Shown: piece after piece, positions 1 to 55,386 of the stretch
Layout of the letters: each line of letters starts with the position of its first letter
How positions within the stretch are numbered: the stretch's first letter is position 1
Origin: Oscillospiraceae bacterium
GTDB taxonomy: Bacteria; Bacillota; Clostridia; Oscillospirales; Oscillospiraceae
NCBI GenBank assembly: GCA_017409205.1
Contig: JAFQTF010000016.1
Location: forward strand, 1 to 55,386
DNA length: 55,386 nucleotides
Reading direction: 5' to 3'
Notes under the pieces: generated by a model
Seen by the model: the letters and a program-made list of their open reading frames with translations, nothing else
What the model was told of the DNA's origin: nothing
The model's database searches: none
Position numbers and translations under genes: made by a program

Positions 1-2
1 CA

Positions 3-260
3 GATAAGGGGATTCTTTATATCAACTTCGGCACGGGCAGAGAGAAAGTCTTTGATATGCATGATGACATAGTTGACGATGACGAAAGCAACTGCAGCGA
101 AGGTTGCCTCTGTCCGGAATGCGAGGCCCGGCTCAAGAAGTACGGTAAAATATCTGCAGAGGACATCTCGGATGTGGAGTGGCTGGATTTCCTGGTCGTT
201 GGAGATCATACACTGCCCCGTCCTATCGATATTTCAGATTTGGAGGATACAGATGAGTAA
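3..260 (+). CDS. Partial hypothetical protein of an integrative-element module (5' end outside window)
   Basis: The reading frame is open from the left edge of the window, and an in-frame ATG at 57 follows 18 in-frame codons, so the gene probably starts upstream and only its C-terminal 85 residues are visible. The protein is strongly acidic, with a Cys cluster (CLCPEC) and a tail rich in Asp and Glu. Its stop overlaps the ATG of the DUF4314 gene at 253 by 8 nt, so the two are translationally coupled. I do not recognise a domain. Genes of this size and composition beside DUF4314 genes are common in the accessory modules of clostridial conjugative elements, which is the only functional hint and is an inference. 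Confidence 0.55.
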   Translation, partial: DKGILYINFGTGREKVFDMHDDIVDDDESNCSEGCLCPECEARLKKYGKISAEDISDVEWLDFLVVGDHTLPRPIDISDLEDTDE

Positions 261-540
261 GGCGCCCACACCCCGTGAAGCTGCCCAGATCCGGCTCAGT
301 TATCCGCCCGGTACCCGAATTGAACTGGAACTCATGGTAGATGCTTATGCGGTGCCACCGGGAACCAGAGGCACTGTTGACCATGTAGATGATATGGGAA
401 ATGTCCACACAAAGTGGGACAATGGCAGAACACTTTCCGCAATCCCCGGAGTTGACAACTTCCGAAAGCTGACAGCCCAGGAACTTCAGGAGGAACAGCA
501 GGGGATGGCAGTTCCGAAAATGGAGGTACAGTCTCTATGA
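253..540 (+). CDS. DUF4314 domain protein of integrative elements
   Basis: A 95-residue protein whose central part matches the DUF4314 pattern: YPPGTRIELELM, then VPPGTRGTVDHVDDMGNVH, then WDNGRTLSAIPGVDNFRKL. DUF4314 is a small domain, probably a beta barrel, of unknown biochemical role. It is found mostly in integrative and conjugative elements of Firmicutes. The start at 253 is chosen because it overlaps the upstream stop and because the longer frame from 73 would lie entirely inside the preceding gene. The stop overlaps the next ATG (537) in an ATGA arrangement, so all three genes at this edge look like one operon. It marks the left edge of the window as mobile-element DNA. Confidence 0.8.
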   Translation: MSKAPTPREAAQIRLSYPPGTRIELELMVDAYAVPPGTRGTVDHVDDMGNVHTKWDNGRTLSAIPGVDNFRKLTAQELQEEQQGMAVPKMEVQSL

Positions 541-884
541 GCATCCGGAATACGACAATAACCCAACTGCGGCAGATGGAGGATCAGGAAGGTCTCGTTT
601 TGCAGGGCTGTGGTGGCTCGTTGCGGGAGTGGCAGGATGGTATCAATCACCTTCTGACAGAGGAAAGCACGATAAAAGTACAACTGACATCTTATCTCAA
701 CCGGTTTCTGAAAGACTTAAGCAGGGAGGACCGCTATCTCTTCCTGCGCAGATACTGGCATGGCGACAGAGTCGATGTGATTGCACATAGTCTTGGCATC
801 ACGCCTCACTTAGCTTCGGTCCGCCTTTTCCGTTTGCGTCAGAAACTGAAATATAATCTTCAGAGGGAGGGGATGCTGGAATGA
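537..884 (+). CDS. Chimeric gene: integrative-element protein N-terminus fused to sigma-70 region 4
   Basis: A 115-residue protein with two unrelated parts. Residues 1 to about 43 contain TTITQLRQMEDQEGLVLQGC and then EWQDGINHLLTEE, the start of a short accessory protein that usually follows DUF4314 genes in clostridial conjugative elements. Residues from about 46 onward contain LNRFLKDLSREDRYLFLRRY and then IAHSLGITPHLASVRLFRLR, a textbook sigma-70 region 4 helix-turn-helix of an ECF-type factor. Region 2, needed for core binding and -10 recognition, is missing. The downstream anti-sigma-like gene overlaps by 4 nt, as expected for the original sigma/anti-sigma pair. The simplest reading is that a deletion or element boundary near nt 670-680 joined the two genes in frame. 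The product is probably not a working sigma factor. Confidence 0.7.
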   Translation: MSIRNTTITQLRQMEDQEGLVLQGCGGSLREWQDGINHLLTEESTIKVQLTSYLNRFLKDLSREDRYLFLRRYWHGDRVDVIAHSLGITPHLASVRLFRLRQKLKYNLQREGMLE

Positions 885-1492
885 ACCGGAAACTGATTTC
901 AGAGGCAATCGGCAATATAGACGACACTTTTCTCGCAGAATCTCTGATCTGGCCGGAGAATATCCACAGGCAATCCCCGGAAAGGACTGCGAACATGAAA
1001 GCAACGGAACACGAAAAAACGGTATCTTCCAGAAAAATCATCAGCCTGCTGCTGGCTGCCTGCCTGATCCTGGCATTGGCAGGAACGGCCTATGCGGCGG
1101 ATATCGGGGGCATCCGGCGAATCATCCAGATCTGGCGTTACGGCGAACTGACCACCGCTGTGCTGGATGTGCAGGACGGGGCATATACCCTGACAGATTC
1201 GGATGGTTCGATTATCAGAGGGGGAGGCGGTGTTGCCATGGAACCGGATGGGTCCGAGCGGCCGCTGACAGAGCAGGAGCTTCTGGAGCATCTGGACCGG
1301 CCTGACCTGCGCTACATGGAGGACGGCACCATCTGGGTTTACTACCGCGGACATAAGATCAATGTGACGGAGCTGTTCGATGAGAAGGGTATCTGCTATC
1401 TGGAGCTGCGGGATGGCGAGGAGGTTATTTATGCTGTCATTGAGAAAAATGGCGGTATGACAACGAGTCCTGATAAGTATGTGCTGCCCTGA
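881..1492 (+). CDS. Membrane-anchored anti-sigma-factor-like protein
   Basis: A 203-residue protein. The N-terminus (MNRKLISEAIGNIDDTFLAE) is the short cytoplasmic motif found in many clostridial anti-sigma proteins encoded directly behind ECF sigma genes. One membrane segment follows at about residues 53-73 (IISLLLAACLILALAGTAYA), then an outside domain of about 130 residues that I do not recognise. The start overlaps the stop of the sigma region 4 gene by 4 nt (ATGA), the classic sigma/anti-sigma arrangement. The cognate sigma gene has lost region 2, so this protein may be an orphan. A strong terminator follows at 1534-1567. Confidence 0.65.
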   Translation: MNRKLISEAIGNIDDTFLAESLIWPENIHRQSPERTANMKATEHEKTVSSRKIISLLLAACLILALAGTAYAADIGGIRRIIQIWRYGELTTAVLDVQDGAYTLTDSDGSIIRGGGGVAMEPDGSERPLTEQELLEHLDRPDLRYMEDGTIWVYYRGHKINVTELFDEKGICYLELRDGEEVIYAVIEKNGGMTTSPDKYVLP

Positions 1493-1533
1493 GGGTCCGC
1501 TGCAAGACCGGATGAATGGAATATTCCCGCAGG

Positions 1534-1567
1534 CCGCCCGACAGTATCCGCTGTCGGGCGGTTTTTT
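1534..1567 (+). terminator. Rho-independent terminator after the anti-sigma-like gene
   Basis: A perfect 11-bp stem (1534-1544 with 1551-1561, CCGCCCGACAG and its complement) and a 6-nt loop are followed by TTTTTT. It ends the small operon at the left edge of the window. Confidence 0.9.
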
Positions 1568-1966
1568 ACGCGTTGTGATCCGGCATGGCAGGGGAGGGGA
1601 GCGGAATTGTACTGAGAAATAGAATAAATATACAGAAAATGAATATTCCTGAGAGAATTGAATGCCTGCGCTGTGCCAAAAACAGACGATGTCATGATTT
1701 AGCTCAGGCAAGTGTCTTTGCGAGGAGAACAAAAACATAGATTTGCTCTCTCAATCAGAAACGGCCTTTTATATGAGGTAAATAAATGGAAAATGAATTC
1801 AGGGCTGTTTCTTTGGTGAATCTGACGGAAAAAAACGGGCAAAATGGCCGCTGAAGGCTGTTGGGACGGATATAGACAGTGTATTTTTGAATAAAGACAA
1901 GTGTCCTTGTACAAAAGTCACAAATATTAAGTAATTTTGAACAGTTTATTCATTAAATTAACAAGG
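1568..1966. other. Gene-free, AT-rich stretch
   Basis: No convincing gene was found here. A possible 22-codon frame starts at 1785 behind a weak AGGT, but it has no other support. Two similar short words (CAAGTGTCTTTG near 1709 and CAAGTGTCCTTG near 1900) occur about 190 bp apart. The stretch is AT-rich compared with flanking genes and lies between the decayed element and the opp promoter, so it may be leftover sequence. Confidence 0.5.
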
Positions 1967-1995
1967 TTGAAAAAACATGTATTCTGTATTATAAT
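1967..1995 (+). promoter_or_regulatory. Sigma-A promoter of the opp operon
   Basis: TTGAAA (1967-1972), a 17-bp spacer and TATAAT (1990-1995) form a near-consensus promoter. Transcription should start near 2002, leaving a leader of about 160 nt before oppB. I see no recognisable riboswitch in that leader. Confidence 0.8.
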
Positions 1996-2164
1996 CTAAA
2001 GTAAATTTCCACACCTTTTTGAAATTCTTTGATAAATACGGTCAAAAAATTTGAAAAAGGGCGTTAAACGGCAAAAGCTGTTTTGGGAAAGAAACAAATC
2101 AAACGGGTGAATTCGGTCTATTCTGCATAAAACAAGGATTTCCCCGTGCGAAAGGAAGATGTCA

Positions 2165-3094
2165 ATGAACTCCAAAACACTGATGTACGTCCTGAAACGC
2201 ATCCTGCTCGCTGCGCTGACGGTTTGGGTTGTCATCACCATCACCTTCTTTGTATCCCACGCGGTTCCCGGCGGTCCGTTCACGGGTGAGAAGGCGATCT
2301 CCGCCGCCGCACAGGCTGCTCTGGAAGCCAAATATGGCCTGGATAAGCCTCTGATGGAACAGTATTTCACCTATCTGAGCGATGTCGTCACCAAGTTTGA
2401 CTTTGGTCCCTCCCTGAAGCAGCGTGGTCAGGATGTCAACGACATTATCTCCCGCGGCCTCAGCGTCTCCATCAAGCTGGGTCTGTCCGCTGCTGCCATC
2501 GCTGCCGTCTGCGGCATCGTTATGGGTGCAGTTGCCGCTTTGAAGCGTAACTCCGTGCTGGACCGCTGCATCATGGTGTTCTCCACCGCCTGCGTGTCCA
2601 TGCCCAGCTTCATTATGGGCTCGTTCCTCTTGTTGATCTTCTCGTTGAAATTGGGACTTCTGCCGGCAAACGGCACAACGGCGGCTGGCCTGATCCTGCC
2701 GGTCATCACCCTGTCCCTGTCTCCCATGGCCAACATCACCCGTCTGACCCGTTCCTCCATGCTGGACGTTCTGGGCCAGGACTACATCCGCACTGCTAAG
2801 GCCAAGGGTGTTTCCGGCATGAAGATCGTCTTCAAGCACGCTCTGAAGAACGCCCTGATCCCCGTCATTACTTATGTTGGCCCCATGCTGGCCTACATTG
2901 TCACCGGCTCTCTGGTTGTTGAGAAGATCTTCGCTGTCAACGGCATTGGCCGTGCCTTCGTCGGCTCCATCACCGACCGTGACTACCCCCTGATCATGGG
3001 CACCACCATCGTGCTGGCTTCTCTGATCGTCATCATGAACCTGGTCAGTGATATCCTGTACAAGGTCGTTGATCCCCGCATCAATCTGGAATAA
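2165..3094 (+). CDS. oppB: Oligopeptide ABC transporter permease OppB
   Basis: Inner-membrane permease of a peptide importer (OppB/DppB family, binding-protein-dependent transport fold), 309 residues. It has six predicted membrane spans. The first is LLAALTVWVVITITFFVSHA. The EAA-type loop that contacts the ATPase is near YIRTAKAKGVSGMKIVFKHA (about residues 212-231), and the C-terminus ends VSDILYKVVDPRI as in the family. The start at 2165 is preferred over the ATG at 2159 because the ribosome binding site AAGGAAG (2152-2158) touches the earlier ATG but sits at normal distance from the later one. It is the first gene of oppBCDFA, and oppC follows after 15 nt. Confidence 0.93.
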   Translation: MNSKTLMYVLKRILLAALTVWVVITITFFVSHAVPGGPFTGEKAISAAAQAALEAKYGLDKPLMEQYFTYLSDVVTKFDFGPSLKQRGQDVNDIISRGLSVSIKLGLSAAAIAAVCGIVMGAVAALKRNSVLDRCIMVFSTACVSMPSFIMGSFLLLIFSLKLGLLPANGTTAAGLILPVITLSLSPMANITRLTRSSMLDVLGQDYIRTAKAKGVSGMKIVFKHALKNALIPVITYVGPMLAYIVTGSLVVEKIFAVNGIGRAFVGSITDRDYPLIMGTTIVLASLIVIMNLVSDILYKVVDPRINLE

Positions 3095-3109
3095 GGAGGA
3101 CAAGTGAAT

Positions 3110-4168
3110 ATGAACCTGAAGAAACTGTCCATGCATCCCGATCTGGATTGCTTTGCACCCGCATCGGAAGCTGAAAAGGAATATATGGTGCAGATGCGCC
3201 CCTCCTCTACCTTCTTTAAGGACGGCGTCAAGCGCCTGATGAAGAACAAGATCGCTGTCATCAGCTTCTTTGTCATCGTCATCATCACCCTTTGCTCCAT
3301 CATTCTGCCCATGTTCTGGCCCTATAAGTACGACCAGATGCTGGGCGTCAGGCCCGGCCGTCCTGTTAACTCCTCCTATAACAACCTGGCTCCCTTCGAG
3401 TACGGTGAAAAGGAGCTGGAGAGAATGGCTGAGGGCGAGAAGATCTTCCCCCACATCTTCGGTACCGATGCTCAGGGCCGTGACTACTTTATCCGTGTTG
3501 TCTACGGCGCCCGTATCTCCCTGGCTGTCGGCTTCTTCGCATCCCTGATCGTTCTTGTCATCGGTCTGACCGTTGGTTCCATTTCCGGCTACTGCGGCGG
3601 CAAGGTGGATATCGTCATCATGCGTATCGTCGATATCATCTACTCCCTGCCCGATATGCTGATGGTCATCCTGCTGTCCACCGTTCTGAAGGAAGTGCTG
3701 GCTCCCCTGATCGCCGGTACCGTCCTGGAAAAGCTGGGCGTCAACATGATCTCGCTGTTCATCGTCTTCGGTCTGCTGTACTGGGTCTCCATGTCCCGTC
3801 AGATCCGTGGTCAGATCCTGTCCCTGCGTGAGCAGGAGTACGTTCTGGCTGCACAGGCCACCGGCGCCCGCGGCAAGTGGATCATCATGAAGCACCTGCT
3901 TCCCAACTGCATTTCTGTTGTGGTTATCTCCACTGCTCTGCAGATCCCCAGCGCAATCTTCACCGAAAGCTATCTGTCCTTCCTGGGTCTGGGCGTCAAT
4001 GCTCCCATGCCTTCTCTGGGCTCTCTGGCTTCCGATGCACTGAACGGTATGAACTCCTACCCCTACCGTCTGGTCATCCCCGCAATCGTGATTTCCCTGA
4101 TCGTTCTGTCTCTGAACCTGTTTGGCGATGGTCTGCGTGACGCATTCGATCCCAAGCTGAACGGTTAA
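3110..4168 (+). CDS. oppC: Oligopeptide ABC transporter permease OppC
   Basis: Second permease of the peptide importer (OppC/DppC family), 352 residues, forming the membrane channel with OppB. The N-terminal soluble stretch leads to the first span (IAVISFFVIVIITLCSIILP), followed by an outside loop of about 70 residues. The core has five more spans and an EAA loop near QEYVLAAQATGARGKWIIMK. The C-terminus (LNLFGDGLRDAFDPKL) is diagnostic for the family. The ATG at 3110 sits 9 nt after GGAGGA (3095-3100); the in-frame GTG at 3104 is too close to that site. The gap from oppB is 15 nt. Confidence 0.93.
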   Translation: MNLKKLSMHPDLDCFAPASEAEKEYMVQMRPSSTFFKDGVKRLMKNKIAVISFFVIVIITLCSIILPMFWPYKYDQMLGVRPGRPVNSSYNNLAPFEYGEKELERMAEGEKIFPHIFGTDAQGRDYFIRVVYGARISLAVGFFASLIVLVIGLTVGSISGYCGGKVDIVIMRIVDIIYSLPDMLMVILLSTVLKEVLAPLIAGTVLEKLGVNMISLFIVFGLLYWVSMSRQIRGQILSLREQEYVLAAQATGARGKWIIMKHLLPNCISVVVISTALQIPSAIFTESYLSFLGLGVNAPMPSLGSLASDALNGMNSYPYRLVIPAIVISLIVLSLNLFGDGLRDAFDPKLNG

Positions 4169-4186
4169 GAAAGGAGAGTATAAACA

Positions 4187-5203
4187 ATGGCTCTGTTAGA
4201 AGTTAGAGACCTGCATACCTCCTTCTTCACCGATGCCGGTGAAGTCAAGGCGGTCAACGGCGTTTCCTATTCCCTGGACCATGGTAAGGTTCTGGGCATC
4301 GTGGGCGAGTCCGGCTCCGGTAAGTCCGTCAGCGCCTACTCCATCATGCAGATTCTGGCCGGCACCGGCAAGATCGTCAGCGGTTCCATCAAGCTAGACG
4401 GTCAGGAACTGGTCGGCGCTGGTGAAGAAGTCATGAAGAAGGTCCGCGGCAACAAGATCTCCATCATTTTCCAGGACCCCATGACCTCCCTGAACCCCAC
4501 CTATACCATCGGCCATCAGCTGATGGAAGCAATTCTGCTGCACACCAACCGCAATAAGCAGCAGGCTTATGATCGTGCTGTTGAAATGCTGCGTCTGGTC
4601 AACATCAATGAACCCGAAAAGCGCATGAAGCAGTACCCCTTCGAGTTCTCCGGCGGTATGCGCCAGCGTGTTATGATCGCTATGGCTCTGGCCTGCGAAC
4701 CCGACATCCTGATTGCTGACGAACCCACCACTGCTCTGGACGTTACCATTCAGGCACAGATCCTGGATCTGATGAAGCAGCTGCAGGAAGAGCTGGGCAT
4801 GGCCATCATCATGATCACCCATGACCTGGGTGTTGTGGCTCAGATGTGTGACGAAGTCATCGTTATGTACGCCGGCTCTATCTGTGAGCAGGGCACTGCC
4901 GACGAGATCTTCTACAACCCCAAGCACGAGTATACCAAGGGTCTGCTGCGCTCCATCCCCACTGTTGACAGTGATGGTTCCCGTCTGCAGCCCATCACCG
5001 GTACCCCCATCGACCTGCTGAATATGCCCAAGGGCTGTCCCTTCGCACCCCGCTGCGATGCTGCCATGAAGATCTGCATCTGCGAACGCTGCGAGCGTAT
5101 GCAGATCAACGAGAACCATGCGGCTGCCTGCTGGATGAACGTGAAGGAAGGCATCGCCAACGGCACCATTAAGCTGGACGATCAGAAAGGCGGTAATGCA
5201 TAA
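4187..5203 (+). CDS. oppD: Oligopeptide ABC transporter ATPase OppD
   Basis: ATP-binding subunit of the importer, 338 residues. It contains Walker A GESGSGKS (about residue 39), the ABC signature FSGGMRQR, Walker [13 protein letters not shown] and the H-loop ITHDLG. The C-terminal extension has the oligopeptide-transporter motif [10 protein letters not shown] followed by further cysteines; in the DppD structure the equivalent cysteines hold a 4Fe-4S cluster. The ATG follows AAGGAG with good spacing. The stop overlaps the oppF start (TAATG), so OppD and OppF are translated in step, as expected for a heterodimeric ATPase pair. Confidence 0.95.
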
Positions 5204-6192
5204 TGAGTGAAATCAGAAATGAAACTCCTCTGATCGAGGTCAGAAACCTGAAGGAGCATTTCCCCATTCAGGTCAGCGGTCTGAAGACCAAGCCCCTGAA
5301 GGCTGTCGACGGCGTTTCCTTCTCTATCAAGCGCGGCGAGACTCTGGGTCTGGTCGGCGAGTCCGGCTGCGGCAAGACTACCGTAGGTCGTACCATCCTG
5401 AACCTGTACAAGCCCACTTCCGGCGAGATCATCTATGACGGCAAGCCCATCAAGACTGCTGCCGACATCAAGGAATTCCGCAAGAAGGCCACCATGGTCT
5501 TCCAGGATCCCTACTCTTCCCTGAACCCCCGTATGACCGTTGCCGATATCATCGGCGAGCCTCTGGATGTCCATAAGCTGTATAAAACCAAGGAAGAGCG
5601 TCAGGCCCGTATTCTGGAACTGATGGACTACGTTGGTCTGAACTCCGAGCATGCCGCCCGTTACGCCCACGAGTTCTCCGGCGGTCAGCGTCAGAGAATC
5701 GGTATCGCCCGTGCTCTGGCTGTCAATCCCGAGTTCATCGTCTGTGACGAGCCCGTTTCCGCTCTGGACGTTTCCATCCAGGCACAGGTCATCAATATGT
5801 TCCAGGAACTGCAGGAAAAGCTGGGCCTGACCTATCTGTTCATCGCCCACGATCTGCTGGTTGTGCGTCATATCTCTGACCGTATTGCCGTTATGTATCT
5901 GGGTAAGATGGTGGAGCTGGCTGATGCTGATGAGATCTACGATCATCCCATGCACCCCTACTCCAAGAGCCTGCTGTCCTCCGTTCCCGTACCCGATCCC
6001 AACATCGCCCGGGCCAACAAGCGTATCATTCTGGAAGGCGACATTCCTTCCCCTCTGAACGCTCCCTCCGGCTGCCCCTTCCGTACCCGCTGCCGCTATG
6101 CAACTGACGTCTGCGCTCAGAGCATGCCCGAGTTCAAGGAAGTCAAGCCCGGCCACTTCTGCGCCTGCCATAATCTGGAGAACGTAGATTAA
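5203..6192 (+). CDS. oppF: Oligopeptide ABC transporter ATPase OppF
   Basis: Second ATP-binding subunit, 329 residues. Walker [10 protein letters not shown], signature FSGGQRQR, Walker [13 protein letters not shown] and the H-loop IAHDLL are all intact. The C-terminal motif [17 protein letters not shown] keeps the four cysteines of the family. Its ATG overlaps the oppD stop by one base. A hairpin (6210-6240) separates it from the binding-protein gene, so downstream oppA mRNA may be stabilised or uncoupled from the upstream message. Confidence 0.95.
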
Positions 6193-6209
6193 TCCTATTG
6201 GTTCATCTT

Positions 6210-6240
6210 TGTTCCTGCATTCCAAGGGGATGCAGGAACA
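6210..6240 (+). other. Intercistronic hairpin between oppF and oppA
   Basis: A perfect 11-bp stem (TGTTCCTGCAT 6210-6220, ATGCAGGAACA 6230-6240) with a 9-nt loop, without a following T-run. It is therefore unlikely to be a full terminator. Such hairpins before binding-protein genes often protect the downstream message from degradation so that the binding protein is made in excess; that role is inferred here. Confidence 0.65.
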
Positions 6241-6281
6241 AATCGTGAATAAAAAAGTATATCATGAAGGGAAAATGTAAC

Positions 6282-8102
6282 ATGAAGAAACTGATTGCTC
6301 TGCTTCTGGCAACTGTCATGGTTCTGAGCCTGGCCGCTTGCGGCGGCAGCTCCGCACCTGCAGCTTCCGATGCACCCGCAGAAGATGCACCTGCAGCTTC
6401 CGGCAAGGTGGATACCTCCGCTATGTCCGAGAAGGAAAAGGCCATCGCTGAGGGCGAGATCCGTAACGCTCTGGCTATGCTGATCGACCGTAACTACATC
6501 ATCGAGAACATCGCTCAGGGCGGCCAGACCCCCGCTTCCTCCTTCGTTCCCATGGGTATGACCGACTTCGTTGGCGGCCAGTTCTATGAGAACGCCGGTG
6601 ACCCCGATGACGGCTATGCCGGCTACTGGGACACCTCTGCTGAAGCCTACGAGGACAACTTCGAGAAGGCTTACGAGATCCTGACCAAGTACTATGATGT
6701 TGACGAGAACGGTATGCTGGTTGGTTTCCCCACCCTGACCTACCTGTACAACACCATGGAATCCCACAAGGCTGTCGGCGAGCACCTGCAGGCTGTCTTC
6801 GCTTCCATCGGCATCAATCTGCAGCTGGAGAACCAGGAATGGAACACCTTCCAGAACACCCGTAAGGCCGGCGATTTCTCCATCGCCCGTCACGGCTGGT
6901 ACGCTGACTACAACGACCCCGTTGGTATGCTGGACCTGTGGATGTCCAACTCCGGCAACAACGACGCTCAGCTGGGTAAGGGCGAGCATGCCAACCTGGC
7001 TGTCTACGACATGGACCTGACCCCCTGGGGCTACGACATTGTTGTTGAGAACGGCACCTGGGCTGAGACCTTCGACGTTCTGATCAACGTTATCAAGTCC
7101 TGCACCGACGAAGAAGCCCGCTTCGAGATGATGCACTACGCTGAAGACATGCTGGCTGCTACCGGCGCCCTGGTCAACCTGTACTACTACACCGACTTCT
7201 ACCTGCAGGACAAGTCTGTTGAGAACGTCGGCGTCAACCCCTTCGGCTACAAGTACTTCATGCACTCCACCGTCAATGGTGCTTCCGACTCCATCTCTGT
7301 CTGCCTGTCCTCCGAGCCCGACACCATCGACCCCGCTCTGAACTCCTCCGTTGACGGCGCCATCACCTGCCAGCACGCTTTCGCCGGCCTGGCAAAGTGG
7401 ACTGCTGCTGAAGACGGCTCCTACACCAAGATCGTCACCGACTGCGCTGAAGAGCTGGTTGCTCCCGTTGTCAACGAAGACGGCACCGCTACCTACACCT
7501 ACACCCTGAAGGAAGGCCTGGTCTGGTCCGATGGCGAGCCCCTGACCGCTGCTGACTTTGCCTTCGCATGGAACCGCGCTGCTTCTCCCGAGCTGGGCGC
7601 TTCCTATGGTTACATGTTCGACTACATCAAGCGCAACGAAGACGGCACCCTGGCTGTTGAGGCTGTTGACGATCGTACTCTGGTCGTTACCCTGAACAAC
7701 CTGACTCCCTTCTGGAACGAGCTGCTGGCCTTCACCACCTATATGCCCGTCCGTGAGGACGTCGTTGCCAACGAAGGCTGGGCTACCGAGGCTGGTACTT
7801 ACATCACCAACGGTGCTTACAAGCTGACCGAGTGGGAACATGATTCCGTCATGGTTCTGACCAAGAACGAACTGTATCATGATGCTGCCAACATCGGCAT
7901 GCAGGAGATCAAGTGCTACCTGTCCGATGATGACAACAACATCCTGACCAACTGGAAGAACGACACCTGGCTGTTCGTGGAGTCCTGCCCCACCAACGAA
8001 ATGCCCGCTGTCAAGGCTGAGTATCCCGATGAGTTCTTCATCGCTCCCTCCACTGGTACCTACTTCCTGCTGTTCAACATGAACGAGCCCCTGCTGCCCT
8101 GA
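6282..8102 (+). CDS. oppA: Oligopeptide-binding lipoprotein OppA with its two halves in swapped (circularly permuted) order
   Basis: Extracellular substrate-binding lipoprotein of the peptide importer (SBP_bac_5 family), 606 residues. The start at 6282 has AAGGGA 9 nt upstream and gives a clean signal peptide with the lipobox LAAC (Cys20), then an Ala/Pro-rich linker. Unusually, residues about 60-335 (from IRNALAMLIDRNYIIENIAQ to NPFGYKYFMHST) match what is normally the C-terminal half. Residues about 337-606 (from SISVCLSSEPDTIDPALNSS to TGTYFLLFNMNEPLLP) match what is normally the N-terminal half of the mature protein. In ordinary family members the FNMNEPLL segment runs straight into the segment that here begins the protein. 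The frame is open throughout and codon use is that of a highly expressed gene, so it does not look like decay. The order is what I see; preserved function is an inference. Confidence 0.88.
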   Translation: MKKLIALLLATVMVLSLAACGGSSAPAASDAPAEDAPAASGKVDTSAMSEKEKAIAEGEIRNALAMLIDRNYIIENIAQGGQTPASSFVPMGMTDFVGGQFYENAGDPDDGYAGYWDTSAEAYEDNFEKAYEILTKYYDVDENGMLVGFPTLTYLYNTMESHKAVGEHLQAVFASIGINLQLENQEWNTFQNTRKAGDFSIARHGWYADYNDPVGMLDLWMSNSGNNDAQLGKGEHANLAVYDMDLTPWGYDIVVENGTWAETFDVLINVIKSCTDEEARFEMMHYAEDMLAATGALVNLYYYTDFYLQDKSVENVGVNPFGYKYFMHSTVNGASDSISVCLSSEPDTIDPALNSSVDGAITCQHAFAGLAKWTAAEDGSYTKIVTDCAEELVAPVVNEDGTATYTYTLKEGLVWSDGEPLTAADFAFAWNRAASPELGASYGYMFDYIKRNEDGTLAVEAVDDRTLVVTLNNLTPFWNELLAFTTYMPVREDVVANEGWATEAGTYITNGAYKLTEWEHDSVMVLTKNELYHDAANIGMQEIKCYLSDDDNNILTNWKNDTWLFVESCPTNEMPAVKAEYPDEFFIAPSTGTYFLLFNMNEPLLP

Positions 8103-8130
8103 TTCTCTGAACAGTAACCGGTAAATTTGA

Positions 8131-8158
8131 CCCCGGCTTCCTCGGAAGCCGGGGTTTT
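8131..8158 (+). terminator. Terminator of the opp operon
   Basis: A 10-bp stem CCCCGGCTTC/GAAGCCGGGG (8131-8140 with 8145-8154) with a CTCG loop, followed by TTTT. It lies 29 nt after the oppA stop. Confidence 0.85.
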
Positions 8159-8218
8159 CCTGTTGCAAAATCCGCAAGTTTGCGGTAACATAGGGTGAGA
8201 GAAAAAGGAGGCGGATTT

Positions 8219-9439
8219 ATGTATCCCAACGAACTGATGAAAATACTGGAGGATAATGCCTATGTCCGCACCGGCGGCTCCCCGGAGGAGCTGCGCTGCG
8301 CCCACTACCTTCAGGATTATGTATCCAAGTTTGGACTGAACGCTCAGCTTCAGCCCTTTGATGTCCCCATGGCAAAGATCACAAGAGCCGAACTGACAGT
8401 GGATGGTGTGTCCATTCCCTGTACCGGCTATCTGGGGGCAGGGAATTATGATGTGGAAGCTCCCATTTATTATCTGCGGGACACCGATCCTATCTCTCTT
8501 GCCAATGCAAAGGGGAAACTTGTGCTGCTGGACAGCTTTGTGGGTTACTGGAAGTATCAGGACCTGCTGAAGGCCGGTGTGGCTGGCTATATCACCTGCA
8601 ACGGAAGTCTGTTCCTCTCCGACCGGGATATCGATCAGAAGGAACAGCGTACCTATGTTCACCAGGGCAACCGGATGCCTGCGGTGAACATTCATGCTGA
8701 GGATGCAGTGAAGATCGTTCGCAGCCAGGGTAAGCTGGCCCGGATCGTTCTGGAGCAGGAGGAATGGGTGGGACAATCCCACAATGTCGTGGTGGATATC
8801 CCCGGCGAGGTGGAGGATTACATTGCATTCACCGCCCACTATGATTCCACCCATCTTTCCATCGGCGTCTACGACAACCTTTCCGGTGTGGCAGGCCTTT
8901 TGTACATGGCAGAGTATTTTGCAAAAAATCCCCAGCATTACAGCCTGCGTTTCCTCTTCTGCGGCAGTGAGGAGCGGGGTCTGCTGGGCGCCAAGGCTTA
9001 CTGTGCCAGTGAGGAGAACATTCAGAATTGTATCCTGAACATTAATCTGGATATGATCGGCTGCCTTATGGGCAAGTTCATCAGCTGTGTTTCCGCTGAG
9101 GAAAAGATGGTGCATTATATTTCTGCCATGTCCGCGGAGCTGGGCTTTCAGAATGATGCCTACCAGGGAATCTATTCCAGCGATTCCACACCTTTTGCCG
9201 ATAAGAATGTTCCTGCTGTGTCCTTTGCCAGGAATGCCCTGCGCTCTATGGCAGGCTACCATGACCGTTATGACATTCTGGATGTCATGAGCGGTGAACA
9301 GATGCAGGCAGATTTTGAATTCGTGCTGGCCTTTGCCAAGCGGATGGCTGCGGCAAAGCATCCTCTGTTTGCCCGGGAGATGCCGGAAAACATCCGTGCC
9401 AAGCTGGACAATTACCTTGGCCACAAGAGAATGAAATAA
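8219..9439 (+). CDS. M28 family zinc aminopeptidase with an inserted PA-like domain
   Basis: A 406-residue peptidase of the M28 (aminopeptidase Y/S) family, expected to remove N-terminal residues from peptides. The zinc ligands appear in order: FTAHYDS (His), YDNLSG (Asp), GSEERGLLGAKAY (catalytic Glu pair), NLDMIG (Asp) and GYHDRYD (His). Residues about 75-175 resemble the protease-associated insertion common in this family. No signal peptide is visible, so it is probably cytoplasmic. The start at 8219 follows AAGGAGG (8205-8211); the in-frame ATG at 8195 precedes that site and is rejected. It sits just behind the opp terminator, so it is transcribed separately but fits the use of imported peptides. 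Confidence 0.87.
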   Translation: MYPNELMKILEDNAYVRTGGSPEELRCAHYLQDYVSKFGLNAQLQPFDVPMAKITRAELTVDGVSIPCTGYLGAGNYDVEAPIYYLRDTDPISLANAKGKLVLLDSFVGYWKYQDLLKAGVAGYITCNGSLFLSDRDIDQKEQRTYVHQGNRMPAVNIHAEDAVKIVRSQGKLARIVLEQEEWVGQSHNVVVDIPGEVEDYIAFTAHYDSTHLSIGVYDNLSGVAGLLYMAEYFAKNPQHYSLRFLFCGSEERGLLGAKAYCASEENIQNCILNINLDMIGCLMGKFISCVSAEEKMVHYISAMSAELGFQNDAYQGIYSSDSTPFADKNVPAVSFARNALRSMAGYHDRYDILDVMSGEQMQADFEFVLAFAKRMAAAKHPLFAREMPENIRAKLDNYLGHKRMK

Positions 9440-9444
9440 GAAAA

Positions 9445-9480
9445 AGAGCCTGCTCTACCGAGCAGGCTCTCCTTTATTTT
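9445..9480. terminator. Bidirectional terminator between the M28 peptidase and the small secreted-protein gene
   Basis: An 11-bp stem AGAGCCTGCTC/GAGCAGGCTCT (9445-9455 with 9460-9470) with loop TACC. T-rich tails occur on both strands (CCTTTATTTT on plus, TTTTTCTTATTT on minus). It serves two convergent genes, and the stop codon of the minus-strand gene lies inside the plus-strand tail. Confidence 0.88.
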
Positions 9481-9812
9481 GCAGACCAGATCAGTCGGTC
9501 TCCCAGCCAGATCTCTGTTTCATCGGTGATTTCATAGTAGAGACACCGGCTTCCATTGTTATGAATGGGGGAGCTTAGGACTTTCCATACGGTTATGTAG
9601 AGTTTTGTTCCCTCGTAGCGGTATTTTATATTGGAAATGGCCAAGGCAGAATCGGGACTGTCAATATAGATAGTTACCTGTCTGTCATGGGCCTGTACAT
9701 CAACGGCAAGTGCATTTCCATTCACAGGCGAGCCGATGACAAAAACCTTCAGACCGATGACAAATACCGCCAGAAGCAGGACGGAAAACAGAATAACAGC
9801 AGCTTTTTTCAT
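9474..9812 (-). CDS. Small secreted or membrane-anchored protein of unknown function
   Basis: A 112-residue protein with an N-terminal hydrophobic segment (AAVILFSVLLLAVFVIGLKV) that acts as a signal peptide or single anchor. A compact domain rich in Tyr, Ile and Ser follows, predicted to lie outside the cell and to be mostly beta strand. No lipobox is visible. The start follows AAAGGGAGGG. A promoter lies directly upstream and a shared terminator directly downstream, so it is a single-gene unit. I do not recognise the family. Confidence 0.6.
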   Translation of the reverse strand: MKKAAVILFSVLLLAVFVIGLKVFVIGSPVNGNALAVDVQAHDRQVTIYIDSPDSALAISNIKYRYEGTKLYITVWKVLSSPIHNNGSRCLYYEITDETEIWLGDRLIWSAK

Positions 9813-9833
9813 GAAAATCCCTCCCTTTAAAAT

Positions 9834-9863
9834 ATTATATCATGGAATACGGTTTGGACGCAA
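9834..9863 (-). promoter_or_regulatory. Promoter of the small secreted-protein gene
   Basis: On the minus strand TTGCGT (9858-9863), an 18-bp spacer and TATAAT (9834-9839), just upstream of the gene ending at 9812. The -10 is perfect; the -35 keeps TTG. Confidence 0.6.
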
Positions 9864-9897
9864 CAGGGGGGATCAATCTTAAAGATAATTTAGAAAA

Positions 9898-11184
9898 TTA
9901 CTTGCACTGAGTCATTAGCCGCAGGATCTCTGTATCCGTGTCTTTCATTCCCCGCACGCCGATGGAGGCCATATTTTTGATGCACTGTTCCGGTGTTTCG
10001 GCACAGATGCCGTCACTGGTGCGCAGGGCCACGCCATTGACGGCGTGGAGGGCAGCAGTGAGGGCGGCAAAAGAGCCGGTGGCCACCTTCATGGCGCAGC
10101 CAACCTTACCGCCGTCGCAGATCATGCCGGTGACGGTGCCGCACATATTCCGGATGGCGTGACCGATCTGCTGGTCGCTGCCTCCCAGCAGGAAGGCAAT
10201 ACCGGCAGCTGCAGCGGTGGAGGAACACATGACACAGCTGCACATGGGGGAAAGCTTGCCCACGAAGGCATTGCAGTACCGGTTCACCAGATGCCCCAGG
10301 GCCAGCGCCTGAACGGTTCGGAGCCGGGACGCACCAATGGCTTTTGCAGTCTCGGAAATGGGAAGGATCACCACCAGCCCCTTGGTGCCGGCGCCGGAGC
10401 TGGACATGGTAGGGAAGGGACAACCGTCCAGACGGCTCTCGGCGGCGGATGTGACGGCCAATGTGATTTTGTGAATCAGATCACCTCCCAACAGGGAGAA
10501 GGCGTCAGGACGCCGCAGAACGCCTGCCAGACCAATTCCGATGGGATGGCTGAGGGAATAGTCTGCCAGAGCTTCGTTCATGGCCACGCCGTCCATCAGG
10601 AAGGAAAGCTCCTCTTCGGAAGAACTGCAGACCAGCTGCCGGATACCGGCAATGGTCATTTCGGTCAGTGCGTCCACCAGAGGATCCCCGGCGGCAGCGG
10701 CAGATGCGGCACACTTCTCAAAAAGAACTTCTCCGTTGTGGCTCAGATAGACAAAATTGGTGTGGGATCCCCGGGTGATACATACTGCTTCTTCCTGGCC
10801 GGAACGGAGGGTACAGCGGACAAAAATGCTCTTTTCTTCATTCCTTACCTGAACGACGACATGACCGCCCTCCACGATTGCCCGGGCATTGGCAAGCAGC
10901 TCGGGGGTCAGACCGTGCAGCAGCTGCAGCCCCTGATCCGGATTTTTCAGGACAGCGCCAATGGCGGCTGCCCAGGGGATACCTACCTGGGTGCAGCCGG
11001 GAATACCGGCAGACATGGCGTTTTTATAAATACCGGGATTTACTTCAACGGTAATGGACTCAATAGCTCCGGTCAGAACAGTGCCTGCCTTTGCGGCACA
11101 CAGGGCGACACAAACGGGTTCTGTGCAGCCCAGTGCCGGCACCACATCCTGGTGAAGCAGCTGAAGCATTTGCTCTTTTGTCAT
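9898..11184 (-). CDS. cyuA: L-cysteine desulfidase family protein (CyuA/YhaM, UPF0597)
   Basis: A 428-residue cytoplasmic enzyme of the UPF0597 family, related to the alpha domain of iron-sulfur L-serine dehydratases. The E. coli and Methanocaldococcus relatives break cysteine down to pyruvate, ammonia and sulfide using an oxygen-sensitive 4Fe-4S cluster. Family marks seen here are DVVPALGCTEPVCVALCAAK at the N-terminus, FPTMSSSGAGTKGLVVILP in the middle, and C-terminal cysteine motifs MCSCVMCSSTAAA and GMICDGGKVGCAMKVATG. The length is normal. The start follows AGGAAG at reasonable distance. It is not in an operon with asnS because a terminator (11259-11289) separates them. It fits amino-acid fermentation downstream of peptide uptake. 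A serine-type substrate cannot be excluded. Confidence 0.85.
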   Translation of the reverse strand: MTKEQMLQLLHQDVVPALGCTEPVCVALCAAKAGTVLTGAIESITVEVNPGIYKNAMSAGIPGCTQVGIPWAAAIGAVLKNPDQGLQLLHGLTPELLANARAIVEGGHVVVQVRNEEKSIFVRCTLRSGQEEAVCITRGSHTNFVYLSHNGEVLFEKCAASAAAAGDPLVDALTEMTIAGIRQLVCSSSEEELSFLMDGVAMNEALADYSLSHPIGIGLAGVLRRPDAFSLLGGDLIHKITLAVTSAAESRLDGCPFPTMSSSGAGTKGLVVILPISETAKAIGASRLRTVQALALGHLVNRYCNAFVGKLSPMCSCVMCSSTAAAAGIAFLLGGSDQQIGHAIRNMCGTVTGMICDGGKVGCAMKVATGSFAALTAALHAVNGVALRTSDGICAETPEQCIKNMASIGVRGMKDTDTEILRLMTQCK

Positions 11185-11258
11185 ATCAGATCACTTCCTG
11201 CTGATTTTTCTATATCATAGCATAGTCTGTTGCGTAAGTACATGGAAAAAACATGATA

Positions 11259-11289
11259 AAAGGCGAACCGTATTTCACGGTTCGCCTTT
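11259..11289 (-). terminator. Terminator of asnS
   Basis: A 13-bp stem AAAGGCGAACCGT/ACGGTTCGCCTTT (11259-11271 with 11277-11289). On the minus strand it is followed by TTTTATCATGTTTTTT. It lies between asnS and cyuA and ends the asnS transcript. Confidence 0.82.
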
Positions 11290-11313
11290 AAAATCCTGTT
11301 GCGGTTCGGATGC

Positions 11314-12705
11314 TTACAGTTCGCAGTTGCCAACAGTGCGGGGGAAGGGGATGGCGTCACGGATGTTACCGATACCGGTCATGTACATAACGATACGCTC
11401 AAAGCCCAGACCGAAGCCTGCATGACGGGTGGAGCCATACTTACGCAGATCCAGATAGAAATCGTAATCCTCAGGCTTCATGCCCAGTTCCTCAATACGG
11501 GCCTTCAGCAGGTCATAGTTGTCCTCACGCTGGCTGCCGCCGGTGATCTCGCCGACGCCGGGCACCAGGCAGTCCACAGCGGCAACGGTCTTGCCATCGG
11601 GATTCAGCTTCATGTAGAAGGCCTTGATATCCTTGGGGTAGTCGGTGACGAAGACAGGCTTCTTGAAAAGCACCTCGGTGAGATAACGCTCATGCTCGGT
11701 CTGCAGGTCGCAGCCCCAGCTGACGGGATATTCAAACTTGTCGTTGTGCTGCTGCAGCAGTTCCACAGCCTCGGTGTAGGTGATGCGGCCGAAGTCGTTG
11801 TTCAGAACATTGTTCAGACGATCCAGCAGACCCTTGTCCAGGAACTGGTTGAAGAAGGCCATTTCTTCAGGAGCGTGCTCCAGCACATAGGAAATGATAT
11901 ACTTGATCATATCCTCTTCCACCCGCATCAGATCCTGCAGATCGGCAAAGGCCATTTCGGGCTCGATCATCCAGAATTCAGCAGCATGACGGGTAGTGTT
12001 GGAATTCTCGGCACGGAAGGTGGGGCCGAAGGTATAGATGTTGCGGAAGGCCATGGCGTAGGTTTCGCCGTTGAGCTGGCCGGAAACCGTCAGGTTGGTG
12101 GGCTTGCCGAAGAAGTCCTTGGAGAAATCCACCTTGCCGTCCTCGGTCAGGGGGATATTCTTCAGATCCAGAGTGGTGACCTGGAACATTTCACCTGCAC
12201 CCTCGCAGTCAGAGCCGGTGATCAGGGGGGTGTTCACATAGACGAAGTCACGATCCTGGAAGAACTGGTGGATGGCCATGGCAGCCAGGCTCCGGACACG
12301 GAACACAGCCTGGAAAGTGTTGGCCCGGGGACGCAGATGGGGAATGGAGCGCAGGAACTCCATGGAGTGCTTCTTGGGCTGCAGGGGATAGTCGCCGGAG
12401 GAGGGGCCCTCCACGATGACGGAGCTGGCCTGAATTTCAAAGGGCTGCTTTGCGCCGGGGGTCAGCACCAGAGTGCCCTTGACGATGAGGGCTGCGCCCA
12501 CGTTGATCTTGGAGATCTCCTGGAAATTGGCGATGGAATCGTTATAAACCACCTGAACGGGGGTGAAGTAAGTACCGTCATTGATTACGATGAAGCCAAA
12601 CTGCTTGGAAGGACGCTTATTGCGCACCCAGCCGCCGATCTCAATTTCCTGATCGACATACTTTTCGGTGTTTCGGAACAGTTCACGAACGGTGATAAGC
12701 TGCAT
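11314..12705 (-). CDS. asnS: Asparagine--tRNA ligase
   Basis: Class IIb aminoacyl-tRNA synthetase, 463 residues, which charges tRNA-Asn with asparagine. It has an N-terminal anticodon-binding OB domain ([19 protein letters not shown], residues about 20-110) followed by the class II catalytic domain. Motif 2 lies near [20 protein letters not shown] and motif 3 near [20 protein letters not shown]. The [15 protein letters not shown] ending favours AsnRS over AspRS. No T-box is possible because the leader is only about 30 nt. It has its own promoter (12742-12770) and terminator, so it is monocistronic. Confidence 0.95.
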
Positions 12706-12741
12706 ATTCGTTTCCTCTCTTCGTGGTTAAAATATAGGGTA

Positions 12742-12770
12742 AGTATACGCCAATTTGGGAGAATTTACAA
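12742..12770 (-). promoter_or_regulatory. Promoter of asnS
   Basis: On the minus strand TTGTAA (12765-12770), a 17-bp spacer and TATACT (12742-12747). The transcript start would fall near 12735, about 30 nt before the start codon. Confidence 0.7.
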
Positions 12771-12874
12771 GAGGGAATCTTGATTTTTGTGGGAAATAAT
12801 CAAAATAATTTCCCGTTTGGTGGCTGATGAACAAAATTAGGAAAAATATGGAAGGAAAGATAATCAATTCTTAA

Positions 12875-12904
12875 TTGTACAATTATCCGTATTTGTGATA
12901 AAAT
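12875..12904 (+). promoter_or_regulatory. Probable promoter of the LtaS-like gene
   Basis: TTGTAC (12875-12880), an 18-bp spacer and TAAAAT (12899-12904) in an AT-rich stretch directly before the ribosome binding site of the gene at 12939. The -35 is weak. Confidence 0.45.
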
Positions 12905-12938
12905 AAAAAAATCATACACAAAAGGAGCACAGGTTTCC

Positions 12939-14879
12939 ATGGCGACCATCGTTGGAAAATATGAAAAGAGGACACCGCAAACAGGGAGATGCTGCCCGTT
13001 TATTCTGGTTCCTGTTTCTTTTTTTCTGGTTGAGGTATTTGGTTTTTTCTATTTGCAGTCGGTGTCTGATAGAACCTGCTGGCCTCTGGCTTTCGGAGGA
13101 CTGTGGGCAGCGCTTCTGGGCGGTATTCTGCGTCTGCCCTCCCGGAGGGTGAGCCGCGGGCTGTTCGGAGTACTGTTTGCTGTCAGTGTGGTCTACAGTG
13201 TGGGCCAGAGCGGCTATTATCAGCTGTTTTCTGAAATGATGTGGATCTCCGAATTTCGCTATGCTTCGGAAGGATCCGACTATCTGGATGTGCTGCTGAG
13301 TTATCCGGTATCCTGGTTCCTCTGGATCGCCGGACTTCTGGCAATGGGAATCCTGATCCTCTGGAAATATCCCCGGTTCAAACGTCCGGTGCTGCCCCGG
13401 GTGATTTGGGCAGCAGTTGGTGCGGCTGCTGCAGTGGGTGCCGTTATGCTGCCGCAGCAGGTTTTTGAGAATGACCGCAGCATCCAGTTTGCAAAATCAG
13501 ACTATGGCAGAATGCAGTCTGCAGAAGCGGCTTATGAGAATATGTTCAATGCTCACCGGCTGTATCAGGTTTGTGGCCTTTTTCAGACCATGGCCAAGGA
13601 TATTTATGCCAACAATATTTTTCCGCTGACACAAGAATATATCATGGAGCAGGAGGAAAATCAGAAACAGATTGAAACATATTTTGAAGAGGATGACACC
13701 AGCCTTCCCCAATCGAAGAAAAATGCCATGACCGGACTTCTGGAGGGAAAGAATGTGGTACTGGTGCTGATGGAATCCATGGATGACTGGATGATCGGCG
13801 ACCATACCCCGACACTGTGCCGGTTGATGGAGGAAGGAATCAACTTTACCAATTTCTACACACCGCCTTATGGCGGCATCCGAACCTTCAACACGGAGTT
13901 CTGCATCAATACAGGCTCGTTCCTCAGCAGCCAGGGCGGCTACGCCTTTGACTATGTGACCAATGAATACAATCAGTCTCTGGCATCGCTGCTGCGGCAG
14001 CAGGGGTACTCTGCCAAAGTGTTCCACTATAACGATCCTTCATTTTACAGCCGGGATGTGTTTTCTGAGGCCCTGGGCTATGAGGAATATGTATGCTATG
14101 CCGATTATCTGACGGAATACACGGAAAAGCATCAGAAAGACCTGTTGTACGATGATCTTCTGCTGTTCAAAAATCCCGGTCTGCGGCAGGAATTTTTCCG
14201 GGAAGGGAAGACGCTGAACTTTGTCATTACCCGTTCCGCCCATCTGAGTTATAAGTATAATGAGGTTCTGAGTCATTGGGGACTGAAAAAATACCCGGAA
14301 TACCGGGGCATGACGGGAAATGAAGAAACCGACTGCGCACTGCTGAAGGCACGTCTGGTGGATGACCTGTTCCAGTGGCTGCTGATGGAGCTGGAGGATG
14401 AGGGCCGGCTTCAGGATACCGTCATCATTGGTGTCACCGATCACTATACCTACGGCTACAAAAATGAAACAGCCCTGCTGGAGCTGTCCGGGGTAGGGGA
14501 AAAGCTGCTGCTGGAAAAGACTCCCTGCTTTATCTGGAGCGCGGATCTGCAGCCCGTGCAGGTGGAGAAGACCCTGAATACGTCGGATCTGCTGCCCACG
14601 GTGCTGAATCTGATGGGATTGGAAGCAGAATACGATTACATCGGCAGGGATGCATTTGATCCGGACTATCCGGGCTACGCCATCTTTGCGGACGGCAGCT
14701 GGATCACAGGAAATGTGGCATGGGATGCCGGAAAGCGGAAGCTGCTCTATCTGAAGGAGGATGCACCGAAGGTCACGCCGGAATTCCGCATAGAAATGAA
14801 CCGCTTGACAGAGGAATTCACCGGTATCAACAACCTGATCCTGGAAACGGACTACTATAAGTTCGGGACAGAAGAATGA
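12939..14879 (+). CDS. LTA synthase family membrane sulfatase-fold protein (probable phosphoglycerol transferase)
   Basis: A 646-residue protein with about five N-terminal membrane spans (residues about 20-165), a linker, and an outside alkaline-phosphatase/sulfatase-fold domain from about residue 265. Active-site candidates match LtaS: VLMESMDDW with the metal-binding Glu (about 278), GGIRTFNTEF with the Thr nucleophile (about 314), and TDHYTYG with the Asp-His metal ligands (about 500). Family members transfer glycerol phosphate from phosphatidylglycerol to build lipoteichoic acid or decorate surface glycans. The exact acceptor cannot be told from sequence. The start follows AAAGGAG (12921-12927). 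It is divergent from asnS and stands alone. Confidence 0.82.
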   Translation: MATIVGKYEKRTPQTGRCCPFILVPVSFFLVEVFGFFYLQSVSDRTCWPLAFGGLWAALLGGILRLPSRRVSRGLFGVLFAVSVVYSVGQSGYYQLFSEMMWISEFRYASEGSDYLDVLLSYPVSWFLWIAGLLAMGILILWKYPRFKRPVLPRVIWAAVGAAAAVGAVMLPQQVFENDRSIQFAKSDYGRMQSAEAAYENMFNAHRLYQVCGLFQTMAKDIYANNIFPLTQEYIMEQEENQKQIETYFEEDDTSLPQSKKNAMTGLLEGKNVVLVLMESMDDWMIGDHTPTLCRLMEEGINFTNFYTPPYGGIRTFNTEFCINTGSFLSSQGGYAFDYVTNEYNQSLASLLRQQGYSAKVFHYNDPSFYSRDVFSEALGYEEYVCYADYLTEYTEKHQKDLLYDDLLLFKNPGLRQEFFREGKTLNFVITRSAHLSYKYNEVLSHWGLKKYPEYRGMTGNEETDCALLKARLVDDLFQWLLMELEDEGRLQDTVIIGVTDHYTYGYKNETALLELSGVGEKLLLEKTPCFIWSADLQPVQVEKTLNTSDLLPTVLNLMGLEAEYDYIGRDAFDPDYPGYAIFADGSWITGNVAWDAGKRKLLYLKEDAPKVTPEFRIEMNRLTEEFTGINNLILETDYYKFGTEE

Positions 14880-14886
14880 TCGTTTA

Positions 14887-15017
14887 CGTGGACTGCGCAG
14901 AGATTATAGTGCGATTGCCACTGGCAATCGATGGATCATTGATTCGCTGCGCGGAGAACCACGCCAATATCAGGGGCGTCAATGATCCTCGATCCCATGG
15001 GATCACGACTCCTGATA
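14887..15017. repeat. Intergenic element made of nested inverted repeats
   Basis: Five inverted pairs are packed into about 130 bp. CGATTGCCA/TGGCAATCG is at 14912-14920 and 14922-14930. GGATCATTGA/TCAATGATCC is at 14933-14942 and 14979-14988. The 14-bp palindrome GATCCCATGGGATC is at 14991-15004. TATCAGG/CCTGATA is at 14968-14974 and 15011-15017. CGTGG plus GCGCAG (14887-14900) pair with CTGCGC and CCACG (14947-14963). It lies between the LtaS-like gene and the atp terminator and codes for nothing I can see. It looks like a small non-autonomous repeat (MITE or REP type) or a structured RNA; only other genome copies would decide. Confidence 0.55.
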
Positions 15018-15038
15018 GGACGCAGAAGGAAAACAAAA

Positions 15039-15064
15039 CCGCCGGTACCGTTTGGTACCGGCGG
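15039..15064 (-). terminator. Terminator of the atp operon
   Basis: A perfect 11-bp stem CCGCCGGTACC/GGTACCGGCGG (15039-15049 with 15054-15064). On the minus strand it is followed by TTTTGTTTT. It lies 9 nt after the atpC stop. Confidence 0.9.
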
Positions 15065-15073
15065 TATTTGCAT

Positions 15074-17791
<2,718 letters not shown>

Positions 17792-17807
17792 GCGGTACCC
17801 TCCTCCC

Positions 17808-19331
<1,524 letters not shown>

Positions 19332-19334
19332 TCA

Positions 19335-19874
19335 TCAGAGTACGGTGTTTTTCAGCAGATCACGGATGGTGTCCATGCGGTGAGACACGGTATCATCCAG
19401 ACGCTGACCGTCGTAGTCCAGGCGGACACCGCCCAAACAAGAGGGGTCAATGCGATTCATCAGCTCAATATGCTTGCCGGTGAGCTGAGCCAGCTTGCCG
19501 GTGAGCTTTTCTGCCTGGGCTTCGGAAAGGGCCACGGCAGTCACAGCAGTCACGGGCAAAATGCCGTTATCCTGATTATACAGCGCTGCGAAGGCATCGC
19601 AGCAGTCGGAGAAATAGCGCATGTAGCCCTTCTCCGTCAGGATTTTCAGGAAGTTCAGAACGTAAGGGTGAACGGTGCCCCGGAAGCTGTCGTCCAGGAT
19701 CTTGCAGCGCTCGGCCTTGGTCAGACTGGGGGTGGACAGCAGCTTGACGAAGTCAGGCTCCTGACGGAAGCTGTCCTTCAGCACCTTCAGCTGCTGGATG
19801 ATCCCGGCAGTCAGGTTCTCTTCCTTTGCCAATTCGTACAGCGATTCGCCGTAAACATTTCCGATCTGGGTCAT
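19335..19874 (-). CDS. atpH: ATP synthase F1 subunit delta
   Basis: Peripheral-stalk delta (OSCP) subunit, 179 residues. The N-terminal helical domain (MTQIGNVYGESLYELAKEEN) and the C-terminal segment (DPSCLGGVRLDYDGQRLDDT) are conserved features that hold the stator to alpha. The ATG overlaps the atpF stop by 4 nt. Confidence 0.93.
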   Translation of the reverse strand: MTQIGNVYGESLYELAKEENLTAGIIQQLKVLKDSFRQEPDFVKLLSTPSLTKAERCKILDDSFRGTVHPYVLNFLKILTEKGYMRYFSDCCDAFAALYNQDNGILPVTAVTAVALSEAQAEKLTGKLAQLTGKHIELMNRIDPSCLGGVRLDYDGQRLDDTVSHRMDTIRDLLKNTVL

Positions 19875-20377
19875 ACAGCGCCACCCAATTCGTCAATGAA
19901 GCGGTCAATCATCTGTTCCTGATCAGCGGTGTTCAGTTCCCGGGCCACGACCTTGCCTGCAATGGCAAGAGCCAGGCCGGAGATCTCGTTCTTGGCGTCG
20001 TTGATGGCCTTCTTCTTTTCCATTTCGATATCGGAAGCGGCCTTCTGCTTGATCTGAGCAGCAGCCTGCTGGGCCTGACCGATGATCTCTTCGCTGCGGG
20101 CGTTGGCGGTCCGCTGGGCGTTCATCAGAAGATCATCTGCCTTGGCACGGGCTTCGCGCATGTTCTGCTCGTAGGTCTGCTTGATCTCCTCAGCTTCGGC
20201 ACGGGCGGCCTGAGCGGTGGTGATCTCCTTGTCAGCGGCCTCACGGCGCTGATCCAGGATTGCCTTGACCTTATCCAGGAAAAGCTTCTTTGCCAGGAAC
20301 AGCTGGATAAACAGGTTGCAGATCTGTGCGATCAGCGTAACAGGGTTTACCGTCACAAGAGACTGGTAAAGATCCAT
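19871..20377 (-). CDS. atpF: ATP synthase F0 subunit b
   Basis: Stator subunit b, 168 residues. One N-terminal membrane helix (VNPVTLIAQICNLFIQLFLA) is followed by a long charged coiled coil rich in Ala, Glu, Lys and Arg that reaches up to F1. There is one b gene only, so the peripheral stalk should be a b homodimer. It precedes atpH with a 4-nt overlap. Confidence 0.93.
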   Translation of the reverse strand: MDLYQSLVTVNPVTLIAQICNLFIQLFLAKKLFLDKVKAILDQRREAADKEITTAQAARAEAEEIKQTYEQNMREARAKADDLLMNAQRTANARSEEIIGQAQQAAAQIKQKAASDIEMEKKKAINDAKNEISGLALAIAGKVVARELNTADQEQMIDRFIDELGGAV

Positions 20378-20429
20378 TAGTTTGCCTCCTTCCGGCTAAA
20401 TTTTCTTAATGAACAGTTTTTGCCGGAGC

Positions 20430-20747
<318 letters not shown>

Positions 20748-20764
20748 TCAAATGGCCTTGGCGC

Positions 20765-21640
20765 TTAGTCGCCGGCAGCCTGTTTGATGAAGAGGGTGGT
20801 CAGGGTGCAGAAGATGAAAGCCTGAATGCAGCCGCCGAACCAGTCAAAGTACAGAGAGGGGATTGCGGGGATACCAATGGTCAGCCAGGGGTAGTCAACG
20901 CCCAGGCAGGTGAAGATGGCGCAGATGCCGAGGATGGCGGCAATAACGCCCAGAACCAGGAACAGCTTCTTGCCCAGTTTCTTGCCAACCAGGAACAGAG
21001 CCACACCTACAACGGCAACGATGGCTGCCACGTACAGGCTGGAGCCCAGGATGCCGAAGAGGGCATTGTTGCCGGCCACCAGAGCAGCGTAGACCAGTGC
21101 GCTGATAACGGTGCCGGACAGGATGTTACCGAAGTGACGGCAGGCCATGGAAACGGGGGTGAAGCATTCGGACATGATGTTGATGGGCAGCAGCACGGGA
21201 ATAGGATCCAGGAAGGAGCGGAGATATTCCTTGATGCCGGAAGCCTTGATCTTGTGATAGGTAATGAGCACAAAGACCACCAGGCCCCATGCCAGCTCGG
21301 TCATCAGGTCAGCGGTGGGGCTCCAGATGCCCAGAAGGCTGATGAGGTTGGAGACCACGCTGGATGCGAAGATGGCGAAAACCAGGGGAATGTAGATGTC
21401 AAAGTTGGGACCCATGTTGCCGCGGACGAAGTTGACGATGGCGGTGTAGAGCATTTCAGCCACAGCCTGCTTCCGGCTGATGCCGGAGACCTTCAGCCCG
21501 GTGGCAAGCCAGGCCAGCACTGCGGTGATAATGACCATGACCAGCAATGCTGCGGTCAGGGTCTGGGTGATGGGGAAGCTGCCGAGACCGGGAATTGTGA
21601 TGGAGCCGAGGATTCTTGCGCCGTTGATTGATACGTCCAT
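20765..21640 (-). CDS. atpB: ATP synthase F0 subunit a
   Basis: Stator channel subunit a, 291 residues with five to six membrane helices. The essential arginine is in MACRHFGNILSG, the equivalent of the RLFGN motif that faces the rotor ring. The N-terminus is longer than in E. coli, with the SITIPGLGSFPITQTLTAAL stretch common in Firmicutes. The LTEL-type motif is replaced by DLMTELAWGLVVFVLITYHK. The gap to atpE is 56 nt, with good ribosome binding sites on both genes. Confidence 0.93.
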   Translation of the reverse strand: MDVSINGARILGSITIPGLGSFPITQTLTAALLVMVIITAVLAWLATGLKVSGISRKQAVAEMLYTAIVNFVRGNMGPNFDIYIPLVFAIFASSVVSNLISLLGIWSPTADLMTELAWGLVVFVLITYHKIKASGIKEYLRSFLDPIPVLLPINIMSECFTPVSMACRHFGNILSGTVISALVYAALVAGNNALFGILGSSLYVAAIVAVVGVALFLVGKKLGKKLFLVLGVIAAILGICAIFTCLGVDYPWLTIGIPAIPSLYFDWFGGCIQAFIFCTLTTLFIKQAAGD

Positions 21641-21676
21641 AAAATTAATTCACCTCACAAAGTAATTGAAAGAACT

Positions 21677-22153
21677 TTAGATTTCAAAGGGACCCAGGGC
21701 TTCGTCCTCATCCTCGTCTGCAATGACCTTGGAGGGATCTCTGGGAGGATCCGGGGGCATCAGCTTTCCTCTGGCATTCAGATAGTAAATCACCAGATTG
21801 GGGAACAGCAGGGGAGCCGCGCCGGCGAGCAGATGGATGTGGGAAACCAGGAAGCAGACCACCACCCAGCCGGCCTGCAGCAGCAGACGGCCGTTGTAGC
21901 TGCCCTGAATGAATGCCTTCATCTGCTTCTTCTCTTCAATGTTGGTGGCTTTCTGGATGGTCAGGCACATGACGGTGAAATTGACGACTGCGATGACAGA
22001 ACCGCCGAGGGCGCCCACAAAAACACGGTAGTTGAAGGTGCCAACGCCCAGAAGACTCAGTACGAAAAGGGCGGCGATCATCAGAACATCACAGACGGCA
22101 ACGCCTGTGGCAATGCGCTTGATCTCTTTTTTGGATGCGGGTTGTAGCTTCAT
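21677..22153 (-). CDS. atpI: ATP synthase subunit I family membrane protein (AtpI-like)
   Basis: A 158-residue membrane protein with four predicted helices, the first being IATGVAVCDVLMIAALFVLS, and an acidic, Pro-rich tail (PPDPPRDPSKVIADEDEDEA). By position between atpZ and atpB, and by topology, it is an AtpI-type assembly helper that chaperones c-ring formation in Na+- and H+-ATP synthases. The start at 22153 (MKLQPASKKE) follows AAGGAA. An ATG at 22189 lies inside the upstream gene and is rejected. Sequence similarity in this family is weak, so the name rests partly on context. Confidence 0.7.
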   Translation of the reverse strand: MKLQPASKKEIKRIATGVAVCDVLMIAALFVLSLLGVGTFNYRVFVGALGGSVIAVVNFTVMCLTIQKATNIEEKKQMKAFIQGSYNGRLLLQAGWVVVCFLVSHIHLLAGAAPLLFPNLVIYYLNARGKLMPPDPPRDPSKVIADEDEDEALGPFEI

Positions 22154-22166
22154 TGATTGATTCCTT

Positions 22167-22424
22167 TTACTGGTGGTCGTTGAATGCAATGGGACGTTCT
22201 TCCTGGGGGGATGCTTCCTCTGCCGCCCTGCGCAGAGAGTGCAGGCAGGAGCGCACGGTGCTGACGGTGGTCAGCAGACCGATGATCCCGCACAGAGCCA
22301 TGATCCACAGTCCCCAGCCGAATCTGCCCTGCAGCCAGGTGCCCAGCCACATAAAGAAGCACAGCGGGAACATGATGGAGAAGCCGAACTGTGTCACCCA
22401 AAGCAGAAGACTGAGAATTTTCAT
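22167..22424 (-). CDS. AtpZ/AtpI-like small membrane protein at the head of the atp operon
   Basis: An 85-residue protein with two membrane helices (residues about 4-27 and 33-55) and a charged tail. Small two-helix proteins at this place in Firmicutes atp operons belong to the AtpZ (putative F0F1-ATPase subunit) group, proposed to work with AtpI in Mg2+ import or c-ring assembly. The start follows GGAGG. It is the first gene after the operon promoter and ends 13 nt before atpI. Confidence 0.65.
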   Translation of the reverse strand: MKILSLLLWVTQFGFSIMFPLCFFMWLGTWLQGRFGWGLWIMALCGIIGLLTTVSTVRSCLHSLRRAAEEASPQEERPIAFNDHQ

Positions 22425-22471
22425 GCTGCCTCCGGGAAAAATGGACAGACTATGTCCACGAATTATTAAGT

Positions 22472-22500
22472 ATTATAGCGTAATTTCAATTATAATTCAA
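22472..22500 (-). promoter_or_regulatory. Promoter of the atp operon
   Basis: On the minus strand TTGAAT (22495-22500), a 17-bp spacer and TATAAT (22472-22477). It lies about 50 nt upstream of the first atp gene and can drive all ten genes. Confidence 0.78.
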
Positions 22501-22693
22501 GGCATATTTATAACCAATTTGCACAAAAAATATTTGGTACAGTTGACAATTGACTATCGATAGAAAAAGACGAAATAGATACGAGAAAAGTTTTGGAAAA
22601 AGGCTTTCTTTTTCCTCAATTTTATTGTAAAATAATATAATTATGGTAAACTGCCGAGACCCTTTCCGGCGGAACAGGAGCGAAGAAAATCGG

Positions 22694-24904
22694 ATGGAAC
22701 AGGAACTGGAGATCCTTCAGGGCACCATCGCATCGGTGGTGTACCAGAATTATGACAATGGCTATGCGGTGCTGCGGCTGAACGTGGGAGGCAATCAGTC
22801 CGTCACGGTGGTAGGCACCATTCCGCTGCCTGCTGTGGGAGAACGGCTGATGGTCACCGGAAAATGGGGAAACCATCAGAGCTACGGCCGTCAGTTTGAG
22901 GCGGAATTCCTGGAGCGGCTCATGCCCCAGACCTGCACCGAGATCCTGAATTATCTGGCCAGCCGCATCATCAAGGGTATCGGTCCCCGGATGGCGGCCC
23001 GGATTGTGGAGCATTTCCGGGAGGAGACACTGGTGGTTATGGAGCGGGAGCCCCTGCGTCTTGCGGAGGTTTCCGGCATTTCCCGGGAAAAGGCGAGAGC
23101 CATCGGCGAAGAATTCCGGCTGCAGGTGGGTATGCGGCAGCTGATGGAATTTTTTGCCCTGCACCATCTGCCTGCGGAGCTGGCGGTGCGTACATATAAA
23201 TTGTATGGAGACAGCACCATTGAACTGCTGTACGACGATCCTTATCTTCTGATGGATGAGGGACTGGAGGCCCCCTTTGGGGCAGTGGACCGGTTTGCCA
23301 TCGAACTGGGGGTGGCCGGTGACGACCCCCGGCGGATCGAGGCCGGTATCCTATTTGAACTGAATTACAACCTGAACGCCGGACACAGCTTCCTGCCGGA
23401 GGAAAAGCTTGCCACCGCCACTGCCCAGTTGCTGAGCGTGGAAGGGGAGGCTGTTGCCCAGGGCATTGCCAGACTGCTGGAAGCGGAGCGTCTGGTGCAG
23501 GATGCACTGGCCGGTATTACCGTGATCTACCTGCCCCAGCTGTATGAGGCTGAGACGGAAAGCGCCCGGATGCTGAAAGCTTTTGCGGCATCCCGGTTTC
23601 CGGAGCCCCATGGCCTTGATGCAAAGGTACGCCGGGTGGCAAACGAGACAGGCATCCGGTATTCTGATGAACAGGAGCAGGCTGTCCGCCGTGCGGCAAC
23701 CTCCGGTCTGCTGCTTGTCACCGGCGGCCCCGGCACCGGCAAGACCACCATTCTCAACGGTATTCTGGAGCTTTTGGGTCAGATGCAGCTGAAGTGCCTG
23801 CTGGCAGCCCCCACGGGCCGTGCGGCCAAGCGGCTGACGGAAGTCACCGGCGAGGATGCTTCCACCATCCACCGACTCCTGGAAGCAGGCATTGACCCGG
23901 AAACCGGAAAGATGTGCTTCGTCCGCAATGCGGACAATCCACTAAAGGCGGATGTAGTCATCGTGGATGAGATGTCCATGGTGGATGTGCAGCTGCTGCA
24001 CAGCTTGCTGCAGGCGATACCCGGCAACAAACGGGTGATCCTGGTGGGAGATCCGGATCAGCTGCCCCCTGTGGGCCCCGGCTTTCCCTTTAGCGATATG
24101 CTCCGTTCCGGGGAGCTTCCCTCCGTGCGGCTTACGGAAATTTTCCGGCAGGCTCAGCAGAGTCTTATCGTCATGAACGCCCACCGGGTCAACCGGGGGG
24201 AACTGCCGGAACTGAAGGTGACGGATTCCGACTTTTTCTTCATGCGACGCAACTCCGAGGAAAGTGTTGCCCAGACCATCCGGGATCTGTGTACCATCCG
24301 GCTGCCCAAAAATATGGGTATTCCCTCGGATCAGATCCAGGTGCTGTCTCCCACCCGCAAGGGCGGCGTGGGCACCGTGAATCTGAATCAGCTGCTGCAG
24401 GCGTCGCTGAATCCCGCTTCGCCGGATAAAAAGGAAAAGCCCTTCGGGGATTACATCTTCCGGGAGGGGGACCGGGTCATGCAGATCCGGAACAACTATG
24501 ATATTATGTGGAAAAAACTGGACGGCACCGCCGTTGGCACCGGCATTTTCAATGGCGACATAGGCACGATCGCTGCCATTGACCCGGCAGCGGAAACCAT
24601 GATCATCGTCTTTGATGACCGGGAGGCGGAATATGATTTTACCCAGCTTTCCGAACTGGAGCCTGCCTGGGCCATGACGGTCCACAAGAGTCAGGGCTCC
24701 GAGTACCGGGCGGTCATTTTGACGGCCTGGAACGGATCGCCATATCTTCTCAGCCGCAGCATCCTCTATACTGCCATCACCCGGGCCAGAGAGCTTCTGA
24801 TTATTGTAGGCAGGGAGGACACCGTGGCAGTCATGACCGGAAATGCCAGAAAGAACCGACGATACTCCGGTTTGAAGCTTCGCCTTCAGGGGAAAGTGGG
24901 ATGA
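22694..24904 (+). CDS. recD2: RecD2-type ATP-dependent DNA helicase
   Basis: A 736-residue superfamily 1 helicase with 5'-3' polarity, of the RecD2 type that acts in repair without RecBC. The N-terminal OB-like domain (LEILQGTIASVVYQNYDNGY) and helix-hairpin-helix part (IKGIGPRMAARIVEHF) come first. Walker A GGPGTGKTTI, Walker B VIVDEMSMVD, motif III GDPDQLPPVGPG and motif VI TAITRARELLIIVG follow. The start at 22694 matches the family N-terminus, but the AGGAG is rather far (about 13 nt), so the ATG at 22643 remains possible. The stop overlaps the comF start by 4 nt. Confidence 0.92.
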   Translation: MEQELEILQGTIASVVYQNYDNGYAVLRLNVGGNQSVTVVGTIPLPAVGERLMVTGKWGNHQSYGRQFEAEFLERLMPQTCTEILNYLASRIIKGIGPRMAARIVEHFREETLVVMEREPLRLAEVSGISREKARAIGEEFRLQVGMRQLMEFFALHHLPAELAVRTYKLYGDSTIELLYDDPYLLMDEGLEAPFGAVDRFAIELGVAGDDPRRIEAGILFELNYNLNAGHSFLPEEKLATATAQLLSVEGEAVAQGIARLLEAERLVQDALAGITVIYLPQLYEAETESARMLKAFAASRFPEPHGLDAKVRRVANETGIRYSDEQEQAVRRAATSGLLLVTGGPGTGKTTILNGILELLGQMQLKCLLAAPTGRAAKRLTEVTGEDASTIHRLLEAGIDPETGKMCFVRNADNPLKADVVIVDEMSMVDVQLLHSLLQAIPGNKRVILVGDPDQLPPVGPGFPFSDMLRSGELPSVRLTEIFRQAQQSLIVMNAHRVNRGELPELKVTDSDFFFMRRNSEESVAQTIRDLCTIRLPKNMGIPSDQIQVLSPTRKGGVGTVNLNQLLQASLNPASPDKKEKPFGDYIFREGDRVMQIRNNYDIMWKKLDGTAVGTGIFNGDIGTIAAIDPAAETMIIVFDDREAEYDFTQLSELEPAWAMTVHKSQGSEYRAVILTAWNGSPYLLSRSILYTAITRARELLIIVGREDTVAVMTGNARKNRRYSGLKLRLQGKVG

Positions 24905-25557
24905 AGCTGATTCACTGGATCGTCCGGCTGCTGTTTCCGCCCCGGTGCGTGCTGTGCAGAAAGGTGCTGGAGCAGGAGGAAACGGATCTGTGCCGGAATT
25001 GCCGTGCAGAGGCGCCCTACTATCTTAAAACAAAAACAAAGATCCAATTTCTTGACAGTTTCGCCGCTGTCTGGTACTATGAAGGGTGTGTAAGAGGTAG
25101 CCTTCTGCGCTATAAGTTCCATGGTGCCCGCAGCTATGCTCCGGCCTATGGCCGGCTTCTGGCAATGAAGCTCTGCCGGGAATATCCGGAGGGGTTCGAT
25201 GTGCTGACCTGGGTGCCGGTAAGCCGCCTGCGGCGTTTTCGCCGGGGCTATGACCAGGTGGAACTGCTGGCCGGCAGTGTTGGCCGGGAACTGGGTATGG
25301 AACCTGTTCCTGCGCTGAAGAAGATCCGTCACAATCCCCAGCAGTCCCGGATCGCCGATGGGGCAAAACGCCGGGCCAATGTGCTGGGCGCCTATCGGGT
25401 GACGGAGCCGGAGCAGATCCGGGGCAAGCGGGTGCTGCTTCTGGATGATATCCTTACCACCGGCGCCACGGCGGGAGAATGTGCCCGGGTGCTGCTGACA
25501 GCCGGGGCGAAGGAAGTGCACTGCGCTGCTGTTGCGGCAGCAAAAAAACACGGATAA
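24901..25557 (+). CDS. comF: ComF family phosphoribosyltransferase-like protein
   Basis: A 218-residue ComF family protein. The N-terminal zinc finger is CVLCRKV followed by CRNC. The C-terminal phosphoribosyltransferase fold carries the PRPP-loop motif VLLLDDILTTGAT. ComF takes part in DNA uptake and recombination, acting with PriA in naturally competent bacteria. In non-competent clostridia it may serve DNA repair. It overlaps recD2 by 4 nt (ATGA) and ends 28 nt before mreB, so the three genes probably share a transcript. Confidence 0.88.
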   Translation: MKLIHWIVRLLFPPRCVLCRKVLEQEETDLCRNCRAEAPYYLKTKTKIQFLDSFAAVWYYEGCVRGSLLRYKFHGARSYAPAYGRLLAMKLCREYPEGFDVLTWVPVSRLRRFRRGYDQVELLAGSVGRELGMEPVPALKKIRHNPQQSRIADGAKRRANVLGAYRVTEPEQIRGKRVLLLDDILTTGATAGECARVLLTAGAKEVHCAAVAAAKKHG

Positions 25558-25585
25558 AAGGAATACTCACAAAGTAGGTGTATAT

Positions 25586-26623
25586 ATGTTACTGTTTTCC
25601 AATGACCTGGGTGTTGACCTGGGTACATCCAATGTTCTGATCTATGCCGACGGCAAGGGTCTTGTGGTCCGGGAGCCCTGCGTGGTCGCTGTGGACAAAA
25701 ATACCGGCAAGATCCTGCAGGTGGGTGCTGCTGCCCGGAATATGCTGGGCCGTACCCCCGGCAACGTGGTGGCCATGAAGCCTCTGAAGGACGGCATTAT
25801 CTCTGATCATGAAATGACGGTGCGGATGCTGCAGGAGATGTTCAAGACAGCCACCAAGGCGTCTCTCTTTACCCCCAAGCCCCGTGTGGTCATCTCCGTG
25901 CCCAGCGGCGTTACTGAGGTGGAGGAGCGCAGCGTCATCAATGCCGCCATCGAAGCCGGCGCCCGCCGTGTGTTCCTGATTGAGGAGCCTCTGGCTGCGG
26001 GTCTGGGTGCAAATCTGGATATCAAGGGTCCCACCGGCCACATGGTGGTGGATATCGGCGGCGGTACCACGGATATCGCAGTCCTGAGCATGAACGGCGT
26101 TGCCGTGTCCTCCTCACTGAAGGTGGCGGGAGACTACATTGATGAGACCATCGCCCGGTATGTCCGCCGTCAGCATGGTGTGGTCATCGGTCAGGTCACT
26201 GCCGAATCCGTAAAGATCCGCATCGGCCAGGTGTTCCCCCGGGACGAGGAGCTGACCATGAATGTCAAGGGCCGGGACGCCAAGACCGGTATGCCCAAGG
26301 AAGTTACCCTGACCTCCTCTGAGATTTATGAAGTTCTGCGCCGTCCTGCCCGGGTCATCGTGGATGAGATCATGTCAGTGCTGGAGCAGACCAGCCCCGA
26401 GCTGGTGTCCGATATCTCCGAGAACGGCATCACCCTCACCGGCGGCGGCAGCCAGATCTGGGGCCTGGCCGAGCTGGTCATGGAGCGCACCGGCATCAAT
26501 ACCATTCTGGCGGACGATCCCGATTCCTGTACCGCTTATGGCTGCGGCAAGAGCCTTGCCTGGATTAACCAGATGCAGGAAGGTCCCATCAACATTGCCA
26601 GAAAGCGCATGATGAAGGCGTAA
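25586..26623 (+). CDS. mreB: Rod-shape actin MreB/Mbl
   Basis: A 345-residue bacterial actin that guides cell-wall synthesis along the cell side. The N-terminal phosphate loop GVDLGTSNVLIY, the second phosphate loop VVDIGGGTTDIAVLSM and the adenosine motif LTGGGSQIWGLAELV are present. The start MLLFSNDLGVDLG at 25586 is used because the longer frame from 25532 overlaps comF and adds a non-family N-terminus; the ribosome binding site (AGGTG) is weak. No mreC or mreD follows, so it may be the Mbl or MreBH type paralogue found alone in Firmicutes. A terminator follows directly. Confidence 0.9.
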   Translation: MLLFSNDLGVDLGTSNVLIYADGKGLVVREPCVVAVDKNTGKILQVGAAARNMLGRTPGNVVAMKPLKDGIISDHEMTVRMLQEMFKTATKASLFTPKPRVVISVPSGVTEVEERSVINAAIEAGARRVFLIEEPLAAGLGANLDIKGPTGHMVVDIGGGTTDIAVLSMNGVAVSSSLKVAGDYIDETIARYVRRQHGVVIGQVTAESVKIRIGQVFPRDEELTMNVKGRDAKTGMPKEVTLTSSEIYEVLRRPARVIVDEIMSVLEQTSPELVSDISENGITLTGGGSQIWGLAELVMERTGINTILADDPDSCTAYGCGKSLAWINQMQEGPINIARKRMMKA

Positions 26624-26636
26624 TCGAAAAACAAAA

Positions 26637-26670
26637 CCCTCCGAAGAACCGTTCTTCGGAGGGATTTTTT
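26637..26670. terminator. Terminator after mreB, usable from both sides
   Basis: CCCTCCGAAGAAC (26637-26649) is complementary to GTTCTTCGGAGGG (26651-26663), with TTTTTT on the plus strand and TTTTGTTTTT on the minus strand. It separates mreB from the convergent membrane-protein operon. Confidence 0.85.
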
Positions 26671-26697
26671 GTGTAATGGACAGATGAGGTGCGGTGC

Positions 26698-27252
26698 CTA
26701 CATACTGCGCAGCTTTTTGATGCCGAAGAAGGCGGCGGCTTCCATAGCCAGCAGTCCCATGGCCCAGCCCAGGACGATGGTGGGGATCATGATGTCTGCA
26801 CCCAGGGTCATGGTCAGATTCCGGAAGCCCAGCTTCAGCAGGGAGAAGAAGACGATGCCCTCTTCGCCGATGGTCAGGGTGAGGCTGTAATTGTGGCACT
26901 GGATGGTGGGGGGATAGGGTTCCGCGGGAAGCTCCGATACCAGCCGCCAGCTGTCAAAGAGAAAGTGCTTTTCCGTGGTCAGGACGATGGCCTTACCGTC
27001 CTTTTCCAGAAGCCAGGCATGAAGATCCTCTTCGGCGTGGCTGTCCAGCAGGGTATAGTCCGGGTAATCCGCAAGAACCGCTTCGGTGCTATCGTAGCCA
27101 TAGTGGGTCAGGCGAAGAATACCGCCCACAAGAAACACATTCACGGCCATCAGTACCAGAAGAATGGCCAGCCAGCGTACCAGCATCACCCGGCCGTCCA
27201 GCGCGTATTCTCCCCGGCGTTCATCCCGCCAGTGCAGGTTTTGTTCTTCCAT
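26698..27252 (-). CDS. Membrane protein of unknown function, third member of a tandem trio
   Basis: A 184-residue protein with one membrane helix near the N-terminus (WLAILLVLMAVNVFLVGGIL), an outside domain of about 90 residues, and a C-terminal hydrophobic segment (MIPTIVLGWAMGLLAMEAAA). The same topology, length and gene order are shared with the two genes upstream (27269-27811 and 27825-28376). All three keep a pattern in which the outside domain opens with a DYPxY or similar motif and a segment resembling WLLEKDGKA / FLVKTADGE / YLAKTEGGE. I recognise no family. It ends convergent to mreB. Confidence 0.6.
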   Translation of the reverse strand: MEEQNLHWRDERRGEYALDGRVMLVRWLAILLVLMAVNVFLVGGILRLTHYGYDSTEAVLADYPDYTLLDSHAEEDLHAWLLEKDGKAIVLTTEKHFLFDSWRLVSELPAEPYPPTIQCHNYSLTLTIGEEGIVFFSLLKLGFRNLTMTLGADIMIPTIVLGWAMGLLAMEAAAFFGIKKLRSM

Positions 27253-27268
27253 GGCGGTCTCCTTTCTG

Positions 27269-27811
27269 TCAGTCCTCCCGGCGGATCAGCTGGAAGAGGG
27301 CCAGTTCCAGGCCTTCCAGCACCGCAGCAATGACCATGTAGAGGGTGGTTGTGGTGCGTAAATTGGTGCTGCCGTAATAATCAATGGCGATGTACAGCTC
27401 AGCCGGCTCCTGATCCTCCATATAGGGCAGAGGCTCCGGCGTGACCAGAACATGGGAGGTGTGGACGCCGATTTTCACAGGAATGGTGATTTCCTGATCC
27501 TCCGGGATATGGGTGATGTACTTTTTCAGAAGCTTTGCCCGGCTGTAGGCAAGACCATGGCTCCGGAGAGGGATCATGTGGGTCTCGCCGTCAGCGGTCT
27601 TTACAAGGAAGCAGTGCAGTCCGCTCCGTTCTGTCTCCCGGGTGATGGTGCAGCTCTCATACCGGCTGTCAGATTCTGCCAGCGCTTCCTCTGTCAGGGG
27701 GAGGGAAACGGGATAGAACAGCAGGATCTCCAATGCTATCACCACCAGCAGATTTATTGCGAACAGCAGGACAAGGAATACAGGCACTTTTGCTTTCCAG
27801 GTATGGTGCAT
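27269..27811 (-). CDS. Membrane protein of unknown function, second member of a tandem trio
   Basis: A 180-residue protein with an N-terminal helix (VFLVLLFAINLLVVIALEIL), an outside domain, and a C-terminal helix (LYMVIAAVLEGLELALFQLI). The segment YESCTITRETERSGLHCFLV then KTADGETHMIPLRSHGL aligns by eye with YENAVIENGVEGSNYYWYLA then KTEGGEYHVIPLRRHSL in the next gene upstream, so the two are clear paralogues. It lies 13 nt downstream of that gene. Function unknown. Confidence 0.62.
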   Translation of the reverse strand: MHHTWKAKVPVFLVLLFAINLLVVIALEILLFYPVSLPLTEEALAESDSRYESCTITRETERSGLHCFLVKTADGETHMIPLRSHGLAYSRAKLLKKYITHIPEDQEITIPVKIGVHTSHVLVTPEPLPYMEDQEPAELYIAIDYYGSTNLRTTTTLYMVIAAVLEGLELALFQLIRRED

Positions 27812-27824
27812 AGAGATACCTCCT

Positions 27825-28376
27825 TTATCGCGCTTTCAGCTTGTTCCACAGGAAGGATTCCAGGAAGGAGAGCAGCAGCCCCCAGAATACATAGCCCGCC
27901 AGGGCATAGGTGCCTGCCTGACTGAGGCCGAACCACTGGGGCCGCATGTTCAGCACTGCGGTGTCTGCATCATCGTAATCTGCGTCCACCTGGGTGCCGA
28001 TGAGCAGTGTGGAGCCAGTCAGGCCGACTTTGACCTTTACCTCCATTTCCGGTACATCGGAGGGGATAACGGTGATCTGATCGTCAACGATCTGGCAGCG
28101 GTCAAAGAACAGGCTGTGGCGGCGCAGGGGGATCACATGATATTCTCCCCCTTCGGTTTTTGCCAGATACCAGTAATAATTGGAACCCTCCACACCGTTT
28201 TCAATGACGGCGTTTTCGTAGCCGGGAAGCTCCCGGGCAAGGCCCTCCCCGGTCAGGGGGATGGGGAGGGTATAAACCAGAAGCAGCTCCAGCATAATGA
28301 CCACTGCCACGTTCAGAAGAAACACCAGGGGATAGAAAAAGGGGATTCTGGCACGGCGGTAGATATTTTCACTCAT
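27825..28376 (-). CDS. Membrane protein of unknown function, first member of a tandem trio
   Basis: A 183-residue protein with helices at both ends (FFYPLVFLLNVAVVIMLELL and YALAGYVFWGLLLSFLESFL) and an outside middle domain with the HVIPLRRHSL motif shared with its downstream neighbour. The start follows AAGGAGGA. A hairpin (28405-28412 with 28423-28430) in the gap to the lipoprotein gene upstream lacks a T-run, so read-through from that gene is likely. The trio may form a complex or be alternative versions of one protein; nothing in the sequence decides this. Confidence 0.62.
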   Translation of the reverse strand: MSENIYRRARIPFFYPLVFLLNVAVVIMLELLLVYTLPIPLTGEGLARELPGYENAVIENGVEGSNYYWYLAKTEGGEYHVIPLRRHSLFFDRCQIVDDQITVIPSDVPEMEVKVKVGLTGSTLLIGTQVDADYDDADTAVLNMRPQWFGLSQAGTYALAGYVFWGLLLSFLESFLWNKLKAR

Positions 28377-28446
28377 GGTTTATTCCTCCTTGATATCTGT
28401 GTGGGCCTCCCCGCAGGGAAAAGGGGAGGCAGAGGTATCGTGTTGC

Positions 28447-29307
28447 TTACTTAAACGCGGGAACGGTGATATAGGTATAGCTCATGCGCATGGCCAGCAT
28501 TTCACCGTTGTAGGTTTCCGTGGTCAGGGGGTTGCCCTGCGCATTGTAGGTGGTCACGGTGTAGCTGGGGGAGAGTGTGCCGTCAGGGAACCGGGTCTGC
28601 TGCTTAACGGTACCGTCCTCCTGATAGATAGTCTCGCCGTACATCAGAACATCACCGTCAGGGGTTTTTGTGACGGTTCCGGTGACCCGGCCGTTTTCGT
28701 CGTACTGGGTCTCGATATGGGTGACGGCGCCGGAGGAATCCTCCCGGATCTCCAGAATTTCCCGGCCCTCTGCGTCGTATTCATAGGCGTTGGAGGTGGT
28801 GTAGCCTGCATCCCGGTGGGAGTTGAACACGGCTTTGGCCAGGGTGTGGTCGGGATTGTAGGTGTATTCCCGGACATCCATGACGGTGTCGTTTTCGGAT
28901 ACAGTGTCCACCCGGCGGATCAGGTTTCCGGCATCATCGTAGGTCAGGTCGGATTCCGTGACGATGGCATTTTCGCCGGAGACGGCACTCTGGCGGATCA
29001 CTTCACCGTGCTCGTCTGTCTCGGCGGTAGTACGGGAGACTTCTGTACCATTGGAATAACTGACAATCTCTTTCAGAAGGCCCCACTCGTCATAGCTGTG
29101 GACGGTGCTGCTTTCGATGGTCATATCACCGACGATCACTTCCGTGGTAATGGTTTCCGGTACGGTGCGGGTCCTGGGTTCTTCCGGGGCTGCGGTGGTT
29201 TCGGGGACTTTGGTGGCCTCCGGAGCTTCCGTCACCGCGGGGGTGGCATTGCCGCAGGCGGTCAGCAGCATGGTAAGCATCAAAATGGCGGCAAGACAAC
29301 GTTTCAT
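28447..29307 (-). CDS. Lipoprotein with YD/RHS-like repeats
   Basis: A 286-residue secreted lipoprotein. The signal peptide ends in the lipobox LLTAC, followed by a Thr/Pro/Ala-rich linker. The rest is a run of short beta-strand units of the form Y-D-x-x-G-x-L or E-Y-D-A-E-G-R-E (for example LTYDDAGNLIRRVDT, YEYDAEGREILEI, QYDENGRVTGTV), which is the YD-repeat pattern of RHS-type proteins in a short form. The start at 29307 has GGAGGAAGT at ideal distance; an upstream in-frame ATG at 29400 is rejected. It heads the minus-strand group with the three membrane paralogues, so it could work with them at the cell surface. Function unknown. Confidence 0.7.
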   Translation of the reverse strand: MKRCLAAILMLTMLLTACGNATPAVTEAPEATKVPETTAAPEEPRTRTVPETITTEVIVGDMTIESSTVHSYDEWGLLKEIVSYSNGTEVSRTTAETDEHGEVIRQSAVSGENAIVTESDLTYDDAGNLIRRVDTVSENDTVMDVREYTYNPDHTLAKAVFNSHRDAGYTTSNAYEYDAEGREILEIREDSSGAVTHIETQYDENGRVTGTVTKTPDGDVLMYGETIYQEDGTVKQQTRFPDGTLSPSYTVTTYNAQGNPLTTETYNGEMLAMRMSYTYITVPAFK

Positions 29308-29338
29308 ATTACTTCCTCCTTTTCGGGATAACAGACGG

Positions 29339-29367
29339 TTGCATTTTGCGGTCTTTTCCCCTATAAT
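29339..29367 (+). promoter_or_regulatory. Plus-strand promoter of a small-RNA candidate
   Basis: TTGCAT (29339-29344), a 17-bp spacer and TATAAT (29362-29367). It points away from the lipoprotein gene and toward a terminator only about 35 nt further on, with no reading frame of its own between them. Confidence 0.7.
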
Positions 29368-29373
29368 GAAGGA

Positions 29374-29447
29374 GAAAAGAGTTGTCGCGATTCTTTTCAC
29401 CGGTCTGCATGAACTTTGGCGAGGGCATGCAGACCGTTTTCCTTTTA
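29374..29447 (+). ncRNA. Candidate two-hairpin small RNA of about 75 nt
   Basis: Downstream of a near-consensus promoter, the transcript would fold into two hairpins. The first pairs GAAAAGAGTTG (29374-29384) with CGATTCTTTTC (29388-29398). The second is an 11-bp terminator stem CGGTCTGCATG/CATGCAGACCG (29401-29411 with 29426-29436), followed by TTTTCCTTTT. No known RNA family is recognised. Its last bases touch the stop of the convergent ribbon-helix-helix gene, so antisense action on that mRNA end is possible. A purely spurious promoter cannot be excluded. Confidence 0.42.
29401..29446 (+). terminator. Plus-oriented terminator of the small-RNA candidate
   Basis: An 11-bp perfect stem with a 14-nt loop and a T-rich tail on the plus strand only. 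On the minus strand the hairpin is followed by GTGAAAAG, so it is not a good terminator for the genes on that side. Confidence 0.65.
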
Positions 29448-29696
29448 TTCATCTTTCAGAAAGTCCAGATCAAAAGGTTTGTCAAGCTCGGTGGAGACAT
29501 AGCCTCCGTTTTTCCTTCGCTGCTTGACGCACTCTGTCAGCAGGTATTCGATCTGGCCGTTGACACTGCGGAAATCATCCTCTGCCCAGGCGGCAATGGC
29601 GTTGTAGAGCTTGGCAGAGAGCCGCAGGGGAACCTGCTTTTTCTGATTGTCGGGAGCCAATTTCAGAGGTCCTTCCTTTTTCTGCGCCGCTGCCAT
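29445..29696 (-). CDS. Ribbon-helix-helix (Arc/CopG-like) DNA-binding protein
   Basis: An 83-residue protein. Residues about 20-58 (KQVPLRLSAKLYNAIAAWAE and then FRSVNGQIEYLLTECVKQRR) fit the ribbon-helix-helix fold: a short beta strand with alternating residues followed by two helices. Such proteins bind DNA as dimers. It lies 3 nt behind the SPFH gene, a pairing seen in many clostridia. It may repress its own operon through the phased repeats at 30730-30770; that is an inference. Confidence 0.75.
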   Translation of the reverse strand: MAAAQKKEGPLKLAPDNQKKQVPLRLSAKLYNAIAAWAEDDFRSVNGQIEYLLTECVKQRRKNGGYVSTELDKPFDLDFLKDE

Positions 29697-29699
29697 GGT

Positions 29700-30677
29700 T
29701 TAGTACAGCGAGCCGGAGTTGACGATGGGCTGGGCGTCCTTATTGCCGCAGAGAACCACCAGCAGATTGGAGACCATGGCGGCCTTCCGCTCTTCGTCAA
29801 GCTGCACCACATCATTTTCATTCAGCCGCTGCAGGGCCATTTCCACCATGCCTACGGCGCCGTCCACGATCAGCTTTCTTGCGTCCACGATGGCGCTGGC
29901 CTGCTGCCGCTGGAGCATCACTGCTGCGATCTCGGGGGCATAGGCAAGATACGTGATCCGGGCGTCCACGATCTCAAGGCCGGCTTCCTCCACCCGGGAC
30001 TGGATCTCTTCCCGGATCCGGTTTGCCACCACTTCGCTGGAGCCTCTCAGGCTGCCGTCATCGGCGATGCCGTCGCCGGTGGTATCGATGCCGGGTGCGG
30101 CGTCATAGGGGTAAAGACGGACAATGTTCCGCAGGGCGCTGTCGCACTGCAGAGAAAGGAATGCCTTGTAGTTGTCCACATTGAAGGCGGCCTTGGCGGT
30201 GTCCACCACACGCCACATAACGGCGATGCCGATCTCCACGGGATTGCCCAGGCAGTCGTTGATCTTCTGCTTGTTGTTGCTTAAGGTCATGATCTTCAGG
30301 CTCATCTTCATGCCGGCAGGTTCAGAAAGCCGGGTGGATTTCACGTCGCCGCTCTGATTCAGCCGGGTGCCGGCGGCGGGGTTGACGCTGGCGCAGAAGG
30401 GGTTGACCCAGTAGAAGCCTTCGCCCTTCAGGGTACCGATGTACTTGCCGAAGAGGGTCAGCACCAGTGCCTCCTGGGGCCGCAGAACCTTCAGGCCAAG
30501 CATCAGAAAGCCGCAGACGATGGCGGCAGCCATGCCGAGAACGCCCAGAATGGTGTTCAGTGCGCCGCCGGCGCTGATGCCCACAAAGAACAGGCCCAGA
30601 CCTGCGACCAGACCGGCAATGCAGACCAGCAGCATCACCATGCCGTTGCTGTTTTTGTTCAGGATCTTTTCTGTCAT
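29700..30677 (-). CDS. SPFH (band 7/flotillin-like) membrane protein
   Basis: A 325-residue protein with two N-terminal membrane segments (residues about 12-35 and 42-62) and an SPFH domain. The domain runs from VLRPQEALVLTLFGKYIGTL (about residue 67) to the coiled-coil part rich in Ala, Glu and Gln around ITYLAYAPEIAAVMLQRQQA. SPFH proteins form large ring assemblies in the membrane and control proteases or membrane order. The start at 30677 follows AAAGGAGG. The gene is expected to be translated together with the ribbon-helix-helix gene behind it. Confidence 0.85.
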   Translation of the reverse strand: MTEKILNKNSNGMVMLLVCIAGLVAGLGLFFVGISAGGALNTILGVLGMAAAIVCGFLMLGLKVLRPQEALVLTLFGKYIGTLKGEGFYWVNPFCASVNPAAGTRLNQSGDVKSTRLSEPAGMKMSLKIMTLSNNKQKINDCLGNPVEIGIAVMWRVVDTAKAAFNVDNYKAFLSLQCDSALRNIVRLYPYDAAPGIDTTGDGIADDGSLRGSSEVVANRIREEIQSRVEEAGLEIVDARITYLAYAPEIAAVMLQRQQASAIVDARKLIVDGAVGMVEMALQRLNENDVVQLDEERKAAMVSNLLVVLCGNKDAQPIVNSGSLY

Positions 30678-30729
30678 AGGAATAACCTCCTTTGGAATGG
30701 TTATTGGTTGGATTTCCCTGCATCTATAT

Positions 30730-30770
30730 GATATCAAAAAGATATCAAAATGGCAATATGGAAATATCAA
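30730..30770 (-). promoter_or_regulatory. Promoter and phased GATATC repeats before the SPFH-RHH operon
   Basis: On the minus strand TTGATA (30765-30770), a 17-bp spacer and TGATAT (30742-30747). On the plus strand, GATATCAAAA occurs at 30730 and again exactly 11 bp later at 30741. A related ATATCAA at 30764 is a further 22 bp on, so all lie on one face of the helix. This is the geometry of a direct-repeat operator; the binding protein may be the ribbon-helix-helix product. Confidence 0.5.
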
Positions 30771-30781
30771 CAAAAAGAAAA

Positions 30782-30801
30782 CCGCCGGAGATTTCCGGCG
30801 G
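30782..30801 (-). terminator. Terminator after the Cys-rich conserved gene
   Basis: An 8-bp stem CCGCCGGA/TCCGGCGG (30782-30789 with 30794-30801) with a 4-nt loop, followed on the minus strand by TTTTCTTTTTG. Confidence 0.75.
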
Positions 30802-30818
30802 CCTCATTTTTGTGGGAA

Positions 30819-31631
30819 TCAACAGGTCTGGTAGCCTTCCTCGGAGCTGCTGCAGCCCATGGGGTTGAACTGCTGGACGGGGAAGGGAATGCGGCTGAAC
30901 ATCTCGCAGGGATCTTCGGCGCTCATGGGATTGTCGCAGCATTCCTTCATGGGGATGCTGTAGTCCAGCACCGGTACCGTCAGCTGAGCGGAGCGTTCCA
31001 GCCGGACGATGGAGAACTGCCCCAGAGTTACAAACAGGCGCCGCTTGTCGCCGGAGAGTACCAGCTCCTCGTCAAAGAATCCCCGGATGGCGCTGGGGAT
31101 CTGACACACCGGCTCGCAGATGCAGTCGCAGACCTCCTTCACGCAGGAGCTGAGGATCATGGGATCCAGTACCTCCACCACGGCGGTGGGTAGGTTGGCG
31201 GTCATCCGGGTCAGACCGTCAGGCCCACCCAGCACCGTATCGCTGCGGAAGATATGGGCCCGGCTGTCCTCCCCGCAGAGGACGGCCCGCTTGGAGAATA
31301 GCGCCAGACCGTAAAGGCAGGCAGGACGTCCGGCGCCCACCACAGCGTCTGCGATGATCTTATAGTAGAAGGTGATGTCGATGCAGTAGTGGTTTCGGTC
31401 GAAGGCCACAGGCTCTACATCTATATAAGTGTACAGAAGCTCGGCGCTCCGGACCCGGGCATTGGCGCAGCTGTCCAGAACCGTCTGGGAGCCGGTGGTC
31501 AAAAATACTCTGAGATCTTCGATGCAGTCCTTGTCTCGGCAGGAATCGGTGATTTTCCGGGTATGGATGGACATGGCCTGCTTCAGATCCTGAGGATCAC
31601 AGCGCATGGAGAAGCAGCATTGTTCTGACAT
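30819..31631 (-). CDS. Cys-rich conserved clostridial protein of unknown function
   Basis: A 270-residue protein with 19 cysteines, including a dense group SSCVKEVCDCICEPVC (about residues 160-176) and CC pairs near both ends. The N-terminal half has the string HTRKITDSCRDKDCIEDLRV, then AELLYTYIDVEPVAFDRNHY, which I recall from hypothetical proteins across many Clostridia. There is no signal peptide or membrane segment. The many cysteines suggest metal binding or disulfide cross-linking, as in some spore-coat or coat-like proteins, but no link to sporulation is visible here. It is monocistronic, with a strong AGGAGG site. Confidence 0.65.
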   Translation of the reverse strand: MSEQCCFSMRCDPQDLKQAMSIHTRKITDSCRDKDCIEDLRVFLTTGSQTVLDSCANARVRSAELLYTYIDVEPVAFDRNHYCIDITFYYKIIADAVVGAGRPACLYGLALFSKRAVLCGEDSRAHIFRSDTVLGGPDGLTRMTANLPTAVVEVLDPMILSSCVKEVCDCICEPVCQIPSAIRGFFDEELVLSGDKRRLFVTLGQFSIVRLERSAQLTVPVLDYSIPMKECCDNPMSAEDPCEMFSRIPFPVQQFNPMGCSSSEEGYQTC

Positions 31632-31753
31632 GGGAATACCTCCTGGAAAAGTTTAAGCAAATGCTTACAGGACAGTTTATGCGCCTTTTTCCGGGAAGTG
31701 CATATGTAATGGGGGCGTTGGAGATGGGTAGTGGGCACTATGGACAGAAAAAC

Positions 31754-31786
31754 AGCGGACAGCGCAGATATTCTGCGCTGTCCGCT
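31754..31786 (-). terminator. Terminator of galM
   Basis: A perfect 14-bp stem AGCGGACAGCGCAG and its complement (31754-31767 with 31773-31786), loop of 5 nt. On the minus strand it is followed by GTTTTTCTG. Confidence 0.85.
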
Positions 31787-31821
31787 AAGAGATTGTTGTG
31801 ATGTTTTCAGTTTCCGATTTC

Positions 31822-32844
31822 TCATTTGCTGCAAAACCGGTAGACAGTTTCGCTGTGGTAAGGCTCGCCGGCCTTTGTAACGGGCTGGGGCCAGTCGGGG
31901 TGGTGCAGGGCATCGGGATAGAACTGGGTCTCCAGGGCGATGCCGGTACGTTTTCCGTAATAGACGCCATCCTTGCCCTGCTCGTCCAGGAAATTGCCGG
32001 CATAGAACTGGATGCCGGGGCAGTCGGTATAGACGGCCATGGTCCTGCCGGAACCGGGATCGGAAAGAATGGCACAGGGATTGCAGAAGACCTCCCAGTT
32101 GTGGTCATAGCCACCCTGGAACTTCAGTGGTTCATAGTCCATGCCGATGTCCCGGGAAATGGCCTTGGGACTGCGGAAATCCATGGGAGTATCGGCCACA
32201 TTTCGCAGCTCGCCGGTGGGGATATTCTGCGCATCATCGGGGCAGAAGAACCGTCCGGGGATGCTCAGCTCCTGATGGATGGCGGCATCGGTTTTTTCGT
32301 GCCCCGCCAGATTGAAATAGCTGTGGTTGGTGAAATTGAACACGGTGTCCTGATCACAGAGGGCGTCATAGACGATATGCAGGCCACCGGTGCTGTCCAG
32401 AGAATAGGTGACATGGATGACGGCATTTCCGGGGAAACCCTGGTCGCCATGGGGGCTGTGCAGGGTCAGGGTAACGGCATCATCCGCCAGGGAAGCCAGC
32501 TGCCACAGCCGCTGAAAGAAAAAGTCCGGGCCGGAGTGGAGGTTGTTTTCCCCTTCGTTGGGGGTCAGATGCCAGGTTTTGCCACTCAGCTCAAAAGCAG
32601 AGCCCTTCAGTCGGTTGGCGTTGCGGCCCACGGTGGCGCCCAGTGCGGCGCCGTTGGCGGTGCGGTAGCCATTGGCATCATCATAACCCAGTACCACATC
32701 GGAAAGAGCGCCTGTGGCATCGGGAACCAGCAGCCGCACCAGGGCTGCGCCATAGTCGGTGACGGAAGCAGTGATACCGCCCCGGGAAATGGTGTACAGA
32801 TGTGCCTGGCTGCCGTCGGGCAAAGTTCCGAAAAGTTCAGTCAT
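31822..32844 (-). CDS. galM: Aldose 1-epimerase (galactose mutarotase)
   Basis: A 340-residue enzyme converting alpha and beta forms of galactose or glucose so they can enter the Leloir pathway. Family marks are NGAALGATVGRNANRL, the catalytic His segment FTNHSYFNLAGH, the second His in YDHNW, and the catalytic Glu in IALETQFYPDALHH. The start at 32844 (MTELFGTL) follows AAGGAGG; the longer frame from 32937 would include the promoter region and is rejected. It stands alone, with no other galactose genes in the window. Confidence 0.93.
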   Translation of the reverse strand: MTELFGTLPDGSQAHLYTISRGGITASVTDYGAALVRLLVPDATGALSDVVLGYDDANGYRTANGAALGATVGRNANRLKGSAFELSGKTWHLTPNEGENNLHSGPDFFFQRLWQLASLADDAVTLTLHSPHGDQGFPGNAVIHVTYSLDSTGGLHIVYDALCDQDTVFNFTNHSYFNLAGHEKTDAAIHQELSIPGRFFCPDDAQNIPTGELRNVADTPMDFRSPKAISRDIGMDYEPLKFQGGYDHNWEVFCNPCAILSDPGSGRTMAVYTDCPGIQFYAGNFLDEQGKDGVYYGKRTGIALETQFYPDALHHPDWPQPVTKAGEPYHSETVYRFCSK

Positions 32845-32908
32845 GGAAAAAACCTCCTTCATTTTTGCGCCGGGAACAGGAGAAATTATGTAAAGATCCC
32901 TTTGCGGA

Positions 32909-32937
32909 ATTATAGCACATTCCGGCACCCAATTCAA
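32909..32937 (-). promoter_or_regulatory. Promoter of galM
   Basis: On the minus strand TTGAAT (32932-32937), a 17-bp spacer and TATAAT (32909-32914), giving a leader of about 60 nt. Confidence 0.72.
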
Positions 32938-33038
32938 ACCATTTTTTTGCGGTCCCGGAAAAACCGGAACTTTCCTGCCCCATTGGAGGGTGGAATGCGG
33001 GCCGGATGAAATCCGATTTTTTGACTATGAAAACAAAT

Positions 33039-33089
33039 GCACTATATTTTGTGTTTTTTACTTGACAAAAACACAATATCTAGTATAAT
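33039..33089 (+). promoter_or_regulatory. nrdD promoter with two NrdR boxes
   Basis: Two 16-bp boxes, GCACTATATTTTGTGT (33039-33054) and ACACAATATCTAGTAT (33071-33086), match the NrdR consensus acaCwAtATaTwGtgt. They are separated by 16 bp, about three helical turns centre to centre, the known NrdR geometry. The promoter TTGACA (33062-33067), 16-bp spacer, TATAAT (33084-33089) lies within and between them, so NrdR with ATP/dATP would block RNA polymerase. Confidence 0.85.
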
Positions 33090-33153
33090 TACTCGTGCAC
33101 GCAGAAAATCAGAAGAACGTCAAGAGGTTGTTTAGCCCAAGGAGGAAAACCCC

Positions 33154-35331
33154 ATGAAGATCATCAAACGAAACGGTGCAGAAGTTACCTTTGATATTGA
33201 AAAGATCATGAACGCCGTCACCAAGGCCAATGAGGCCGTGGAGGAGAATGTCCGCATGACGCCGCTGCAGATCGAGCGCATTTCCCAGAGTGTCCAGATC
33301 GCCTGCGAGGGCATGGGCCGCAGCCCGTCTGTGGAGGAGATCCAGGACCTGGTGGAGAAGTCCATCATGGCCCATGGCGCCTTTGAAGTAGCCAAGGTCT
33401 ATATTACATACCGCTATGTCCGCAGCCTGCTGCGGCAGTCCAATACCACCGATGACCGGATCCTCAGTCTCATTGAGTGCAACAACGAGGAAGTCAAGCA
33501 GGAAAACGCCAACAAGAACCCCACCATCAACGCCGTCCAGCGTGACTATATGGCAGGCGAGGTCTCCAAGGACATCACCAAGCGGATCCTGCTTCCCCAG
33601 GATATCGTGGCTGCCCACGAGGCCGGCATCATCCATTTCCACGATTCCGACTACTATGCCCAGCACATGCACAACTGCGATCTGGTGAATCTGGAGGATA
33701 TGCTCCAGAACGGTACCGTGATCTCCGGTACCCTTATTGAGAAGCCCCATTCCTTCTCCACCGCCTGCAACATCGCCACCCAGATCATTGCGCAGGTGGC
33801 CTCCAACCAGTATGGCGGACAGTCCATCAGCCTGACACACCTGGCCCCCTTCGTGCAGGTCAGCCGGGAGAAGATCCGCAAAGCCGTGGAGGAGGAAGTG
33901 AAACTCTACGGCACGACCCCTTCCGAGGAAGCCATTGCCCAGGTGGTGGAAGACCGCCTGAGAGAAGAGATCCGCCGCGGTGTCCAGACTATCCAGTATC
34001 AGGTGGTGACCCTGATGACCACCAATGGTCAGGCTCCTTTCATCACTGTGTTCATGTACCTGAATGAGGCAAGATCCGAGCAGGAAAAGAAGGATCTGGC
34101 CATGATCATCGAGGAGACTCTGCGCCAGCGCTACGAGGGCGTGAAGAACGAAAATGGCGTCTGGATCACCCCTGCTTTCCCCAAGCTGATCTACGTTCTG
34201 GAAGAGGACAACGTCCGGGAGGGTACTCCCTACTGGTATCTGACCCGTCTGGCTGCTGAGTGCACCGCCAAGCGGATGGTGCCGGACTACATCTCCGAAA
34301 AGAAAATGCTGGAGCTGAAGGTGGATAAGAACGGCCAGGGCCACTGCTATACCTGCATGGGCTGCCGCTCCTTCCTGACCCCCTACGTGGACCCCGAGAC
34401 AAACGAGCCCAAGTATTACGGCCGCTTCAATCAGGGCGTTGTCACCATCAATCTGGTGGACGTGGCTCTGTCCTCCGGCCGGGATATGCAGAAATTCTGG
34501 GAGATTTTCGATGAGCGCCTTGACCTGTGTTACAGAGGCCTGCTGTGCCGCCACGAGCGTCTGAAGGGCACTCTGTCCGATGCCGCGCCCATTCTGTGGC
34601 AGTATGGTGCTCTGGCAAGACTGCCCAAGGGCGAGCCCATCGACAAGCTGCTCTACGGCGGTTATTCCACCATTTCCCTGGGTTACGCCGGCCTTTATGA
34701 GTGCGTTAAGTACATGACCGGCAAATCCCATACCGATGCGGAGGCCAAGCCCTTTGCGCTGGCTGTCATGCAGCACATGAATGATGCCTGCAAGGGCTGG
34801 AAGGCAAAGCATAATATCGATTTCTCCCTGTATGGTACCCCTCTGGAATCCACCACTTACAAGTTTGCCAAGTGCCTGCAGAACCGCTTCGGCATGATTC
34901 CCGGTATCACCGACAAGAGCTACATCACCAACTCCTACCATGTCCATGTCACCGAGGAGATCGATGCCTTCACCAAGCTGCGGTTTGAGGCCGACTTCCA
35001 GCAGCTGTCTCCCGGCGGCGCTATTTCCTACGTGGAAGTGCCCAATATGCAGCAGAACATCGATGCGGTGCTGGAACTGATGCAGTTCATCTACGACAAC
35101 ATCATGTATGCCGAGCTGAATACCAAGTCTGACTACTGCCAGGTCTGCGGCTATGACGGCGAGATCGGCATCGCAGAGGATGACGGCAAGCTGGTCTGGA
35201 CCTGCCCCCAGTGCGGCAACCGGGATCAGAGCAAGATGAACGTTGCCCGCCGCACCTGCGGCTACATCGGTACCCAGTTCTGGAACCAGGGAAGAACCCA
35301 GGAAATCAAGGACAGAGTGTTGCACCTGTAA
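33154..35331 (+). CDS. nrdD: Anaerobic ribonucleoside-triphosphate reductase NrdD
   Basis: Class III ribonucleotide reductase, 725 residues, making deoxynucleotides without oxygen. An ATP-cone domain lies at residues about 1-90 (KIIKRNGAEVTFDIEKIMNA onward). The catalytic barrel includes the substrate-side DLVNLEDML and SFSTACNIATQ stretches. Near the C-terminus are the zinc site (CQVCGYDG then CPQCGN) and the glycyl radical motif RTCGYIG with Gly703. The start follows AAGGAGG. The NrdG activase that must form the radical is not beside it, since a terminator and a convergent operon follow, so it must be encoded elsewhere. Confidence 0.95.
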   Translation: MKIIKRNGAEVTFDIEKIMNAVTKANEAVEENVRMTPLQIERISQSVQIACEGMGRSPSVEEIQDLVEKSIMAHGAFEVAKVYITYRYVRSLLRQSNTTDDRILSLIECNNEEVKQENANKNPTINAVQRDYMAGEVSKDITKRILLPQDIVAAHEAGIIHFHDSDYYAQHMHNCDLVNLEDMLQNGTVISGTLIEKPHSFSTACNIATQIIAQVASNQYGGQSISLTHLAPFVQVSREKIRKAVEEEVKLYGTTPSEEAIAQVVEDRLREEIRRGVQTIQYQVVTLMTTNGQAPFITVFMYLNEARSEQEKKDLAMIIEETLRQRYEGVKNENGVWITPAFPKLIYVLEEDNVREGTPYWYLTRLAAECTAKRMVPDYISEKKMLELKVDKNGQGHCYTCMGCRSFLTPYVDPETNEPKYYGRFNQGVVTINLVDVALSSGRDMQKFWEIFDERLDLCYRGLLCRHERLKGTLSDAAPILWQYGALARLPKGEPIDKLLYGGYSTISLGYAGLYECVKYMTGKSHTDAEAKPFALAVMQHMNDACKGWKAKHNIDFSLYGTPLESTTYKFAKCLQNRFGMIPGITDKSYITNSYHVHVTEEIDAFTKLRFEADFQQLSPGGAISYVEVPNMQQNIDAVLELMQFIYDNIMYAELNTKSDYCQVCGYDGEIGIAEDDGKLVWTCPQCGNRDQSKMNVARRTCGYIGTQFWNQGRTQEIKDRVLHL

Positions 35332-35340
35332 ATTAAGAAA

Positions 35341-35370
35341 AAGAACGGCTCGTATGAGCCGTTCTTTTAT
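35341..35370. terminator. Bidirectional terminator between nrdD and the VOC gene
   Basis: An 11-bp stem AAGAACGGCTC/GAGCCGTTCTT (35341-35351 with 35356-35366), loop GTAT. T-rich tails occur on both strands (TTATTAT on plus, TTTTTCTTAATTT on minus). Confidence 0.87.
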
Positions 35371-35759
35371 TATGCTTGAAATGAGCCTATCTCAATAAGA
35401 TTTCCTTCCGGATCGGCCACATAGCAGGTCCGCTGTCCCCAGGACATGGTGGTGGGTGGCATAACACCGTTTGCGCCCTTTGCGCATACTTCCGAATATA
35501 CTGCATCCACCTGAGAAAAATTCTCAACTTTCATGGCAATCTCAAAATGTCCGTTGAGACCGTGAACATATTCATAGGATTGTCCGGTCATTTTCTCAAA
35601 GTCCTTCTTGCCGTACAGTAGAAAGAGAACACCGTCTTTCACAAGATACACGTTTTTTGTATCCTCCTGTTCGGCAATGGCAAACCCCATGACATCCCGG
35701 TAGAACCGGATCATAGTTGCCATATCATCCACAAACAGGCCAAAGCCTTCCAGCTGCAT
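35370..35759 (-). CDS. VOC family (glyoxalase/bleomycin-resistance fold) protein
   Basis: A 129-residue metal-dependent vicinal-oxygen-chelate fold protein. Two beta-alpha-beta-beta-beta modules are visible, the first starting GFGLFVDDMATMIRFYRDVM and the second ending YVADPEGNLIEIGSF, with the typical metal-side Glu near the end. Members include lyases, isomerases and drug-binding resistance proteins; the substrate cannot be named. It is the last gene of the minus-strand group with the alpha/beta hydrolase, 15 nt behind it. Confidence 0.82.
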   Translation of the reverse strand: MQLEGFGLFVDDMATMIRFYRDVMGFAIAEQEDTKNVYLVKDGVLFLLYGKKDFEKMTGQSYEYVHGLNGHFEIAMKVENFSQVDAVYSEVCAKGANGVMPPTTMSWGQRTCYVADPEGNLIEIGSFQA

Positions 35760-35774
35760 GGATCTGCCTCCCTT

Positions 35775-36740
35775 TTATGCATCCAGTGTTTTGAAGATCT
35801 CCGCCCAGACTTTCTCATCCTGTTCTGTCATTCGGTCCCAATCCCACTTTGCACGGAAGGCAGCCTTTTCTTCCTCAGTGCTGAGCTGCTTGTCCTTCAG
35901 TCTGCGGGTCATGTCAGCGGTGTATTCCGCCAGATAGGCAACAGCATCAGCGGTGTAGTTGGGGTTGTGGCCCTTGTTTTCTTCCAGCAGGATGCGGACA
36001 TTTTTCTTGTCCTTCAGTCCCTTGGTCAGCAGACCGTGGTGGATCTCCCGGATCACCAGCTTGTCATTGGCAGAGTAGATCAGCAGTACCTGAGCAGCGG
36101 TTTCGGACAGGGTCTTTACAGCGTTGTACTTCACAAAATCGGGATTGTTCTCCTGCTCGATCTTCAGAACGGGCTTGCGGTAGCCCCGGAGAATGCCGCT
36201 GAAGAACTGCCCGACCATTTCCTCCACGGACACGAAGCCGCTGAGGGCAACGATGTGGGAAATCTCCGGGTGCAGGGCAGCAATATTCATACAGGCAAAG
36301 GCGCCCCAGCTGTGGCCCATAACGGAAATGTCCAGATTCCGGAAGCCCTGAGTGGCCTGCAGGGCGTTGATGGCATCGTTCAGATCCCGCAGAGACTGGC
36401 TCAGACCTCTGGGACTGTCACCGCCGGATTCCATGCAGCCGGTGTGATCGTAGGTGTAGACCAGATAGCCGTGACGGGCCAGCAGTTCGATCTCCTTCAT
36501 GTAGGAACGGTGGCCGCCGCCGAAGCCATGGTCAAATACCACCACCCGGCCGGGGATGATTTCGTCATAGCAGTAGAACCAGCCCTTCATGGTATGGCCC
36601 AGGCTGGACCGGAAATCAAAGGGCTGCTGCCGCAGGCCGGGGAAATCGGCATGGGAAAAATAGTGGGCCAGGCCCTTGTCATCGCAGCGGCTGAGGAACT
36701 GGCTGCGGTAGATACCGATGACTTTCTTTTCAAAGATCAT
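35775..36740 (-). CDS. Alpha/beta hydrolase
   Basis: A 321-residue hydrolase of the serine-nucleophile alpha/beta fold. The nucleophile elbow is GHSWG. The oxyanion region is FDHGFGGGHRSY. The Asp is probably in IYSANDKLV and the catalytic His in EENKGHNPN. There is no signal peptide, so it is probably cytoplasmic. It resembles small esterase or acyl-peptidase-like enzymes, but the substrate is unknown. The start lies 4 nt after the YitT stop, so the two are coupled. Confidence 0.82.
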   Translation of the reverse strand: MIFEKKVIGIYRSQFLSRCDDKGLAHYFSHADFPGLRQQPFDFRSSLGHTMKGWFYCYDEIIPGRVVVFDHGFGGGHRSYMKEIELLARHGYLVYTYDHTGCMESGGDSPRGLSQSLRDLNDAINALQATQGFRNLDISVMGHSWGAFACMNIAALHPEISHIVALSGFVSVEEMVGQFFSGILRGYRKPVLKIEQENNPDFVKYNAVKTLSETAAQVLLIYSANDKLVIREIHHGLLTKGLKDKKNVRILLEENKGHNPNYTADAVAYLAEYTADMTRRLKDKQLSTEEEKAAFRAKWDWDRMTEQDEKVWAEIFKTLDA

Positions 36741-36744
36741 AGAT

Positions 36745-37341
36745 TTATTTCCTTTCCTTTGGTTGTATCCAGCCGATGATCTGCCCGGACAGGGTGACAG
36801 TCAGCAGCGACCAGGAGATCCGTCTGAAGGGTATGTATGTCAGGGACAGCAGCAGGATGCTGAGATCACTGACCAGATAGATGTACTGAATGGGGATTTT
36901 CGTGATGTGGGAAATACTCATGGCCAGAGCATCGTCTCCTGTGGTGGCACCGCCGGAGCGTACGGTCAGACCGGCTCCAATGCCGATGAACAGCGCGCCC
37001 ACAACGGCCGCCACCTGGGGCCAGGCCACAATTTCCGGCCAAAGCGGGGGAAATAACTCGCAGACCCGATACCCCAGAGAATAGCCTGCTGCCGCCAGGA
37101 AAGAGTAAGCGATGAAGGACTTTCCCAGCACCTTCCAGCCCAGAGCGAAGCACAGTGCATTCAGGATAAAGCTGGAAAGGGCGGGGGAGATGCCAAGCCA
37201 GTATTGAAGCAGCAGAGTCGCACCCAGTACGCCACCCTCAGTCACATCTGCCACAGCATGAATATTGTAAATACCGAAGGCCTGAAAGGCAGAGGCAAGG
37301 AAGGCAACAAGGCAGTTGGTTGGTTTGAGTTTGGGTAACAT
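36745..37341 (-). CDS. YitT family membrane protein, short form
   Basis: A 198-residue membrane protein with five to six helices. The YitT (DUF161) signatures are FNIHAVA-like AFGIYNIHAVADVTEGGVLG, then RSGGATTGDDALAMSISH. The usual C-terminal DUF2179 ligand-binding domain is missing, so this is a short member (typical YitT is about 280 residues). The function of the family is unknown; transport has been suggested. The start at 37341 follows AGGAG; the ATG at 37380 upstream is rejected. Confidence 0.83.
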   Translation of the reverse strand: MLPKLKPTNCLVAFLASAFQAFGIYNIHAVADVTEGGVLGATLLLQYWLGISPALSSFILNALCFALGWKVLGKSFIAYSFLAAAGYSLGYRVCELFPPLWPEIVAWPQVAAVVGALFIGIGAGLTVRSGGATTGDDALAMSISHITKIPIQYIYLVSDLSILLLSLTYIPFRRISWSLLTVTLSGQIIGWIQPKERK

Positions 37342-37424
37342 GAAGGATCTCCTAAACGATTTGCAGGGGGAAACCGGCAAAGTTTCTCTTTATCCAGAGA
37401 GGCATGGGCGCTCCGGCACCGGAG

Positions 37425-38573
37425 CTAGATCTGATAATAGATTCTCCGGTTTTCTTCTGCACCGGGTGGCTCGGTGCCCTCCACCGAGAACAGACCGTAC
37501 AGATCTCCGCACCGCTTTTCCAGCTGCCAATAGGGATGGTCAAAGGCTTCTCCGGCGTTGAGATATGTGCCTTGTTTTTTCGCGGTGTTCAGCAGGACTC
37601 GGCCTTTGCCGCTGAAGGCCAGAACCCGGGTATAGGGAATCTCCATGGCGAGATCGGCAGCAGTAATGCCCAGAACTGCACACATCACCATCCGGTCCAG
37701 GCGGCTTCGGGTGTAGCGTCTGGATTTGGTGGAAGTCAGGATCTCCTCCAGGGTATTCTCCCGGCGGCAGGCGTGCATCAGTTTCCGCCACAGACCCTCG
37801 CTGCCATAGGGCAGGGCTTCAAAATCGGCATCGGACATTGTCCGCAGACGGGCAAGGACGGCCTTTTCGCCGGCGGCGGTGCTGTGAAGACCTGCACCCT
37901 CCAGTATATCCCGGGCGGCCTGTGGCACACAGGTTTTCCAGTTGTGGGCAATGAGCATCAGATTCCGTACTGCTGTGGCAGAGGGATTCTCTGCGTCCAC
38001 GGAAAGGGCGTGGTAGCTGCCCTGCCGGTGGATGGGGAAGATCGTCATGGGAGAATCCTGCGTCAGGATCGCCTTGCAGTATTCCACTGCCAGAATGTTG
38101 TTGGGCTGGCTGAGGATATCTGTGGTCACACCCATGCGCTTCAGGGCATCTTCCCGGGCGGCGGGGAAGGACTTTCCGGTGTCCAGCGCAATGCGCAGCA
38201 GGGGCGGGAAATCGTCACTCAGCAGCGCCCGGGCAGCATCCATCAGGATCTCCCTGTTGGCAGTCTCTGCACCGAAGCATAGGGTATCGCAGAGCGGGGA
38301 AAGCAGCTTCACACCGCCTGCGGCGAAGCCCTCGGCAGAGGACAGCGCCCTGGTCACCGGCAGCTCCAGCACCAGATCGGCTCCGCATGCCACGGCAGCC
38401 TGGGCCCGGATGCTTTTGTCAATGATGGCAGGGCTGCCCCGCTGAACGAAATTGCCGCTCATGGCGCAGACGATACAGGTTTCTTCCCCGAATTCCTCCC
38501 GGATCCGCAGGATTTGCTTCCGGTGGCCCAGATGGAGGGGATTGTATTCGCAGATGATTCCGACGACCTTCAT
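37425..38573 (-). CDS. tmcAL: tRNA(Met) cytidine acetate ligase TmcAL
   Basis: A 382-residue enzyme (YlbM family) that uses ATP and acetate to make N4-acetylcytidine at the wobble base of elongator tRNA-Met. The nucleotidyltransferase motif GIICEYNPLHLGH is at the N-terminus (HIGH-like HLGH), and MSGNFVQRGSPAIIDKSIRA follows, both diagnostic for the family. The start at 38573 (MKVVGIICEYN) follows AAAGGTGG. The frame from 38714 would add about 47 residues of non-family sequence overlapping the ackA promoter and is rejected. It is divergent from ackA, the acetate-producing kinase. Confidence 0.9.
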   Translation of the reverse strand: MKVVGIICEYNPLHLGHRKQILRIREEFGEETCIVCAMSGNFVQRGSPAIIDKSIRAQAAVACGADLVLELPVTRALSSAEGFAAGGVKLLSPLCDTLCFGAETANREILMDAARALLSDDFPPLLRIALDTGKSFPAAREDALKRMGVTTDILSQPNNILAVEYCKAILTQDSPMTIFPIHRQGSYHALSVDAENPSATAVRNLMLIAHNWKTCVPQAARDILEGAGLHSTAAGEKAVLARLRTMSDADFEALPYGSEGLWRKLMHACRRENTLEEILTSTKSRRYTRSRLDRMVMCAVLGITAADLAMEIPYTRVLAFSGKGRVLLNTAKKQGTYLNAGEAFDHPYWQLEKRCGDLYGLFSVEGTEPPGAEENRRIYYQI

Positions 38574-38612
38574 GCCATTTCCACCTTTACACAAAAAATT
38601 TTTATTTAGGGG

Positions 38613-38641
38613 TTGAGAAATTGGGAGAAATGCAATATAAT
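38613..38641 (+). promoter_or_regulatory. Promoter of ackA
   Basis: TTGAGA (38613-38618), a 17-bp spacer and TATAAT (38636-38641). The leader is about 65 nt and ends in a strong GGAGGAG ribosome binding site. Confidence 0.78.
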
Positions 38642-38713
38642 ACAATGTAGCTATGGCTATCATATCACAAGCGATCCCAAAATGAAATATAATTTTTTTA
38701 GGAGGAGATTCCA

Positions 38714-39895
38714 ATGAACATTCTCATCATCAATGCCGGTTCTTCCAGCCTGAAGTACCAGCTGATGGACCCCGAAACCGGTGTTGTTTCCGCTAAGGGC
38801 CTGTGCGAGCGTATCGGCATCGACGGCCGCCTGAACCACTCTGCCAACGGCAAGAAGGTCGTTAAGGACATCCCCATGCCCACCCACTCCGAAGCTATCG
38901 CAGCTACCCTGGAGATCCTGGTCGATGCTGTTGACGGCGTCATCAAGTCCACCGATGAGATCGATGCAGTCGGCCACCGCGTCCTGCACGGCGGCATGGA
39001 GTTCTTCGACTCCTGCGTTATCAATGACGAAGTCATCGCTGCTATCGAGAAGTGCATCCCCCTGGGCCCCCTGCATAACCCCGCTAACCTGATGGGCATC
39101 CGTGCCTGCCAGTCTGTTATGCCCAAGACCCCCCAGGTCGCTGTGTTCGATACCGCTTTCCATATGACCATGCCCCCCAAGGCTTACCGTTACGCCATCC
39201 CCACTGAGTACTACAAGAACGACTCCATCCGCCGCTACGGCTTCCACGGCACCAGCCATAAGTACGTTGCAAAGCGTACCGCTGAGCTGGTCGGCAAGAC
39301 CGAGTTCAAGATGGTCAACTGCCACCTGGGCAACGGCTCTTCCATGTCCGCTGTTCTGAACGGCAAGTGCCAGGATACCACCATGGGCCTGACTCCTCTG
39401 GCAGGCGTTCCCATGGGCACCCGCTCCGGCGACATCGACGCCGCTGTTGTCCAGTTCCTGTGCAACAAGTACGGCTACTCTGTCGACGAGTGCCTGAACA
39501 TCCTGAACAAGAAGTCCGGCGTTCTGGCTCTGTCCAACAACCTGTCCTCCGACTTCCGTGATCTGGGCACCGGCGCTGCCGAGGGTAAGGAAGAGTGCCA
39601 GCTGGCTCTGGACAAGTTCGCTTACGAAGTGGCAAAGTACGTTGGCGCATACGCTGCTGCTCTGAAGGGCATCGACGTTCTGACCTTCACCGCCGGTGTT
39701 GGCGAGAACGATGCCGGCACCCGTGCCGCCATCTGCGACTACCTGGGCTTCCTGGGTGTCAAGCTGGATCCCGAGCTGAATGCTCAGCGCGGCGAGCACA
39801 AGATCTCTGCTGCCGACTCCAAGGTGGAAGTGTGGGTCGTTCCCACCAACGAAGAGCTGATGATCGCTCAGGACACCGCTGCTCTGGTCAAGTAA
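38714..39895 (+). CDS. ackA: Acetate kinase
   Basis: A 393-residue kinase that makes ATP and acetate from acetyl phosphate, the main energy-yielding last step in acetogenic fermentation. The N-terminal phosphate-binding motif is ILIINAGSSSLKYQL and the second signature is RYGFHGTSHKYVAKR. The catalytic Asp lies in AVFDTAFHMTMP, and VGENDAGTRAAIC contains the conserved Glu/Arg. Codon choice is very biased, suggesting high expression. No pta lies beside it in this window. It has its own promoter and terminator. Confidence 0.96.
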   Translation: MNILIINAGSSSLKYQLMDPETGVVSAKGLCERIGIDGRLNHSANGKKVVKDIPMPTHSEAIAATLEILVDAVDGVIKSTDEIDAVGHRVLHGGMEFFDSCVINDEVIAAIEKCIPLGPLHNPANLMGIRACQSVMPKTPQVAVFDTAFHMTMPPKAYRYAIPTEYYKNDSIRRYGFHGTSHKYVAKRTAELVGKTEFKMVNCHLGNGSSMSAVLNGKCQDTTMGLTPLAGVPMGTRSGDIDAAVVQFLCNKYGYSVDECLNILNKKSGVLALSNNLSSDFRDLGTGAAEGKEECQLALDKFAYEVAKYVGAYAAALKGIDVLTFTAGVGENDAGTRAAICDYLGFLGVKLDPELNAQRGEHKISAADSKVEVWVVPTNEELMIAQDTAALVK

Positions 39896-39923
39896 TTTTC
39901 AGCCATAGTAATGTTTCGCAATG

Positions 39924-39955
39924 GAGCCGCCGCAGACCGCGGCGGCTCTTCTTTA
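39924..39955 (+). terminator. Terminator of ackA
   Basis: A 10-bp GC-rich stem GAGCCGCCGC/GCGGCGGCTC (39924-39933 with 39939-39948), loop AGACC, followed by TTCTTT. Confidence 0.82.
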
Positions 39956-39957
39956 AT

Positions 39958-40073
39958 GGTTGACAGTTGAAAGTTGAAAGTTTATAGTTGTGGTGTGCCT
40001 GAGGCACAGAATGGATTCATCGCAATGCGATACCGCAATTTTCGATTTTCAACTTTCAATTTTCAACTACAAA
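39958..40073. repeat. Small inverted-repeat element carrying the pepT promoter
   Basis: About 115 bp bounded by 16-bp inverted ends with one mismatch: AGTTGAAAGTTGAAAG (39965-39980) and CTTTCAATTTTCAACT (40053-40068). Between them are two small palindromes, TGCCTGAGGCA (near 39997) and ATCGCAATGCGAT (near 40019). The element fills nearly the whole gap between the ackA terminator and the pepT ribosome binding site. It codes for nothing. It looks like a MITE; other genome copies would prove it. Confidence 0.55.
39960..39988 (+). promoter_or_regulatory. Promoter of pepT inside the inverted-repeat element
   Basis: TTGACA (39960-39965), a 17-bp spacer and TATAGT (39983-39988). It is the only good promoter between the ackA terminator and pepT. 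It overlaps the left inverted end, and the two small palindromes would fall in the 5' untranslated region. Confidence 0.68.
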
Positions 40074-40094
40074 TGATTGAAAAGGAGTAATTTT

Positions 40095-41300
40095 ATGAGT
40101 TCTGTAACTGAGCGCTTCCTGCGCTATGTTTCCTTCGATACCCAGTCTGATGACGCATCTCCCAGCTGTCCTTCCACCGGCAAGCAGAAGCTGCTGGGCC
40201 AGGCCATCGTGGAAGAAATGAAGGCCATGGGCATTGCCGATGCTTACATGGATGAAAACGGCTATGTCTACGGCACCGTTCCCGGTGATCCGGAGCTGCC
40301 CACCATCGGTCTCATTGCCCACATGGATACTGCTCCCGATGCCCCCGGTAACGACATTAAGCCCAGCATCGTGGAATACAATGGCGGCGACATTGTCCTG
40401 AATGAAGAAAAGGGCATCCGCATGACCCAGGCGGATTTCCCCAACCTGAAAAATCATGTGGGCAAGCACCTGATCATCACCGATGGTACTACCCTCTTAG
40501 GCGCTGACGACAAGGCCGGTATTGCCGAGATCATGACCGCTGCCGAGTATCTGATCCAAAACGGCGGCCGCCATGCCACCATCCGTCTGGGCTTCACCCC
40601 TGATGAAGAGATCGGCCGGGGCGCAGACCTGTTCAATGTGAAGGATTTTGGCGCCGACTATGCCTATACTTCTGACGGCGGCCCCATCGGAGAACTGGAG
40701 TACGAGAACTTCAATGCCGCCGGCGTCAAGGTCACTGTCCATGGCCGCATCATCCATCCCGGCTCCGCCAAGAACAAGATGGTCAATTCCCAGATCATTG
40801 CCATTGAATTCCACAATATGCTGCCTGCCGCCCAGCGGCCCGAGCATACGGAGGGCTATGAGGGCTTCATCTACCTGAACCACATGGAAGGCTCCGTCAC
40901 CGAAACTGTCCTGAAGTACGCCATCCGGGACCACGACATGGCCAAGTTTAACGAGAAGAAGGCTGTTATGGAGGCTGCTGCTGCCTTCATCAATGCCAAG
41001 TACGGCGAAGGCACCCTGGAGATCGCCATCGTGGACAGCTATTACAATATGCGCGAAAAGATCGAACCCAATATGTTCATCATCGACCGGGCCAAGGCTG
41101 CCATGGAAGCCGTGGGCATTGTTCCCATGGAGGTCCCCATCCGCGGCGGCACCGATGGCGCACGGCTGAGCTATGAGGGCCTGCCCTGTCCCAACCTGTG
41201 TACCGGCGGCGAAAACTTCCACGGTTACTACGAGTTCATTCCTGTTGAGGATATGGAAAAGTGCGTGGAGATGCTGGTGAAGATCCTGACCAACTTCTAA
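40095..41300 (+). CDS. pepT: Peptidase T (tripeptide aminopeptidase)
   Basis: A 401-residue zinc aminopeptidase (M20B) that removes the N-terminal residue from tripeptides in the cytoplasm. Marks are IAHMDTAPDAPG (metal His and Asp), GADDKAGIAEIMTAAEY (bridging Asp), GFTPDEEIGRGAD (catalytic Glu pair) and TDGARLSYEGLPCPNLCTGG near the C-terminal metal His. The start at 40095 follows AAAGGAG (40081-40087). Together with opp and the M28 and M29 peptidases it completes a peptide-use set. Confidence 0.95.
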   Translation: MSSVTERFLRYVSFDTQSDDASPSCPSTGKQKLLGQAIVEEMKAMGIADAYMDENGYVYGTVPGDPELPTIGLIAHMDTAPDAPGNDIKPSIVEYNGGDIVLNEEKGIRMTQADFPNLKNHVGKHLIITDGTTLLGADDKAGIAEIMTAAEYLIQNGGRHATIRLGFTPDEEIGRGADLFNVKDFGADYAYTSDGGPIGELEYENFNAAGVKVTVHGRIIHPGSAKNKMVNSQIIAIEFHNMLPAAQRPEHTEGYEGFIYLNHMEGSVTETVLKYAIRDHDMAKFNEKKAVMEAAAAFINAKYGEGTLEIAIVDSYYNMREKIEPNMFIIDRAKAAMEAVGIVPMEVPIRGGTDGARLSYEGLPCPNLCTGGENFHGYYEFIPVEDMEKCVEMLVKILTNF

Positions 41301-41307
41301 AGATGCA

Positions 41308-41349
41308 AAAACTGCCGTGCGGACCGGGTCTGCACGGCAGTTTTATTTG
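41308..41349 (+). terminator. Terminator of pepT
   Basis: A 13-bp stem AAAACTGCCGTGC/GCACGGCAGTTTT (41308-41320 with 41332-41344) with an 11-nt loop; the stem ends in TTTT followed by ATTT. Confidence 0.85.
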
Positions 41350-41395
41350 CGGGGAAGGGGATCGGAAGCATCCCTGCGGAATCATATATGGGGCA

Positions 41396-41866
41396 TCAGA
41401 ATTTTCTGCTGTAATACGCTTTGAACAGTGCTGCAGATATGGAGGTAAACAGCACACATGCCAGAATGGTCAGACTGACGGTGATGCTGAAATAACCGGA
41501 TACAATGATGGCGGACAGACCGACGATCAGGGAAGTCTGGAGCGCAGCGGCCCGGGCGGCGGTCCAGATCTGGATGGTGCGCTCGTCATGCTCTTTGATG
41601 TACAGCTTTTTCAGTTCCTTTTCGTTTTTCAGTGCTTTCGAATTTTTGGCAAGACCAAACAGTATCAGGGCCAGAATGCCGAAAGCAGCGCCGCTTACAA
41701 AGCCCCGCCACTGGGACTGCCAGTGGCTGTCACCCGCCACAGGGATAAAAAAGGGGAGGATACCTGCCTCCGCCAGCGCGGACCAGACAGAAAGGACGCC
41801 AATGACTGTACCGCACAGCCCCAGGGTAATGTTCTGAATCTTCAGTTTTTCTTTATATTCTTCCAT
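41396..41866 (-). CDS. Four-helix membrane protein of the XRE operon
   Basis: A 156-residue protein with two pairs of predicted helices (residues about 13-35 and 53-75, then 110-130 and 133-152). A charged cytoplasmic middle section (KNSKALKNEKELKKLYIKEH, DERTIQ) lies between them. The KEHDERTIQIW motif resembles the DERN motif of its upstream neighbour, so both belong to the loose group of membrane proteins (DUF2178-like) that travel with small XRE regulators. Function unknown. It is the last gene of a three-gene operon. Confidence 0.65.
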   Translation of the reverse strand: MEEYKEKLKIQNITLGLCGTVIGVLSVWSALAEAGILPFFIPVAGDSHWQSQWRGFVSGAAFGILALILFGLAKNSKALKNEKELKKLYIKEHDERTIQIWTAARAAALQTSLIVGLSAIIVSGYFSITVSLTILACVLFTSISAALFKAYYSRKF

Positions 41867-41876
41867 AATTCACACC

Positions 41877-42293
41877 TCAATATTTCTTTCCGAGAAGAAT
41901 CCAGCAGATCCAGTAAAGGACGGTCATTCCGCACACCAGCCAGGCAAAGGGCTGGGCGAGCTCGTGGTTGCCTGACAGGGACAGAACGATCACAACAATG
42001 CCTGCAATCATGAGGGTGTAGGAGAAGGCCCAGCTTTTGGCCCGCTCTGACAGCATGCGGTTCCGTTCATCTGTCTCAATCAGCTCCTGCTTCCGCATGG
42101 ATTTCTCATCCTTCGTGATCTTCCGGTGACGGATCAGCCGGGCAATGCCCATCACCATCAGGGCGAAGCCAAAGGAGAAAATAAAGGTGTTTTCAAAATG
42201 GTTCAGCACATCGGCGAGGATCAGCACAAGACCCACCGCAATGTAGAAAATGGCGACAAAAAAACGCTGCTTCAGTTTCTTTTTGTATTCCAT
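41877..42293 (-). CDS. DUF2178-like membrane protein of the XRE operon
   Basis: A 138-residue protein with four predicted helices and a charged loop with ETDERNRMLSERAKSWAFSY (about residues 71-90). The DERN motif with a following Ala/Lys helix is typical of DUF2178-like proteins encoded beside short XRE regulators in Firmicutes. The gap from the regulator gene is 2 nt, so they are tightly coupled. The role is unknown; the pairing suggests that the membrane proteins may sense a signal or be the regulated output. Confidence 0.68.
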   Translation of the reverse strand: MEYKKKLKQRFFVAIFYIAVGLVLILADVLNHFENTFIFSFGFALMVMGIARLIRHRKITKDEKSMRKQELIETDERNRMLSERAKSWAFSYTLMIAGIVVIVLSLSGNHELAQPFAWLVCGMTVLYWICWILLGKKY

Positions 42294-42295
42294 GG

Positions 42296-42499
42296 TTATC
42301 CCTCCAGTTCAGAGAAATCGAATACTTCCTCAATGGTCAGGCCGAAAAATTTTGCGATTTTGTAGGCCAGGGGCAGGGAAGCGGTGTATTTTCCGACTTC
42401 AATGGAGGTGATGGTCTGCCGTGTGGTACCCACAGCCTCGGCCAGTTCCTCCTGAGAGAGCTTCCGCGCCTTGCGCAGCTCCCGGATCTTTGTTTTCAT
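42296..42499 (-). CDS. Short XRE-family transcription regulator
   Basis: A 67-residue protein that is little more than a Cro/CI helix-turn-helix: LRKARKLSQEELAEAVGTTR, then QTITSIEVGKYTASLPLAYK. The start at 42499 follows an AGGAG site; the longer frame from 42535 is rejected. Its promoter carries three copies of a 16-bp site (42547-42631), which strongly suggests self-regulation. The two downstream genes encode membrane proteins. This YozG/YgzD-like arrangement is widespread in Firmicutes with unknown purpose. Confidence 0.87.
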   Translation of the reverse strand: MKTKIRELRKARKLSQEELAEAVGTTRQTITSIEVGKYTASLPLAYKIAKFFGLTIEEVFDFSELEG

Positions 42500-42546
42500 A
42501 AGGATCACTCCTGTTCCTTCTTCCGGTGCGTCCATCGGAAGAAAAT

Positions 42547-42631
42547 GCTAAGTTAACTTTGCATTTACAGCATACCATGCCTGCACGAAAATGTCAAGTA
42601 CGCTTTGCGAAAAATGCAAAATATACTTGGC
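42547..42631 (-). promoter_or_regulatory. XRE operon promoter with three operator copies
   Basis: The minus-strand promoter has TTGACA (42592-42597), a 17-bp spacer and TATGCT (42569-42574). Three 16-bp sites share the pattern GYYAAGTnnnnTTTGC: GCTAAGTTAACTTTGC (42547-42562), GTCAAGTACGCTTTGC (42593-42608), and the third, inverted, GCAAAATATACTTGGC (42616-42631). Their centres are 46 and 23 bp apart. One site covers the -35, one the transcript start and one lies upstream. Confidence 0.7.
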
Positions 42632-42680
42632 ATAATCCTGGGAGGAAACAACGGCGGATCAAGTCTCAGACGAAAAAAGA

Positions 42681-42707
42681 TGCCCGGAAGGGGATACCTT
42701 CCGGGCA
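42681..42707 (-). terminator. Terminator of the acidic-tail membrane protein gene
   Basis: A 10-bp stem TGCCCGGAAG/CTTCCGGGCA (42681-42690 with 42698-42707). On the minus strand it is followed by TCTTTTTTC. Confidence 0.85.
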
Positions 42708-42725
42708 TGGGTATGTGATTTGGGA

Positions 42726-43037
42726 TTACTCAGCAAAGTCAGCTTCGTCAGCCACGGGCTCAGCCTCGTCCACAACGGGAACTTCCTCAACGACCACTTC
42801 TTCAGCGGGCTCTTCGGCGGGGACTTCTTCGGCAACGGGTTCTTCAACGGCCTCTTCAACGGTGATCTCCACTTCCACCTCGGCATCTTCCTCGCACTTG
42901 GGGCACTTGGGCAGGTTTTCCAGAGTCTTCTTGCACCATGCAACGATCTGCTCGCCGTAGGTGGCAACGATGTAGACAACGCCGGCAACGGCAGCCAGAG
43001 CGGTCAGAACCTTAATGATGGTATTTGCAATTTTCAT
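42726..43037 (-). CDS. Small membrane protein with CPKC motif and acidic tail
   Basis: A 103-residue protein. One membrane helix is at residues about 7-27 (IKVLTALAAVAGVVYIVATY), then a short loop with CPKC (about 45-48), then a 55-residue tail made almost only of Glu, Val, Ala and Pro. The tail would be disordered and strongly negative. It has its own promoter and terminator. I recognise no family; the Val-Glu-Glu-x-Pro repetition suggests slippage-driven growth of the tail. Confidence 0.6.
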   Translation of the reverse strand: MKIANTIIKVLTALAAVAGVVYIVATYGEQIVAWCKKTLENLPKCPKCEEDAEVEVEITVEEAVEEPVAEEVPAEEPAEEVVVEEVPVVDEAEPVADEADFAE

Positions 43038-43078
43038 AATGAGAACCTCCAGTTGATATTTATTTGATACCTATTGTA

Positions 43079-43107
43079 AGTATAACCAATCAGAACCCAA
43101 AAAGCAA
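43079..43107 (-). promoter_or_regulatory. Promoter of the acidic-tail membrane protein gene
   Basis: On the minus strand TTGCTT (43102-43107), a 17-bp spacer and TATACT (43079-43084), about 45 nt before the start codon. Confidence 0.65.
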
Positions 43108-43135
43108 TGAAAAAATCGATGAATCAGGAAAAATC

Positions 43136-43933
43136 TTAAATATAACCGTACATGCCCCGGATACTGACCTCCCCGGAATTGACTGCCTCTACCCTTCCGT
43201 CGGAAAAACGAACCACCAGCGCACCCTCCTGATCCACAGAAAGCGCGGTTCCGCGGCGGATGTCATCCCCCCGGAGGAGGGATATCTCCTGGCCGATGGT
43301 AATGCAGTTTCTGCGGTAAGCTTCCAGCATGGCGCTCTTTCCGGTGAGAAGGGTTTCGTCCATCCGGCAGAGGGCTTCCAGCATGGCGGCGGCCAGCTTG
43401 CCGGGGTCATTTTTCTTCCCGGTGACCATATCCAGAGAGCCTGCCATGGAACGGATCTCCTCCGGGAAGTCCTGCTCCTGCTGGCGGCAGTTGATGCCGA
43501 TGCCGATGATGGCATAATCCACGGTGCCGTGTGGGGAAAGCCCCAGTTCCGTCAGGATCCCTCCCAGCTTCCGGCGGCCGAAAACCAGATCATTGGTCCA
43601 TTTGATGCCGGGCCGGAGGCCGCAGGCATTTTCCACAGCATCGCACATGGCAGCGGCAGCGGCGCAGGTAAGGTGCATCAGTTCTGTGGGGGCGCAGTCG
43701 GGGCGGATAAGAAAGCTCAGATAGACGCCCATGCCCTCCGGGGAATGGAAGGAGCGGCCCAGCCGTCCGTGTCCTCCGGTCTGGTGCCCGGCGATGCAGG
43801 CGGTACCATGGGGTGCGCCCTGCCGGGCCAGAGCTTTCAGATGGTCGTTGGTGGAGCCGATGGTGGGATAATATTCGATCAGCGCTTTCCAGGGATAATC
43901 CGGGGAAAGATGGGAATAAAGAGAATGAAGCAT
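43136..43933 (-). CDS. birA: Biotin--[acetyl-CoA-carboxylase] ligase, regulator-less form
   Basis: A 265-residue biotin protein ligase that activates biotin to biotinyl-AMP and attaches it to carboxylase carrier proteins. The catalytic motif GGHGRLGRSFHSP (GRGRxGR family motif) and the KWTNDLVFGRRKLGGIL segment are intact, and the C-terminal SH3-like domain is present. There is no N-terminal helix-turn-helix, so it is a class I enzyme that cannot repress biotin genes. The start follows GGAGG. No biotin synthesis genes are nearby. Confidence 0.92.
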   Translation of the reverse strand: MLHSLYSHLSPDYPWKALIEYYPTIGSTNDHLKALARQGAPHGTACIAGHQTGGHGRLGRSFHSPEGMGVYLSFLIRPDCAPTELMHLTCAAAAAMCDAVENACGLRPGIKWTNDLVFGRRKLGGILTELGLSPHGTVDYAIIGIGINCRQQEQDFPEEIRSMAGSLDMVTGKKNDPGKLAAAMLEALCRMDETLLTGKSAMLEAYRRNCITIGQEISLLRGDDIRRGTALSVDQEGALVVRFSDGRVEAVNSGEVSIRGMYGYI

Positions 43934-43979
43934 GGCAGTCAGATCCTCCGGGGAAGAAATCGGTTTCGGTTACAGTCTA

Positions 43980-44008
43980 ACTATACCAAATATCGGCCTT
44001 CCGTGCAA
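43980..44008 (-). promoter_or_regulatory. Promoter of birA
   Basis: On the minus strand TTGCAC (44003-44008), a 17-bp spacer and TATAGT (43980-43985). Confidence 0.62.
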
Positions 44009-44157
44009 CCGGGATTCCGGAAATCTGTCATTTTGCAGGAAATGATTCATGAAAACTTCAAAATGCGTCCGGATGCATATTGAAATGCAGAACAGACCGG
44101 ACGGTCAAAAAAGTAAAAATCCACATCATGGATGGATATTAACGTTTTCGCAGGAAA

Positions 44158-44191
44158 CCGTGTTTTCCGAAACGATTTTCGGAAAACACGG
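44158..44191. other. Perfect 15-bp hairpin in the birA-aminopeptidase gap
   Basis: CCGTGTTTTCCGAAA (44158-44172) and its exact complement (44177-44191) are joined by CGAT. Neither strand has a proper T-run behind it, so it is not a good terminator. It lies in the 380-bp divergent gap holding both promoters, which otherwise shows no gene. It could be an operator, a processed RNA hairpin or a repeat remnant. Confidence 0.5.
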
Positions 44192-44251
44192 AAGAGTCTG
44201 ATTTTCTGCAATTTTATTTGCGTGAAATTTCTTTTCAGGAGGACTGGTCTA

Positions 44252-44280
44252 TTGACCTTTGAGGAAAAATCTGGTACTAT
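44252..44280 (+). promoter_or_regulatory. Promoter of the M29 aminopeptidase, flanked by an inverted repeat
   Basis: TTGACC (44252-44257), a 17-bp spacer and TACTAT (44275-44280). GGTCTAT (44246-44252) and ATAGACC (44279-44285) form an inverted pair at the two ends of the promoter, a possible repressor site. Confidence 0.62.
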
Positions 44281-44313
44281 AGACCGGATTAAGCGAAAAA
44301 AGGAGAAGTGCGT

Positions 44314-45537
44314 ATGAAGAAGTCTTTGCTGCGCGATTATGCACACCTGATCGTCCACTGCGGACTGAACGTTCAGAAGGGTCAGGAAGTGCAGATCTTT
44401 GCGGGGCTTGACCAGCCCGAATTTGTGAAACTGGTGGTTGAGGAGTGCTACAAGGCCAAGGCAAGAAAGGTCACTGTGGAATGGAACTATCAGCCTCTGG
44501 AAAAGATCCATGTTCGCCATCAGTCCCTGAAGACCCTGGGCGCTGTGGAAGAGTGGGAGAAGGCCCGTCAGGAGCATTTCTGCCAGACCCACCCCTGCCG
44601 CCTGAAACTGATGAGCGAAGATCCCGATGGCCTGAAGGGCATGAATACTGCCAAGCTGGCCAAGGCCAAGCAGATGCAGTATCCCATCGTCAAGTCCTAC
44701 CGTGACCGCCGCGACAACTGGGAGCAGTGGTGCATCGCTGCCGTCCCCGGTGTGGCCTGGGCCAAGAAGATGTTCCCCGAACTGCCCAAGGGCAAGGCCG
44801 TGGAGAAGCTGTGGGAAGTGATCCTGACGACCTCCCGGGTTTACGGCGATCCCATCGCCAACTGGGCAGAGCACAATGCGAAGATGCAGGCCAATGCTGA
44901 CCACATGAACAGCCTGAACATCACCTCCCTGCACTATACTGCCGACAACGGCACCGACTTCACCGTGGGTATGATCCCCGAGGCCATCTGGCGCGCCGCC
45001 GGCGACACCAGCCTGCAGGGCATCTTCTTCAACCCCAATATCCCCACCGAGGAAGTCTTTATTTCTCCCATGAAGGGCGTTGCCGAGGGCATCGTCTATT
45101 CCTCCAAGCCCCTGAGCTATCAGGGTCAGCTCATCGACAATTTCTGGATCCGGTTTGAAAACGGCAGAGCCGTGGAGTCCGGCGCAGAGCAGGGGGCCGA
45201 TCTGCTGAAGACCATGCTGGAAATGGACGAAGGCTCTGCTATGCTGGGTGAATGTGCTCTGGTGCCTCAGAAGAGCCCCATCGCCGAAAGCGGTCTGCTG
45301 TTCTACAACACGCTGTTTGACGAGAATGCAGCCTGCCATCTGGCTGTTGGTACCGGCTTCCCCGATACCATCCGGGACTTCGACAAGAAGACTCTGGAGG
45401 AGTGCCGCGCTCTGGGCATCAATGAATCCATGATCCATGTGGACTTCATGATCGGCTGCGACAGCATGAACATCGATGCCATCTGCGCAGATGGCAGCAC
45501 CGTGGCCATCTTCCGCAACGGCAACTGGGCATTTTAA
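44314..45537 (+). CDS. M29 family metallo-aminopeptidase (AmpS/PepS-like)
   Basis: A 407-residue cytoplasmic aminopeptidase of the thermophilic-aminopeptidase family (M29), which uses two metal ions. The catalytic Glu and ligands appear in order: FFNPNIPTEEVFISPMKGVA (Glu pair), GECALVPQKSPIAESGLLFY (Glu), LDENAxxHLA-like LFDENAACHLAVGTGF (His), and a C-terminal HVDFMIGCDSMNIDAI with His and Asp. The start at 44314 follows AGGAG with 8-nt spacing; the GTG at 44308 is too close. It has its own promoter and terminator and completes the peptide-degrading set. Confidence 0.9.
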   Translation: MKKSLLRDYAHLIVHCGLNVQKGQEVQIFAGLDQPEFVKLVVEECYKAKARKVTVEWNYQPLEKIHVRHQSLKTLGAVEEWEKARQEHFCQTHPCRLKLMSEDPDGLKGMNTAKLAKAKQMQYPIVKSYRDRRDNWEQWCIAAVPGVAWAKKMFPELPKGKAVEKLWEVILTTSRVYGDPIANWAEHNAKMQANADHMNSLNITSLHYTADNGTDFTVGMIPEAIWRAAGDTSLQGIFFNPNIPTEEVFISPMKGVAEGIVYSSKPLSYQGQLIDNFWIRFENGRAVESGAEQGADLLKTMLEMDEGSAMLGECALVPQKSPIAESGLLFYNTLFDENAACHLAVGTGFPDTIRDFDKKTLEECRALGINESMIHVDFMIGCDSMNIDAICADGSTVAIFRNGNWAF

Positions 45538-45552
45538 GAATATTGATTATGG

Positions 45553-45577
45553 GGAGGGCCGATGGCCCTCCTTTTTT
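45553..45577 (+). terminator. Terminator of the M29 aminopeptidase
   Basis: An 8-bp GC-rich stem GGAGGGCC/GGCCCTCC (45553-45560 with 45564-45571), loop GAT, followed by TTTTTT. Confidence 0.87.
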
Positions 45578-45579
45578 CA

Positions 45580-45608
45580 TTGCAAATATGCGGGAAACAG
45601 AGTATAAT
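45580..45608 (+). promoter_or_regulatory. Promoter of the sugar O-acetyltransferase gene
   Basis: TTGCAA (45580-45585), a 17-bp spacer and TATAAT (45603-45608), directly behind the previous terminator. Confidence 0.75.
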
Positions 45609-45639
45609 TTACAGTAATTGTAAAACAGGAGGATATGCT

Positions 45640-46254
45640 ATGACAGACAGAGAGAAAATCCACACCGGCCAGATCTATTTTTCCATGGGCGATGAGCTGA
45701 TGACGGAGCAGCTGGCTTATCTGGACAAAATGGATGAATACAATGCGACCCCGCGGATTCGCTATCGTGAACGGGAGAAAATGCTGTCTGGTATGTTTGC
45801 GGAGGTGGGTGAGGGCTGCTATATCGAATCACCCTTTTACGCCAACTGGGGCGGCCGTCATGTCCATCTGGGGAAAGGGGTCTACGCCAATTTCGGCGTA
45901 ACCTTCGTGGATGATACCCACATTTATATCGGCGACTATACCATGCTGGGTCCCAATGTGGTCATTGCCACTGCCGGACATCCCATTGACCCTGACCTGC
46001 GCCGCAAGGCTCTGCAGTATAACCTGAGCGTGCATATCGGAAAAAACTGCTGGCTGGGCGCCGGTGTTATCGTCATGCTTGGTGTTACGATCGGCGACAA
46101 TACCGTTATTGGCGCAGGCAGTATCGTGACGAGGGACATTCCTTCCGGCGTTGTGGCGGTCGGCAACCCCTGCCGTGTCCTGCGGGAGATTGGCGAGCAT
46201 GACCGGGAATATTACTGGCGGGACCGGAAGATCGATCCGGAGTGGCTTGCGTAA
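45640..46254 (+). CDS. Maltose/galactoside O-acetyltransferase family protein
   Basis: A 204-residue acetyl-CoA-dependent transferase of the left-handed beta-helix (hexapeptide) family, Maa/LacA type. The N-terminal Maa domain (REKIHTGQIYFSMGDELMTE) is followed by hexapeptide coils. The catalytic His lies in TAGHPIDPDLRR, the family's acceptor-site signature, and the acetyl-CoA end is NCWLGAGVIVMLGVTIGDNT with IGAGSIVTRDIP. It adds acetyl groups to simple sugars, perhaps to detoxify surplus. The start follows AGGAGGA; an ATG at 45562 before the promoter is rejected. Confidence 0.9.
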   Translation: MTDREKIHTGQIYFSMGDELMTEQLAYLDKMDEYNATPRIRYREREKMLSGMFAEVGEGCYIESPFYANWGGRHVHLGKGVYANFGVTFVDDTHIYIGDYTMLGPNVVIATAGHPIDPDLRRKALQYNLSVHIGKNCWLGAGVIVMLGVTIGDNTVIGAGSIVTRDIPSGVVAVGNPCRVLREIGEHDREYYWRDRKIDPEWLA

Positions 46255-46282
46255 TATTTTTTGGGTTTTTGAAAAATAATGC

Positions 46283-46311
46283 TTGCATTTTTCCAAAGGC
46301 TGTGTTATGAT
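46283..46311 (+). promoter_or_regulatory. Promoter of rpmE
   Basis: TTGCAT (46283-46288), a 17-bp spacer and TATGAT (46306-46311). The 60-nt leader contains a small hairpin AGGGC/GCCCT (46334-46349). It could be part of an L31 autoregulatory leader as known in Firmicutes, but the hairpin is too short to be sure. Confidence 0.72.
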
Positions 46312-46376
46312 ATCCGGGCGATTGAAAAATCTTAGGGCTTCTATGCCCTTTAACTGATACGAAAGAGGTGAACGAA

Positions 46377-46577
46377 ATGAAGGAAGGTATCCATCCCAAG
46401 TACGAACAGACCACCATCCGCTGCGCCTGCGGCAATGTCTTTACCACTGGTTCTACCAAGAAGGACATTCGCGTGGAAATCTGCTCCAAGTGCCACCCTT
46501 TCTATACCGGCAAGCAGAAGCTGGTTGACACCGGTGGACGTGTTGATCGCTTCAACAAGCGTTTTGGCCTGAAGTAA
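46377..46577 (+). CDS. rpmE: 50S ribosomal protein L31 (zinc-binding form)
   Basis: A 66-residue ribosomal protein at the subunit bridge. The sequence [20 protein letters not shown] and then [20 protein letters not shown] is typical. The cysteines CAC and CSKC make it the zinc-containing (C+) type, as opposed to the zinc-free YtiA type. The ATG at 46377 follows AGAGGTG; the in-frame GTG at 46368 overlaps that site. It is monocistronic with its own promoter and terminator. Confidence 0.95.
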
Positions 46578-46585
46578 GACACGCA

Positions 46586-46620
46586 AAACCGCACCACTGA
46601 AAAAGTGGTGCGGTTTTTTT
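46586..46620 (+). terminator. Terminator of rpmE
   Basis: A 13-bp stem AAACCGCACCACT/AGTGGTGCGGTTT (46586-46598 with 46604-46616) followed by a run of T. Confidence 0.9.
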
Positions 46621-46651
46621 ATTTTGTTTACAAATTTCTGCAAGAAAAGGA

Positions 46652-46681
46652 TTGTTCCTCAGGGGTATTCTGTGGTATACT
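46652..46681 (+). promoter_or_regulatory. Probable promoter of the hflX operon
   Basis: TTGTTC (46652-46657), an 18-bp spacer and TATACT (46676-46681), about 60 nt before hflX. Confidence 0.5.
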
Positions 46682-46748
46682 GTACGGTAGAGAATTTATG
46701 GGCAGCTGCTGACCACAGCTGCGGGAATCAATCGAGGAGGAAGAGAGA

Positions 46749-48017
46749 ATGGAAGCAACCTTTGAAAAGAAGATCATTGAGCGGGCCGTTCTTGTGGGCC
46801 TGAATGCCAGCTGCTTCACGGATGAGGAGACTGCCACCGAACGCAGCCTGGACGAGCTGGAGGATCTGCTGGAAACCGCCGGCGGCTTCTGCACCGGCAA
46901 GGTGCTGCAGAACCGGCATACCCCCGATTCCCATTCCTTCATCGGAGAGGGCAAGGCACTGGAAGTGAAGATGCTGGTGGAGGCCACCGGCTCCAATATG
47001 GTGGTATTCGACAACGAATTGTCCCCCGGCAATATCCGGGCGCTGGAGGAGATCATCGGCGTCACCGTCCTGGACCGCAGCGCCCTGATCCTGGATATCT
47101 TTGCCCAGCGTGCCAGAACCAAGGAAGGCAGACTGCAGGTGGAACTGGCCCAGTACAAGTACCTGCTGCCCCGTCTTTCCGGCATGGGCGCCAGCCTTTC
47201 CCGTCAGGGCGGCGGCATCGGCACCCGGGGCCCCGGTGAGACCCAGCTGGAATCTGACCGCCGTCACATCCGGGAACGGATCAACCGGCTGGAAGAGGAG
47301 CTGGAGCAGGTGAGAAAGGTCCGGGCGGTCCAGCGGGAGCGCCGGATGAAGAATTCCGTCCCTGTGGTGGCCATCGTGGGCTATACCAATGCCGGCAAAT
47401 CCACCCTTCTGAACCAGCTGACCGGCGCAGACATCCCCGCCAACAACCGGCTGTTCGACACCCTGGATACCACCTCCCGGCAGCTGAAGGTCTCCGACGA
47501 TCTGGATGTGATCCTTTCCGATACCGTCGGCTTCATCGCCAAGCTGCCCCACCATCTGGTGAATGCCTTCCATGCAACGCTGGAGGAGCTGGAATATGCA
47601 GATCTGCTGCTTCACGTCATCGATGCGGCTGACCCCAATATGGAGCAGCACAGCGCCGTGGTGAACCGCCTGATCCGCCAGCTGGCCCGTCCGGAGACTC
47701 CTGTGCTGAAGGTATATAACAAGTGTGACCGGGTCTACTACGATGATATCCCCCGGGGCCGGGACATCGTTGCCATTTCCGCCAAGAAGGGCATCAATAT
47801 GGAGGGCCTGCTGAAGGCCATTGAGACGGCCCTTGCCAGAAAGCGCCACCATGTGCTGCTGCGGCTGCCCTATTCCATGGGCGGCACTGTGGATACCCTC
47901 CATACCGGAGCCAAAGTGAAATCCGTGGACTATACTGCCGAGGGCATTGAGATCGATGTCGTTCTGGATGAGATCCTCTATGGCCGCTTCCGGGAATATG
48001 TGGTGAAGGAGCTGTAA
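46749..48017 (+). CDS. hflX: Ribosome-associated GTPase HflX
   Basis: A 422-residue GTPase that splits stalled 70S ribosomes after stress. The N-terminal HflX domain carries RALEEIIGVTVLDRSALILD-type sequence and the glycine-rich GGGIGTRGPGETQLESDRR segment. The G domain follows with G1 GYTNAGKST, G3 DTVGFI and G4 NKCD. A C-terminal extension is present. The start follows AGGAGGAAG. It ends 3 nt before the yigZ TTG start, so the two are co-translated. Confidence 0.94.
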   Translation: MEATFEKKIIERAVLVGLNASCFTDEETATERSLDELEDLLETAGGFCTGKVLQNRHTPDSHSFIGEGKALEVKMLVEATGSNMVVFDNELSPGNIRALEEIIGVTVLDRSALILDIFAQRARTKEGRLQVELAQYKYLLPRLSGMGASLSRQGGGIGTRGPGETQLESDRRHIRERINRLEEELEQVRKVRAVQRERRMKNSVPVVAIVGYTNAGKSTLLNQLTGADIPANNRLFDTLDTTSRQLKVSDDLDVILSDTVGFIAKLPHHLVNAFHATLEELEYADLLLHVIDAADPNMEQHSAVVNRLIRQLARPETPVLKVYNKCDRVYYDDIPRGRDIVAISAKKGINMEGLLKAIETALARKRHHVLLRLPYSMGGTVDTLHTGAKVKSVDYTAEGIEIDVVLDEILYGRFREYVVKEL

Positions 48018-48020
48018 GCT

Positions 48021-48653
48021 TTGGATGAATATCTGATCCCGACCCAGTTCGGCGAAGATGAATTTTATGAGAAAAAATCCCGTTTCATCGGCCGGATCTG
48101 GCCGGTGGAGACAGAGGAGGAGGCTTTGGAGAAGATCCAGGCCATGAAAAAGCAGCATTATGACGCCACCCACAACTGCTGGGCCTACATCATCAAGGAT
48201 GGCGCTGTCCGGTTTTCCGATGACGGGGAACCCGGCGGCACTGCCGGAATGCCCATGCTGCAGGTGCTGCAGCGGGAGGGGCTCTACAACGTTGTATGCG
48301 TGGTGACCCGGTATTTCGGCGGTATTCTCCTGGGCGCCGGCGGCCTTGTCCGGGCATACACCAGGGGTGCAAAAATCGCAGTGGATGCTGCGGGTAAATC
48401 CATGAAGCGGGTCTGGACGGTATTGTATGTTCCCTGTCCCTACACCTTCTATGAGCGCGTGAAGCTGCTGGTGGGGGAGTGCGAGGGTATCATCCGCCAG
48501 ACGGATTTCGGTGCCGAGGTGGAACTGGAACTGCTGTTCCCCGAAGCCAATGCCCAGCCCTTTCTGGACAAGCTGACGGACATGACTTCCGGAACTGTGG
48601 AAGGCATGGAATTGGGACAGGAATACAGGGCATTTCCGGTAAATAATTCATAA
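48021..48653 (+). CDS. yigZ: YigZ/IMPACT family protein
   Basis: A 210-residue protein of the YigZ (UPF0029/IMPACT) family with a C-terminal DUF1949 domain. The N-terminal domain has KKSRFIGRIWPV, DGEPGGTAGMPMLQVL and VTRYFGGILLGAGGLVRAY, all conserved. The start is the TTG at 48021, placed 9 nt behind AAGGAGC. The next in-frame ATG would cut off the conserved KKSRFIG segment, so a TTG start is needed. Relatives bind nucleic acid or ribosomes, and eukaryotic IMPACT modulates GCN1; the bacterial role is unclear, but pairing with hflX suggests translation. Confidence 0.9.
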   Translation: MDEYLIPTQFGEDEFYEKKSRFIGRIWPVETEEEALEKIQAMKKQHYDATHNCWAYIIKDGAVRFSDDGEPGGTAGMPMLQVLQREGLYNVVCVVTRYFGGILLGAGGLVRAYTRGAKIAVDAAGKSMKRVWTVLYVPCPYTFYERVKLLVGECEGIIRQTDFGAEVELELLFPEANAQPFLDKLTDMTSGTVEGMELGQEYRAFPVNNS

Positions 48654-48695
48654 TTCCAAAGTATAATAAGTAATTGTACGTAAGGAGTGGTACTT

Positions 48696-49709
48696 ATGAC
48701 CGTGCGGGAAGAACTGGAACGGCAGGAACACAGACGCCTGAATCCTCTTGCGTCCTTTGCGGACAGATCCAAAGGACGTCCCCGGCCGGAGCCGGAGCGG
48801 GAGGAGGATGTGCGCACCTGCTATCAGCGGGATATTGACCGCATCGTACACTCCAAGTCCTTCCGCCGCCTGATGCATAAGACCCAGGTCTTTCTCCAGC
48901 CCGAGGGCGACCACTACCGCACCCGCATGACCCATACCCTGGAGGTGGCGCGGATCGCCTCCACCATCACAAGAGCCCTGGGCCTGAACGAAGATCTGGC
49001 CGAGGCCATTGCCATGGGCCATGATCTGGGACATACTCCCTTCGGCCATGCCGGTGAGGTGGCCCTCAGCAGCTGTCTGGGCAAGCCCTTCCGCCACAAT
49101 GAGCAGAGCCTGCGGGTGGTGGATGTGCTGGAAAAGGACGGACAGGGCCTGAACCTGACCTGGGAAGTCCGCAACGGTATCCTCTGCCATACCGGCGATC
49201 CCTGGCCGGAGACACTGGAAGGACAGATCGTCCGCCGCTCTGATCAGATCGCCTATGTGAATCACGATATTGACGATGCCATCCGGGCGGGGATCCTGAC
49301 GGATGACGATATCCCCACTGCCATCACCGATGTTCTGGGCCATGACCACTCTGTCCGGATCAACACCCTGGTGATGGATATTATCCGCATCTCCCGGGAG
49401 GCTGGGGCTATCTGCCTGTCTCCCGATGTGGAGAAGGCGCTGAAGGATCTGCGGGCTTTCATGTTTGAGAATGTCTACCGTAACCCCATTGCCAAGGGGG
49501 AGGAAAGCAAGGCCAAGGATATGCTGAGCCGGATGTTTGAATATTACATCGCCCATCCGGAGGCGCTGCCGGAGGATTTCCAGCCCCAGCTGAGCTTTGA
49601 CGGCATGGAGCGCACCGTATGCGACTACATTGCCGGTATGACCGACAACTACGCCGTGGACAAGTTCACGGAGATCTTCATCCCCATGGGCTGGCATGTC
49701 CGCGGGTAA
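48696..49709 (+). CDS. dgt: Deoxyguanosinetriphosphate triphosphohydrolase-like protein
   Basis: A 337-residue HD-domain enzyme of the dGTPase family, which removes triphosphate from deoxynucleotides and so helps set dNTP levels. The metal site appears as HTLEVARIA (His) and GHDLGHTPFGHAGE (His-Asp), with a third ligand in VNHDIDDAI. SFRRLMHKTQVFLQPEGDHY is the family N-terminal signature. The ATG at 48696 follows AAGGAG (48682-48687). In Clostridia this gene commonly sits directly before dnaG, as here, apart from the inserted small gene. Confidence 0.9.
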   Translation: MTVREELERQEHRRLNPLASFADRSKGRPRPEPEREEDVRTCYQRDIDRIVHSKSFRRLMHKTQVFLQPEGDHYRTRMTHTLEVARIASTITRALGLNEDLAEAIAMGHDLGHTPFGHAGEVALSSCLGKPFRHNEQSLRVVDVLEKDGQGLNLTWEVRNGILCHTGDPWPETLEGQIVRRSDQIAYVNHDIDDAIRAGILTDDDIPTAITDVLGHDHSVRINTLVMDIIRISREAGAICLSPDVEKALKDLRAFMFENVYRNPIAKGEESKAKDMLSRMFEYYIAHPEALPEDFQPQLSFDGMERTVCDYIAGMTDNYAVDKFTEIFIPMGWHVRG

Positions 49710-49757
49710 GGAAAATGCAGAATACATAGTGCAAAGTTCAGAATTCAGGTGATCAAC

Positions 49758-50072
49758 ATGAAAATACTTTATAGTCTCCCCGCGTTTCTTTACGGCGTTT
49801 TTATGACATTGATTGGAATGAGCCTAGGCATTGGCGGCTTTGAGCTTGAGGCATGGATTTACGTGCTTTTGCTGCTTATGGCGGCAGTGCTGCTGTGTAT
49901 GAACAAATGGTGGGGATGTTTTCCGGGGATGATTGTTGGCGGAATCATCATTTTCTTATTTGAAACGACCAATGCCCATCAGCATATCAATGTAACGCCG
50001 TTGGGAATCGGCATCATTCTCTATTTTGCTGCAATGGGTGTCATTTGTTATAAACTGAACAGGGAAAAATAG
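49758..50072 (+). CDS. Small four-helix membrane protein, atypical composition
   Basis: A 104-residue protein that is almost entirely membrane helix (SLPAFLYGVFMTLIGMSLGI, WIYVLLLLMAAVLLCMNKWW, FPGMIVGGIIIFLFETT, VTPLGIGIILYFAAMGVICY). It lies between dgt and dnaG, which are usually neighbours. Codon choice differs from both (many TTT, ATT, TTA and ATA codons instead of TTC, ATC, CTG). The flanks (49710-49757 and 50073-50150) are non-coding with repeated words such as ACGCCACACTC and ACGCCTCACACTC. It is probably a late insertion of unknown function. Confidence 0.6.
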   Translation: MKILYSLPAFLYGVFMTLIGMSLGIGGFELEAWIYVLLLLMAAVLLCMNKWWGCFPGMIVGGIIIFLFETTNAHQHINVTPLGIGIILYFAAMGVICYKLNREK

Positions 50073-50156
50073 AACACAATATGGAGCAGAGAGATAATTC
50101 TGACGCCACACTCCACGCGTAACGCCTCACACTCTATCTGAAAGGAGCTGAACCCA

Positions 50157-51908
50157 ATGGCATTTCCCCCTTCCTTCCTGGACGAACTTGCCGCCCGGAA
50201 CCCAATTGAAGATGTGGTGGGACAGTATGTGAGCCTGAAGCGTTCCGGCTCCAATCTGTTCGGTCTGTGTCCGTTCCACGGAGAAAAGACTGCGTCCTTC
50301 TCCGTTGCTCCCGATAAGGGCATCTATTACTGTTTCGGCTGCCACAAGGGCGGCGGCGTCATCAATTTCCAGATGGAGATCGAGGGCCTCAGCTACCCCG
50401 ATGCTGTCCGGGCCCTGGCCAAACGGGCCGGCATGGAAGTTCCCGAGGATGAGCAGTACCAGTCCCGGTACCGGGCACAGGAACGGCTCTGGGCCCTGCA
50501 TAAGGAGGCTGCCCGGTTCTTCCACAGCCAGCTGTATGCACCTGCCGGGGCAGAGGCTCTGAATTATGCCCTGGGCCGTGGCATGAACAAATACATCTTG
50601 ACCACCTTCGGCGTGGGTTTTGCTCCCGACAGCTGGGATAGTCTCGTAAATGCCATGCGGGCAAAGGGTTATACCGATCAGGAGCTGACCGATTCAGGTC
50701 TTGTGACGGTGTCCCGGAAGAATGGCCGGATCTTTGACCGGTTTCGGGGCCGTCTTATGTTCCCCATCATCGATGTCCGGGGCAATGTCATCGGCTTCGG
50801 CGGCCGCATCATTAAAAATGACAAGGAAGCCGCCAAGTACTTAAACTCGCCGGAGACCCTGATCTTCAACAAGCGGAAGAATCTCTTCGGACTGAATCTG
50901 GCCAAAAAGACCAGGCATCCCTACTTTATTCTGGTGGAAGGCAACATCGACGTGGTGACTTTGCACCAGTACGGCTTTGACAACGCGGTGGCATCCCTCG
51001 GCACCAGCCTGACGGAGGAGCAGGCGGCGCTGCTGGCCCGGTATACGGAGCAGGTGGTGCTGATCTACGACGGGGACAGCGCCGGTCAGCGGGCTACCCA
51101 GCGGGCCATTCCCATTCTGGAACAGGCCGGCATTGATGTGAAGGTGCTGCAGCTGCGGGATGCCAAGGATCCGGATGAATACCTGAAAAAATTCGGCGCG
51201 GACAAGTTCAAAAACCTGCTGGAGGAATCCTCCAACCGGGTGGAGTACCAGCTCCGGGCCATTACGAAAAAATATGATCTGCGGGAGGATGAGCAGCGGG
51301 TCAAATTCATTGCCGAAGTGGCGGAATTTGTCAGTACGCTGCAAAGCCCGGTCCAGCGGGAGGTCTATGGCACCCGTGCGGCAGAGACTGCCGGTGTCAG
51401 CTATGATGCCATGAAGCTGGAAGTGAACAAGGCATTTAAGCGGCGGATGGCAAGGCAGAAGAAAAAGCAGGAAAAGATCGATCTCTCTCCTGCCCGGAAT
51501 CTTCAGCCCCACAGCCGGAATATCCGCTATGACAATATGAAGTCCGCCATGGCGGAGGAAACCGTCCTTGCCATGGCGCTGAAGGCGCCGGCCCTGCTGG
51601 ATCAGGCGGGTATGCTGTCCCCCGGTCATTTTTCCTCGGAGCTGCTGGGGAAGATCTTCGGACAGCTGATGCGGCGGCATATCGAAGGAAATGAAGTCTC
51701 TCTGGGCGTGCTGACGGATCTGACGCCGGAGGAAATGGCCCATGCCGCCGGTATTGCCCAGCGGCATCAGGGACCTGTGAATGAAGCCGCCTACCATGAC
51801 TGCATCCGTACCATTCTCAATGAGCATGGCAAGGCAAGCGTGGAAACGGAAGCCGATATTATGGCCCTGCGGGAAAAAATGAAGGAAAGAAAAGGGATCA
51901 AGGCATGA
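50157..51908 (+). CDS. dnaG: DNA primase
   Basis: A 583-residue primase that makes RNA primers at the replication fork. The zinc-binding domain has CPFHGEKTASFSVAPDKGIY and YCFGCHKGG. The RNA polymerase core/TOPRIM part includes GFGGRIIKNDKEAAKYLNSP, VEGNIDVVTLHQYG and the metal motif IYDGDSAGQRATQR. A C-terminal DnaB-interaction part follows from about residue 450. The start follows AAGGAG. The stop overlaps the sigma-factor start (ATGA), so primase and sigma factor are coupled, as in the classic macromolecular synthesis operon. Confidence 0.96.
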   Translation: MAFPPSFLDELAARNPIEDVVGQYVSLKRSGSNLFGLCPFHGEKTASFSVAPDKGIYYCFGCHKGGGVINFQMEIEGLSYPDAVRALAKRAGMEVPEDEQYQSRYRAQERLWALHKEAARFFHSQLYAPAGAEALNYALGRGMNKYILTTFGVGFAPDSWDSLVNAMRAKGYTDQELTDSGLVTVSRKNGRIFDRFRGRLMFPIIDVRGNVIGFGGRIIKNDKEAAKYLNSPETLIFNKRKNLFGLNLAKKTRHPYFILVEGNIDVVTLHQYGFDNAVASLGTSLTEEQAALLARYTEQVVLIYDGDSAGQRATQRAIPILEQAGIDVKVLQLRDAKDPDEYLKKFGADKFKNLLEESSNRVEYQLRAITKKYDLREDEQRVKFIAEVAEFVSTLQSPVQREVYGTRAAETAGVSYDAMKLEVNKAFKRRMARQKKKQEKIDLSPARNLQPHSRNIRYDNMKSAMAEETVLAMALKAPALLDQAGMLSPGHFSSELLGKIFGQLMRRHIEGNEVSLGVLTDLTPEEMAHAAGIAQRHQGPVNEAAYHDCIRTILNEHGKASVETEADIMALREKMKERKGIKA

Positions 51909-52762
51909 CAGCGGTTTTGGAAGAACAGATCCCGGTTCTTTCCGGTGATGATGATGTGCGTCAGTTCCTCCGGGAGATCCGAAGCATTCCCCGGCTGACG
52001 GAGGAGGAGGAACGGGCATTGGCCCGCCGGTGTGCGGAAGGGGATGAGGAGGCCATTCGCCGGATGGTGAATACCAATCTGCGGCTGGTGGTGTCGGTGG
52101 CGAAGGAATACACCGGCCGGGGTGTTTCTCTGCTGGATCTGATCCAGGAGGGAAGCATTGGACTTCTCACAGCTGCCCGAAAATTTGACCATACGCTGGA
52201 TTACCGGTTTTCCACCTATGCCACAAAATGGATCCGGCAGGGAATCTCCCGGTATCTGGTGAATCATTCCGGTTTGATCCGGGTGCCGGAGCATACGGCA
52301 GAAAAGATCCGGCGGGTGCAGCAGGTGCGGATCACCCTGCGGCAGGAACTGGGAGAGGAGCCCACCATCCGGAGCATTGCAGCGCGTTCCGGGCTGTCCG
52401 AGGATAAGGTTGAAGCGCTTCTGCTGCTGGAACCGGAGATCTGCTCCCTGGATCTGCCGGTGGGCAGCGAAGGAACTCTGGCAACGCTGATCCGGGATGA
52501 GCAGACTCCCCAGCCCCAGGAGGAACTGGTGCGGCGGGAACTGGAACACACAATGGATACACTTCTTGGCGCCCTGAACGAACGGCAGCAGCAGGTGCTG
52601 CGGCTCCATTTCGGCATGACGGACGGCATCTGCCATTCTCTGGAAGAGATCGGAAAGCAGCTGGGCATTTCCAAGGAGCGGGCCCGGCAGATCGAGCGGC
52701 AGGCCATGGAAAAGCTGCAGAAAATGGGAACAAGCATGGGATTGGAGGACTTTTTGGAATGA
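51905..52762 (+). CDS. Sigma-70 factor, RpoD/SigA-like but short
   Basis: A 285-residue sigma factor in the position of sigA behind dnaG. It has region 1.2 (VRQFLREIRSIPRLTEEEER), region 2 (NTNLRLVVSVAKEYTGRG, LLDLIQEGSIGLLTAARKFD, RFSTYATKWIRQGISRYLVN), region 3, and region 4 with its helix-turn-helix (SLEEIGKQLGISKERARQIE) ending GLEDFLE. Region 1.1 is missing. In the -10 element reader the usual YATWWIRQAITRA is YATKWIRQGISRY, so the first Trp is Lys and the Thr is Ser. It may therefore be a divergent primary factor or a group 2/3 factor that replaced it here. It overlaps both neighbours by 4 nt. Confidence 0.9.
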   Translation: MTAVLEEQIPVLSGDDDVRQFLREIRSIPRLTEEEERALARRCAEGDEEAIRRMVNTNLRLVVSVAKEYTGRGVSLLDLIQEGSIGLLTAARKFDHTLDYRFSTYATKWIRQGISRYLVNHSGLIRVPEHTAEKIRRVQQVRITLRQELGEEPTIRSIAARSGLSEDKVEALLLLEPEICSLDLPVGSEGTLATLIRDEQTPQPQEELVRRELEHTMDTLLGALNERQQQVLRLHFGMTDGICHSLEEIGKQLGISKERARQIERQAMEKLQKMGTSMGLEDFLE

Positions 52763-53796
52763 ACAGTTTGGACTTTTCCTTTGAACCGAGCCCCTGGGAA
52801 GCCTGGCTCAGAACCAAACAGATGGGAGACAGTGTTTCCGCTGCAGAATTGCTGACGCTGCTGGAGGAGGAACCCCAGCAGGCTGCGGAGGACGCTCTGC
52901 AGGAGATGGAAATGGCCTGCATGACGCTGGATATATCCGGCCTGTCCCGGAATGTGGCAGCCGGTGAAGCGGCTGTGCGGCTGAAGCAGGAGATGCAGCT
53001 TGCTGCCGGGGGACTGGATCCCCGGAAGCTGGAGGAAAATGATCCGCTCCGGGTTTATCTGGAAGAGGTGGCCCATACCCCTGCCTTCGGAGATGAGGCA
53101 GTTCTGGCAGCAGATGCGGCAAAGGGCCGCAGCAGCGCCAGAGAACAGCTGGCCAATCTTGGCCTCAGCCGGGTCATCGAACTGGCCCGGGAGCATGCAG
53201 GCTTCGGCGTGCTGCTGTTGGATCTGATCCAGGAGGGAAGCCTTGGCCTGTGGCAGGCCATCTGTAATTACCATTACGGCGACTATGCCGCCCACCGGGA
53301 CAAGTGGATCCGGTTTTATATGGCGAAGGCCATTACACTGCAGGCAAGAGCCTCCGGTGTCGGCCAGAAGCTGCGTACTGCTCTGGAGGATTACCGGGCG
53401 GTGGATGAGCGGCTGCTGGGAGAACTGGGCCGGAATCCCACTCTGGGGGAGATCGCTGAGGAACTGCATATCAGCAGGGAAGAGGCGGAGGCTGTCAGCC
53501 GGATGCTGGACAATGCCCGGCTGATGCAGAAGGCAAGACCTGCCGAAGCAGAGCCGGAACCCACCGACGATGATGAACAGGCGGTGGAAAATACTGCCCT
53601 GTTCCAGATGCGTGCCCGGATCGGAGAACTGCTGTCGGTCCTTAGTGAACAGGACCGGGAACTGCTGACCCTGCGCTATGGTCTGGAAGGCGGTTTGCCT
53701 CTCAGCGCTGCCGATACCGGCCGGAAACTGGGGCTGACGCCCGATGAAGTAACGGCAAGGGAAGCTGCTGCTCTGGCAAGACTGAGAAATAAATAA
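52759..53796 (+). CDS. Degenerate sigma-70-like protein with a region 1.1-like N-terminus
   Basis: A 345-residue protein overlapping the preceding sigma gene by 4 nt. Residues about 20-55 (TKQMGDSVSAAELLTLLEEE onward) resemble region 1.1 of SigA. NDPLRVYLEEVAHTPAFGDE (about 94-113) is region 1.2. LLDLIQEGSLGLWQAICNYH is the core-binding region 2.2. The part that should read the -10 element is degenerate (AAHRDKWIRFYMAKAITLQA), and region 4 (LSEQDRELLTLRYGLEGGLP, then GRKLGLTPDEVTAREAAALA) lacks the usual RQIE recognition motif. The frame is intact and long. It may bind RNA polymerase core without normal promoter reading, or act on its sigma neighbour; this is an inference. Confidence 0.75.
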   Translation: MNSLDFSFEPSPWEAWLRTKQMGDSVSAAELLTLLEEEPQQAAEDALQEMEMACMTLDISGLSRNVAAGEAAVRLKQEMQLAAGGLDPRKLEENDPLRVYLEEVAHTPAFGDEAVLAADAAKGRSSAREQLANLGLSRVIELAREHAGFGVLLLDLIQEGSLGLWQAICNYHYGDYAAHRDKWIRFYMAKAITLQARASGVGQKLRTALEDYRAVDERLLGELGRNPTLGEIAEELHISREEAEAVSRMLDNARLMQKARPAEAEPEPTDDDEQAVENTALFQMRARIGELLSVLSEQDRELLTLRYGLEGGLPLSAADTGRKLGLTPDEVTAREAAALARLRNK

Positions 53797-53876
53797 AGAT
53801 ACCTTCGGCTCCCGTGACAAAAGGGAGCTGTGGATGCTCCTGCGCCGGAGCGAATAATGAAAAGAGGATATTGGTT

Positions 53877-54557
53877 ATGGCAAAGAAAATTTCTATTGCA
53901 ATCGACGGCCCTGCCGGTGCCGGCAAGTCCACCATTGCCAAAAGACTTGCAAAGGAACTGGGCTATATGTATGTGGATACGGGTGCCATTTATCGCACCG
54001 TTGCCTACTTTTTTGACCTTTGGGGCGTTGCTCCGAAGGATATCGACGGAATCACCCGCTACATCGATGAGCTGACCATCGGCATCGAGTATGATGAGGA
54101 GGGCGTCCAGCACATGATTATGAACGGTATGGATGTCACCGGGGATATCCGTACCCCGGAGATCTCCCAGAAGGCATCTCTGGTGTCAGCCCATGCCATC
54201 GTGCGGGACATGCTGCTGGATATGCAGCGGGACGTGGCAAAGCAGCACAATGTCATCATGGACGGCCGGGATATCGGTACCGTGGTGCTGCCCAAAGCCA
54301 CCGTAAAGATTTTCCTGACAGCTTCCGCCGAAGTCCGGGCCAGACGCCGCTGTGATGAAATGCTGGCCAAGGGCATGAAGGCAGATTATAACAAGGTGCT
54401 GAAGGATATTCAGCAGCGGGACTACCAGGATACCCACCGGGAGGTGGCGCCTCTGAAGATGTGCCGGGATTCCATCAAGCTGGATACCTCTGATCTGGAT
54501 ATTGACGGCGTCATTGCCGCAATGAAGGAGATCATTGCAAAGAAGGTGCCTCAATGA
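53877..54557 (+). CDS. cmk: Cytidylate kinase
   Basis: A 226-residue kinase that phosphorylates CMP and dCMP. The P-loop is AIDGPAGAGKSTIAKRLAKE, the CMP-binding insert holds the YVDTGAIYRTVAYF motif, and MDGRDIGTVVLP and the RRCDEM lid follow. The start at 53877 (MAKKISIAIDGP) is the family start. It is followed with overlap by ispH, the usual clostridial cmk-ispH arrangement. Confidence 0.94.
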   Translation: MAKKISIAIDGPAGAGKSTIAKRLAKELGYMYVDTGAIYRTVAYFFDLWGVAPKDIDGITRYIDELTIGIEYDEEGVQHMIMNGMDVTGDIRTPEISQKASLVSAHAIVRDMLLDMQRDVAKQHNVIMDGRDIGTVVLPKATVKIFLTASAEVRARRRCDEMLAKGMKADYNKVLKDIQQRDYQDTHREVAPLKMCRDSIKLDTSDLDIDGVIAAMKEIIAKKVPQ

Positions 54558-55386
54558 GCGTCACACTGGCCAAAAGCGCCGGCTTCTGCTTTGGCGTCAG
54601 CCGGGCAGTGGAGCTGGTGGAACAGGCGGCCCAGTCCGGTAAAAAGGTGGCAACCCTGGGCCCCATCATTCACAACCGGCATGTGGTGGACAAGTTTGAA
54701 GCCATGGGCGTCCGGGTCATTGAACAGCCGGAGGAGGCAAAGCCGGAGGAAACAGTCATCATCCGTTCCCACGGCGTTTCCCGCGCAGTGTATGAGCGGC
54801 TGGAAAAGACCGGCTGTGAAATCATCGATGCCACCTGCCCCTTTGTCAAACGGATCCACGGCATTGTCAGCCGGGCAGAGGAAGAGGGCAGGCTTCCCGT
54901 CATCATCGGAACACCCACCCATCCGGAGGTGGAGGGCATCGCCGGATGGTGCAGCGACTGCCGGGTTTTCGCCGGGCTGGAGGAACTGAAAAAATGGGCG
55001 GAATCTGAAGAAAGTCTTAAGAATTCGTCAATTTGCATGGTTTCGCAGACGACGTCCACGGAATCTTTGTGGAAATCGTGCGGAAATTTTGCAAAAAAAC
55101 AGTTTACTAACCTGAAAATTTTTGATACAATATGTAGAGCAACTGAGTATAGGCAAAGCGAAGCAGCAGAACTGAGTGAAATTTGTCAGGCAATGGTCGT
55201 TGTAGGAGACCCCAAGAGTTCCAACACAGGCCGTCTCGCTATGATTTGCCGAGAGCACTGCGACAAGGTCTTCCTGGTGGATAACGCCGCTGAATTGAGG
55301 GCCGAAGAGTTTTGCGGTGTTACTGATGTTGGTATCACGGCCGGTGCGTCGACGCCGGCGTGGATTATAAAGGAGGTCAACAAGAC
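54554..55386 (+). CDS. ispH: 4-hydroxy-3-methylbut-2-enyl diphosphate reductase IspH, cut by window end
   Basis: The last enzyme of the MEP isoprenoid pathway, a 4Fe-4S protein giving IPP and DMAPP; about 277 residues are visible and the frame is open at the right edge. The cluster cysteines are in SAGFCFGVSRAVE, DATCPFVKR and FDTICRATEYRQSEA; IRSHGVSR, GTPTHPEVEGIAGWC, VSQTTSTES and SSNTGRLA (SxN active-site motif) are present. The sequence ends at GITAGASTPAWIIKEV, close to the end of the IspH domain. In many Clostridia the gene continues into ribosomal protein S1, so a fusion is possible beyond the edge. It overlaps the cmk stop. Codon choice turns AT-rich from about 55010. Confidence 0.93.
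   Translation, partial: MSVTLAKSAGFCFGVSRAVELVEQAAQSGKKVATLGPIIHNRHVVDKFEAMGVRVIEQPEEAKPEETVIIRSHGVSRAVYERLEKTGCEIIDATCPFVKRIHGIVSRAEEEGRLPVIIGTPTHPEVEGIAGWCSDCRVFAGLEELKKWAESEESLKNSSICMVSQTTSTESLWKSCGNFAKKQFTNLKIFDTICRATEYRQSEAAELSEICQAMVVVGDPKSSNTGRLAMICREHCDKVFLVDNAAELRAEEFCGVTDVGITAGASTPAWIIKEVNK

Follow-up and report, generated by a model that had tools for sequence, protein, structure and literature searches.

The window analysed here, a stretch of 55,386 nucleotides of contig JAFQTF010000016.1 of an Oscillospiraceae bacterium, carries an opp operon whose last gene raises the question of whether its peptide-binding protein is a natural circular permutation, with the C-terminal half of the chain placed before the N-terminal half, as the first-pass annotation proposed, and if so how, and how often, such rotations have occurred.

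The binding protein of the window operon

2159..3094, + strand, oppB permease (Pfam BPD_transp_1)
3104..4168, + strand, oppC permease (Pfam BPD_transp_1, OppC_N)
4187..5203, + strand, oppD ATPase (Pfam ABC_tran, oligo_HPY)
5203..6192, + strand, oppF ATPase (Pfam ABC_tran, oligo_HPY)
6282..8102, + strand, circularly permuted oppA-type predicted lipoprotein with the P1 cut, 606 aa; 6264 is an alternative start (Pfam, PDB matches)
6282..6341, + strand, lipoprotein signal sequence up to the lipobox cysteine, LAAC (motif only)
6342..6428, + strand, tether linker, Ala/Pro/Ser-rich
6429..7274, + strand, canonical C-terminal half, placed first (PDB and half alignments)
7275..7280, + strand, join of the old C-terminus and the old N-terminus
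7281..8099, + strand, canonical N-terminal half, placed last (PDB and half alignments)
8131..8158, + strand, terminator-like hairpin with a T run (read from sequence)
8219..9439, + strand, M28-family peptidase, beyond the hairpin (Pfam Peptidase_M28)

The gene is the last in the order oppBCDF-oppA and, as previously noted, encodes the sole binding protein of the operon. The reading frame extends from 6264 or 6282 to 8102 (612 or 606 codons) with no internal stop; the ATG at 6282 is the preferred start, being preceded by AAGGGA and fitting the signal sequence better than 6264. Protein residues are numbered below according to the 612-aa version, and the AlphaFold model is of the 606-aa version. 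The secretion signal consists of a signal-like sequence and the lipobox LAAC, identified by motif only. Before oppB, at positions 537-1492, lie two small open reading frames that, by eye, resemble an ECF sigma/anti-sigma factor pair; a paralog of the binding protein on contig C60 has neighbours of the same kind. An M28-family peptidase gene lies 3' of the permuted gene in three operons (window, L038 and L081), and the enzyme perhaps acts on the imported peptides.

The sole Pfam match of the window protein is SBP_bac_5 (PF00496; 207.5 bits against a cut-off of 32.4), and it falls into two stretches. The best one places residues 403-610 on profile positions 11-212 of 368, and the other piece, covering profile positions 198-367, is located upstream of it. 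A phmmer search against the PDB aligned the protein in swapped blocks with B. subtilis OppA (8are; residues 343-607 on 21-288, 61-235 on 292-450 and, in a block that is weak on its own, 269-334 on 456-521), with Salmonella OppA (1b05; 409-606 on 70-279 and 63-236 on 286-440) and likewise with DppE. Both halves are thus homologous to SBP_bac_5/OppA proteins, and the canonical topology, in which the N-half precedes the C-half, is absent. The old termini are joined by a short segment, GYKYFMHSTV-NG-ASDSISVCLSSEPD. At the sequence level, these alignments confirm the protein as a true circular permutation of an SBP_bac_5/OppA-type lipoprotein, the reading that had been proposed. A leading segment unlike the C-terminal half of the family had been named as evidence against that reading; instead, residues 61-334 match this half. 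The earlier placement of the new ends near residue 270 of Salmonella OppA was slightly early, as the alignment puts the cut between 279 and 286. Structure prediction, suggested as a check, gave an AlphaFold model with a pLDDT of 89.3, of which a sequential structure alignment left the C-half uncovered.

The window protein shares with canonical OppA/DppE-type SBP_bac_5 proteins (8are, 1b05) the homologous halves, the character of a putative secreted receptor, the opp operon and, going by the model, perhaps the fold, but differs from them in the order of the halves and in the position of the signal and anchor. We take the cut to lie at the crossing from lobe 1 to lobe 2 of OppA and the joined old termini to fall in lobe 1; the lipid anchor, which in canonical OppA presumably stands before lobe 1, would stand before lobe 2 in the window protein. 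The gene is under purifying selection and shows no decay, in agreement with the earlier view of it: dN/dS against an 84% identical ortholog (L038) is 0.24 over 545 codons, and the values range from 0.05 to 0.24 across eight pairs including this one, with dS saturated in one further pair.

The genome of the window (1.76 Mb, 62 contigs, 76.6% complete) and most of the relatives named here are metagenome assemblies, and the swapped order might in principle reflect an error of assembly or binning. Such an artefact has next to no probability and is refuted for the family. A Pfam scan of this genome found five SBP_bac_5 genes, three of which, on contigs C61 (the window), C60 and C5, match in two pieces of inverted order and are opened near profile position 210; those on C26 and C38 give one-piece matches. 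The ortholog L038 belongs to a separate metagenome assembly and has the same operon and the same M28 neighbour. In addition, permuted genes are present in the single-contig genomes G878 and G591 (types P1 and P2 below, respectively), and selection has been purifying. Three rotated genes out of five, the ortholog elsewhere and the members in single-contig genomes together argue against an assembly error. At the thresholds used, no match appeared in the four further genomes of the genus that were searched.

The C60 paralog (L037:7297-9147, - strand) is full-length, permuted and 64% identical to the window protein over residues 7-612; no opp genes are located within the stretch available, and the adjoining genes resemble, by eye, an ECF sigma/anti-sigma factor pair. 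The third permuted gene (C5:47835-49544, - strand; L005, and L266:6836-8545) belongs to another subfamily; the nearest PDB matches of its product are NikZ/DppA-like, with residues 74-276 aligned to their C-part and residues 338-562 to their N-part. It is located ahead of its own B-C-D-F genes. Relatives of this gene with 36-41% identity were found in three other genomes (120 family genomes searched, own included; E up to 1e-40), and all of them are canonical. Genes of this kind are easily overlooked, because Pfam merely reports SBP_bac_5 in two stretches.

Cut sites and operon context

A search of 118 loci with the two halves separately revealed three permuted orders besides the canonical N-C order. 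In P1, the type of the window protein, the order is C-N; in P2 the chain is cut about 90 residues, and in P3 about 185-210 residues, into the C-half; in OppA residues, these cuts lie about 75 and 160 beyond that of P1. Among open reading frames of at least 150 aa, 269 had a match; after removal of 46 duplicates, 10 partial frames and 8 without both halves, 205 distinct proteins were kept (123 canonical, 51 P1, 18 P2 and 13 P3). The C5 gene is among the frames dropped. The sample was selected by similarity to the window and G878 proteins and therefore gives no estimate of frequency.

The P1 cut maps between residues 287 and 294 of B. subtilis OppA, the P2 cut to 364/367 in G591, within 348-365 in G888 and within 331-361 in L075, and the P3 cut within 450-457. 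In G1351, where the best match is 6npo, the P1 cut falls within 6npo residues 296-306. No cut inside the N-half was found, none of the 269 frames having two N stretches. The P1 cut lies in the linker between the halves, for which most close canonical relatives have about 12 residues. At the site of the P3 cut the close group carries a long insertion, which is absent from distant relatives. In 39 of 51 P1, 10 of 18 P2 and 11 of 13 P3 proteins the join comprises 5-6 residues between the profile ends. A lipobox-like motif precedes 49 of 51 P1, all 18 P2, 11 of 13 P3 and 110 of 123 canonical proteins. AlphaFold models of five P3 proteins have pLDDT values from 81.9 down to 58.3. Overlapping C pieces in the P3 protein L029 proved to be an alignment effect, as the near-identical L028 has no overlap. 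A P3-type gene in G290 (L131/L204) contains one in-frame stop and represents either a pseudogene or a sequencing error.

The search for the same order in related genomes, which had been recommended, was successful, one of the genomes (G878) being a single contig. With a probe laid over the C-to-N junction, alignments ran through the junction in 16 of the 394 order-level, 6 of the 391 class-level and 2 of the 398 phylum-level genomes (E up to 1e-18; the samples overlap and each count includes the window's genome), with the match in G290 in a broken frame and that in G623 beginning at probe residue 18. A second junction probe, from G878 and used on 291 class-level genomes, added G646, G591 and G698. 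Judged from the loci compared, 11 of 200 family genomes have permuted members. A further Pfam scan covered 40 family genomes in addition to the own one, and all of the matches listed were single-piece except for partial matches in short frames; this yields no frequency, because the matches listed reach about E 2e-42, the level at which matches start to split, and because P3 proteins (G007, G002, G036, G033) appear single-piece to the profile.

Within the close group, genes of the canonical order and of all three permuted orders occupy a common position behind oppBCDF. On the same strand, 41 of 51 P1, 14 of 18 P2, 10 of 13 P3 and 102 of 123 canonical genes are immediately preceded by an opp ATPase gene, which makes it very improbable that the permuted proteins have left the importer for another role, such as that of a sensor, with the rotation tied to a loss of docking. 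Genes without an opp ATPase directly upstream fit such a role, namely the C60 paralog, L058, six genes of G1351 and that of G1347; G345 and G888 also have none, and for three more permuted genes the sequence is too short to see it. Among the remaining four P2 genes, three (the group G591/G646/G698) stand in front of oppBCDF.

Number of rotations and possible exchange of operons

Phylogenetic trees were built on proteins rearranged, for this purpose only, to the canonical order. The rows were hand-picked (66, 52 and 69 for the binding proteins, and 41 of the 69 for OppBCDF); the order labels were fixed before the trees, and the subset tests were picked afterwards. In the close group (66 rows), P1 needs four changes and P2 needs two, and the backbone branches are weak. 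A single P1 clade was rejected (p=0.0034), chiefly because the P1 protein L124 groups with the canonical L103 (100/94), to which it is 82% identical in the N-half and 86% in the C-half. With L124 removed, P1 as one clade was not rejected (p=0.197), nor was P2 (p=0.36). In the 52-row tree, P3 forms one clade (100/100); a clade of all permuted proteins was rejected (p=8.5e-8), as were clades uniting P1 with distant P1 and P2 with distant P2 (p far below 0.001). The quick tree of 69 rows has 13 changes, and its starred branches force at least five for P1, three for P2 and one for P3. The P2 protein L160 pairs there with the canonical L228 (99), and groups with the P1 proteins L185/L192 in the 52-row tree, from which L228 is absent (100/99). 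The OppBCDF tree (41 rows), which contains no binding-protein sequence, also rejects one P1 clade (p=0.00015).

A single origin is thus rejected both by the order-normalised binding-protein trees and by OppBCDF alone. The number of rotations is best estimated as nine, with at least six as a cautious count, because neighbouring groups could represent one rotation followed by a shift of the cut. The nine are P3, main P1, L124, the G878 group, the G1351 group, main P2, L160, the G591 group and C5, the last being counted without a placement in a tree; all of them appear to have opened the chain in the C-terminal half. Some of these counts depend on weak branches.

In G261, a half-gene behind the P1 gene L124 was considered as a relic of duplication; in G226, of the same genus, its counterpart is the end of a complete canonical binding-protein gene of a different opp operon, with a collinear upstream flank. 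The leftover (L202:8457-9101) corresponds to the last third of the resident gene (L261:10094-11851 in G226), with 92% DNA identity. It is therefore read as a scar of operon replacement, and an oppBCDF operon with a permuted gene appears to have replaced the resident opp operon in G261. Four canonical operons (L086, L094, L095 and L115) are nested within P1 operons in the OppBCDF tree, which rejects a P1 clade without the nested canonical operons (p=2.5e-8, three tested); the binding-protein tree also places their proteins within P1, and the alternative was not rejected there (p=0.30). These four possibly represent one return to the normal order, or may have acquired it by replacement of the binding-protein gene with a canonical one. 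The OppBCDF trees put the window operon, on weakly supported branches, with canonical operons, and its binding protein groups with P1 proteins, so that a P1 lineage may have supplied the gene or the gene may have rotated independently.

One ancient permutation, inherited and passed on horizontally with its entire operon, would account for most cases if the apparent multiplicity were due to tree error. This reading could draw on the weak backbone branches among close relatives, the single P1 clade that is not rejected once L124 is removed and the apparent operon replacement in G261. It is nevertheless improbable. In its strict form it is refuted by the three cut sites, as one event would be insufficient without further rotations, and the rejected monophyly of all permuted proteins, the rejection of one P1 clade by OppBCDF and the permuted C5 gene with its three canonical relatives among 119 other family genomes all argue for repeated rotation.

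Origin and function of the rotated proteins

The tandem-duplication origin suggested in the first-pass annotation is plausible. If the mature region were duplicated internally, in tandem and in frame, the order N-C-N-C would result, and loss of the redundant ends would leave the rotated chain. As a guess, each rotation arose in this way, the most economical path given that the join is so short. In L124 the two remnants of the divided linker are still visible, with ILP-ATAK closing the protein and AVEAEN at its start. A fused double protein or a second N-half was absent from all 269 matching frames of this partial sample, and open frames of 1137-1175, checked as fused doubles, were not doubles. 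When up to 450 bases downstream of 192 genes (105 canonical, 50 P1, 18 P2 and 19 P3, not all distinct and fragments included) were scanned with the profile, no leftover of a duplication was found behind permuted genes; strong matches were seen only at L124, in the broken frames L131 and L170 and at the tandem neighbour in L203. The half-gene that a read-through alignment had suggested behind L078 was ruled out. The intermediates that would document the proposed path were thus not found in this sample.

Fission and fusion, or cut-and-paste of one half, would yield the same order without a duplicated intermediate, and we consider this route a possible but less favoured one. Both the lack of a fused double among the 269 frames and the joins of mostly 5-6 residues between profile ends agree with it. 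On the other hand, among the 18 frames of at least 150 aa that were set aside, the sole clear stand-alone half is the 215-aa scar of G261, listed twice, and tandem copies of binding-protein genes exist, which fits duplication. Five P1-type genes stand side by side in G1351 (L248, contig C13; about 32% identity to the G878 protein), and two canonical genes lie in tandem behind oppBCDF in G790 (L203), an arrangement from which rotations could start.

Permuted binding proteins are already known. Tp0684 (MglB-2) of Treponema pallidum, classified as 'Type Ic / Cluster Bc', is described as a natural circular permutation that is tethered and still binds its ligand; its permuted part has 13% identity to the canonical one, and its authors suggest a link between permutation and membrane tethering and leave origin from another gene open (PMC4990184). 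Like the window protein it is a circularly permuted binding protein, but it is a Type I/Cluster B sugar receptor, whereas the window protein matches only SBP_bac_5 / SBP family 5 in Pfam and the PDB. Members of the glycine betaine-binding and molybdate-binding families are likewise related by circular permutation, as listed by CPSARST; there the pairs are below 24% identity and represent a distant structural relation, in contrast to the close orthologs in one operon described here (PMC2395249). Permutation by duplication, described for DNA methyltransferases and swaposin, is a general model of how permutations originate, with intermediates documented in the methyltransferases (PMC3320104), in contrast to the permuted OppA family as sampled here. 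The available portions of PMC12667903 and PMC2861598 contain nothing on permuted OppA/SBP_bac_5 proteins. Among the matches listed (titles and abstract openings, with subscription journals mostly outside the scope), no published report of such proteins, or of repeated rotation within one operon, was found.

The window gene very probably encodes a functional OppA-type oligopeptide-binding lipoprotein that feeds OppBCDF, with its chain rotated, in a family rotated repeatedly at three places in the C-half; the analysis establishes the swapped order and its conservation, several origins, a predicted fold, purifying selection and the operon context, from which peptide binding, transport and lipidation are inferred only. 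It is most likely a working peptide receptor with the lipid anchor moved from lobe 1 to lobe 2. A few lobe 1 residues would bridge the former C- and N-termini, and, with the chain opened where it crosses into lobe 2, signal sequence and anchor would be attached to that lobe.

A broader reading, which we regard as rather doubtful, is that OppA-type receptors behave as closed rings with an evolutionarily mobile opening; within one orthologous operon, the chain would have been opened anew on many occasions, at three lobe 2 loops, and would at least once have returned to the normal order. The repeated reopening would then be explained by selection for the shift of the anchor from lobe 1 to lobe 2, through docking geometry or tether strain, and the process might be especially active in lineages such as that of the window, in which three of the five such genes are rotated, in two subfamilies. 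The published natural permutations of binding proteins that were found relate distant relatives; here, close orthologs with halves up to 82% and 86% identical differ in chain order at the same operon position, so that how, how often and why a chain is rotated become directly testable, and the permuted and canonical orthologs provide natural controls for folding, anchoring and docking.
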